Source: Ectobius pallidus
Lineage: Eukaryota > Arthropoda > Insecta > Blattodea > Ectobiidae
Length of the DNA stretch: 64,000 nt
Direction of reading: 5' to 3'
Assembly: GCA_964059195.1 (NCBI GenBank)
Contig: CAXKWD010000009.1
Coordinates: 150,717,890 to 150,781,889, forward strand
Part shown: piece after piece, positions 1-64,000 of the stretch
Numbering within the stretch: the stretch's first letter is position 1
How the letters are laid out: each line of letters opens with the position of its first letter
Program-made: the position numbers and the translations under genes
Notes under the pieces: generated by a model
Databases searched by the model: none
Told to the model about the DNA's origin: nothing
Seen by the model: the letters and a program-made list of their open reading frames with translations, nothing else

Positions 1-249
1 TCCCCTCAACAACTGTCAAAATACCAACGTAAATTACATAGTCTTCAATATGAAGTGATGACGACAGCATGAAGTGAAGCTATCACATTCATCATTGTTA
101 AGCTATTCTATTGGGCTAGGGAAGTCCTCTTTCATAATCTGCACCAGTCTGATTGGCCAGGTTTTCTGTTGAACACACACATACTAAAAGGCTGAATTTG
201 AGGTTAGGTTTCGACTTGATAACCCATAGGCCTATAGTTTCCATGTAAT

Positions 250-529
250 TAGGGGTGTAATTTCAGCTTCTTAACTGGGGTGGCAAGGTCTGGAAATTTT
301 TTAAAATGATGTAGTTTAAGCATTTTTAAAACTTTTTTACATACCATACCAGCATAAATGTTAAGTTTAATAAAGAATCAAGATTGTGCCACGTATATAA
401 ACTGTAATTTTCCACTTGTTTGCAAATAACTGACATTTTTACTGCCAATTTTTGGGGTGGCAAAAAGAAGTGTTTGGGAATTCTGGGGTGGCAACTGCCA
501 CTCCTTGCCACCCCGTTATTACGCCACTG
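250..529. mobile_element. hAT-type MITE with 8-bp target duplication
   Basis: The right end is GTTATTACGCCACTG, and the left end 'AGGGGTGTAAT' is a decayed inverse of it. CATGTAAT (242-249) and CATGTAAC (530-537) form an 8-bp target duplication with one mismatch. The interior repeats 'GGGGTGGCAA'. 8-bp duplications and CA..TG-type ends are typical of hAT elements. It has no coding capacity. Confidence 0.65.
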
Positions 530-537
530 CATGTAAC

Positions 538-2137
538 AGAGATTTAAGTTGTGTTCAGTGAAATCAACCCTAAGATTTGAAATGTTTACAACAATAGAAA
601 GACATAGTGGCCGTCCTCAGCTTGTGATTGATGACATCTCTCCAAAAAACTTGATCAGAACACAAGCTGAGGTGATCCATTTATATTATCACCTTGCTGC
701 ACTCTGGCTTTGTAGTTTGGGTGGAAATATAGTTGCGAAGGTTGTTACGGGAGATAGTTTATTGTATCACAATCACTCATCTTACAAATAGGAACACAGG
801 CGTATACAACTTAGTACAAGCGTCTCCATCACAGCAGCGTCTTCCTGGTTCTATTTACAATATTCTATTTTATTGTTACAATATATTTACCACAAGACAA
901 CTTCTTGCTCGTTTCCTGCTGCCGACCTCCTAGAAATCAAACCACATCATCATCATCACTGTCTGTCTGGGGCTTCCATCACAAAGTGCTCTAACAGAAA
1001 GAAAAAAAGTACAAAATTCAAAGACCTAACTTATATGTTTAAATTATTAAATGTGGTTACACCAACTTTCTAGATGTCATATATACAAGTATGAAGGAAT
1101 GTAGAGTGGCTACATGCAGGCAATTAACTTAAAATGTTCTCTAATGAGAAAACAGAAATAAAACATGCTTTATTCATCTAGAAAGTTCATTATATATAAT
1201 ATGAAAGACACAGTTATTTGGATTGGGGTGTATTTGATTCTGGTATGAATTAAGTTATTCCACGGTCTTTCTGCAAATAATTCTTTAAATATGCAACAAC
1301 TTTCTTTGGTGCAAAAATTATTTAAATATCTGCATTACTTGTAAAGTTGTTAGTCACCTGAGTAATTTAATGTTATACATGTTTAACACTTTTTCCCACT
1401 AACTACATTTTTCATGTTAATTATGTAACAACTGAACAGAATTTTATGAAATCTTACAATCTATTTTAAATACTTTGCCTATAAAAATAAAATTCCTTGA
1501 TTATAAAATATTGCCTATTTAATTAACCTTAAATGCTAAAAATTCTTTGAGTCAAGAGGGTAACAAGGCAAGTAGCTGCCACTTTGAATAATGAAATCAT
1601 AAATTTAATTCCACGCTAAAAATATAAAAATTATGTTAATATGTTTTCAAAAGACTGAATTTGCAGTTTTATATTAGTCTTGTACTAAGGGGAAAACTGT
1701 TTGAATATAGTCTGTATTTCGGTGCTTTAAGCTGATGTGCCCCCAGAACAGACTTGAACTCTCTCACTCTCGCAAACATGGTTAGAGTAAGATTACTTCC
1801 ACAAAGTCTCTGGAAGCCAGATTGCTTACTGTTTGTCTTTTGTTTTTCTTATTGTGCATGACCTCCGTATTGTAGTTCCAGCTTTGCCACAGATGACGGT
1901 TGTACTGGCTGTACAATGTGAACTCGCTAGTAAATTTTAATTTTTGCTTGTAATAAATTTCCGAAAGTGTTCCTACAGATGAAGTACTTCATGGGTGTAA
2001 TGACTAGTAAATAACTTAATGTGAACTAAGCGTGTGGCAGCCATGTTGTGATAAGGTGATTATTGTTTAGGATTTCCATGTCAAGGTGCTTTGTTTTCTT
2101 TGAGGACTGAACGCGTTAAGTGTATTGTGTTTTGAAA
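538..2137. other. AT-rich region without recognised feature
   Basis: I see no exon, RNA gene or bounded element here. The short open frames (549-791, 733-933, 873-1073) overlap one another and have no recognisable content. A short CATCATCATCATCAC run sits near 944-959. The sequence lies downstream of the DUOXA stop and may include old, unrecognised repeats. Confidence 0.5.
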
Positions 2138-2152
2138 TTTTGGGCTGTTTAT

Positions 2153-2319
2153 TATGTAGTCAAAATTAAAGTAAAATTGCCTGCGGTGGACCACATGTCT
2201 CCTTCTTTCTCGAACCTTCACAACGTTTTGATCCTATTCTCCAGGCCTTCCTGAAGGTTCGAGAAGGAAAGAAACATGTCGTCCACCAAAGGCAATTTTA
2301 CTTTAATTTTGACTGCATA
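2153..2319. repeat. Foldback with a degenerate hammerhead-like core
   Basis: Arms of about 70 nt pair: left from TATGTAGTCAAAATTAAAGT, right ending ACTTTAATTTTGACTGCATA. The right arm carries CTGAAGG (2251-2257) and GAA+ACATGT+C (2271-2280), a palindromic mini stem III like those of the two elements at 5-6 kb. The core has G instead of A at its last position and no convincing stem I, so it is probably inactive. The 14-mers at 2138-2151 and 2597-2610 match at 12 positions and may be a worn target duplication enclosing this foldback, the MITE at 2321-2563 and a 33-nt tail. Confidence 0.55.
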
Positions 2320-2320
2320 T

Positions 2321-2563
2321 GAGGAGGTATGTTTCAAACCGTATTAAGTCCACCCACGGACGAAAATGACTTTTATACGAGTTTTTATAGTTCCGACTTC
2401 TGAGTATGCTTTATCATCCTGTGAGGTCTTAATTAAACCCCCCTTCAAAATAATGTATAAAACTACATGTTCTTACATCCCTTAGTTTACATTTAAACAG
2501 TTTTTCTCCTCTCCTCAAAAATTTACAAAAGTGGACTTAATATGGTTTGAAACATACCTCCTC
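2321..2563. mobile_element. MITE with 33-bp terminal inverted repeats
   Basis: GAGGAGGTATGTTTCAAACC.. at 2321 and its inverse ending 2563 pair over 33 bp with one mismatch. The interior (about 175 nt) is AT-rich and non-coding. No clear target duplication could be assigned, so the superfamily is open. Confidence 0.65.
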
Positions 2564-2691
2564 CTATACATTAAATCAGGACCAAACATGACAGGTTTTT
2601 GGTCTGTTTGTTCCAATATAGAATTTTTTTTACAATTGTTGCATTTTAGTTTGGTTTACTGTATTTGTCCTTGTGTTGTGTGTTGTGTTTT

Positions 2692-3179
2692 CAGTGATGG
2701 GAAGTAATTGAGTAAAAGCAATCGGATTACAGTAACAATTCCTTTTTTGGTCCCATTTACTTGTAATCAGTACTTTAAAAAAAATGTAATTTCTACTTGT
2801 AATTTACTTCTGGAAATAAAATTGTAATTGTTACAATTTAGTAGTCGTTAGTATTAGTATCATTCTCGCTTGCTATACTATTTTTGCAACTAATATCCAA
2901 ATAAGAGTTCATATTAACAAAAAGTTACTCAATGTTTCCAAAAATATTCTCATTGATATGTTTTGTTTGTTTGTTTGTTTGTTCATTAATAATTTGGGCT
3001 TGTGCCCAAAACAAGCCAAAAACAAGGAATTTTTAGGTATTACTGCCATTTTGTAAAGTAATTGTAATTTTACTGATTACTTTTTGAAAAAGTAATTTGT
3101 AATTGTAATTAAGTAAAATGTCTCTCAGGTAATTGTAATCCAGCCCAATTACTTTCATTTTGTACTTTTTCCATCACTG
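2692..3179. mobile_element. hAT-type MITE, 488 bp, perfect 8-bp target duplication
   Basis: It starts CAGTGATGGGAAGTAATT and ends CTTTTTCCATCACTG, bracketed by TGTGTTTT at 2684-2691 and 3180-3187. Both ends also carry repeated 'AGTAATTGTAAT'-type motifs in inverse orientation. The 8-bp duplication and CAGTG ends fit hAT. No transposase remains. It lies about 240 nt downstream of the DUOXA stop codon and may be in the 3' UTR. Confidence 0.85.
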
Positions 3180-3421
3180 TGTGTTTTGTTCTGTATCCTT
3201 GTTTTCTGAAGTGTTCTGTGTTTGCCATCTGTGGCAGATATTGGAACTACAAGCCTTGTATGGCTTAACATTAGCTCACCAGAAACATTATGGAAATAAC
3301 CTGTCCCTATTGAATTACAAACACTCATTCCACATAGCAGCTAGCAGACATTCATTCCAAAAGAATCAGGCAAAATAATAAAAGCAAGTCCCTTATCACA
3401 TTGTTATCTCTGTCTTTGGCA

Positions 3422-3734
3422 CTAACTGGGAGCGTGTCGTATGTGCGACCTGGACACAGATCTCGATACTGACGCGGCCGGGTCGCTGTGGACTTTGGGC
3501 AGAGCTTCTCTGTTGAGGAACGACAGCGCGACGCTGGATGCCGTCACAGTGCTGGCATCAGAATCTTGTGATATCGTTCTCCTCAATTCATTGACTCGTG
3601 ATGGTGCACGAGCGCCTGAAGCCAAGGTACGGGAGAACGGATATCGCCATGGGGACTTGGGAGGGTCCAGTTCAAAACCTTCATTGATTACACCTTGGTG
3701 GCGATCTTCAAATCGTTCACGTTTGGACAGGCGT
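3422..3734 (-). CDS. mol: DUOXA/NIP last coding exon 7 (residues 334-437 and stop)
   Basis: Acceptor TTGCTCACAG at 3735 joins exon 6 in phase to give '..LLRRLSKRERFED'. The exon runs to TAG at 3424-3422. It encodes a cytosolic tail of about 104 residues rich in Ser and Arg, including 'NELRRTISQDSDASTVTASS' and 'SRSVSRSHIRHAPS'. Such tails are typical of the insect NIP proteins, and the Ser-rich blocks could be phosphorylated (inference). An AATAAA on the minus strand lies near 2154-2149, but it falls inside a repeat insertion, so I do not assign the 3' end of the mRNA. Confidence 0.88.
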
Positions 3735-6700
3735 CTGTGAGCAAATAGGAAAATGTTAGAATGTGACCAACTGCCAATTGTAAAGAGTTCCTTCACCTGC
3801 TACTAGATGGCAGGTGTAGGGTTAGGATGAGAATGATTTGATAACGAGATTTGAATTTTTTTTTTAAAGTAACACAGAAACAGCTGATTTCATATTTGCA
3901 TTTTGCAGTTTTTTAGATATAGCCTATTTTACACAGCTTTTTTGCATTTTTGTCTGTTAAGAGCATTTGTAAATAATTTTGTGCAGAAATCCCCAATAAT
4001 ACAAGGGAGAATCGAATGAAAACCACAATTAATTTTTTTTCACTATTTTTCTGCAGGAAGAATCTTTGCTTGTACATAGTCCCCTCCCAGTTCAATGCAC
4101 TTACGCCATCAGATAGGAAGTGCTTCGATACCACATGAAAAAAATTATTCTGGTTGACACTGTAGGCACTCATGCACCGCCAATTGGACGTCTTCATCAG
4201 TCTTGAACTTCTGCCCTCCAAGGAGATCCTTTAATGGACTAAAGATGTGAAAATCTGATGGTGCCAAACCTGACATATATGGCAGATGTGGGAGGCACTT
4301 GAAGCATATGTCGTCAATGGTTTTCATGGTTGCACAAGCAGCATGAGTACGGGCGTTATGTTGAAGCAAAACACCTGCTCTAAGCAACCCCCTTCGCTTT
4401 GTCACCATCAGATTTCTAAATCTTTGGTCTGTTAAAGGATCACCTTGGAGGGCAGAAGTTCAAATCTGATGAAGACGTTCAATAGATGGTGCAGAAGTGG
4501 CTACAGTGTCAACCAAAATAATTTTTCTCATGCAATATCGAAGCTCTTCCTATCTAATGGCGTAAGTGCATTGAACTGGGAGGAGACTATGTAGAAAAAT
4601 AATGTACAAGCAAACATTTTTCCTGCAGTAAAATAGTGGGGAAAAAATTAATTGAGGTTTTCATTTGATTACTCCCTTGTAATATAACTTTGTGTTTTTT
4701 TATTTATTTCTTTTGATATCTTTGCTATTAAAATCCGCTTTTCAACACATTTTAACCATTTCTTCCACCCCGGTCCATAAAGTGTTTATCGTCTACTACA
4801 ATTCAAAGTAAACTAATACCAGTAATTAACAAAAGCAAGCTGCATGAATTAAAATTAGTGTTTACTGCAAGTTTTATTCCTTAAAAATACCAACAAAAAA
4901 TGGCAAAATTGTTGACGTAATTAAATAAAGATTTTGAAAAACATAATGAAACAACTTTAAAAAAATCAGATGGGAATATGTAACGAAGTTCCGCCTTAAC
5001 CTTTAACCCTTAACACACAACTTATCTTGATTCACTCAAAAACAGCATAATTATAAAGATGTAGATGAAAGCTGGATTCTTCTGTGTGGAACCAAGATGC
5101 GTCACTACTTAAAAAGAATAGGCCTATGCATTTCGGTGATTTTTATGCGCCATCTTCAATTCGTAGAATTGTGGTGTTCAATACAGCTCATCAGAACTGA
5201 AGATGGCGTAGCAAATACGCCGAAATGCATTTTCTATTTAAATAATGACACATCTTGGATCCACACAGAAGATTCCAGCTTTCATCTACATCTTTATATG
5301 TTGTTTTTGAGTGGATCAAGATAAGTTGTGAGTTAAGTGTTAAGGGTTAAGGCGGAACTTTGTTACATATTTAATATTATAACCCTTATCTGATGGAAAT
5401 GAAATATTTTAATCAGATGGGAAACTTCCTCTGCCCTGAAGGATACATGAATGAATGAATGAATGAATAAGCCTTATTTGTCATAACCCAAATAAAATCT
5501 GATTAATGTACTCGCGTAACTTTCTCTACCCTAAGCATGGCCAACAAGACATCTTTCTCACTTCACATTCTTATATAGAGTAAGATGCCATGAAAGAGCG
5601 CGTATTCGGTCGTTTAAAGCATGTTACAAAGCTTTACTGTTCACCAGACATGACCGAGTTTAACAGTGGGTGGCTTATAATTACCCTTCAGAGATTTTTT
5701 TCAAAGAAAAAAAAATTCAAATAAAAGTTTTAGCCCATGTACAAAATTTAAAGAAAATTGTTAGATCAGTTTTCGAATAAAATACCCCCCCAAAAAACGA
5801 AATTGTCCTCATGTGAAGCCCTCCGTAAAATAACAGAAAGTTGTCGCCAATCTACATGTCATATCCTCAGAAGGTACCTAACCCAAGCACAAAATGTTTT
5901 CATATGATGTACCGACCTGGAGGTAGCCTGTTCTCACACACAGACGTGTTTCTGAAAATAGTATTTTTGGATTTATGTATAGCGTAGAGCTTTATCACTG
6001 GTACTCACTACTAAATTGCGGTATTTTGTTACCTGTTGGAGCGCTTTCAACCGCATGGAGCGGCCATCTTCAGCAACTGACTTCCGTTGTGTTGTTGTTG
6101 GGAAGACATTTCTGGATAACTGTATCGTACAGCGCGTGCACGCGCTGTACGATACAGTTATCCAGAAATGTCTTCCCAACAACAACAACAACAACACAAC
6201 GGAAGTCAGTTGCTGAAGATGGCCGCTCCATGCGGTTGAAAGCGCTCCAACAGGTAACAAAATACCGCAATTTAGTAGTGAGTACCAGTGATAAAGCTTT
6301 ACGCTATACATAAATCATTAAGATTATCGCTACAGAATGGACAAAACTCAAGTATTTTTGGATTCAGGGCACCTCAAAGAGTGCTACTTTTTTTACCCAT
6401 AGTACCTATGGTACGGGCAGAGGAAGTAAAAGTATATGAAATCTAGCAACACTTTCACCAAAAATAGGTTTAAAATCAGGACTGATACGTTTTCAGTTTT
6501 AGGTTCCCCCTTTGCATGTGTTCTGTTAACTTGGTACTAGGAACTTAAAAATCTAAAAAATTTCCTTTACAAGAAATGGAGATGGAAAATCAACAGCTGC
6601 CGATCAGTTGTACTGTGATGGATAATGCGCTTTCCTTTTTGGCAGTTGGACACAACATACAGAAATAGCACTACAGAAGTAATCAACACTCAAACTAAAG

Positions 6701-9700
6701 TAAAGAAGTTAAACTTAACAGCACTACTGAAGTAAAAAGCTCAAAAGTAACAGCACTACTGAAGTTATATAAATAAAATAGCATTAAGGGGAGACTATAC
6801 CACCAATGTTAGAACTGTTGACTTGAAGACCCATTATCTCAGAAACTATTTAAGATATCAATTGTATTGATTGTAAAGATATCAATTGTAAAGTCATTGT
6901 ATTGTAAAGTCATTTATAAATTCGTTATTCTCCGTTCATGTTTACCAGCTCATGTTTTACGTACAATTTATTTAGCACTAATTCATTCTATTATTCAATA
7001 TGGCATAATTGGGTGGGGAGGAGTTGCAAAAACGATCCTCAGCCCTTTGCTTTGTCTTCAAAAACGCATTATAAAGATTTGTTTATCTAAGCCTCCTGAC
7101 TATTCTTCCAAATTATTATTTTCTGAATTTAACGTTTTCACCATAGACCAAATTTACAAGTACGTCATACTGGATTATTTTCATAAACATCGTGACAATT
7201 ACAAGTCAGAATCTCACGTATATAACACGCGAAGGAATCAATTTAATTTATTACTTGAACCAAAAAATGTTACAACTGCTGGAGCTAAGCACTGTTCAAG
7301 TTTTGGCCCAAGACTATTCAATTCATTTATTACCAACCATCCTGATCTAAATAGCTTAAACAACGAACAATTTAGGTCTAAAATTAGAAAATTTATATAA
7401 TTATTACTTCTGTTATCTACTAATACTGTTATAACATTTTTCATATTAAACTTTAAAATTTGAATAGAACTTAATTTCTTTGTTTTTTACTAAAATTGAA
7501 CAAATAAATTGTTATGTATTATTATTGTATTACCTCGTACCTTTGTATTGTAAATAGAACATGTTCTAAATTATTATACATCATTTTTGTCATACTTCTC
7601 CAAATGATGTATTGCTTAAGTAATTGTTTAGTATAAGTTTTTCTTTTTTTCTATATATTGAACTGAACCACCCCCGAACACAAGCTCTGCTTCTTCGGGT
7701 GGTGTATCAACTTTTGTATTTTTCGTGTACTTTGGAAAAATAAATTGTAATTGTAAAAAAAAAAAAAAAAAAAAAAATTTGAGGGCTGTTAAAACTAGAT
7801 TCTCTGAGCTCATTCAGCTGAAAATATTAATGATTTTTTTTTCGAGAAAAACCTTTTCGAACATAAAATTTAAGGATAACTCACATTTATTTGCAGATAA
7901 AAGTTCGAATCCATAAGTTACACTTATCAGATGTCCTAAACTGTTTCCAGTACAGTGGAAGAAAACAGTAAACAACAACAAACGCACATGGCTTGTAAAC
8001 GTGAGCAGCCATTACTGACACTGGTACCAACGTAAGCAACGCAAATTCAGCTACAAAATGAGCTAAAGCTTGGCTGAATACACGAAAGGGTCACCAAGAT
8101 ATGATATTTTCGTTGAAATTAAGAAAATTTCATAACACAAAATGGCAGGTGCAGGAAATTATTAAAAATATTAATAATTGACCTACATCAATTACACAAA
8201 TTAAGCAGAAAGTTTCAAATAATTATTTAACATAAAAAACAAAAAATGTAATTTTCAGACCAAATTCAGCTTTAAGTCTCCCCTTAACTGAAGAAAAGAA
8301 CAGAAACTTAACATCTCTACTGAAGTAAGAAACTCAAATTAACAGCACTACTGAAGAAAAGAACTCAAAAGTAGATCAATGAGAAAACAAAAAAAATTAA
8401 TGTGAACGAGAAGAGTTGTTGGCTTTTCTGAGTCCTTGAAGTCTGTGGTCCGAGTTTTCTACATTCAAATTATGTTCAATATGGACACGTGAAATCAGAA
8501 TGAAAAATTCAATGCCATAGCCGGGCATGTTCAATATGTTCTTTGTACACTGCATTGATTGAGTTCTGTGCCACCAGAACAGTAACCTACCTTCTTTGAA
8601 ATCATTGTCGTTATCATTTCAACTTTCAATTCAGTATTCCATCAGATTTAACAATACTGATAAGTCAAATGTCACCAAAAACACGACAATGTGACATATG
8701 TATAACCAAGGGCGCCCATATGATATTTTCTAGGGGGGGCCAAATTTTTAGTTTATTTATTTATTGTCCCTTTAACTTCTTGGGTTAGTTTGTAACATTA
8801 CATTAATGATAAAAAATGAAAGTGCAACAATGAAGTAGCCAGAATATAATTTCGGGGATGATTGGAAGTGGCAGGGGATTTGGAATACCCCCCAAGCAAG
8901 GGGGTCGTGGGTCCATCCCCAGAAAATTTTAAAATATTCAACTAATTAAAATCACTTTTTACGCTATTTTAGCACTGAAAAACTAGTTAGGAAATTTGTT
9001 TACGTGCCAATTTAAACAAGAAATCGTTACCTAAGTCGGGGGTCCACCCCTGGAAAATTTTTAAATAATGAACTAGTTGAAATCACATTTTACGCTATTT
9101 TAGCTCTGAAAAACAAGTTATTAAATTTGTTTACCATACTTTAAGATATGCCAACTTAAACAAGTAATTGTTACCTAAGTCGGGGGTTACCCCTGGAAAA
9201 TTTTTAAATACTGAACTAATGAAAATCACATTTCACTCTATTTTAACTCTGAAAAACTAGGTAGGAAATTTGTTTACCATACTCTAAGATATGCCAACTT
9301 AAACAAGAAATTGTTACCTAAGTTGGGGGTTGCCCCGGAAAATTTTTAAAATACTGAACTAATGAAAATCACATTTCACTCTATTTTAGCTCTGAAAAAC
9401 TAGGTAGGAAATTTGTTTACCATACTCTAAGATATGCCAACTTAAACGAGAAATTGTTACCTAAGTCGGGGGTTCACCCCGGAAGATTTTTAAATACTGA
9501 ACTAATGAAAATCACATTTTATGCTATTTTAGCCCTGAAAGCTAGTTAGGAAATTTATTTGCCATACTCTAAGATATGCCAACTTAAACGAGAAATTGTT
9601 ACCTAAGTCGGGGGTTCACCCCCGGAAGATTTTTAAATACTGAACTAATGAAAATCACATTTTATGCTATTTTAGCCCTGAAAGCTAGTTAGGAAATTTA

Positions 9701-12700
9701 TTTACCATACTCTAAGACATACCAACGTAAACAAGAAATCATTACCTAAGTCAGGGGTCCAACCCCGGAAAATTTTTAAATATTGAACTAATTAAAATAA
9801 CATTTTACGCTATTTTAGCTCTGAAAAACTAGTTAGGAAATTTGTTTACCATACTCTAAGACATGCGAACTTAAACAAGCCTAAGTTATAATGCCCATTA
9901 CTATTTATAAGAAAAGTTAAATAACACAAAGAACAATGGAAATAACAGGCCTACTCATTATGTTATGGAAACAAAATAACTGCTATATCATATTTGACAC
10001 ACCCACAAAAATTGTTTAATTTATTAATTTTTTTTAAATACAAAAATAGAATTTTAGGTTATGATTTTTGGGGATCCAAACCCCCAGGATCCCCTTTTCT
10101 AATCCAGTTTGGATTCTGCTTCCATGGTGTCGATATGGTAAAACTTCTGCAAACTTATGTCCCTACTGACTTTCAAATAATTGTCTTAAAAGAAAAAAAC
10201 AGACTATAATTATTAATATTGCATTTTTTCCTTTCCCTGAGAGCTAGGGGGGGGCCGCGGCCCCCCCCCTGCCCCCGGGTATGGGCGCCCTTGTGTATAA
10301 CTACAAACTAAAGTCTGCATATTTAGTTGTTTCATAAAAAGGCAATTGTCAGAAAGCATGACAACTTTGTCATATTTTTGCACGTCTCCTGCAAACTTTA
10401 TGAAACAGAAAAGTGACACACCAGCCATTTCATAATTACGGGTGGGACATTCTAGCAAATTATAAAAACTATTTTTGTTTATTACATATCATAAATAATA
10501 AACTAGAATTGGTTCTTCACGTTCTGTAAAATTTACAATGCCTTCTTCTCCACACTGCATGCAAAGCATTATTTAAAATTTATTTTAAATATTTTAAATT
10601 TATTTTTCAAAATCTATTATGGGTGGGACATAATTTGGACAATGATTTTAATGATGTACAAAAACAGTTCATTTGCTGTTCTGCTATTAATGTTGTTATT
10701 AATGAAGATATGGGGGATTAAATACAAATTATAAACAGTTTCCAGATTGTCAGAACATTTATTTAACTCATCAATAATAATTTAGTAAAACTATCGACGT
10801 CACGGGTGGGACAAAAAGTCACTGTTTGTTATTTTACATAGTAATCAACCACACATACTTTTTAAGTTAATCTTATACTTAATTGTAGGTACCTTAAGAT
10901 GTATATTTTCTCAAATCAAAATGGACATAGCTGATTATTCTTGACTACCTGGTATTAAAGAGTGTTAAAATCATGCTAAAAATGGCAAAAAAAAAGTATC
11001 AACACTGCAATAAATAAGTAAATCGACATATTTTACAGATGAAACAACCTCTAATACATATAATTCCTTAATGGTCAGTGAATTTGAGGTTTTAAACTTG
11101 TATTTGACACCCTATTACAATAATTTTATAACTTCTCTCTTTGAGGGAAAAATTCCCATATTTTATGAAGTGGCTGACATTGTCATGGCAATTTACATAG
11201 TTATGATTGCTTTTCTGACAGGTACATGTCGTATAGGCATCTCACATTGTAGGTGAAGTCGTAGGCAATAAAACAATAAATAGTTTAGCTTATGGCATCA
11301 TATATATACGGTATATATACATATGATAACTATATATATCAACTACACTGACCGGCAAAAAAAACCGTTCACTTAAAGAATTTTTTAAAAATTAAGTTTG
11401 AATAAAAATTATGTAATAGGCCTAGTGCTTGAAATAAAATTACTGCAATTATATACGTTTTTAAGATTAAAATGTAATGACACTTTTCACACTTAATTCC
11501 CCATTTTTCCTCTTGCACCGTGGTGAATGGTCAGCCTAAGGTTGCAGGGGCATAACGGAGGCTGCATCCATCATCAATTAGAGCAACAGCTTTGGCAAAG
11601 TCTTCAGGACTGAGAGGCATTAATTTCAACTAAACTTACTGACAGAATCACTTCGATGCGAAGGGAGACAGTTTCCGTTCAGTTTGGAAGGAAATGACGC
11701 AATGCAACAATGAAACACCCAGCAATATGTACGACAAGCTAGTGCTTATAATCATATGGAATCACCCTATTGCGATGTTTTTTTGGTGATAAAGTGAAGA
11801 TATGAAGAATGCAGATATGCTGAATCTATAGCTAATGATCCATTAAAAATAATAATTCATCCTCACTAACAAAAATGTATAAACATCCAATCAAAATTAT
11901 GTTTAATCTTAAAAGTACAAAAAATGTTACAGTGAACGGTTTTTTTTGCCGGTCAGTGTATATAATCATATATATATATATATACATATATATATATTGA
12001 TATATTGCGTTGACTTACCTGAGAAGGCGAGAGCCCAAGCCGGCACCGGGGGGCTCTTCCAGTCTGTTTGCAGAGTTTTTCTTCTTCTTATTCCTCGTGT
12101 CGTGGCTTTCCTCTATAATGATGTGTCGGTCGTACGGAGTGTCGTAATCCACTTCGAGGATTGTGGAGAAGCGATGAGGATATATGATGTCCACCATAGC
12201 GATGACGAGCCCCACACAAGTGCATAGCGCCCCTGAAAGAAGTCACACAAGAAATGTATGCCAACGCTGCCTTCAGGTGGGCTATTTGTTTTGATTTTAC
12301 AGTTTTAAAGATGTTTGAATCAACTGTAAAGACCTGAGAGCTACCTCTTACTCAGGGGTAGATCGAGAACTTACTGAAGAGGAGCTGGGGCTCCACTTGT
12401 TTTAGATCCTCAAAATTTCCCACATTTCTATTTAAGTTGAGAAATTTGTGGGTTTTAAATATTGCATAAACATTTAAATCATATGAGGGTCTTCCAGAAA
12501 GTAAAGAACGATTTGGCACAACTAAATAACAGTGAAAGATATCAACACAAAGCCTAAATATGGTCAAACATTGTTCGATTTGGACGAAACTCACTATACA
12601 GGGGTTTTCTGGGCCAAGGAACTCGAATCTGAGGTCGCTTTTACCAGGCGACGCTATCTAATCGTGGTATGTAGTCCACGTGATTTAGGTGAATATTACA

Positions 12701-15700
12701 ATGATATTATCTAATCCTATCTGTAACTAATATATCAAGTTTAGATCCTTTTCGGGATCTACATCCTTTTTTATCATTATTAGCTCATAAGTTTATTGAT
12801 TATAATTATTTATACTATTACATTCCGAACTTATATTTTCATTAATTGTTTTTATCTCTGTATGTGTTTTATGATGTGTATTACTGATTGTACTCTTCTG
12901 TAATGTTAACTCTACTAATTTATTGTATTTCCCACACTGCCTATTTTTGTACTTTAACTTGGTTCATTGGGACCTTTAAGTGAATAAATAAATAAAAATA
13001 AATAGGTGTTAATAAATATAATGATTTAACTATTATGCTCTCAATTTTTAATTTTTAACTTTTTAAATAATTATCGCAGGCAAAGCCGCGGGCACCTGCT
13101 AGTAATTAAATATAAGGAGCTGTAACAATTGCTGTCTGGAATATAAATACTCTTCAACTTGCATTTTAGAATTTTCAGGGAGTATATAAATGCTTTTATT
13201 TTATTTTGTATTTAACTAAATATGAATGTTATTTTATTACGTAATTATTTTCGGAAAAAAAAATAAAAGAAAGACCAAAGTACCACCTGATCGGCATAAA
13301 GAGGGAAACGGGAGTGTCTCGAGTATCCACCACAATGGCGCCGTGTTTGTTTACAAGATGGACCACGCTGCTGCTGTGGAGAAAGTTCCGAGAGGAGAAA
13401 GTCCTCCACACACTTTCGCTGCCTGCTGTCCCTCTGGGGCTCGCGACGCAGTATCAGTAGGGCGTGGGTTCGAACCCGGGCCGGCACAAGAAATGTTAAA
13501 TGGCCCCCTCCCAGAAGCTTGATTCACACCCTCATCGAAAACAATTTGTAATTGCCTTTACTTATAGACCAGCAGGTGCCCGCGATGACTTACTCAAATG
13601 TTCATAAATATAATGTTATAATTATTTTTCTGTTAAATAAATGATCTTGAAACCATAAAACATAGAACATATTTAAATAAGATGTTCAGTTATCTAAAAA
13701 TAAGTTACACATAGGTTTTTTTTATTTTTTAAATACTGTATGTACATATACCGGCGTGGTCTTCTGGTTAGATCCGTCGGCCCGGGTTCGATCCCCAGTA
13801 CCTCCTCGGATTTTTCTGAGGAAGGGAGGTCTGGAAGGGATGCATTCAGCCTCGAGATTCAAATTGAGGAGCTACTTGATAGAGAAGTACTATGCCGTGG
13901 GTGTCGGCATGCTGACCACATGCCCCCCAATACTGCCTATGGTAGATGACGCAGCGGTCGGGTGGTAGGTCTTGTCCCTTCAGGGATGTTAGCGCCACGG
14001 AGTTAGTTCGTTATTTTTTAACACTTACATTGTTTTTACATAAATTGAAAGAGTTACATAATTTATTCTTAATTATATTGTTTTACGCAATAAATATAAA
14101 TAATTAAACGAACAAAATTAATCTTATGCTGGCAAAAGGGCATACAAATTCAAAATGAAACTATTAAAATGAACCATAGATTCATGAACCTTGCCCAAAT
14201 CATGCATAAGCAATGAAAATGACTGATAACTAAAAAAAGCTAAAATCCCGGCTTCGAGACGTATTTCACGATCAAAGTGCGCCGCTCGGGGAAAAACGAT
14301 CTCAGATTCGAGTTTTCTAGTAAAAAAAACCGCATAGTGGGTTTCGTCCAAATCATTCCCGTGTTTTCCCATCTAGGCATGCATCAATGATCCCCTTCCA
14401 CGTGATGGTATAAACAAACGAACAAGCTGAGCGGATCGACAAATTTTGATGTCTGGAAAAAGAAGATTTAAGCGATGCTCTTTCTTTCCCGGTCGCTATG
14501 GCAGCAGAGCAAAGCCACCTACGATTAATTCTACAACAATGGTACTTCCATAGCGCAACAAATCATGTTTTCTGCCATTAAAACTCCTAAGTAGAGAACG
14601 GAAGCTAAAATTAAAAATTCTGCTTCGAGGTGCATTCAGTCCATCCATGTTAAATGGGCCTAATGAGTAATGACTGTGGCGATGGCTCAATAGCAGTATA
14701 CAACCCTCGTTAAATAACCACGACAAACAAAATTAAGTGTAAAGTCCCAGTGACATTGAAAATTAATCCTAACGCAATTTCATGTTTCACTCGGCCTGCT
14801 CGTTCTTTAATTTTAATCTTCTTTTTGTAATTGGTTACTGCCTCACCCCCCAAAGTAAAGATTAACCCTCCACTCAATGTTTGTCTTATTCCCCTCACTC
14901 CTTCGCTCCTGAATCTGGAACCTAACTGTGTTAATAGATTAATGCTTAAAGGCCATACTTTTGACATCAAACCGATACGAGTCGGACTCATCCAAGGACA
15001 AGTCCAGACATTCGTTGTGACGCACGCCTTCCAGCCACTGATAGAAATGCTTCCTGGGTAATGGGTACTTACCCGCTATGATGACTATCCAGAAACACCA
15101 GCCCAGTCGGAACTGCAGGGCGCTGTCCTCGAACCGAACCACGAGGGGGTTCACTGGGATGAGCATGAAGTAGACGAGATCCGTGCTGAGCAGGAGACAG
15201 CCCGTGAGGATCATGGCGTAGGCCCCGTAGCGCGGGACCACCACCAACAATAGGTTCATGAGCAGCCACGTGGCGAACGAAGCCCTGTCAACACACACAA
15301 ACTCCCTTAGTGACGTAGTCTATGGAAAATACTCTTTATGATTGTTAAATAGACTCAATTTGATAAAAATTGTTAAAATTCATTACTTTTTAAAATGTTA
15401 AATTTCTGACTGTCGTAAAAATCATCACACTTGGTGGTTGAAAAGCTTGCCGTCTCCATTCCTTATGTTGGGAGCCATGAAAAATGTACAGGATCAAACT
15501 TGTAGGAAATTTTATGAGCTTGAATTTTGAATAGAGTAACTTGTTGAGATATAAGCGCCCCTGCCCCCGCTCACCCCTCATCCTCAGGACAGTGCTGCAT
15601 TATCGCAAAACTAACAAAATATGCAACAATGGTCTATGCAAAATGAATCCATTTTCATGAATTGTACACATTTTAACACTAGAATGTAATAGAGTGCATT

Positions 15701-15732
15701 ATTAAAAATATGGTTTATTATAAACTTCGGGC

Positions 15733-15771
<39 letters not shown>

Positions 15772-18348
15772 TTAATAATAATGAATGCTTTGGTGGCCAC
15801 GCTCTGTTAAGTCAACATGGCGGCGGCGCGCAATTTATTTTGAAAAAAAAAGGTCAATTCATTACTTGGCTTGAGACAGGATTGTACAAAGCCACCTACG
15901 GTACAAACTTCTACCGAAAGTAATTCATTTTTTTTCAGTTTTCACTCAACGAATAGAAGGCAGTGGACAACTCTGACAAAACTAGGCCCTTATGGTGCCT
16001 CATCTAATATATAAAATCGAAAGTGTGTATGTATGTATGTATGTATGTATGTATGTATGTTTGTTCCTTATACAAATGTACATTTCTTTACCAATTTACA
16101 CGACATTTTGCACACATACCCAGTTAAGCCCGGGAAGTATAGCTGTCGACATTAAAATTGAAACAAATCAGTCCTTCCCTTGAAAATTATATAATTTCTG
16201 TGAATATTCTACTGAAAAAAATGAAATGCTGTTCAGTTCACATGGCAACAGTGAATTGTTTACTGTGATTACATAGGGCCTTGGCAACTATATAACCTAA
16301 TGCTGGACTTTAACGAATTATGATTCCATCGATGTAATATATTGGCGAAAATAATTACTGAAAATTAAAATCCACGAAAATAAAGCACAGTGTGATGTAG
16401 TCACATAACTTTCTCTACCCTCGACTTAAGAAATATTTACTCACTTCACATTTTGATGTAGAATAAGAGGGACAACTTAAGTGTGTGAGAATGCTATATC
16501 AAAAGTATGTAAATAATCCTTTCCGCTGATAAGTTATCCATACCTGTAGGCTTCGTATTAGTTGAGAAATAGGGATGTTTATCATAGGCCCTAAGCATGG
16601 GATGGAACATTTTCAGACCTATGCTCGCAGTATATTATGTCCTGGGTTTTAGGGGAGGAAAGTATGAAAGTGATACTGCATTTCTCTTTTATTTCAGCCC
16701 CGAAACGGTTGTATGGTAACATGAGAATGAGAAATAAAATTTTCCGTCAAGTCAATACAATCTTATGTAATTTATGTTTCTTCTTATTTCAACCCCTCCC
16801 AGGCATGATGCGTAGAAGCAACGGAATGCAGCATTCGACATCCTCTATGAACCATAAAAAGCTATAGGCCTATCTAGCGTTTTCGGATGGAATTGTTTGA
16901 GTGTGATAAATCTTTTTCAAGTTTTACATACATAAATTCCTCCATAAGTTAATTTCAAATTAAAAAATACAAAGCCCGGGCGACGCCGGGCCTTTTCAGC
17001 TAGTCTCTTATATAGTCCTATGTACATATCCATTGTAGCCAACTTTGGTTTTAATCACATGGAAATACTCTTTTAGATAAAAATATTTGTGTATGATTAT
17101 CAAACAGATCAGTTTGATTACACCTTTCAGGTAGATTTCGATGAAAAATCTACCTACTGCAATGGATACTATGTCATGATTTTCGAAAAATTCTTTCATA
17201 TCTTTACGTTTCATGCTCCCCTAAGTACGAAACCACCGCCTGTTCAAAAAATGTTTTTGTGATATTTATATACAGTATATCTTTACACGCTAGCGGCCGT
17301 AATTTTGAAGATATTTGAACCAAATTTTATTATATTATTTCTAGGCCCAATAGTTCGGACAAGTTCGTTAACGAGCAAAATTGGCCCAAGGGGGGGTCGG
17401 GGGAGGGAGTTGAAAATTTTATATCTCGGCCCCTATGAAGTATAGAGGGAAACTTTGTTTGAATTAATTAGAGTATTCCTTATGGAGTTCAAAGTGACAC
17501 CAACAATTCGGGGGTTTTGGGGGTACGAGTGGGGGTGGGGGGATGGAAATTCGAAATTTTTGAAACCACGTCTTGTGGGATATCGTTGAAAAGCTCTTGA
17601 TGAGTACTCTACAAATCAATAACTAGTTTCTTGATAGTTCTCATATAAGGCGAGATTTGAACGTTTGAAAAGTGATCTTTCCTCTTTTTTGCAATTATTA
17701 TTGCGGGTTTGTCATGCCAAGGCTAAAGAAGAAGAGTGCTACGCAGCGACAATAAATTAAACCAAAAGCACTTTGAAATCTACCTCAGCCTGCAGGCTTG
17801 CCTAAAGGGATTTTTGAAATCTGAATTTCTCACCGTGGTCGCAAAAATCGTCATACTTGGTGGTTGAAAACATTTATTGGTAAACTCTGTCTGCGCATGT
17901 GCATGTGTAGATGACAGGGCAGCTCGAGCCTCTAGTATGGCTCCATTAGAATAAATCTAATATGTATTGTTATTTCAGAAATATTAACAACTGTCTAGAA
18001 ATAGTGTGTGATACAAATAATAAAATGATTTTATTGTGCTAGTAGGATTGCTTCAGTCACCCTTACGGGCTCGTTTCTCAAACATATCTACTCGCAAAAT
18101 AAAATTCCGTTTTTACCACTTGTATTTTAAATAACTGTTTTTCTCACGCGCTTCGACTAATGTTGCCTTGTATTTTGTTTTAGAGATTCCGACAGAAAAT
18201 TGTAAATGGCAGTTTCACACAAAGGCAAGTAGTACTCTGAGATGAAGATGCTAGCTGCTTAGAGAAACCGAAAGTAACCCAGGCGCCATATTGCGCAACA
18301 TATTGCACTTTCTCTGCATTCCACACATGTGAGGAGACAAACACGGCC

Positions 18349-18401
<53 letters not shown>

Positions 18402-18952
18402 TAAACTAACGCCTAGACGTCAATGCTCTATCAGAAGACGAAAAATGCCCGTAAATATGCTCTAAAATTGGTAAAATATGCTCCGGAACTATTGAAGTAT
18501 CCTCTAGCATTTATGTAATTTTAATAGGCTACTTTACATTCTTTATAAAAACAAGAAATAATAGAAATCTGATAAATTGCATTACAAAACTATTTTAAAA
18601 AATAAGGTCATTGCAACTTTAGTAAAATGAAAACCGATGAAGTGAAACGTAGCTTTAACATTATACAATCAGTTCCGAAAATATTAGGCTATGTACTGTC
18701 AAATTATTGTACAGTCTATTCTCAAAACATTCTCTCTAAATGTTTGAATAAACAGAGATATGCACAATATATAAAATATGTAAAAAATATGCCGTTAAAA
18801 TATTTCAATATCAAGCAAATATGCTGCATTATCGCAAAAATGCAACAATGGTCAAAGGAAAATGAATCCATTTTCACGAATTGTACATATTTCATCACTA
18901 GCATGTAATAAAGTGTATTAATAAAAATATGATTTATTGTAATCATCGGGCC

Positions 18953-18985
<33 letters not shown>

Positions 18986-20280
18986 AAATGAATGCTTGGC
19001 GGCCACGCTCTGTTAACTCAACATGGCGGCGGCGCGCAATTTATTTTGAAAGAAAGGTCAATTCGTGACATGGCGTAAGACAGGAATGTACAAAGCCACC
19101 TACGTTACAAACTTCTACCGAAAGTAATTCATTTGTTTTCAGTTTTCAGTGAACGAATAGAAGGCAGTGGAGAACTATGTCCTTAAGATGCCTCATAACA
19201 AGCAATAAAATCGTACGAAACGTGTGTCTGATGAAATTCATTTTTAAAAATAATTATTGATGATTAATGCATATTGAACTATCCTGAAGGTGATAACTGT
19301 ATTTCTGCAATGTTTAATTTGTGTGTATTTCATTTGTATTTATATGGATTTCTGTATTTCATTACAGAATGCTATAAGTTGCTATACGTGAGTGTAGTTA
19401 TGTTTGGAGACTTTCAGAAATTGTTGAGGAGAGAGAAAATAGTGCCTCTGTTGAACATTACATGATAATTTTTTATAGGAGAAACATTCTTCTGACACTG
19501 GGATTTGAACCCAGGCCCATTTGCTATCCGTGCCACTGCTCTACCAACTGAGCTAAGCCAGAGTCCCAGTGTCAGAGGAATTTTTCTCCTATAAAAAATA
19601 CTAAAAATACAACAATAATAAAAAAAATGTCATGAAGATAACGATTACACATTGCTGTAGTTAAAGGTATACACGGTATGTCGTCTGCATATACCGTCTG
19701 TTTTGATTTCGTGTTATTTATGTGCCCTTTGATCTATTTTTTAAATATATGGGATTGAGGTTTGGGGATGTGCTGCAAAGGTGCATATGAATAAGCTAAG
19801 AAATGTGTTAGAATTATTAGTGATTTAAAATGTAAGGAATCTTGTAGAACTGCGTTCAAGAAACAAAACATGCTAACAGTGTACTCATTGTATGTTTATA
19901 GAGCAGTACAGAAATCTAACAAAAAATAGTGAAATTCATAATTATAGCACAAGAAGTAGCTTAGATTATCATAGATATACATGCAAAAAGCAAATTATAT
20001 TTAAGGACGTAAGTGTAATTGGAACTATACTATACAACAAGCTACCTGTAGAAATTAAGAATGCTGACAAGAAAATTTTCAAAACACTTCTGAAGAAATA
20101 CTTAATAGAAAAATGTTTATATTCTTTAGACGAATTGTAATAACTGATTAGCACATATACATTATTATATTTTGATCAATCACACACTTTTATCCTTAGA
20201 TCTAGGTTGTAGAAATTAGCTCTTAGACTGTAAGCTTGACAATGTCAGAAACTTGTATCAAGTCAATTGACAGCAAATAA

Positions 20281-20350
<70 letters not shown>

Positions 20351-23300
20351 GCCGTTGCCTTGAGAGAACATTTCGGGAGTTTCTGAAGACACATCAAAAA
20401 TACGCCGCATGGAGGACAGACTATTTGATCGGTATTGTGGTAATGACTAGGGGGCGGATTTCTATGACCCAAAAAATAGGATATATGCATGCATTTATGA
20501 CCTAAAAAACATTAAAATATGACGAATAAAATTTAAAATATGACTTTACCACTTACAGATTGTGTATATATATTTTTAAGTTTCATTACAATTCATTTTA
20601 TTAAAATAAAGTGTTAATTATTTAAAATATCTGTAAATTCTCACAAAGTATCATTATAATACAAAATTAACAAAATATGATATGTAACTTCAAAATTTCT
20701 TTAATATGCACACAAATATGCCAAAAATATGACCTAAATATGCATGTTCATACTAAATATGCTACAATAGTTGAAAATTTCCTAAACATGCAGTTATATG
20801 CACAATAAAAGCCGTTCCATTTTCACCAGGATGCTTGGAATCGGGTTTAAATTAGTCGGAAATCTGAAATAATGCAAAGGGTAAAAATATGAACCTTGTG
20901 TTAAGTAGTCAATTCTTTTTTAAACAAATGTTTATTATTCGCTTTTGAAGTAAAATTAGTATCCTCACAGATACATTGAATTAAGGCGGGACAAACAGCT
21001 TTCGGAGAAATTCCTAGATGAGGAATAGGTGAATTGCATTATTTTTTCCCCTCAGCAATGAATTGCTCTACAATCTTGCAATCTGATGTACTCTTTATTG
21101 ACTACTTCTACAATTGCATACTATTTTCAAAATTAATCAAACTGTTTCAGTTACGGGTAATTATCGTTACAAAATGGCTGCCATGTTTCATGCACTAAAA
21201 TACCTTTCCATGATAATTTCCACAAATGGCAATATTTCTGAGTGATTATTTTTCTGTGTATTTGTTAATATCATATAAACCACATTATCTACAATAATTC
21301 ATTTAACATTAAAAGTTTATTTTTATTATATGTATATATAAAATTAAAAAGATTAAATGTTTAAAAAAAAATACTTATATTGTTTATATTCCAAAGATTG
21401 TAGAAGATGTTCATATGATGTTTGCTAATAGAAAGAAAAAAGAATCAGTAAAAAATATTGCCATTTGTGGAAATTATCGTGGAAACGGCATTTTAGTGCA
21501 TGCAGGCCCGATGATAGGGAGGGGCAGCCGGGGCTGCAGCCCCGGGGCCCCGGCAGACCAGGTGTTATTTTCTATCTTCTAAATTTAGCCTAAAATAAAA
21601 TTGGTTATAAGGCAATAAGCAGCGTAAGTTATGTTTTATGTGTTTATTTTTATCTGCATTGTCCTGTTGTATAACGGTAACACGGAATTAATAAGATAAT
21701 CTGAAACGGATTATTCTTGAAGAAAAATTGCTATTTTTTAAAAGTAGGAGCAGAAATCCTTTTGGACTCAACTGTAGGCCTCACTAACGTTCGACATTTA
21801 AAATAATCATTGCAGATATTGTTTATTTTCTTAAAAAAAAACTAGAATAACTGTGACAAAATAATAATACAATTTTCGGTATTGATATTAGTGTTTTTAA
21901 GGCGGCTAAAATCTATTGTTTAAAACCTAAAAGGGTTATTCCACGAAAAAAGGAAGCTAAAATACCTTTTATAAATGCCTAAATTGAGCTTTACTCCGGC
22001 ATCGGTCAATCGATTTGATCCAAAATCAATAGGCTTCATTCCATGGGCGTTATAAATGCGTATACGAAGTTTTATGAAAATCCGATAATGCGTATTTGAG
22101 TTATCGCGCTTAAATACACACGGACAGATATTTTCCCGTCTTCCATACACTCTCATAAAGTAGGCCTACCATTCTGGCACTTAATAATTATATAATATCA
22201 GTTCATAATCTTTTTGTTGCATAAATTATCAAGGACGAGGTTGGGTTTCAAAGGTGAATTCAATATTTGAAGGGGGCCCGGCAAAATTTGTCCCTGAAGC
22301 CCTTGCTTTTTCTCCACGGCCCTGAGTGCATGAAACGTGGCAGCCATTTTGAAACGATAATTACCCGTAACTGTAACAGTTTGATTAATTTTGAAAATAG
22401 TGTGCAATTGTGGAAGTAGTCATTAAAGAGTATGTCAGACTGCAAGATTGTAGAGCAATTCATTGCTGAGGAAAAAAATAATAAAATTCACCTATTTCTC
22501 ATCTATGAATTTCTCCGAAAGCTGTTTGTCCCCCCGTAAAGCCAGTCTTACGTATTAAATTCTACGATTGAAGATTTCTATGATAAACAAGTACGGCTTG
22601 TTTCATCATCAGAATGGAGAGCGAAGCCAATTCACAAATACACATAATTACTGCAATGTCACTTGCTAATTATAATACGTCGGCTGCCAACTGGAACGCG
22701 TGACGCAACGCAGCCATGGGTAGTAGCGATCGAAGAGCTGAAAGTAGGCCTAATTTGCAATTAGCTAACGGCCGTAATTTTGAAGATATTTGAACCAAAT
22801 TTTATTATGTTATTTCTAAGCCCAATAGTTCGGACAAGTTCGTTAATGAGCAAAATTGGCCCTAGGGAGTGGTCGGGGGTTGAAATTTTAAAACATTTCT
22901 ATTTCGGCCCCTATGAAGTATAGAGGGAAACTTTGTTTGAATAAAATAGAGTACTCCCCATGGAGTTCACAGTGACACCAACGATTCGGGGGTTTTTGGG
23001 GTAGGAGGTGAGGGGATGGAAATTCGAAATTTTTGAAACTACGTCTTGTGGGGTATCGTTGAAAAGCTCTTGATGAGTACTTTACAAATCAATAACTAGT
23101 TTCTCGATAGCTCTCATATAAGGCGAGATTTGAATATTTGAAAAAGTGCTCTTTCCTCTTATTTGCAGTTATTATTGCGGGTTTGTCATGCCAAAGCTAA
23201 AGAAGAAGAGTGCTGCTCAGCGACAATAAATTAAACCAAAAGCACTTCGAAATCTACTTCAGCCTGTAGGCCTGGCTAAAGGGATTTTTTAATACCACTT

Positions 23301-26300
23301 TATGTGGGTTCGCTCTTAAAATGTTTCAGTGTGTTGTCATTGTTAATATTAGAGGGAATAAGGAGGAAAAAAAAAACATTTATTCATTGTGCAGCGAGCC
23401 TATAATAGCGTTTTTTAAGACACGAGTATTTTTATGAAACGAGCAAAGCGACATTCATAATTATAGGCAAGTTGCATACAACTGTTTTTGTTCTACCATA
23501 ATTAATTGTTTTAAGTTTTGAGTTTCACCGAACAGTGGCGTACGAAGGGGGGGGGGGGTGCGAACGGGGCGGCCGCAAAAATTGAAAAACAACTGTTTTT
23601 AGTTTAAGAAAAAATAATTTTACTCGGGCAAAATATAAGGTTTTATTGGTCAAATTTTCTTTATTACTTTGTTAAATACTGCAGTAATATTATTTAGAAA
23701 TGAAATAAACGATTCCTTTTAAACTATTTATAGACAATACGAAATAGGTCGTGGGCGTCGAGCACACAGGAAAAGTTTACGGTGTAATTTAGCAATTTTA
23801 TCAATTGAACGTGATCTATTATAAATAAGTTTGCATCCATCAAGGCTAGGAAGGCACATTTTTACATTTTTCTTATGACTCTGAAACTTCTTTTCTCATT
23901 TTTTTTTCAAACAAACTAACCTTATAATACAGTTTTATTAAGTGCCAGTATGGTACTTTATGAGATTGTGTGGTGGACGAAAAAATGTCTGTCCGTCTGT
24001 CTGTCCGTGTGTCTGTACGCACCATAACTCAAATACGCTTTTTCGGATTTTCATGAAACTTGGAAAACACATTTATAATGTCCATGGGAAGAACCCTATT
24101 GATATTGAACCAAATCGGTTCACTGGTACCGGAGTAATGCCCAATTTAGTGCCTCTTTTAATAGATTATACGCTGTATCGGATTTCCATGAAACTTGGTA
24201 TACCCATTTATGACGTCCATGAGAAGTCACTCACTCACTCACTGGCTTTACGGCCCTTCTAGGGCCAGTGCCTGCCGAACTATTGAAGCCCACAACTTCC
24301 TGTCCTGTGTCTTTCTTCTCCAACACCTAACTCCCAATTCTTTAATATCCTCCTCCACCGCTTCCATCCATCTCTTTCTTGGTCTTCCTACATTTCTTCT
24401 CCCGCCAGGTTTTCCTTTATATATCCTTTTTAATAATGACTCCTCTTCACTTCTCTCTACATGTCCTAACCATCTCAGTCTGGAACTTTTTATTTCACCT
24501 ATTATCTGTGGTTTACCATATTTCTCGTAAATTTCTTTATTATTTCTTACTCTCCATTCACCATCCTCACAGACAGGTCCATACATTCTCCTCAATATCT
24601 TCCTTTCCCATGCCGCAATCTGTCTCTCGTTTTCCTTTGACATACTCCATGTTTCGGAGGCATACATTACTACTGGCCGTATCACCGTTCTGTAGATTCT
24701 CTCTTTCCCCCTTACTGATAATTCTTTGGCTTTCATTACATTTAATAATGCTCCATAGCATCTATTGCCGGCCTTAATTCTTTCTTGTATTTCTTTTCCA
24801 ACATCATTATCTTCTGTGATAATTGTGCCAAGATATTTATAGCTTCTAACTCTCTCAAATTTGTGCCTTCCTATCTGAATATTATCTACCAAATTCCATT
24901 TGTCCTGGTTTCTTGATGTTATCAAGTATTTAGTTTTAATTTCATTGATTTCCAGTCCCATTTCCTTACCTTCCCGTTCTAGTTCCCGAAAGCTTGTCTG
25001 CAGATCCTGTCTTGACCTACTAATTATAACCACGTCATCTGCAAAAGCCAATATCTGGATCATTCTATTGTGGATTGTACCATTTGGATTAAGATTTATT
25101 TTGCTGATCACTCTCTCTAATACTATATTACACAATATGGTCGAGAGGGGGTCCCCTTGCTTTACCCCTCTATTAATTTCGAAATCTTCTGTTAGTTCTC
25201 CTTGTATTGCTATTTTGCCTTTGGTTTTAGTAAGGGTCATTTGTATCAGCCTAATTAGTTTCCTTGGTACATGGAACTGTAATAGTGTTTCCATTATTGC
25301 CTTCCTGTTCAGGCTATCGTAGGCTTGTTTAAAGTCTATAAATAGCCAGTGGAGGTCAATGTTAAATTCATAGTATTTCTCTAGTGTCCATGAGAAGTGC
25401 CCTATTGAATTTGAACCTAATCTGTTGACCGGTACCGGAGTAAAACCCAATTTAGTGTCTACTTTAAAGGCGCAATAACTCAAATGCGCTTTATCGGATA
25501 TTTATGAAACTTCGTATACGCATTTATAATGTCCATGGGAAGATGTTTATTGATATTGGACCAATAAACCAATATTGATACCGGAATAATGCCCAATTTA
25601 GTGTTTTTATGTTAATATATAAGAAGTCGCGATAACTCAAATATGCTTTATTGGATTTTCCTGAAATTTTGTATACCCATTTATAATGTACGTGGAAAGA
25701 CGTCTACTGATATTGGACCAAATCGGTAGACCGGTACCGGAGTAAAACCCAATTTAGTGTATATTTTAAAGACGCGGTAACTCAAATACGCTTTACCGGA
25801 TTTTTATGAAACTTGGTATACACATTTATAATGTCCATGGGAAGAGTCTATTCATAATGGATAAAATCGGTTGACCTGTTTCGGAGTAATGCTCAATTTA
25901 GTGCCTATTTTATGGTAATATACGTATTCGAAAGAATTTATAAAAAAAAATGAAAATCAGTTATCTTGACAACATAGCCTATTGTTTTACTGTGAACTTA
26001 TAAGGCCTTGGAAATTAAAATACAGGTAGCTATGACAAAAAACACTATTGTTTTACATGCGCTTATCCAACTAGACCGTTAAAATGACCCAGGTGGCCGA
26101 GATGGTAGACCTTTCTTCATCCGTAAGCCCTGCTTAATGAATAAATCTGGAGCTTAACTTGGAAATCAATTTAAAAAAAAACACATTCTGCATATCATAA
26201 TTGCAGTCATAACTGATTAAACAAAAACATACTGGCACTTTGTTACATCAGTTTACCTGATTTTATTTCATTAATATTTTTCTCTTTATAATATGTTAAA

Positions 26301-29300
26301 GTAACATAGTTTAAATTAAACTAATTAAATCTTGAACCTTAAAGTGTTAGGGGGCGACTACCATCTTGTTAGCTCCGGACGCCAAGTAGGCCTAGTCTTG
26401 GTACGCCACTGTCACCGAACAAACGAGTCGGTTGACCTCGTCTTTTGCGATAGATGACAGGTGATGGCGCGCGGGGAACTTGAAGCTTCTCTTGACGTTT
26501 CAACCTTAAAACTGACGCACAATAAAACTCACGAAATGGACTCAATTTAGAATTGGAAGGGACTCACCATAGCAATATGGAGCCGTAGTATCCAGCTGCT
26601 CTGTATTGTCCTCCCCAGGAGAAACCCTCTTGTCCCAGACTGAAATACTCGGCCACTGTGAGGATGGGGAAAGGCAGGCCTCGAACCAAGGCCTCCCTGT
26701 AGCTCTCTCCCATCTCCCCGGAGCCCAACCACGAGAACCTCTCGTTGAAGTCGATGTCTTCCGTGACGTTGTCCTGAGGCATGGCTGCAAATGAAACCAG
26801 TGTTTTGTGATACTTTCCATCGTAACATTTACAAGACAAATAATTTCAGTTTGCTTGTGCTTAGAATAGTAATAAAAAAAAGTGTGCGTGGAACGCCACG
26901 CGACAGAAGTGAAACTTGTTTTTTTAATTTTTTTACTTTTTAATTTTTGATTATTGCATTTCAATTTTGGATTATTGCACTTTTTAATATTGGGTGATGG
27001 ATTTTTTAGTTTTGGATTTTTGTATTTTTTAATTTTGGATCTTTGAATATTTTAATTTTGGATTTTTTAAATTTTGGATCTTTGAATTTTTTATTTTTTG
27101 GATTATTTAAATTTTGGTTTTTTGTATTTGTAATTTTGGATTTTAATATTTTTAAATTTTGGATTTTTGGAATTTGAATTTTAAATTTTTTTAAATTTTG
27201 GATATTTGGATTTTTTAAATTTCGGATTTTTTAATTTTGGATGTTTTAAATTTTGTATCTATGAATTGTTATTATTTTTTATTTTTTAATTTTGGATTCT
27301 TTAAATTTTGTATCTATGAATTTTTTATTTGTTTATTTTTTATTTTTTGGATTATCGATTTTTTAAATTTTGGATGTTTAAATTTTTTCAATTTTAGATT
27401 TTTTTATTTTTTATTTTTTATTCCCCTTTGAGTATTTTATTTTGTCCTTTAAATCGTATAGCAGATGATTACTCCCAATCATTGAGTTGATTGTTTTCTG
27501 TGCAGTCCGTTCCGTCACACCTCATTAATTTCGTGACGATTTTTTAAAATGCTTGGAAAATTGTTATTTGCAAAAATGGAAGGAAAAATTAATGTAAATG
27601 ACTTTATGGAGAATATACTGACCTCTTAGGGTGATGTTGACGTGGCCCAGGCCTATGTGGGCTCCCAGCTCGGCTTCTATCTTCTCCCTGGAGAACGCCC
27701 TGTAGGAGCTCACTATCGTGGTGCTGGCCACATGCCACGCTGATCCGTACTTGGCCACTGCAACAATAACAAACATTTTATGTTTATTTCTCATACGAAT
27801 GAAACTGTGATAACTATGATAAGCAACTGGTTAAATTGTAATACTAAAAATCTGATGTGAAAGTCACATAACTTCCTCTGCCCAAATAAAAGTTAGGAGT
27901 ATTCACACACCCTTGAACAGAATCGCAAGACACAATTTTACGCTAATTATCCTATAAATATCTCTTCTTTCAATGATGCAACTAAAAGCGCAGGCTATAT
28001 AACAAACTTAAAAAAACAAACAAACAAGTGACTGCAGACGTTTATTGAACTTTCCGCCGTAAAGAATAATTTCCGAAATTTATCGAATATTTCCCTCAGA
28101 TACTTCTTTACTCTATGCATGGCCAACAATACATCTTTCTCACTTCACATTGTTATATAGAATAAGAGGCCGTGAAAGAGCGCGTATTCAGTTGTTCATC
28201 ACGCAAGACAAACTTTCTACAAACAGTGGGTGAACAGTGGGTGGCTTGTAACTACTCTTCAGAGAATTTTCCGAAAAAAAGTTTCAAATAAAAATTTTAT
28301 CTCTCAGTGAAAGGAACACATGTGCAAATTTTAAAGAAAATCGTTTGAGCCGTTTTCGAGAAAATCGCGAAAAACGAAAATTTCTTCATGTAAAGTCCCC
28401 TTAAAAATAAGAGAAAATAGTCGCCAATCTTATCCTCACATCTTCAGAAGGTACCTGACCCAAATACGAAATTTTGTTTTCATACGATTTTCCGTTTTGG
28501 AGCTAGAGTGTTCACAGACAGACATACAGACAGACAAAAAATAGTATTTTTGGATTCAGGGGGCCTTGAAACGTGTATATATGCTAAAAACTCAACTTCG
28601 AATTTTGGGGTCGAAAACAATACTTACTCTACCTATAGTACCTATGGTACGGGCAGAAGAAGTAAAAATTAAGGAAAGGCATATAGTGAAAAAAATAGCT
28701 AAAATGCAACATAAAAATGCATAAAAATAATGCAACATAAAAATCTCTTGTGAAAGTCACATAACTTCCTCTGCCCAAATAAAAGTTAGCATCTTAGTAT
28801 ATATAATAGGCCTAAGTATCCAGCCTGAAAATTAAAAAAAAAGTTTAACGGTAAAGTTGCCAGTATTCGCGTATTATCCTTGTACAGAAATGCAAAAGAC
28901 AATTTTACGCTAAGTATACGATAAATACCTTACAGCCTCTTCTTTGAATGTTGCGACTAAAAACGCAGGCTATGGACAAAACTAAAATACTCTGTGCCTG
29001 TGTGGTTGTCAGTGAACAGGCTAGCTCCAAAACGGAAAATCGTATGAAAACAAAATTTTGTATTTGGGTCAGGTACCTTCTCAAGATGTGACACGAATTT
29101 CTCTTATTTTTAAGGGGACTTTACATGAAGCATTTTAGTTTTTCGTTATTTTCTCGAAAACATGGGTTGCTTATGCTAAGAGCTAACACTTTTTGTTTGA
29201 AACATCTTTTCGAAAAAATTATCAGCCACCCACTGTGAATACGCGCTCTTTGCCATACGGCCTTGTAACGGAAAATCGTACGAAAACCAAATTTTGTATT

Positions 29301-30773
29301 TGAGTTAAGTAGGCTACCTGTGAACATGCAACATAACATTTCCCTAAGTAATATAAATGGTGCAAAATAAGTTGCACAAACTTTCTCGCATATACGATTT
29401 AAAAGTTAGCCCAGAAAAACGTAGGCCTATATGCCAGAAAGTAAAAATTACGACACAGAGAAAAGCACAAACGCCATATAGGAAACATAAATGTCAGTGC
29501 ATAGTCTATTATGCGTCCTAATCATTGGCCCAATCGCTTCTTGTATACAGGAATTAATTCCAATTAATATATTTTGTCTCCAAATAACAACATTTTCTCC
29601 TATCTTCATAAAAGAAATCTGAAAATTTATATTCTCTGTTCATAACTCGTAAATGAAGTCTCGCATCCTTTACGTGATAATGGCTTGCTATAATTAACAG
29701 ATTAACTTTTCTGTGCTAGGCTTAAACATGTTTTTGTAACATTTATTTTTGTAATCGATCTCTGAGCTAAGCTCCAGATCGTTTCATAATCAAAGCCTAA
29801 GTCCGCTGCAAAGTGACTATAAACGTTTATTGAACTTTCAGCTGTCAAGAATAATTTCCGAAATTAATCGAATATTCTCCTCAGACATTTCTTTACTCTA
29901 TGCATGGCCAACAATACATTATTAATTCGTTGATTTTAGAGAGCAATTATTTAATGGATGACAGGGTTATATTTAAACTAGCTTAAAAGGCCCGGCGTCG
30001 CCCGGGTTTTTTATTTTGTAATTGAAAAATAACTTATGAAGGGCTTTAGATTTTTAAATTCTAGGTGTTAATATAAGTGTTTATAATTTGAAATAAGAAG
30101 AACGACTTATTACACTCAAATTATTCCCTCAGAAAACGCTTGATAAAGCTTTTTATGGCTCATAGAGGATGTAGAATTTTGCATCCCATCGCTTGTACAG
30201 TACACAGCAAGCCTGGTAGGGGTTCAAATAAGAAGAAACAGAAATTCCGGTAACATAAAATTGTATTATCGTGGCAGAGAATTTTTATTTCTTACTCTCA
30301 TGTTACCATAAAACCGTTTTGGGGATGAAATTAAGAAGAAATGCAATATCACTTTCATACTTCTCTTCCCAAAACATATTACCTTACCTCGTATTGTTTT
30401 CTCTATTTCCAGGCTAGATAAAATTATTTGACTGCATTATTTTCGTGGATTTAATTCTTTAATATTTATTTATAACATTATTATATTGATAGCTTTTCTA
30501 AATTGTCAAAGTCACGTTTCATTTATTTCCAACCCCATCTGAGACCAGTGGCTACAATACACTGTTGTGATTTGGATTTGATAATTCTGTGTAAATAAAT
30601 GGTGCAAAAGTACGTTGCACAAACTTTCTCGCATATACGTGTTAAAGGCTAGCACAGATAAAAGTAAATTAAAGAAACAATTAAATTCTACTTATTACAT
30701 TTTCATAAAACTAACAAGTATCTAGAACGGAAAGCATCAGGGTCGGTCTTTATGTTCAATGCTTTTACCGTGA

Positions 30774-30812
<39 letters not shown>

Positions 30813-33800
30813 ATTAATAATAATAATAACAATAATGGCAGTAAAACTTCATATTATTAGTACTACTACTGCTACGGGAAAATTCAAATATAAGTGATTA
30901 AGTATTCTCAAAAACATATCATTTTTGGCATTTAAAATCAAAATTTTTCAAAATCCTTTCTTAGTGAGCACCTACATTACGAAACGAAGGTACTGTCAAA
31001 ATTCCAAGTCTCTACCTGTTATAGTTTAGGCTGTACGTTGATTCCTGTCAGTCAGTCAGTCAGTCAGTCAGGTCATTCATTCAGTCAGGACATAGCCTTT
31101 TGTAGATATAGAGATTTACAATATAAAACACTTTTATTTTGTTACTAAAGAAGTTAATGCTACCTGGACTCCCTCCGTGAAGAAATTTTCCTAACTGGCA
31201 TGCCCTTCAAATTGCCTCTAGCAAATAGATGCCATTTAAAATGAAATAATAAAGAAATATTTAATTCTTTATTGCTAGAACACAAACTGCGAAGGCCAAA
31301 ATGGTGCTTTATGAGATTGTGTGGGGGACAGGAAATTGTCTGTCCGTCTGTCTGTACGCGCGATAACTCAAATACGCTTTATCGGTTTTTCATGAAACTT
31401 GGTAGGCCTATACGCATTTATAACGCCTATTGATATTGGACCAAATCGGTTGACCGGTACCGGAGGAATGCTCAATTTAGTGCCTATTTCATGGTAATAT
31501 ATTAGAAAGAGTTTATCAAATGCAAATCAGTTCTCATGACAACATATTGTTTTACAGTGTTCATATACGGCTTTGGAAGTTGCAATATAGGTAGCTTTGT
31601 CAAATAACACTACCCACATATTCCTTTAGATATGCTTATCAAACTAGACCTTTGTTCTAAGCCCTGCTTAATGAATCGATCTGGAGCTTAACTAAGAAAT
31701 CGATTACAAAAATAACTTATTTCCTGCATATCATAATTGCAATTATCACTGATTAAACAAAAGCATTCTGGCACTTTGTTACATCAGTTTACCTTATTTT
31801 ATTTGCTTATAAAATTATAATACAGGAGCATAAAAAAACATATATAGAAATGAAAAATTGAAAATGTAACAATATAACGCTTTATTTTAAAATAACTGTA
31901 AAACATGTCAAAAATGACCACCTACAATACAAAAAATGACCAGCCTCATGAAAAGTATGGAATATGCAAAATAATCCCATAACAAATTGCCCCTATTTAA
32001 TTAATCAATTCATGACACAAATCCAACGCCACCTATAGGTGGCTATATAGCGATTAACAAGACCGTACTCAACTGTTAAATGAATTGAAGGTGGCGTTGC
32101 TTGGTTTTCCATAGCAACCGGGGGGGGGGGGGTGAAAGCATTGAATGAGTTGGACAAAACTCGCTACGCGGGTTTTCTTTTGGCTAGTGAACTCGAATCT
32201 GAGATCGTCTTTTCCCCACGTAATAGTATATTGCGATACAAGTGCCGTAAGCGGTGCATACGGATCGAGGAAAGAGTTTTCTCAATTTCCGAGATCCGTT
32301 ATGTACTTACGGCATGAGTATTGCATGCTATTTTTTGTACAATGATTATTTACATCAATTTAATTATATTAATTGAGATATTAGCTGAAAATATTATGAT
32401 TATGCACTATTGAAAATGGATGTTATATTTCAGAAAGTGATTGGCATGTGTTGGTTGTTATGGGGACCGAATATTTGTCCTGTTAAAGTCGCCACAAACT
32501 AGGGGGCCTTGGTTCCGGTCTTCCATAAAGGCTTGTATTATGATGGTTTTACTTACGGCACTTGTGCTTTTTGTAATTTTTACCGCACGGAGATTTCTTT
32601 TGTTTTCATAGCAACCAGATTGCATGCGGGAATGTCAAGTTACTATCCACGTAAGTACCACAATATAATTAAGAATAAAATTGTCATTGATGCGATATAT
32701 GTAAAAACTATTTAATTGTTAATTAGCGTTTCAATTATTTTTCTGTAAAATAAATTACTCAACTAAAAAATCGCGAGCACATGTTTCAGCGAAGGCGTGT
32801 GAAGCAATTAGTGCCGGAGAATGTTGAGAATGTTGCAGTAACAATGGAATGACTTCGTGACGCCCGGAATCAGCGACCGGAACGATCGCCTCTCCACTGC
32901 ACAAACAGAGACCAGCTGAGTCTCAAACAATACAAACGGTTCTCAACTAGAATTTGGCATCCATTATGTGCAGTGTTTACATCCTAAAACTAAACTAAAC
33001 TCCGCAGCGCTACATCCCTGGAGGGACTTGGCCTACCACCCGACCGCTGCGTCATCTCCCGTAGGCAGATGGCAGGATTGGGGGGCATGTGGTCAGCATG
33101 CCGACACCCACGGCCGTTATTGGTGGTTTTCATGACCGGAGCCGCTACTTCTCTATCAAGTAGCTCCTCAATTTGGAATCACGAGGCTGAGTGCACCCCT
33201 ACCAGACCTCCCTACCTCAGAAAAATCCAAGGAGGTACCGGGAATCGAACCCGGGCCGACGGATCTGTAGTCAGCGACGCTAACCACAAGAGACAAGACC
33301 ACGCCGGCGGACAGTGTTTACATCCTAACGTTCTTAAATGCTTGACTCCGGGTTCCGTAGGTCTGAAGTTTGTTGTGAACATCTACAACATATATCAGCA
33401 ATATGAATTCATAAACCTCATGGACATTACATGAGAATATTAAAGTAAAGTAAAGTAAAGTGTTCCCTATTACAGGCCATGGAGGCCTAGAGGGTTTCAG
33501 GAGGCTGAAGCTCCCAGATTTTTAGACATTCGGCACATGAAGGTGGTAAGGTTGTCAGCCTTACGCACCAGCCGCCTTCACCCCTAGGATTGCTCCTGGT
33601 ACTCATTTCTGTTAGAGGCTGAGTCGACCCCAGGGCCATAATGCCACCAGAAGGATTAGGCCAATTGAAAAACTTCAACGACCTCATCGGGAATCGAACC
33701 GGTTTGTAGCGCAGCGCCTCAACCACTATGCTATGGCGTACCCCCCCCCCCCTCACATATGAGAATATTATAGGAGAAAAATTCCTCAGACACTGGGATT

Positions 33801-36800
33801 TGAACCCTATAACTAGACCTGGGATTTTAAGGCAAATGCCTATTTTGTTGCTTATAAAATAACACGAAAATGTTTAAATATGTTGACATTTCATGATAAA
33901 TCACTTACATTTGTGGAGTTTTATAGTGCCCTAAAATGCCTATTTGGACCTTTGGAGCCTATTTTTACTCTTTTAGTGCATAAAATGCCTATTTTATACA
34001 TTAAAATAAAATTCAACTTCTGTAATTTTTACAATCTCATAATGGACATCCCTCAATGAAAAGCAGAACAGCAGAGGTGGGTTTTTCACAGAAACTTGAT
34101 TATTCCAAACAATTGTCGCTAAAGGACTGGCGGGGGAGGATTAAGGGGGAAGGACTACCGTCTCAACTCACCAGTGAAAGAACATCTGTTTAAGTGAATA
34201 TAGTTCGTGATACCTAATTTTGTAGTTACTTCTGTTAAGAATAGGTATACCACATTTCTTGCAGTAAAAAAAAAACCATGTTACTATTTAAGTGTGTATT
34301 GTAATATTTTAAAGTCTATTTTCTATCTATTTACACATTTTTAAAGCATATTTTAAGTGCCTATTTTCTCTTTTAAAAGCCTATTTACTTGTTTTAAAAC
34401 CTATTTTACGTGCCTAAAACTAATTTTTTTAGAGCCTAAAATCCCAGGTCAAACTATAACACAGCCCAACAAAAATAACTTTTTGTTTGGTGTCTCAGAT
34501 GTTTTACCAGTGTGCTTATTCAAAATATGTAAACAGTTTTTCTCTACCAGCTCAACTCTTATATAGATTTTATTCGTGAACTCTTAGTCTAGCGAAACAA
34601 AATCTTGATTGATAATATAGCCAGTGAAGGTTCTTGACCATACTTTGAACACGTAAGACGAAAACTAAAAGCTGGATTATTTTTTGGCCCTCAAATTGAC
34701 AGCTCATAAGTCATAAACGACCGTACAATATGTGATAATATCAATTTTTGAAAGACCCCATGTTATATTGTTATTGTAATGTTAATGTAATGTTAGTGTG
34801 TTGCTTTTTTCTTCGTGATTTAGAAGCTAAAAATTGTTACTGTTTTTTACTTATATCAAACGTAAAATGGAATAATATGCATACTGGTAATACCATATCT
34901 CAAAATCTAAAGCTGATAGGGCAAAACTAATGGCACATTTGGCATCAGCGACCTAAATATACCCAAGAAGAGGTATAAATTCTAAGGCACCAAAATGGCT
35001 GTTGGGCTGTGTAATATTCTCATGTAATGTCCAACAGAGACAAAATCTGTGGTTCGTGAATGCATATATATCCATCTTGAATGTTACTGTACAATAACAG
35101 TGGAAGCTTCACAGTACTGCATATGACATAACTTGTCTGTCTGTGAAGTAGACCTTTAAAGGCAGTCAGGGGAGGTTCCATCTGGCCCTGTGAAGTGAAC
35201 TCTGGCTTAGCTCAGTTGGTAGAGAGGCGGCACGGGTAGCTAGAGGTCCTGGGTTCAAATCCCAGTGTCAGAGGAATTTTTCTCCTATAATATTTTCATA
35301 TAACACCATATTTATCATGTGTTTTCTAAGCATATTTTTCTTAATTTGTAAAGAACCTAATGAAAGTCTGAAGATTTCATAAGACGAAATTATTTTTAAA
35401 AAATACTACAAGTGCTAGAGAAGAAATCCTGCAATATGTTGTTCATATACAGGGGTGACCAACTTGTTTACTTATGACGTGCTTTGACGTCACAAATGAA
35501 TAACATGTTGTTGATATTCTTAACAAGTCCTGAAGATGGGCATAGGTCATTCTGTTTCTTTGTGAAGCAATTCTTCAAAACTATCCAATATAGAATCATA
35601 AACAAACTATAAATGTTTTAAATTTTATTAATCGCTTTATTTGCGGGTGGTGGGCCACTTGAGGCCTATGGGCCGCCAGTTGGGCTCCTCTGTTGTAAAT
35701 GTTGTACAAGACAAACAACAAACGTACCATTTGTCCTAGTCCCCCCGGATTTGCTTTAATCTCCCTGGATTTACAATTTTACGCATCTTTCTCAAACCTT
35801 AAATAGAAAAATCATCTTTGTGATTTTAGTACCGTAGTTCTGTCAACAGAGCCTAGGTCCAAAAATTCTAACATCTTCTGTTCCTCAGTTAAAACGGTCG
35901 CTATCTTGATATAAAATTAAAAAATAAAAATCCTGACGCATACGTCGGTTTTAATTACTGCAAGGAACATTTTCACAAAATTGGAAGAAAACCGAGCAAG
36001 GATTTTGGTAGTGGATACGTATCAATCTCTATAAATATAAAAGGCTTTGTCCTGACTGACTGACAGGAATCAACGTAGAGCCTAAACTATAACAGGTAGG
36101 GACTTGGAATTTTGACAGTACCTTCGTTTCATAACGTAGGTGCTCATTAAGAAAGGATATTGAAAAATTTTGATTTTAAATGCCAAAAAATTATATGTTT
36201 TTGAGAATACTTAATCCCTTTTTACACAGAATTATCAAATCCAAATCACAGAACATATTGTTGCCACTGGTATCAGATGGGTTTAGAAAAAATGAAATGC
36301 AAGTTTGACAAATAAGAGAAGTTATCAATATAATTCATGTTATAAATAAATATCACAGAATGAAATCCCAAAAAATAATGAAGTCACATAACTTTCTCTA
36401 CCCTGGACATAGAGAAAACATAACGAGGTATGGAAATGTGTATATTATTATATCGCAGGTTTTTGGAGAGAGAAGTATGAAAGTGATATTACATTTCTGT
36501 TTAGTTTCATCACCAAAACAGTTTTATGGTAACATGAGAGTGAGAAATAAAATTTTCCGCCTCGATATTACAATTTTATGTTACAGGAATTTCTGTTTCT
36601 TCTTATTTGAACCTCTACCAGGCTACCTGTGCACTGTACAAGCGATGGGATGCAAAATTCCACATCTTCTGTGAGCCATAAAAAACTATATCAAGCGTTT
36701 TCTGAGGGAATAGTTTGAGTGTGATAAGTCATTCTTCCTCATTTCAAATTCTAAATACCTATAAAAGGACCTAGAATTTTAAAATGGAAACTCCTTCATA

Positions 36801-39800
36801 AGTTAATTTCCAATTACAAAATGAAAAACCCGGGCGACGCCGGGTCTTTTAAGCTAGTATAATATAGATAAAGCCTTCTGTGACATAGCCTAGGAGGCTT
36901 TGACAACAGCGTTAGAATTATTTCTATGTACGGAACAAATGAAATGCAACGTAGCTTCGTAATTATGTAATGTGGGGCCGTGGCTACTCTTATATCGGAA
37001 TTAGAAATACAAACAGCATTTAGAGGAGAACACAGAAGGGTTGGCAATGGAAAGGATAAATATAATTTGTCCATTGCTTACGTCTACCTGACTTACGTCT
37101 ATCATAATAATACCTCTACACTTTTGTGACTTTCCTACATCAAGTGCATATACGGATACCTAAACATTGTCGTTTAACATTTTTCGCATAAATTCTTTTT
37201 TAGTACACGCTTTCTAAAACAGCTGCTTATCGGACTGGTAACACGCCGAAAAGCTGCACTTTAAAGGACAAGTCCGCTAAAATTGCATAAAAGTGCATTC
37301 AAACTGCATTTAAAATGCAATTTTAGCGGCCTTGTCCTTTGAAGTCGTCATGGTAATCTATAAACAAAACCCAGATGGCATTGACCAGTCACACCAACTT
37401 TAACATGGATTTACGCATATAATTGGTCATAAAACAACAAATTTAAGCCAACACGTTTCTTTATGATAATCAGAAACTTTACCAGGATTTTTCGCAAAAC
37501 ACGGTAGCCCACTTCATCACATGACAACAAATATAAGCCAACAACTTTCCACATTTTGGTTCACTTGAAAAACATTCCTTACCATGGACGAACAGCATTT
37601 AAATGCCGTAATATATCCCTTCTCATAGCCTATTTCTGCCGTGAAGTTGCTGGTAGCAGCTCCAATTCAATGTTTCTGGCTTGGATTGAAATTTCCTCGG
37701 TATTATCATTTATATTTTCACAAGCTTTTCATAAATACTAGTTGGTATGCAATATTGTTTACAAACAAGGAACTCATATATATTATGCATCTACACTACC
37801 ACATTTGTTATTGCTACGTACGGTCATTGTTGTTTTATGATCTAGATGGCCATGACCAGATAACTTAAAGAAATGACTGACTGACTTTCATTATAATTAA
37901 TTATACGGTATTTTTGTTTTATTTCATATAATTTATAGACCTTTTACTAAAAAATATTGTATGCACCACGTACGCAAAAACTTTAGCGGACTCATCCAGT
38001 ATTTCAGCCTCGGCTTTCGCCTCGGCCACTATACTAGATTCGTCCACTAAAGCGTTATTTTGCGTACTTGATACATAAATAGCTATAATCGCTTAAAATG
38101 TTTACAAAGTGAGGGTAAAAAGGCTTTGAAGTCAGGTCACTGAGAAGCAAGAGAAAGTCATGAGTAGGGTATGTCAAATATTTATCCAGAACTCCATTCT
38201 CACAACTTAAACACTAATTGCACGCTTGTTATCCTATTCGGACCGTTTTTATTTTGCATACAAAGTCATATTTTGGTACTTTTTGTGATCTTGGTCATAT
38301 TTTGGCCATATTTGTAATTTAACGTCATATTTCAGTTATAAATTCGGTAAAGGAGCACCATTATACAGTGTATTCACTAAATGGTCGAGTTAAATTTGAA
38401 ATTTATTTAATTAATTTAATGTTTATGCCAAATTAATAGGTAACTTAAATTTTAAAATTAATGCAGTTGTTCATATTTTATAGGGACACGCAAGGTCTAC
38501 AAAATATTACGAGTATTTGGAGCTGATGAAGCGAGAAAACAGGAGAAATTTCCTTAAAACTATAAATCACCTGTAAAATTGTAAAAAGTTATTATCGGAT
38601 TGAATTCAGTGTCTTTAAACGTTTTAAATTGGAACATTTATTTTTTGAAAATACGTTCTTTTATTAGGTCATATGTAAGATTTTTGGGTCCTATTTCCAG
38701 TCATATTTTCCACCTTTTTAGGTCATAAACATCCGAGTGTATCACCCGTCATAACTCTGTGTCTTCTCTATAGCGTGCACTGGGATGCCAGATATTAAAT
38801 GTGAAAATGATGGTCAAAATCCCCAACATGAAAACAGTGTTTAAGCTCTCAAAGTCAATTCCAGGCACGAAAGATCATCAGAAGCTGTGCTAGTCTCAAG
38901 GCTTCCAGGTGCGTGAGACTCCCAGATTTTAGACATTCGGCGCGTGAAGGTGGTAAGGTTCTCAGCCGTACGCACCGGCCGCCTTTACCCCCAGGATTGC
39001 TCCTGGTTCTCATTTCTGTTGGAGGCTGAGTCCACCCCAGGGCCATAGTGCCACCAGAAGGATTAGGCCAGTTGAAAAACTACATCGTGGATCGATCCCG
39101 CGACCTTCCGGTTTGTAGCTACGGCGTACTCCCACATTGTGACTAGTCCATTCAGAAAATGGGAAGAATGTGGTTCGCCCATTTCATATGGTTTGGTGGC
39201 TACGTGTGAATGTTAAGGGGCTGTCCCTTGAATTTCCGGACATCTGGCAAGTCTTGTGGTTGGAACTGACTTAAAGTGTAATGTAATAATGCATTGAATA
39301 TTTAAGAAAACATCTTGAAAAGGCACAGGAGTCATCACACAGAGCAATGCATCCTATGAAACTGGGACACATTACTACAGACATAGGACTGTCGCATTCA
39401 CACAAATGACTGGGATCGAATTCGCTATCTTTGTGGTGATGAAGGTTAGTGTAGAGGAGAGAACTCAACACTCACTAAGGCAAGTTTGTGTGTGAATTGA
39501 GGGGCTTATTGGCTAACTACTCTACAGTGAATTTATTAGCGAAAATGTTCCAAACCTAAGTTTTAACTTTTGGTGTAAAGCACCTCGCGTACAAAATTAA
39601 GACAGAAACCTTACAGCCGTCTTATAGCAAATCTTGAAAACTATTCTTTTGTTCTTATAAACAAACGGATCAAGCAGAGCTGGCAAATAAAATCCAAGTG
39701 GTCGACGCTTTCTGCCAGTCTTCCCCTCAAAACCCACGAATGAAAGCTAAATTTAAAAATCCTTCTTCGAGGTGCATTCGTACCAATTTCAGATCTCTGC

Positions 39801-41554
39801 ATGCCGTAGATTTGTCTGGCCATGTTCACTGTAAAAACACATAAGTTCCCTGTTAGGTCTAGTGTTGATTTTCTTCCAGCTTGGGACTAATGGCCCATGC
39901 ACGTATGTTGTGTGGTTGTTGCAGATGCTCAGCAAGTAGGTCATGGACCAGCATCTCTTCCGGCTTCCTGCAGCCTCCAGCAAGGCCGGAGCTTCTTGAC
40001 ATGCGCATTTCGGTGAAAGGAGAATCAAGTAGGCCACGTACCCACAGCAAGTGCTGCCTGCCTCTTCGCATATGTTCAAGACTTGGCCCGCGTAAGAAAA
40101 CATTAATACTATACATAGGCTTGGAAATCTCATTAATGTCCTGAAAAAAGGGATTTTATGCGACTATAAAGATTTCTATAGAGACTAGCTATAAAGTATT
40201 TGTATCTCCGTGCGTGTCAATAAAGTATGTATGTGATCCAAAGCTAATCCCTCTCCCGACAGGTCGCGGCCCTGTAAGGCCCGGGCGGCTTGGGTCGCTT
40301 AAATGTCCCTAAAAGGGAGAGGTAAAACTCAGGTAAAGAAAGAAAGAGATCGATAATGGCAAAATGATGTCGTGGGTAGGAACCACGCGACTAAAGCCAT
40401 GTTGGATATCAATCACACTAGGGGAACTTGCCTCGTGACGTAAGAGGGGACAACCGGTCATCGAGAGCGTCATGGCCACTGCTTTTTGAATCTGTAATTC
40501 TGGTCATCCTATATCAAGTTGATACAGCGTGTTACCGTCGGCGTAAATTACAATAGTTAAGGTCAAATGAAATAGAAGATGTGATTTTTTGGTAGGGATA
40601 GAGCTGTAGAAATGATTATTGCAGAACTTTCTTCAACTTGAAGTGTGTGATTTTCAAAACAGAACCTCAGAAGAGAAGTTTGGAAGCACATGCCTTTGTG
40701 GACGTATGAAAAATAAATTTGACTTGCCTAATCTCCCAGATCATCTGACTTTTCTTTCAACAAATTGCATCGAACTCCATAATAGATATAAAAAATCACT
40801 CAAAAATATTGTCATTTGTGGAATTTTAGTGCACGAAACGTAGCTGCCATTTTGAAACGATAATTACCCGTAACTGTATTAGTTTTATTAATTTTGAAAA
40901 TATTATGCAATGGTAGAAGTTGTCAATAAAGAGTATGTCAGATCCAAGATTGTAGAGCAATTCATTGCTGAGGGAAAAAATAATGAAATTCACTTATTTC
41001 TCACTTATGAATTACATCGAAAGCGAAATGAACGTTTTGTAATTGTCTTACTATTTTTAATTGTTTATAACATTTACGCATGACGACTTGTCAGACATTG
41101 CCTCATTTACAATTTTAAAATACATCAAATTAAATCTACACTATTCTAAACGCGCCCTGAGAAGTGTGTATTAATCCGCCTAGAGGTGTGAAATTTTCAC
41201 CATACCTTCGCCATGGCCTGGGGAGTGTCCACCTCAGATTTCATCCTCATAGCACAGTCGGTTCGGTCGAAATTAATTTTAAATTTTGGTTAAGGTTATT
41301 TGTTGTGCTTCATGCCATTGTATAGACTGCATACAACGCACTTTTGATTGATTCCTCAGTCTTGTGCTTAATGATATATTTCTGCAAATTTATATGAAAC
41401 TTGGATTTATAGGCCTACATAGGCATTTATGATAGGCTATGGACGTGCAGCCTAAATCAAGCTCTCTCCGTATGTTACAATTTGTATTTTTTATTTACAA
41501 TAAATAAAAAAAATGCAGTATGTACTCGTTTCTCGTATGTTATATTATTATAAA

Positions 41555-41590
<36 letters not shown>

Positions 41591-44500
41591 GCACACTATT
41601 TACATCATATTTTTAAATTAATATAGCTATAATTTCAGATAGATTCCCTCAGCCATTTCATAATTACGGGTGGGACATTCTAGCAGAATACGACAATTAG
41701 TTTTGTTTATTACATATCATGAATAATTAATTAGAACTCTTATTTTACTCATAACAAAACTATCATTATTACGGGTGGGACAAAAAGTTGTTGTTTGTTA
41801 TTTTACATAGTAAAGTAAAGTAAGTAAAGTGTCCCCTATTACAGGCCATGGAGGCCCAGAGGGTTCCAGGAGGTTGAGGCTCCCAGATTTTTAGACATCG
41901 GCACATGAAGGTGGTAAGGTTGTCAGCCTTACGCACCGGCCGCCTTTACTCCCAGGATTGCTCCTGATACTCATTTCTGTTAGAGGTTGAGTCCACCCCA
42001 GGGCCTTAGTGCCACCAGAAGGATTAGGCCAATTGAAAAACTCCAACGACCTCATCGGGGATCGAACCCGCGACCTTCCGGTTTGTAGCTCAGCGCCTCA
42101 ACCACTACGCTACGGCGTACCCCCTGTTATTTTACATAGTAGGCCTAATTAACCACACATACTTTTTGAAGTTAATCTTATACCAAATTGTGCCTTAGGA
42201 TGTATATTTTATCAAATCAAAATGGACATAGCTGATTACTCTTGACTACCTGGTATTAAAAAGTGTTAAAATCATGCTAAAAATGGCAAAAAAAGTAACT
42301 CAACACAATAAATAAGTAAATCAACAGATTTTACACGTGAAACCACTTCAGATACACCTAAGTCCTTAATATTCAGAGAATTTGAGGTTTTAAACTTATA
42401 TTTGACCACCCAATTACAATAATTTTATAACTTCTCTCTTTGAGGGAAAAATTCCCATATTTTATGAAATGGCTGCCCTGGTACAACTAAAATAAGACGT
42501 GACAAAATGAAATTTACAAACATCTGACTGCACTGTAATCAGCACCCTCTCTATTCAATATGAAGAATGGAATCAACCAGAGTTGACGAATTTCCGTTAC
42601 ACGCTGTTTTAGCAGGTGACCCCCTCCGATAAGACCTATTTTAAAAATAATTTTAAATTTATCTTTTCAGAGCGAAGCTTAGACCAAAGGACGGAATTGG
42701 TACTTTCGATGGACACAAAATTTCAAGTACCTGAATTTATAAGTCAGGTCGTGACTGAGCCCGCTTTTTAATTCTTCAAAAGGGCGCCAAATATTCAGTT
42801 AAGAATATTAAGATTACGAAGATGGTCAACTACTTATGATTTTTTTTTTTTACTTCATTAAAAATTATCTTGACTGACTGACTGGGGCAGGTTCCCATGA
42901 GAGGACAGGTGATAAGCCCATCGCCTCATAAGCCCCCTCAGGAAACTAAGGCATTACTTGACTGTGAAAGGACCGAGGGAAAAATTACTTGAGCGTACTA
43001 TATTTACATTCGGGGGTACGCCGTAGCGTAGTGGTTGAGGCGCTGCGCTACAAACCGGAAGGTCGCGGGTTTAATTCCAGATAAGGTCGTTGGAGTTTTT
43101 CAATTGGCCTAATCCTTCTGGTGGCACTATTGCCCTGGGGTCGACTCAGCCTCTAACAGAAATGAGTACCAGGAGTAATCCTGGGGGTAAAGGCGGTCGG
43201 TGCGTAAGGTTGACAACCTTACCACCTTCATGTGCCGATGTAAAAAAATTCGGATGCCTCAACCTCCTGGAACCCTCTGGGCCTCCATGGCTTGTAATAG
43301 GGAACACTTTTTACTTTTTACTTCCTCTGCCCGTACCATAGGTACTATAGGTAGAGGAAGTATTGTTTTCGACCCTAAAATTCGAAGTTGAGTTTTTAGC
43401 ATATATAGGTACACGTTTCAAGGCCCCCTGAATCCAAAAATACTATTTTTGGAAACATGTCTGTGTGTCTGTGTGTGTGTGTGTGTGTCTGTCTGTTCGT
43501 GTGGAAGTTTGTGAACAGGCTAGCTCCGAAACGGAGAATCGTATGAAAACAAAATTTCGTATTTGGGTCAGGTACCTTCTGAAGATGTGATTCGAAGATT
43601 GGCGACAAATTTCCCTTATTTTTAAGGGGACTTTACATGAAGAAATTATCGTTTTTCGCGATTTTCTCAAAAACGGCTCTAACGATTTTCTTTAAATTTT
43701 GCGCATGGATTGCTTGTACCAAGAGCTAAAACTTTTATTTGAAACATTTTTTCGAACCAATTCTCTGAAGGGTAGTTATAAGCAACCCACTGTGAATACG
43801 TGCTTTTTGCAATACGGCTTCTTGTAAATCGTACGAAAACAAAATTTTGTATTTGGGTTAGGTACCTTCTGAGGCTGTGAAGATTGACTACAACCTTTTC
43901 TTATATTTAAGGGGACTTTACATGAAGAATATTTTGTTTTTTGCTATTTTCTCATAAACGGCTCTAAAAATTTCCTTTAAATTTTGTACATGGATTGCTT
44001 ATACCATTTCAAAAACATTCTCTGAAAGGTGGTTGTAACCTACCAACTTGCCTGGTGAACAACTCAATACGCGGATATTTAAGGCATTTTATTCTATATA
44101 AGCAGGTGAAGAGAGAAAAATGTACTGGTGGCCCTGCTTACAGTAAAGAAATGTCTGAGGGGAATGTTTGATAAATTTAGGAAATTATTCTTAACAGCAG
44201 AAAGTTCAATAAACGTTTGCAGTCACTTGTTTTTTTTCCCATAGCCTGCGTTTTTAGTCGCAACATTCAAAGAAGGGGCTATATAGCATAATTAGCGTAA
44301 ATGCTGCAAACTTTTATTTGGGCAGAGGAAGTTATGTGACTTTCACATCAGATTTTTTATATTTACATTCAGTATACATCGCTACATGGAGATTCGCCTT
44401 GGCCTAGTTGGTAGATCCGGAAGGACACGGGTTCGCTCACCGACAAGATCATTGGGATTTTTCAATTGGCTGTAAGAGGAAAGGGTGGAATTTGTAACAG

Positions 44501-47500
44501 ATATTAACATATTTATATTTGAAAATTTGCATATTTCGGAATGAAGCTTGTTACAGAATTTTTCAGTAAAATGTATGGATTTTTTTAATAGGACGAATCA
44601 TAGATCTAGAAAAATATCAAGCATTAGTTTTGCTATGTCTGTATTACAAATGTATAAAAATATGGCATTCAATGCATATCTTAAATTTAAGAAAAAAAAC
44701 TCATTGCCATCACACATTTTACTTTAAATTCTAAAAACTATTGTTTTAGAGAGCGTGTAGTAAATTTTTGTTTTATTTACATTTACTGACACTGACATCA
44801 TTATGAAGAAATGAATCAAAACAAGGCGGCCTAACAATATCAATTTACGATTGGCAATTTGTTGCGTTATGTTTAATACATTGTGGGCCATGCTAAATAT
44901 TCTAGCGTGTTACATCCATTACAAAATTAATACTTATATTAAACTTGAAATGGAAGCATGCTCTTTATTAAGCAATTTCGCCTATTTTCCATTTACAGAA
45001 TTGTTTACATTAGGACATTAGTTACAGGGGCTCGGCCGCTGATTGTTTGGCCGCGAGCCAATCAAAATGCTTCCAACTGTCGGGGAACGAAGATTATATT
45101 ATAATAGATGTGACTGTTAATTACTCGTTATTTCGGTACCGGTCAACCGATTTGGTCCAAATACAATAGGCTTCTTCCCATGGACGTTATAAATGCATAT
45201 ACCAAGTTTCATGAAAAACCGATAAAGCGTATTTCAGTTATCACGCGTACAGACACACGTACAGACAGACAGACAGACAGACGTACAGACATTTTCCCGT
45301 CCCCACACAATCTTATAAAGTACCGTACCATTTTGGCACTTAATAACACGATATTATTATTTATAGTTGTACACTGCATTCCATACTCAATGCCTAAAGA
45401 CCAGCAATGTCTTGTCAATGAAAATAATATTCCTTGGTTTTAAAAGTTTTATACACAAATATTGCCAGAACAATATTCCTTTAGTATCCACAGTGGATGC
45501 GGAGACCTCATTTTCAGTCTATAATTTCATGTTGAGTGATAGACAACATTGCTTTTCACTAGAAAATGCAGAGAAAGTGTGAGAAATTGATTGTGAAGAC
45601 AATTATGGACAAGAATTGGAAGAAATTAATTGATATTATTTATAGGCTTAATGAAGTTTGTCTTCTTTAATGTATGTACCATATGAAATATACCAGTGAT
45701 GCTAATAAGCAGGGCCCGGATTCTGATGACCTAAAATTGCTTGAAAAATGACCTTAAACTTGAAAGAAAATGACTTAATAATTATTAAAAAGGCCTAAAA
45801 AACTGATATTTTATTTATAAAAAATTATTATTGTACACACAAAGTTATAGACTAGTTTGCAAAAAAACTGTGAATAACTGTAATGTTGTGAATGTTCTCT
45901 TCTCACGGAAATTTATACTGGCCCTGAGGCACTGGCGAATCCAAATTCGGCATTTCCTTTTGTGGTCTGCCAGATTATATTTTTGTTTATTGAGGGTAAA
46001 CAGTAGTTTGCACTCTCAAATCCAAGCAGGTGCCAAGTCAATCTAATAACAATAGTAATATAATACAAAATTTTGGCTTTTCTTTGATTTTCATTTCCGA
46101 CTGAGACATGACAACACTTCAACACCGGGTGTGTCCTTCTTGCATTATACAAACAACACTTCAAAGACAGCACCGGTAGCGACGAAAAAAGTTAATACAC
46201 TCAATGTAAATACTTGAAAATGACTAAATAAGGAAGCAAATGACACGAAAAAGTCAAAATAATTACCTAAAATTGAAATAAATGCCCTAAAAATATAAAA
46301 TTGCATAAAATTACAAAACATTACCTAATAAAAATGCATTTCTATAATCTAGAGGCCATGATTAGGATCTATGTACAAGTTGGCAATATCTATGCAGCAT
46401 CAATAAAAAGATGACATGTCATTAGAATCTGGGCCCTGGTAATAAGGGACCAAGTAATATGCCTATATATTTTCATGTACTGTATGTGTCTATAGTGGGC
46501 ATATTAATAAGTATAATTAAGAAAAGTAACAATTTTAAATAGAGCCTATTTCCCCACTATTAGACTCTATTTCATAATAATCATTTAGAGCTTATTTCAG
46601 AGTAGTGATTACATTGGTGGCATAGCTATCCTGAATGCGATATAGAAGCTTCCTCAGGCAGTTTGCTGGAGAAAGTGGTTGAATGTTTGCCACTTGCCAT
46701 TTCGGTTTCTCTCCGTACGGAAATCCAGCATCCCAACAGATTCAACGTTTGCATAATTCTGCCTGCTCTTCACATATAGCATTCGTCATACATCACATAT
46801 TTGCATATTTACCTCATTTCTGCAGTTCTGGTCACATTGTGTATGTTTTCGCTATTTACGTTACATTTGTGGCTATGATCTTATATTCAGAAATGGTTGA
46901 TATTTCCATATTTTTGTCTATATTCTAAAAATTATTAACTCCTAGAAAGAGTTGCAGATATTTTGATCTCATTATCAATGGAACGCGGTCTAGACACTAA
47001 TATCTTTCTTCTTTCTTTGTCGTAGTTTTATCTCTCCCTTTTTTAGGATTTAAGCCGCCCGGGCCTTACAGGGCCGCGACCTGACGGGAGAGGGATTATC
47101 TTTGGATCACATACATACTTTTTTGACCAGACAAGCACATGGAGAGCCTCCCCGGATGAGTGATCAGCCCAATGCCGGGGCCACCTCCGAGACAACACGA
47201 ACACATAGGACGATACACGCCATTCACACACACACTCACTCCGAACAAGGCGAGGATGGGATCAAGATGATAATGACGGCCAGATGATAGCCACCGGGGA
47301 CCACAAGGGCCTATAGTTACCCGATATTTGTCTATCAGGTGAGGGAAAACCCCGGAAAAAACCTCACCTAGGTAACTTGTCACGACCAGGAATCGAACCC
47401 GGGCCCGCTGCGTGAGAGGATTAAACTAGACACTAATTACCAGCCAATACTGTACAGTATTCTAAATAGACTTTCGCATAGACTTCAGTGAGATGAAGTT

Positions 47501-50500
47501 ATCTACTAACATTCCTCTCAACAAAGTAAACAATCTTAATTTTTAAAACTTCATGAAACATTATAGTGGAAAAATTATTTGCCTTCTTGTTACCAAAGTA
47601 CATTGGAACAAATTAAAATTGATCGAGGGAGGTGGCCGAGATGGTAAAGTCTTGGACTCGCATTCTGGAGATCCCGGGTTCAAATCCCGTGGCCGGCCAA
47701 ACATGGGTTTCTTCATGGTTTCCTCAGTCGTAAACGTAAATGCCGAATTGGATATTTACATACCATGAATCATCCTCACCATTTCGTCCTGTATCATATC
47801 CATTTAAATGCTTATTTAACGACGGGGGTGTACTGTTACTTAGACCTGTGCCCGTCGCCGGAGGAGTTCTTTTACATGCCTGTAAAGCTACAGACATGGA
47901 CATGTCACACTTATGCACACATAAATGCCATCGACCTGGGCCGGGATCGAACCCGCAATCTTGGACACAGAAAGTCCATTTAAATTAAATATCAGTTGAA
48001 ATTTAATCCATTAAATAGAAACAATTGACAAGCAATAGTTCCTTGGCCTACCCTACCGTATAGACACAGATCCCAAACTCCTGATATCGTAGTTTTATCG
48101 GCTTAGTACTTTAAAGTCGTCATGGCAATCTGTAAACAAAATCAGATGGCACTGACCAGTCACACCATCTTGAACATGGATTTAAGCATATAATTGGTTA
48201 TAAAACTACAAATTTGAGCCAACATGTTTCTTTATGATAACCAGAAACTCTATCAGGGTTTTTCGCAAAACACGGTAGTCTAAATCATCATATAACAAAT
48301 ATAAGCCAACATCTTTTGACATCTTGGTTTACAAGAGAAACATTGCTTACCATGGATGCACCAGCATTTAATTGCAACAATATATTCCTTCTCATAGCCT
48401 ACCGCTGCAAGTAGATTGGATTGAAATTTCCTCGGGATTATCATTCATATTTTCAAAATCTTTTCATAAATACTCCGGTCATGTAAACCACCATTAACGG
48501 TCGTGGGTGTCGGTATGCTGACCACAATCCTGCCATCTGCCTGTGGTAGATGACGCAGTGGTCGGGTGGTAGGCCAAATCCCTCCAGGGATATAGCGCCA
48601 CGGAGTTTAGTTTAGTTTTTAGGTCTAACAATATACTGTAATTAAGAATAAAGTTATGTAATTCATGCAATTTGTCAGCCCTAAACATATATTTGGCTGC
48701 TAAATGTAAACCTAGCTTTGTGTCGTACTCACCCAAAATGACTGTCCCCACGAAGAGGCTGAGGGTCACACTGGTGAAAGTGGTGAATCTCTGCAACACA
48801 GCATTAACACGGCTTAGTCACCTGAGTAGATAATCACATAACAAATGCAGATTTCACAGAATGCACTGGCAATTAACTACGTTCACTGAACATGTAGGTT
48901 GTACCGTAGCTTTATCATGGCTGTACATGTTATAATAATACAGCACAGCGAAACCCCCTTCAATCTGTAAACAATCTGACAGCGAATACTTTAATACTTT
49001 AATACTTTAGAGTTTTCTTCGATATATGTATTTTAAAAAATATGATAGATCTGCTTTAATTGATAGAATTTCTTATAATACTTTATTAAATGAATTTAAA
49101 TTTGTTACTTTAATTGGTAGAAGGTTGGTAGCGCAACAGTTATTCTTATATAAAATTATCAATGGTATAATTGATAGTAATGAACTTTTAAAACGTATTA
49201 AATTTAATGTAGTGCAATTAAATTTAAGGAATAGGGAATTGTTATATATTCCTGTCATTAAATCAAAAATATTAGAATGTTCATCTTTCATCCAAATGTG
49301 TAAACGATATAATTCTCTATCACTTCAAAATGCTCTTCTGGATTTTGACTTGTCATTGAATCAGTACATAGGACTTCTTCATAAACTGTTGTATGTTCCA
49401 TATGATTTGGCTTAATTTTTAGATTGTCTTGTTAAATTAATTGTAGTTATTGTAAATCATTTATGTATTTTTTTTCTTTATCCTCGCACATTCGTTCATT
49501 TATTGTATTGTATTTTTTTATAGTGTAAAACATGTATTGGCGAAACTACGCCAACTGTAATTGGGATTTATTCCTGTAGTTGGCAGAATAAAAAATAAAT
49601 AAATAAATAGATAAGGAGTGTTTAAAATGAAAAATAGGCTACTCGCATTAACGTTTAGTGTGGAATAACATTGACCGCCTGTGTGGTCTTGTGGTTAGCG
49701 TCGGTGACTTCAGATTCGTAGGCCCGGGTTCGATTCCCGGTACTCTGAGGCAGGGAGGTCTGGAACGGGGTGCACTCAGCCTCGTGATTCAAATTGAGGA
49801 GCTACTTGATAGAGAAGTAGCGGCTCCGGTCATGGATACCACCTTTAGCGGCCGTGGGTGTCGGCATGCTGACCACATGCCCTTCAATCCTGCCATCTGC
49901 CTAAAATAGATGACGCAGTAGTTGGGTGGTAGGCCAAGTCCCTCCAGGGATGTAACGCCACGGATTTTTTTAAAAAGTGAAACTTCTTTAGCCGCGCTAG
50001 GAGTAAATCGAGAGCTAACCCAAAGTTGCGTTACGAACAAAATCGTCACGAAAATAGCGGGGCTGTGACGGACTATATAGAAAACAATCAATACAATGAA
50101 ATTTAAAAAAAATCAAAAAGTCAAAATTCCAAAATTAAAAAATTAAAAAAGTCCAAAATTCCAAAATTTAAAAAAGTCCAAAAATCTAAAATTAAAACTC
50201 TAAAAATCCAAGAATCCAAAATTTAAAAAAATTTAAATTAAAAAAGTCCAACAATCCAAAATTGACAAAATTCAATAATCCGAAATTGAAAACAATCGAA
50301 AAATTAAAAATTCCAAGTTTCACTTCTGTCGCACGCCTTTTTTTTTATTATACCGCGTATTATAGTATGACATGTTTGTGTAATAGCACAAGAACCCGGA
50401 TGACCACGAGTGTTAATCATCTCAGACAGGAAAATATTTTCCACTGGAGTCTCCGTGTTTCACAATAAGTAAGATATCCCAGTCTTTAACTTGATATTTT

Positions 50501-51961: not shown

Positions 51962-51975
51962 GACGCCTCCCCACT

Positions 51976-51990
51976 GCTGTAACACAAATC
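51976..51990 (-). other. Splice acceptor immediately 5' of the start codon
   Basis: Read on the minus strand, 'TTTGATTTGTGTTACAG' precedes CAGTGGGG and then the ATG 15 nt downstream. A pyrimidine-rich run ending in CAG is a good acceptor. It implies that the 5' UTR continues in one or more non-coding exons upstream, beyond 52 kb. The alternative CAG three bases further in is equally possible. The upstream exon and the promoter are not identified. Confidence 0.6.
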
Positions 51991-52219
51991 AAAGAGGCTA
52001 AAATATTTTTCCGCCAAATACAATTCCAAAAAGGCACGTCCTAGAAATTACAATGAATATATTGAGCGGTATATTATACCCTTAAACGTTAATGAAATAG
52101 ATATATTACAAAAACATATGTACAAATTTAGTACAGTATATTAGCATACTAAGTCAGTTTATTTAATACCTTATGATGTGTCGTTTTTTAAACACTGTGT
52201 AAATTTCTAAATACATATA

Positions 52220-52724
52220 CAGGCTGTTAATAAATAACACCGAAATAGTCTGCCTGTATATAGAGGGGACTTAGACAAGCATCTTTTATTCGGAGATTTT
52301 TGCTCTATGACGTAAAATGTGTATGTTACAGGGCATTACAGTTTGGTGCTCATAAGTAACAAATGAAGCGAAATGGGGTTAAAATTGTCATTAAATTGAC
52401 TTCTTAGTGATCGATAAAAACCTGATTCTTAATCATACATCAACAGTTATATCATATTTGAGAGTTTTCATAATCTGCAAAATTTACAGACTGGCCGCCA
52501 CTGCATTAGTTTTTTTATTCATAACTCCAGTGTTAGCAACGTAATTCCTTTGTTTTGCATTTTTTTTCTAATGTTAGAAGTCAGTGGCGGCCATGCTCTG
52601 GGAGATTTTATGCTGTAACAGGAAAAATTGAATCCATAGAGCAAAAATCTTCTAATAAAAGTTGCTTGTCTACGTCCCCTCTATACACAGGTAAAATATT
52701 TCGGTGTTATTCATCAACACCCTG
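52220..52724. mobile_element. MITE with about 95-bp inverted repeats, TATA flanks
   Basis: The ends CAGGCTGTTAATAAATAACA and TGTTATTCATCAACACCCTG are inverse. Pairing continues through 'CAAGCATCTTTTATTCGGAG' with its counterpart near 52655. TATA lies on both sides (52216-52219, 52725-52728). It contains a second inverted pair around 'GGCCGCCACTG' / 'CAGTGGCGGCC'. It lies about 250 nt upstream of DUOXA exon 1 and could be in a 5' intron. Confidence 0.75.
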
Positions 52725-53552
52725 TATATGAGGCTTTGTCCTGACTGACTGACAGAGAATCAATGTAGAGCCTAAGCTATAATAGGTAGAGACTTGGAAT
52801 TTTCACAGTACCTTCGTTTCATAATTTAAGTGCTCAGTAAGAAAGGATTTTGCAAAATGTTGTTTTTAAATGCCAAAAATTAAATGTTTTTGAGAATACT
52901 TAATCCTTTCTTGCACAGAATCATCAAATCCAAATCACGGTTCACATGACAACAATGTATTGTTGCCAGTGGTCTCAGGTAGATTTGGAAATAAATGATA
53001 CGGGACTTTGACAAATTAGAGAAGCTATCGATAGAATTCATTGGTATAAATAAATATTGAAGAATGAAATCCACGAAAATAATGCAGTCACATAACTTTC
53101 TCTACCCTCGACATAGAGAAAACAATACGAGGTATGGTAATATATATATTATTATAGCGCAGGTTTTTGGAGAGGGAAGTATGAAAGTGATATTGAATTA
53201 CTTTTTAATTTCATCCCCAAAACGGTTTTATGGTAACATGAGAGTGAGAAATAAAATATTCAGCAAAGACAATACAATTTTATGTTACCGGAATTTCTGT
53301 TTCTTCTTATTTGAACTTCTACCAGGCTTGGTGGATAGAAGCGATGGGATGCAAATTTCTACATCTTCTATGTGCCATAAAAAACTATATCAAGCGTTTT
53401 CTGAGCGAATAGTTTGAATGTGATAAGTTATTCTTCATTTCAAATTCTAAATACCTATAAAAGGACCTATAATTTGAAAATCGAAAGTCCTTCATACTTA
53501 ATTTGGAATTACAAAATACAAAACCCGGGCGACGCTGGGCCTTGTCATCTAT
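52725..53552 (+). mobile_element. Non-autonomous Helitron, family 1, decayed end
   Basis: It is colinear with 36026-36858 from 'GAGGCTTTGTCCTGACTGAC' to 'AAACCCGGGCGACGCTGGGC'. The terminal CTAGT has decayed to CTATA and the 5' TC end is replaced by the MITE junction. Confidence 0.7.
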
Positions 53553-54059
53553 AATGCTAAAAAAATGTTAAGAAAGCTGTTTTGTAAAATTTCGCGCCTG
53601 TCGCTTGTCTGTTGTTTGATGAATTCTGTGCAGTGACGTCACTCAGACGTGACAACAATGTGATTATGAATTTGGCTCAAGGCCCATGACGGCGGACTCT
53701 GACCTTTTCAGGGTGATCCTAACCTCACTTCCAGTCCAGGAGAATACTGCGTATTGCGTATTGCATCGGATATTTCAGAGATTTCCAGGTGATTGTTTCC
53801 TTGAAGATTGGTTTATTGTCTTCAATAAATGTTACATGCGAGAGATTTGTTTACAATTTTTGCACTCGACTGAGCAAATGCTCTTGGTCGGGAGCAGTTC
53901 AGAAATGGATGTAAATACAATCAATTAAATTCATTTCAAATAATAGAAAGGAATTTTCTAAAAGAAGAAAGTGGCAAATAAATATTTATATAATAATAAA
54001 CTTGATTAAAATTTTAACAATTCAGATTAATTAACGTTTCACATCTGCAGGTCAGGTAA
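53553..54059. other. Upstream region without recognised feature
   Basis: Includes 'GACGTCACTCAGACGTGACA' (53634-53653), two nearby ACGT-type words that resemble CRE/ATF sites by chance or function. No TATA-like promoter or exon could be assigned. Confidence 0.3.
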
Positions 54060-54264
54060 GGATTTGTTTGGTTTGGTTTCGTATTTGTTTGGGAGACCCG
54101 AAGGGAGAAGACCACTTGGAAGGTCTAGACGTAGGTGGGAGGACAATATTAGGATGGATGTAAGGGAAGTAGGATTTGCGAGGAATGGTTGGATGGAGTT
54201 AGGACAGAATAGGGTTGAATGGCGGGCTCAGGTAAGCGCGGCAATGAACCTCCGGGCTCCATAA
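54060..54264 (+). pseudogene. LINE C-terminal remnant
   Basis: 'RPEGRRPLGRSRRRWEDNIR' followed by 'MDVREVGFARNGWMELGQNR' and 'VEWRAQVSAAMNLRAP' then stop. This is the end of a non-LTR ORF2, where insect copies commonly read 'GRPRRRWEDNI.MDL.E' and 'DR..WR..V..AMN'. It is a short remnant with no polymerase. 54265-54689 shows nothing recognisable. Confidence 0.75.
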
Positions 54265-54689
54265 AATAGATAATATTTCTTTAGCTTGCTTAGGAATTGC
54301 CTATTGCTATTGAGTGAGTGTAATTATATGTCACTTTTTATGGACACGTCAACTGCTGCAATTTTGCACAAATTTATTAATTTTTGAAAAATTGAAAAAT
54401 CACTGTAACTCCCTTGATATTAAAAACAATAAATCCGTTTAAGGTTATTATACCACCTAAGAGTAGTAACAAACACCAACCATTAGCTTAAGGGGTGGAA
54501 AAAATAAGGGTTGAGGAGACACAAAAAATCACGACTTCCTTTAGACACAGTATAAAATCCGTTCGAAGTTACTGTAAACTTTCTAAAACTTTCGTCTGAA
54601 ACAATTTTTGCAAGGGGTGACCAAAATGAGGCCTTAGTAGTCACAACATGGGGCAAGAGGCGAATAGCTTATAAGTGCCTGGGCTGGTG

Positions 54690-55260
54690 ATTAGTAGGGC
54701 AAGGCATTTAATGACCTAAAATAGTGAAAAATTACACGAAATTTAAAGAAAATGACCAATAAATTTTCCATTATTAGTTATATTTAGTTTTTTATAGTAA
54801 TAAATTGCTAAAAGGAATTTAACGTCTGGCAGTGCGTTATATATGAATTTACAATATAAAAACACACTTATTTTATTAATAACAAGTAAGTAAATCTATA
54901 CTACTTGGACACCCTTAGCGAAAGAAAACATTCCGACCTGGCATGCCCATCAAATTGCCTCTACAAATATGTGCCATTTAAAAAATAAGAAAAAATCTTT
55001 ATTGCTAGAAGACAAACTGCAAATAATATACCTGAATTAAAATGAACTATGAACACTTGGTGGAGATTCTCAAATAAAAACGATTGTCTGTTGTCTGAAA
55101 GTAACGATTTGTACATGGAAAAGCTCCTCTCTACCTCCACTGAAACATGACCTAAAAATTCAGAAAATGACCTAAAAATTACCAAATAATGACCTATCTC
55201 TTGAAAAACGACGAAATATGCAAAATAAAGCAAAAACAAAACAACACAAATTGCACTTAT
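54690..55260 (-). pseudogene. hAT-related element with transposase C-terminal remnant
   Basis: The left edge 'GGGCAAGGCATTTAATGACC' resembles the hAT end at 45710. On the minus strand the frame 55239-54961 includes 'VEVERSFSMYKSLLSDNRQS' and 'FLFENLHQVFIVHFNSG'. That is the hAT dimerisation block ('ERSFS', 'LSD.R', 'ENL'). The catalytic domain is gone. Its non-coding part (54850-55020) recurs at 31120-31285. Confidence 0.7.
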
Positions 55261-55439
55261 TTAGTCAATTATTTCATGATACACATTTATATATATTCAA
55301 TCTATCTTTTAACTTTCATATAAAAAAGATGCGCGATTCCTTAATTATTATAGTGATTAGTATTTGGGATATCCTTCACTTCACTGAGTGACTTCCTATT
55401 TCGTGGCTTGTCATTGTTAACACAGAACGCGGCCAAGGA

Positions 55440-55475
55440 CTAGAACCCGCGACATCTGTACTGTGAATGTCTTCA
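55440..55475 (-). repeat. Possible SINE B-box remnant
   Basis: On the minus strand 'GATGTCGCGGGTTCTAGTCC' resembles a pol III B-box. No A-box or body was recognised nearby, so support is weak. Confidence 0.25.
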
Positions 55476-55734
55476 TGCCTTATCTAGAGCCGTTTGTTGA
55501 TGGTTTTCCCAGCAGGATTGGATATTTCCTTGCTATTACTCATCGCAGTTAATTTATACAGTTTCTTGCAATAAACAAACTGCAGGATTTGTTCTACTGC
55601 GCATGAGCGATGTATTAACAGTTACCTAATGGGCTCTGATTCCTGCTGGAACGATAACAACTCAATCTGCATACTATAGCTGTTGTTGCTAATATTATTA
55701 AGGGTTAGAATAGTACTTTATAAAAATGTCTGCC

Positions 55735-56380
55735 CTATGTCTGTACGCGCGATAACTCGAATACGCTTTATCGGACTTTCATGAAATAAACAAAGAAAAT
55801 CCCATAAATATCGATGATATATCAAATAATAATATATTGATGATATATAATCAAATAATTATGAAAATTAACTTTATTAACAAATTCAACATAATATATT
55901 TATAGTCAAGTTATACTGAATTGCACCCTTCCAGACAAATTAAAGATATAAAATATACCTTGTCCACCAAAATATACTCTCTTGGTATACACATAACTTT
56001 CATGGGACGAAGCCTATTAATTTTGGTGCAGAGCGACGACTAATTGACGGTTTAATCATCACTATCTCTTGCCTATATACATAAGAGGCTTTGTCCTGAC
56101 TGACTGACTGACTGACAGAGAATCAACGTATTGATGATATATAATCAAATAATTATGAAAATTAAATTTAACAACAAATTTAACATAATATACTAATAAT
56201 CAAATACTAATTACACCCTTCCAAACAAATTAAAGATATAAAACATACCTTGCCCACCAAAATATACTCTCTTAGCATACACACTTATAACTTCCATGGG
56301 ACAAAACCTATTGATTTTGGTGCAAAACGCTTGACTGGTAATAGAGCAACGACTAATTAACGGTTTAAAAATAACAAATC
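55735..56380. repeat. Repeat F remnant and a 230-bp direct duplication
   Basis: 55735-55790 is a repeat F piece. 55835-56055 and 56131-56365 are direct repeats sharing 'TTGATGATATATAATCAAAT', 'CAAATTAAAGATATAAAA' and 'CCACCAAAATATACTCTCTT'. Between them lies a 45-nt piece 'GAGGCTTTGTCCTGACTGAC', which is the 5' end of a family 1 Helitron. Confidence 0.7.
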
Positions 56381-56477
56381 ACACAGAGTGTTTCAAACAT
56401 ACTTTTACAAACTTCGAGCATGGGTTCCTTATACCAAAAGTTCATATGAATATAGGTCCCATAAATATTTGATTTTC

Positions 56478-56630
56478 GCCGTGGGTGAGTCGGTAGCGCG
56501 CCTGCCTTCCACTCCGGCGGCCCGGGTTCGATTCCCGGCCGGTAGTGAAAAATCCCTTTCCCGGGTTCAGGACTGGGTGTTTGTCAGTAGGTTAAGTCTT
56601 CGGTTAAGATAATGCACATTGTGCGCGATT
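56478..56630 (+). repeat. SINE family F (single copy here)
   Basis: 'CGTGGGTGAGTCGGTAGCGC' (A-box) and 'GGCCCGGGTTCGATTCCCGG' (B-box) are spaced as in tRNA. The 3' body continues 'GAAAAATCCCTTTCCCGGG' and 'GGTTAAGTCTTCGGTTAAG'. Both boxes are well kept. No second copy was seen in this window. Confidence 0.65.
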
Positions 56631-56879
56631 CCTTAATTTTAAATAATTCTTTGATTTCTCGTTAGGAACTCTTCAACACATAGGTACACTCATAACACCT
56701 CAACACACAAAACTCATAACAAATCCTCGAAATTCTTCTAGACATGCATGCACTCGTCGAATCATGGAATCGAAAAATTAAAATCTGGTGTGAAATTTCC
56801 CCTCTTAGTATGATTACTATGTATGACATTCTCTCCATGTCAATTGGTTGTAAAATGAAGAGAATGTCGTTACCACATC

Positions 56880-57495
56880 ACATCTCATCCCCGAAGGATA
56901 CACAACCCAAATAAAATGTGATTAATGCACTCACGGAACTTTCTTTCTGAACAATACAATTTTCTCACTTCACTTTCTGACATAAAATAAGAGGCCGTAA
57001 TGCAGAGCGCGTATTCAGTTGTTTCAACCTGATTCAAAGCCTTACTATACACCAGGCAAGACTGAGTTTCTACAAACAATGAATGGCCTATAACTACCCT
57101 TCAGATAATTTTTTCGAAAAAATGTTTCAAACAAAAGTTTTAGCTGGTAGTATAAGCACTTCATGTACAAAATTGAAACAAAACAGTTAGAGCAGTTTTC
57201 GATAAAATGGCGAAAAACTAAAATTTCTTCATGTAAAGTTCCCTTAAAAATAAGAGCAAGTCGTCGCCAATCTTCGTGTCACATCCCCAGAAGACATCTT
57301 ACCCAAATACAAAATTTTGTTTTCATACGATTTCTTGTTTTGGAGCTAGGCTGTCCATATACACACACAGACGCTTCTGAAAATAGTATTTTTGTATTCA
57401 AGGGATCTGAAAACATGTATTTATGTTGAAAAATCATCTTGGAATATAGGGGTGGACACAATATCTCCTCTACCTATGGTACCTATGGTACTACC
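56880..57495 (-). repeat. Dispersed repeat D, copy with reiterated end
   Basis: It runs from 'CATCCCCGAAGGATACACAA' to a fourfold reiteration of 'CTACCTATGGTAC' (about 57465-57515). Internal words 'CTTCATGTAAAGTTCCCTTA' match the other copies. Confidence 0.6.
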
Positions 57496-57499
57496 TATG

Positions 57500-58006
57500 G
57501 TACTATGGTACTAACATAAACTTGAACATTGTAAGCCTTTGTTTATTAAATCAAAAGTTATGACCGTTATAAATTTATACATATACAATGTGTTATTGTA
57601 TACCAGGAATAATCTACCAAGTCAACAACTTAGACAGGACGTACATTCACACAACACAAGAAATAGAAACTTTATTGATGTACCTTTTTACAGGCTATCT
57701 ATGTCACTCAAAAGTTATCATGTAGTGTGAATGAAATGTTATAATATGCTATCAATAAGTGTGCTTAATTACCCAGTTGAAAAGTTTAAACATAAGCTAT
57801 ATGACTGGTTAGTTGGTCATCCATTTTATTCCCTAGACGAGTTCTTTGAATTTAGTACTAAATCAATTATCTTTTGATATTTTAATTCTTGGTTGTTTGT
57901 AAATTATTTTGTTTATAGTACTATTATGTATGTATATGTAGGCATGCATTTTAAATGTAAAACTGACTTTGTCTATTGCTTCTTTGTAACCTTAATGACA
58001 ATAGAA

Positions 58007-58073
<67 letters not shown>

Positions 58074-58075
58074 GT
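57500..58075 (+). pseudogene. LINE C-terminal fragment with (ATT)n tail
   Basis: The frame from 57539 encodes 'VHSHNTRNRNFIDVPFYRLS', the HNTR block of CR1/jockey-like LINEs. After a frame break, 'YPVEKFKHKLYDWLVGH' and 'PFYSLDEFFEF' continue (57771-57860). The copy ends in (ATT)n at 58009-58075. It resembles the 19742-20350 fragment in layout (xNxxSLDE plus UTR plus ATT tail), so both may belong to one family. Confidence 0.75.
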
Positions 58076-58394
58076 AGGTATTTTGAACGTACAGTCTTGA
58101 GTCTCATGATTTTACTGACCACGGTTCCCCTCCTCAACATGTTGCTTCAGTTTGTGAAACATGTTCCAATCTCGGTCGTGACGCATCTGCACGAATGTAG
58201 TGAGATCCTTAAGCAGCCTCACACCCGAAACTATTTTAGTAATGGTTCATCTCTGTGTATGAACATTTAACACAGGACTTATCTTCGCTATTTCACTTAG
58301 TTATCGTAGTCTTTAAAATTAACCCATGACAGTATAAACATATGCACCTCAATGTTGCACGGCCTACTGGTAAACCCAACTGAAGTAAAATAAT

Positions 58395-58690
58395 AATATA
58401 CTAGCAGGTGTGCCCGCGGCTTTGCCCGCGATTATTTACTCAACTGATAGATGTTTTGTTTAAATGATTTATTTAACAGAAGAATAATTGAAAACATTAT
58501 ATTTATTAACGCTGACATCGTTTTTACATAAATGTTCCATCCTATTTTGTCTTCTTTTACATGCTTAGGGCTTCCATATTTCTCAACTAAAAATACAAAG
58601 CCTACAGCTATAAATAACGTATCAGTGGATAGGATTTTTTTTTTTACCGACTTCTGATATGGCACAAACTCATCGGCAAACCCTTAAGCT
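58395..58690 (-). mobile_element. Helitron family 2, 3' end
   Basis: On the minus strand 'CGCGGGCAAAGCCGCGGGCA', CACCTG and CTAGT end the element at 58400. It shares this end with 13066-13103. 5' end not found. 58076-58394 contains nothing recognisable. Confidence 0.6.
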
Positions 58691-58849
58691 GTCCCTTATT
58701 CTACTGTACATCAAAATGTGAAGTGAGAAAAAGATATTCTCTGTCAAGGGTAGAGAAAGTTATGTGACTGCTTCACATTGTACATGATCATTATTATTGA
58801 TATTACTATTATAGTTTTCATCGCCGTTACTTATCTTCTTTGTTACTTC

Positions 58850-59376
58850 CTCTGCCCATACCATAGGTACTATAGGTAGAGGAAGTATTGTTTTCAACCC
58901 CGAAATTCGAAGTTCAGTTTTTAACATAAATACACGTTTTGAAATCCCCTGAATTCAAAAATACTGTTTCCAGAAACGTGTGTATGTTTCTGTGAACAGC
59001 CTAGCTCCAGAACGGAAAATCGTACAAAAGCAATATTTTATATTTGACTTAGGTACTTTATGAGAATGTGACATGAAGAAAATCTAGTTTTTTCGCGATT
59101 TTCTCGAAAACGACTCTAACGATTTAGTTTAAATTTTGAACATAAAGTGCTTACATTAACAGCTAAAACTTTTATTTCAAACTTTTTTTCGAATAAAATC
59201 TCTGAAGGGTAGTTATAAGCCACCCTCTTGTTATAGAAACTCAGTCTTGCCTGGTGAAGAATAAAGCTTTGCATCAGGTTGAAACAACTGAATACGGCCT
59301 CTTATTCTATATATCAGAATGTGAAGTGAGAAAAATGTATTGGCCATGCTTAGAGTAAAGAAAGTTATATGAGTAC
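58850..59376 (+). repeat. Dispersed repeat D, shorter copy
   Basis: It starts ACTTCCTCTGCCCATACC and 'GGTACTATAGGTAGAGGAAG' and ends near 'AGTAAAGAAAGTTATATGAG', where a Helitron abuts. Internally it has one half only, unlike the 43320 copy. Confidence 0.65.
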
Positions 59377-60168
59377 ACTAGGTTAAAAGACCCGGCGTCG
59401 CCCGGGTTTTGTATTTTGTAATTGGAAATTAGCTTATGAAGGATTTTCAATTTTAAATTCTAGGTCCTTATATAGGCATTTATAATTTGAAATAGGAAGA
59501 ACGACTTAATACACTCAAACTATTCCCTCAGAAAACGCTTGATATAGTTTTTTATGGCTCATAGACGATCTAGAATGTTGCATCCCATCGCTTGTACAGT
59601 GCACAGCAAGCCTGGTAGAGGTTTAAATAAGAAGAAACAGAAATTCCTGTAACATAAAATTGTATTATCGAGGCGGGAAATTTCCCACTCTTATGTTACC
59701 ATAAAGCATTATCACTTTCATACTTTTCTCTCCAAAAACCTGCGATATAATATAATAATATACACATTACCATAACTCGTTTTGTTTTCTCTATGTCCAG
59801 GGTACAGAAAGTTATGTGATTCCATTATTTTAGTGGATTTCATTCTGTAATATTTATTTATAACATGAATTATTTTGATAACTTCTCTTATTTGTCAAAA
59901 GTGCATTTCATTTGTTTTTTCCAAGCCCACCTGATACCATATGGCAACAATATATTCTGTGATTTGGAATTGATAATTCTATGTAAAAAGGGATTAAGTA
60001 TTTTCAAAAACATTTTAATTTTTGGCATTTAGAATCAGAATTTTTCAAAATCCTTTCTTAGTGAGCCCATACATTATGAAACGAAGGTACTGTCAAAATT
60101 CCAAGTCTCTACCTGTTATAGTTTAGGCTGTACGTTGATTCTTGTCATTCAGTCAGTCAGGACAAAGC

Positions 60169-60208
<40 letters not shown>
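59377..60208 (-). mobile_element. Non-autonomous Helitron, family 1, 832 bp
   Basis: On the minus strand it begins TCTCTATATATA with an expanded (TA)n tract and AAAAGGCTTTGTCCTGACTG. It ends CCCGGGCGACGCCGGGTC, TTTTAAC, CTAGT. It is the same length as 36026-36858. Confidence 0.85.
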
Positions 60209-60597
60209 TTAATCAGATTTTATTTGGATTGTGTATCCTTCGGGGATGCGATATGTTGTGGTAACGACACTCTCTTCATTTTTACAATCACTTTGCCTTA
60301 GAGGTAAAAGCATTTATTTGGGCACAGGAAGTTAAGTGTTTCACGCCACTGTTGGGATGCGTACACAAACTATCTATCATACGCTACAACGCTTCCACTT
60401 ATATGAATTAGTTTGGAATCCGGTATACATTGCCACGTGTGTTCAGTGACATTTGAGAGTGAGATCCTTGTTCACTGGAAGGTCGCCATGACCAACTCTA
60501 ATTGCCCGCGGAGAGAAGACAAACCCATTCTCCTGGGAGGCAGGGGGCTCTGGAAATCATATGGGTTCAGTTTGAATATACATTTTAACTAGGTTAA

Positions 60598-61480
60598 AAG
60601 ACCCGACATCGTCCGGGTTTTGTATTTTGTAATTGGAAATTAACTTATGAAGGACTTTAGATTTTAAAATTCTAGGTCCTTATATAGGTATCTAGAATTT
60701 GAAATAGGAAGAACGACTTATCACACTGAAATTATTCCCTCAGAAAACGCTTCATATAGCTTTTTTTTATGGGTCATAGAGGATCTAGAATTTTGCATCC
60801 CATCGCTTGTACAGTACACAGCAAGCCTGGTAGGGGTTCAAATAAGAAGAAACAGAAATTCCGGTAACATAAAATTGTATTGTCTTGCGGAATATTTTAT
60901 TTCTTACCCTCATGTTACCTTACAACTGTTTCGGGGATGATTCTACATCAAAATGTGAAGTGAGAAAATGTTATTCTCCAAGTTGAGAATAGAGAAAGTT
61001 ATGTGACTGCATCACATTTAGGGTGGCTATTTCTAAAATGTCAGAGAGGAGGACACTTCTTCGGTAATCTAGCATAGTATAAAACTTCGGGCATGGACGG
61101 CTGGACAGAAAATATTACATGGTATAACCCTGACTAATTTTGCTCAATAACTGAATTTATATAAAGTAAATGATTATACACTGCAAAAAGGGATTGGCAG
61201 GAACATATGGGAAAATACAAATTTTATTAATACGCTTTACCGATCAGCTCTCGAAAAGGGGGACAAATCAACGTCCGGCATAAAGCTGCGCCGGATGGAG
61301 GACTACTTAGCAAAAAGCCTTCCAGTCCGGCCAAGAGCCGGACGTCTGGCCACCCCAAATTCTGGATTATTTTCGTGGATTTCATTCTTCAATATTTATT
61401 TACACCAATGAATTATATCGGAAGCTTCTCTTTGTCAAAGTCCCATATCATTTACTTCCAAAGCTACCTGAGATCTCTGT
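60598..61480 (-). mobile_element. Helitron family 1 copy split by another element
   Basis: The 3' end CTAGT (60602-60598 on the minus strand) and colinear body run to about 60945. The body resumes at about 61365 ('GGATTATTTTCGTGGATTTC') up to about 61480. The intervening part holds a nested element and other repeat sequence. The hairpin has mutated (CCCGGACGATGTCGGG). Confidence 0.7.
61020..61362. mobile_element. Nested element with GGGTGGC / GCCACCC ends
   Basis: 'TTTAGGGTGGC' and 'GCCACCCCAAA' are inverse and lie inside the Helitron. The interior includes 'GTCCGGCATAAAGCTGCGCC' and 'CCGGACGTCTGGCCACCCC'. No target duplication is evident, so superfamily assignment is not possible. Confidence 0.5.
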
Positions 61481-61738
61481 GACGTAACATTAAGCAATAT
61501 ATATATAAGGAACATCCTTAGGCTTATTTATTCGATAGGCAGTCATAATAAAATTTTAATTATACTGTCTTATTTAATAAAATTTAGTTTATTTGCTTCT
61601 AAGGTGCCGCCCAAAATAACACATGTTCATGGCCTGGGGCCTATTATAAGTATCAGACGAAGAAGGTCCACAAACATTATTACAGTACCATCGCCATATC
61701 AGTAGATACATCAGTTATATTTTTTATATAACTTTTTA

Positions 61739-61890
61739 GTAACTAATTTATGTGTAGATATAAAAGAGGGCCTAAAACTGTCTCTTGGGGTACTCCAATT
61801 TTTAAATTTTGTAGTTTCACTAAATTCTTTATCGATTTTGACTGAGCTCTATTACTTAGATAATACTGGAATGAATTTTAAATATTTCCT
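61739..61890 (-). pseudogene. LINE reverse transcriptase fragment
   Basis: On the minus strand the translation reads 'FQYYLSNRAQSKSIKNLV' and 'KIGVPQETVLGPLLYLHIN' then stop. This is the reverse transcriptase block 'Y.S.R.Q...... GVPQGSVLGPLLF...IND' of CR1/jockey-type LINEs, with the second Gly replaced by Glu. Only about 50 residues remain. Confidence 0.75.
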
Positions 61891-61949
61891 TCAATGGATT
61901 TGTTACTTACTGGAAAGAATGCCGGTAAGTTGAAGTTGAGTTTCCGGTA

Positions 61950-62320
61950 GACTTGAGCACTACTAGAGTCCGACTGCAGAGGAACTCAACAGGAGCGGCG
62001 TTGCGGTAGTGTGACGGACTCCTCCGGCAAGGTCCCACACAGTGACCTTGCTTTCAGGGCTACCAGCTGATCTGGCCCTTACGGAAGTCCACTCACTCCC
62101 AAAGGGATCTTATTCTTACCAGTCCGCGGTGGTCAAAAGCAAACATAACCACGGCCCTTTAAGGGCGTAGGCAGAGGTTAAACTATCTTTTGAGACGTCT
62201 TTAAAATCGGTCTTAAGAGGGGACACTTGGTAAAGCCGCATGACAAATCAATGTAGAAACCACGGCCTCTGAAGGCTTATTCTGTTCCTGATATTGAATA
62301 GAGAAGGCCATGACCGCACT
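61950..62320. other. GC-richer unexplained block
   Basis: This block is richer in G+C than its surroundings ('CAGGAGCGGCGTTGCGGTAG', 'CCACGGCCCTTTAAGGGCGT', 'ACCACGGCCTCTGAAGGC'). The related words CCACGGCC.. occur twice. No long open frame or pol III box was recognised. It lies about 10 kb upstream of the DUOXA ATG and could be an unknown repeat or hold a non-coding exon. The open frame 62417-62647 beyond it has no recognised domain. Confidence 0.3.
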
Positions 62321-62659
62321 GCTGGAAATGTATGTTCAAGTATAGCTATTAATAATTTTAAAACATTAAGTAAATAGTGCGCTATAGTCTAACATACTTG
62401 TCTATTTGTTGCAATTATGAAAGCAAGTCGTAACGCACAAAGGACAGTGATTAAGGCAGCACGCACGAGACGTTTCACGTACCCTGGGCTGCATCCCCCG
62501 ATTCAACTTAACCGACAGAAGGAAAAACATGCTACAAAGAACGAAGAAGTACCTTCGTCTAGTAGCATCTCATCTCCTATACAGGTAGGAAATTACGAAC
62601 ATATTTTTCGGTCTTGGAAGATGAAACTCCATTTGAAAGAAACTTAAGAGCAGATGTGA

Positions 62660-63205
62660 TAAAACAGGCTCACCAACATAGGGAATATAACGACAGATTC
62701 CGTATTAGAAAGCGCAGAATGGGAAAAACAACATCAGATTCGAGTTCCCTGGCCCAGAAAACCCCTGCAAAATGAGTTTCGTCCAAATCGATGAATGTTT
62801 GCCCATTTAGGCCCAATGTCATTATCCCTCTTCCAAGTTGAAAATTTCAGATGTCTGCGTGGCTTGACATTATAAACAGACGAATCGACCAACGTGGGCT
62901 TACAAAATGAAGCAATGCTTTTCTTTCCAAATTATGACAAAAAAAAAGGGCAAAGACACCTGCAACTAATTTGACAAATGAAATGTATTACTGATAACTG
63001 ATGCTTGGATGCGAAAAAGAAATGCACATTTTCTGCCAGTTTTTCACTCATAACTCGCGAACGAAAGCGAAAGTAAAAAAAATCGGCTTCAAGGTGAATT
63101 CGCCCACCCTTTAATCCATCTATGTTTAAAATTTTAGATCTCTGCGTTCAGTAGATTTCGCTGGGCATAGCGCACAAGCAGACAGAAAGACGAACACTTC
63201 CTTTT
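62660..63205. repeat. Helitron family 2 / repeat I copy
   Basis: 'CATCAGATTCGAGTTCCCTG', 'GAGTTTCGTCCAAATCGATG' and, further on, 'TTCAAGGTGAATTCGCCCAC' and 'AGATCTCTGCGTTCAGTAGA' join the two sequence groups seen apart at 12545 and 39650. They are thus parts of one larger element. Confidence 0.55.
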
Positions 63206-63218
63206 ATTATTATTATTG

Positions 63219-63856
63219 GACCTGGGATTTTAAGGCAAATGCCTATTTTGTTCCTTATGAAATAACATGAAAATTTTTAAATATGTTGATGTTTCATGAT
63301 AAATCACTTACATTTATAGAGTTTTATAGTGCCCTAAAATGCCTATTAGGACTTTTAGACCCTATTTTACTATTTTAGTGCCTAAAAGGCCTATTTTGTA
63401 CATTTAAAATAAAATTCAACTTCTGTAATCTTATAATGGAAATCCCTCAATGAAAAGCAGAACAGCAGAGCTGGGTTTTTCACAGAAACATGATTATTCC
63501 AAACAAGTGTCGCTAAAGGAATGCTGACTGACGGGGGAGGGGGAGGATTAAGGGGGAAGGACTACTGTGTCAAGTCACCAGTAAAAGAACATCTGTTTAA
63601 GTGAATATAGTTCGTGATGCCTAATTTTGCAGTTAATTCTGGTTAAGAATAGGTATACCACGTTTCTTGCAGTAAAAAAAGACCATGTTACAGTTTAAGT
63701 GTATATTGTAATATTTTCAGTCTATTTTCTATCTATTTACACATTTTGAAAGCATATTTTAAGTGTCTATTTTATCTTTTAAAAGCCTATTTACTTGTTT
63801 TAAAAGCCTATTTTAGGTGCCTAAAACTAATTTTTTAGAGCCTAAAATCCCAGGTC
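63219..63856. mobile_element. MITE M with GACCTGGGATTTTA ends, copy 2
   Basis: The inverted ends GACCTGGGATTTTAAGGC and GAGCCTAAAATCCCAGGTC enclose a body colinear with 33816-34450, including 'AATGAAAAGCAGAACAGCAG' and 'AGGTATACCAC.TTTCTTGC'. The copies differ by small indels only. It is preceded by a short ATT tract. Confidence 0.75.
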
Positions 63857-64000
63857 TAATTAATATAGAAATAGGTTCACGAGCAACTTTCGCGGTATAT
63901 GTTATTTATTGTGACTATTTAGCGAATACTTATAGAACTAAGCAAGTAATAATGAATAATTAAATCACATCGCTATTAGTGTCCTTGTAAGAGAGAATGC

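Follow-up and report, generated by a model that had tools for sequence, protein, structure and literature searches.

We analyzed a 64,000-nt stretch of the Ectobius pallidus genome (hereafter the window) and found in it two hairpin-shaped palindromic insertions with a one-sided tail, insert 1 (4977-5410) and insert 2 (5974-6350), which very probably represent insertions of pLTR sequence alone, arranged head to head, from two distinct families of endonuclease-bearing Penelope-like elements (PLEs). Elsewhere in the same genome, sequence related to PLE reverse transcriptases (RTs) is linked to the pLTR of family 1, a GIY-YIG endonuclease lies at the ORF end, both families have the PLE arrangement of direct or inverted pLTRs with an optional tail of 30-40 bp, and target site duplications (TSDs) flank the elements in the window as well as copies of either family. 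Judged from these sequence features, the foldbacks fit RT-less by-products of RT-bearing elements.

Architecture of the two insertions

The initial annotation had described two foldbacks with TATGTA/TACATA ends, a tail of 38/41 nt, flanking duplications of 13/14 bp and a hammerhead-like motif, and all of these features were found again (Table 1). In both inserts the outer TATGTA pairs with TACATA, and the unpaired tail follows to the right. Since the palindrome pairing of insert 2 extends to 5970 and 6316, four bases further out on each side, and since GATT precedes TATGTA in all six other family-2 foldbacks that were read, the left end of insert 2 may lie at 5970, with a TSD of 10 bp and a tail of about 34 nt. 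The pairing of insert 1 likewise reaches 4975 and 5371.

Table 1. Features of the two insertions, in window coordinates
Feature	Position	Strand	Remarks
Left TSD, insert 1	4964..4976	.	13 bp, exact copy of 5411-5423
Inverted pLTR arm, insert 1	4977..5162	-	tail-less; hammerhead motif degenerate
Hammerhead-like motif, insert 1	5193..5235	+	stem I AGAA/TTCT, core CTGAAGA, extra T, stem II of 6 bp, GAA, ATGCAT, H=T
Forward pLTR arm, insert 1	5194..5369	+	TACATA end is site 1; copies elsewhere in the same genome
Tail, insert 1	5370..5410	+	41 nt between sites 1 and 2
Right TSD, insert 1	5411..5423	.	13 bp
Left TSD, insert 2	5960..5973	.	read as 14 bp; 10 bp should GATT (5970-5973) be part of the element
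Inverted pLTR arm, insert 2	5974..6138	-	from palindrome pairing
Hammerhead-like motif, inverted arm of insert 2	6035..6077	-	from strict motif scan
Forward pLTR arm, insert 2	6139..6312	+	right-half copies match from query 165 (window 6138) at 99%
Hammerhead-like motif, insert 2	6209..6251	+	stem I GTTG/CAAC, core CTGAAGA, extra T, stem II of 6 bp, GAA, AGCGCT, H=C
Tail, insert 2	6313..6350	+	38 nt as read; about 34 nt if the palindrome ends at 6316
Right TSD, insert 2	6351..6364	.	matches 5960-5973

The two arms of insert 2 differ by one substitution and one 9-nt indel in a CAA repeat, and those of insert 1 are 11.8% apart over their aligned part. Apart from the shared layout, the two inserts have little in common, the best local match between their right arms being 11 nt within the hammerhead core, and sequence comparison found no further copy of either insert elsewhere in the 64-kb window. 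That the inserts hold no RT, as had been annotated, was confirmed by comparison with 120 PLE proteins, none of which matched in the window (E <= 0.01), and therefore no PLE gene was seen there. A reading frame of insert 2, used as a protein query, returned 10 candidates, none of them significant.

Several other features were recorded in the window. On the minus strand lie a 417-aa reverse transcriptase fragment (24248-25501; RVT_1, E 1.2e-25) that was unmatched by the PLE proteins and an exon of a dual oxidase maturation factor (14939-15319; DuoxA, E 2.4e-22), a gene of animals. An inverted repeat without hammerhead motif is located upstream of insert 1 (4070-4596; arms of 199 nt, 87% identity, 129 nt apart), the longest inverted repeat listed spans 41813-43323 (arms of 312 nt, 91% identity, 887 nt apart), and two tRNA or tRNA-like matches at the Rfam gathering score were found at 19490-19562 (-) and 35201-35273 (+).

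Family 1 copies grade from pLTR-only foldbacks to RT-bearing copies

Searching the 2.12-Gb genome with insert 1 gave 1820 first-look candidates, of which the best 40 were scored (114 matches), and 31 of these best 40 loci match query positions ~190-434, comprising forward arm, hammerhead and tail, at 91-95%. Copies of both families were ranked by likeness to the queries, and the shares of forms reported here therefore describe this sample rather than the population. Thirty family-1 loci, corresponding to 24 distinct places, were fetched with 1.5-kb flanks and compared with a PLE protein set gathered with a probe sequence. In 6/30 loci (L053, L054, L060, L065, L067 and L068; best E 7.7e-36), PLE proteins match RT/GIY-YIG sequence upstream of the pLTR.

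In the extended regions L069-L074, the RT-to-endonuclease sequence ends ~0.1-0.3 kb before the pLTR. The Pfam cut-off for GIY-YIG (22.6 bits) is exceeded by the pieces of L070 (23.1) and L073 (29.5), two of the three from family 1 that were tried, while the third (L069:6869-7564) matched no Pfam family; a 256-residue family-1 piece has 12 relatives, one of which is annotated as a GIY-YIG protein of Phthorimaea operculella. The PLE coding pieces that were read are mostly cut short or carry stops, with no intact ORF among them, and an ORF start was found for neither family. A second, different PLE GIY-YIG domain adjoins the family-1 element in L069 (4318-4527, +).

Among the 39 other scored loci, 29 distinct tail-bearing copies were recognized: 22 show the outer end of an inverted arm, the inverted arm is absent in 6, and its outer end is missing in 1. 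The inverted arm ends at pLTR 201-220 in 22/22 and the forward arm at the tail end, an asymmetry to be read with the selection of elements for a tail-bearing arm and with the requirement that inverted arms reach position 195. TSDs of 12-17 bp with at most one mismatch beat the best of 2000 mispaired controls in 8/22 elements, and in the remaining 14/22, with narrow scan windows, no TSD rose above all controls.

Where spacers are present between the arms, they represent 3' sequence of the same PLE, truncated at differing positions (for example in L072, L074, L075, L076, L085 and L086). Family-1 copies form a graded series, with pLTR-only foldbacks at one end and copies whose arms enclose RT/endonuclease sequence at the other.

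Family 2 foldbacks meet at the pLTR 5' boundary

The insert 2 query yielded 866 candidates, and the best 40 were again scored. These best 40 loci comprise 24 full foldbacks, the one in the window included, at 88-100% identity, and 16 loci with right half and tail, which match at 99% and start at the apex; an inverted partner lies at a distance in 4/16 of the latter. All three right-half loci that were fetched (of 16) have a GIY-YIG-like PLE ORF end ~140 nt upstream of the pLTR (L095-L097; E 1.7e-16 and 2.6e-13, with a weak match of 8e-4 in L096), and two of these family-2 pieces reach 19.6 and 21.2 bits with the GIY-YIG Pfam family, just under the 22.6 cut-off. In family 2 the coding part that was read is the ORF end. 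The description of the inserts as inverted Penelope-like units thus stands, with RT/GIY-YIG sequence (family 1) or a GIY-YIG ORF end (family 2) located 0.1-0.3 kb upstream of the pLTR.

Exact TSDs flank 6/6 of the family-2 foldbacks read (of 23 others), 11 bp long in five and 12 bp in one; the six are all different, and 42 mispaired controls reach 6 at most. A narrower first scan had recovered 1/6, and the wider offsets were applied after the shared GATT had been noticed. According to the TSD-scan offsets, the tails of the six foldbacks measure 35-47 nt.

The right arms of seven family-2 copies differ at 0-5 of ~197 positions, and six distinct apices were found among the same seven copies. The halves meet at the pLTR 5' boundary, and the apices coincide with the switch from ORF-side sequence to pLTR in the ORF-linked copies. 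Six apices in seven copies suggest new formation at each insertion, with reverse transcription running from two internal starts towards an RNA 5' end. Alternatively, the variety of apices could stem from later revision, since the centre of a hairpin can change once it has been inserted.

Proposed insertion mechanism and evidence from the junctions

PLE membership, the two end sites, the TSDs, the head-to-head order and the junctions can be read from the sequence itself. From them we infer a scheme of staggered cutting, strand assignment, RNA 5' end and joining. A PLE protein would cut both target strands with a stagger of roughly 10-17 nt. Downstream of the hammerhead motif, reverse transcription would have two internal starting points on the RNA, 35-47 nt from one another, such that one target strand would receive cDNA from site 1 and the other strand cDNA from site 2. 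Each cDNA would extend in the direction of the RNA 5' end, in family 2 as far as the pLTR 5' boundary, which would be expected of an RNA starting at that point, and in family 1 to varied stopping points. The two 5' ends would then be joined head to head, either by fold-back of one cDNA or by the joining of two. A purified lizard PLE protein cuts and extends both strands and starts reverse transcription inside its RNA at two sites, and the genomic 'tail' of the lizard PLE is the stretch between the two start sites (PMC11167929). We give about an even chance to both strands being primed from the two sites here, and the evidence on dual-strand priming versus fold-back is mixed.

Fold-back, or self-priming, in which a single cDNA primed at site 2 turns back at its 3' end and is copied in the direction of site 1, so that both arms come from one molecule, we rate at somewhat below even. 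In the available text of PMC3846280, self-priming is inferred from junction palindromes in Penelope families. In 16/20 arm pairs (19 elements), no more than roughly a quarter of all other arms resemble an arm more closely than its partner does, and two independent cDNAs are therefore unneeded in most elements. Hairpins of 13-26 bp were found at 5/17 family-1 junctions (control 99% = 8), and the seven family-2 apices read are near-perfect palindromes. The tail-bearing arm is the longer one in 17/19 junctions, once by only 2 nt, as fold-back would have it, but this bias is confounded by the choice of query, which favours long tail-bearing arms. Moreover, 12/17 family-1 junctions, that of insert 1 (6 bp) included, show no stem beyond chance, the stem test covering 17 of 19 junctions with L074 and L083 omitted for their large overlaps. 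In insert 1, with its arm divergence of 11.8%, 100%/83% of the other arms lie nearer than the partner does, and L085 behaves alike, so that two templates seem to be needed in these elements; fold-back also leaves the fixed stop at site 1 unexplained.

It appears improbable that the foldbacks constitute an independent non-autonomous family, in which the foldback itself would be transcribed and copied as a unit and mobilised by PLE proteins. The abundance of the same full-length foldback among the best 40 family-2 loci and the close likeness of the seven right arms would agree with such a family, although the scored loci had been ranked by likeness to a foldback query. The variety of apices speaks against it, later revision of the centres aside, as does the continuous grading of family 1 into RT-bearing copies. 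The structure-only class of retroelements put forward in the initial annotation is not supported, on these same grounds, namely the grading of family-1 copies into RT-bearing ones and the differing apices of the family-2 foldbacks. We thus retain the reading of the foldbacks as products of RT-bearing PLEs, formed by dual-strand priming or by fold-back.

A hammerhead-like motif is shared by the two families

The motif is built of stem I (4 bp), an extra T, stem II (6 bp, closed by a loop of 5 nt), GAA, a 6-mer palindrome and H, and thereby has the CTGANGA...GAA core, stems I and II and the U-H17 site of minimal type I hammerheads. A strict scan of the window found it at 5197 (+), 6213 (+) and 6073 (-) only, all inside the inserts; a looser scan added two weak window sites, at scores that the simulation equals. 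All 12/12 stem pairs are standard in insert 1 as well as in insert 2, although 8 of them have both partners exchanged between the inserts, a covariation that was matched by 2/500 shuffles, and the pairing was lost when the partners were slid. The CTGANGA core is kept in 27/30 family-1 arms (hand count). In intact family-1 motifs stem II mostly has 4 bp; that of insert 1 and of one further motif has 6 bp. In family 2, both arms of six other foldbacks read carry the motif, with stem I of only 3 bp in L094. Uncompensated changes are also present among the family-1 copies.

We consider it quite unlikely that the hammerhead likeness is a chance by-product with no ribozyme behind it. The curated hammerhead models of Rfam gave no match to the motif of either insert, the monomer fold of insert 2 was no better than those of shuffles (z +0.36) and that of insert 1 only mildly better (z -1.52), and the uncompensated changes in family 1 point in the same direction. 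By contrast, the motif with a stem I of at least 3 bp occurred in 0 of 300 simulated 64-kb windows (in 1 without the stem I demand), two families share the core and the doubly changed stems, and minimal hammerheads are described in PLE pLTRs in the available text of PMC7761336 and PMC6155905. The motif may trim the RNA as a dimer, and its action would not be required for insertion.

The ATG that overlaps the hammerhead core was considered as an ORF start and is not supported in these copies: its frame is closed in both families, by a stop after codon 12 in nearly all of the 30 family-1 arms and after codon 6 in insert 2. Therefore, the lizard layout, with an ORF from stem II, is not reproduced here.

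Hammerhead-like motifs with the same extra T and a full stem III were also observed in contigs of a viral collection (L021, L023, L024, L026, L027, L031 and L032), and in our reading they are probably hammerheads; Rfam, run on 10 of 16 viral-collection loci, reported 0 hammerheads. When viral contigs were scanned for PLE-type hammerheads, the matches were read as phage-type or chance only, and a pattern scan of bacterial genomes for the same type gave 0. The PLE protein profile picked out 13 stretches in viral contigs, none of which was confirmed, and among 69 stretches in genome contigs gave 1 weak match.

Comparison with known elements

As far as the available text of PMC3846280 goes, the Penelope families of Adineta vaga share with the present elements the head-to-head inverted pLTRs, the TSDs, the palindromes at the inverted junction, the RT and GIY-YIG upstream of the 3' pLTR, and an optional 3' tail, which measures 31 bp in Adineta vaga; solo pLTRs and inserts between pLTRs are also mentioned there for Penelope families. 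Unlike in those families, many copies here are reduced to two pLTR arms, the hammerhead-ATG frame is closed, and the TSDs are 11-17 bp as read, against 8-10 in Adineta vaga. Similar to the Anolis Poseidon element PAc, the tail fits the stretch between two RT starts, with the hammerhead shortly upstream (PMC11167929). In PAc, however, the ORF runs from stem II and the RT starts lie 111-118 nt into it (PMC11167929), whereas here the ATG frame is closed, and the tail of insert 2 ends 132 nt, that of insert 1 208 nt, past the ATG.

The motif resembles the minimal type I PLE hammerheads of Cervera and de la Pena (2014) and Lunse et al. (2017), as papers citing them describe these, in its pLTR location, its short or missing stem III and its expected action as a dimer; from these descriptions it appears to differ in the additional T that separates the core from stem II. 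Metazoan retrozymes are likewise non-coding and hammerhead-bearing, with a proposed dependence on PLE enzymes, but they have repeats of ~150-300 bp between hammerheads and circular RNAs in the available text of PMC7761336, whereas the present elements are head-to-head palindromes with a tail, whose repeats are inverted rather than direct and tandem. Foldback DNA transposons of the FB, Galileo or Mutator type also have long inverted repeats and duplications, but this identity is scarcely credible here, given the one-sided tail at a fixed site in place of symmetrical inverted ends, the differing duplication lengths and the RT/GIY-YIG sequence upstream of the arm. A literature search, which covered few subscription papers and in part only portions of the sources, brought up PLEs that have tails and hammerheads and whose pLTRs are inverted, and no description of abundant pLTR-only foldbacks of this kind.

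Chromosomal position and significance

On the eleven large contigs, with contig ends taken as chromosome ends, 13/24 family-2 foldbacks are located no more than 5 Mb from a contig end, where 5.8% would be expected, a pattern noticed post hoc; the same distance holds for 3/16 family-2 right halves and 1/40 family-1 loci. We tentatively suggest, with clearly less than even confidence, that pLTR-only foldbacks may be a main product of these PLEs, reverse transcription running from the 5'-proximal start on both strands to the RNA 5' end and leaving a fresh ribozyme-bearing hairpin at each insertion, and that the concentration of one family near chromosome ends might reflect a terminal preference of a telomerase relative.

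How PLEs make inverted copies, and what role the hammerheads play, is left open in PMC11167929 and in the available text of PMC3846280 and PMC7761336. Each minimal foldback would record where the target was cut, along with two candidate RT start sites and one candidate RNA 5' end. The many minimal foldbacks in this one genome would therefore provide a natural data set for weighing dual-strand priming against fold-back, for which no working element is needed.
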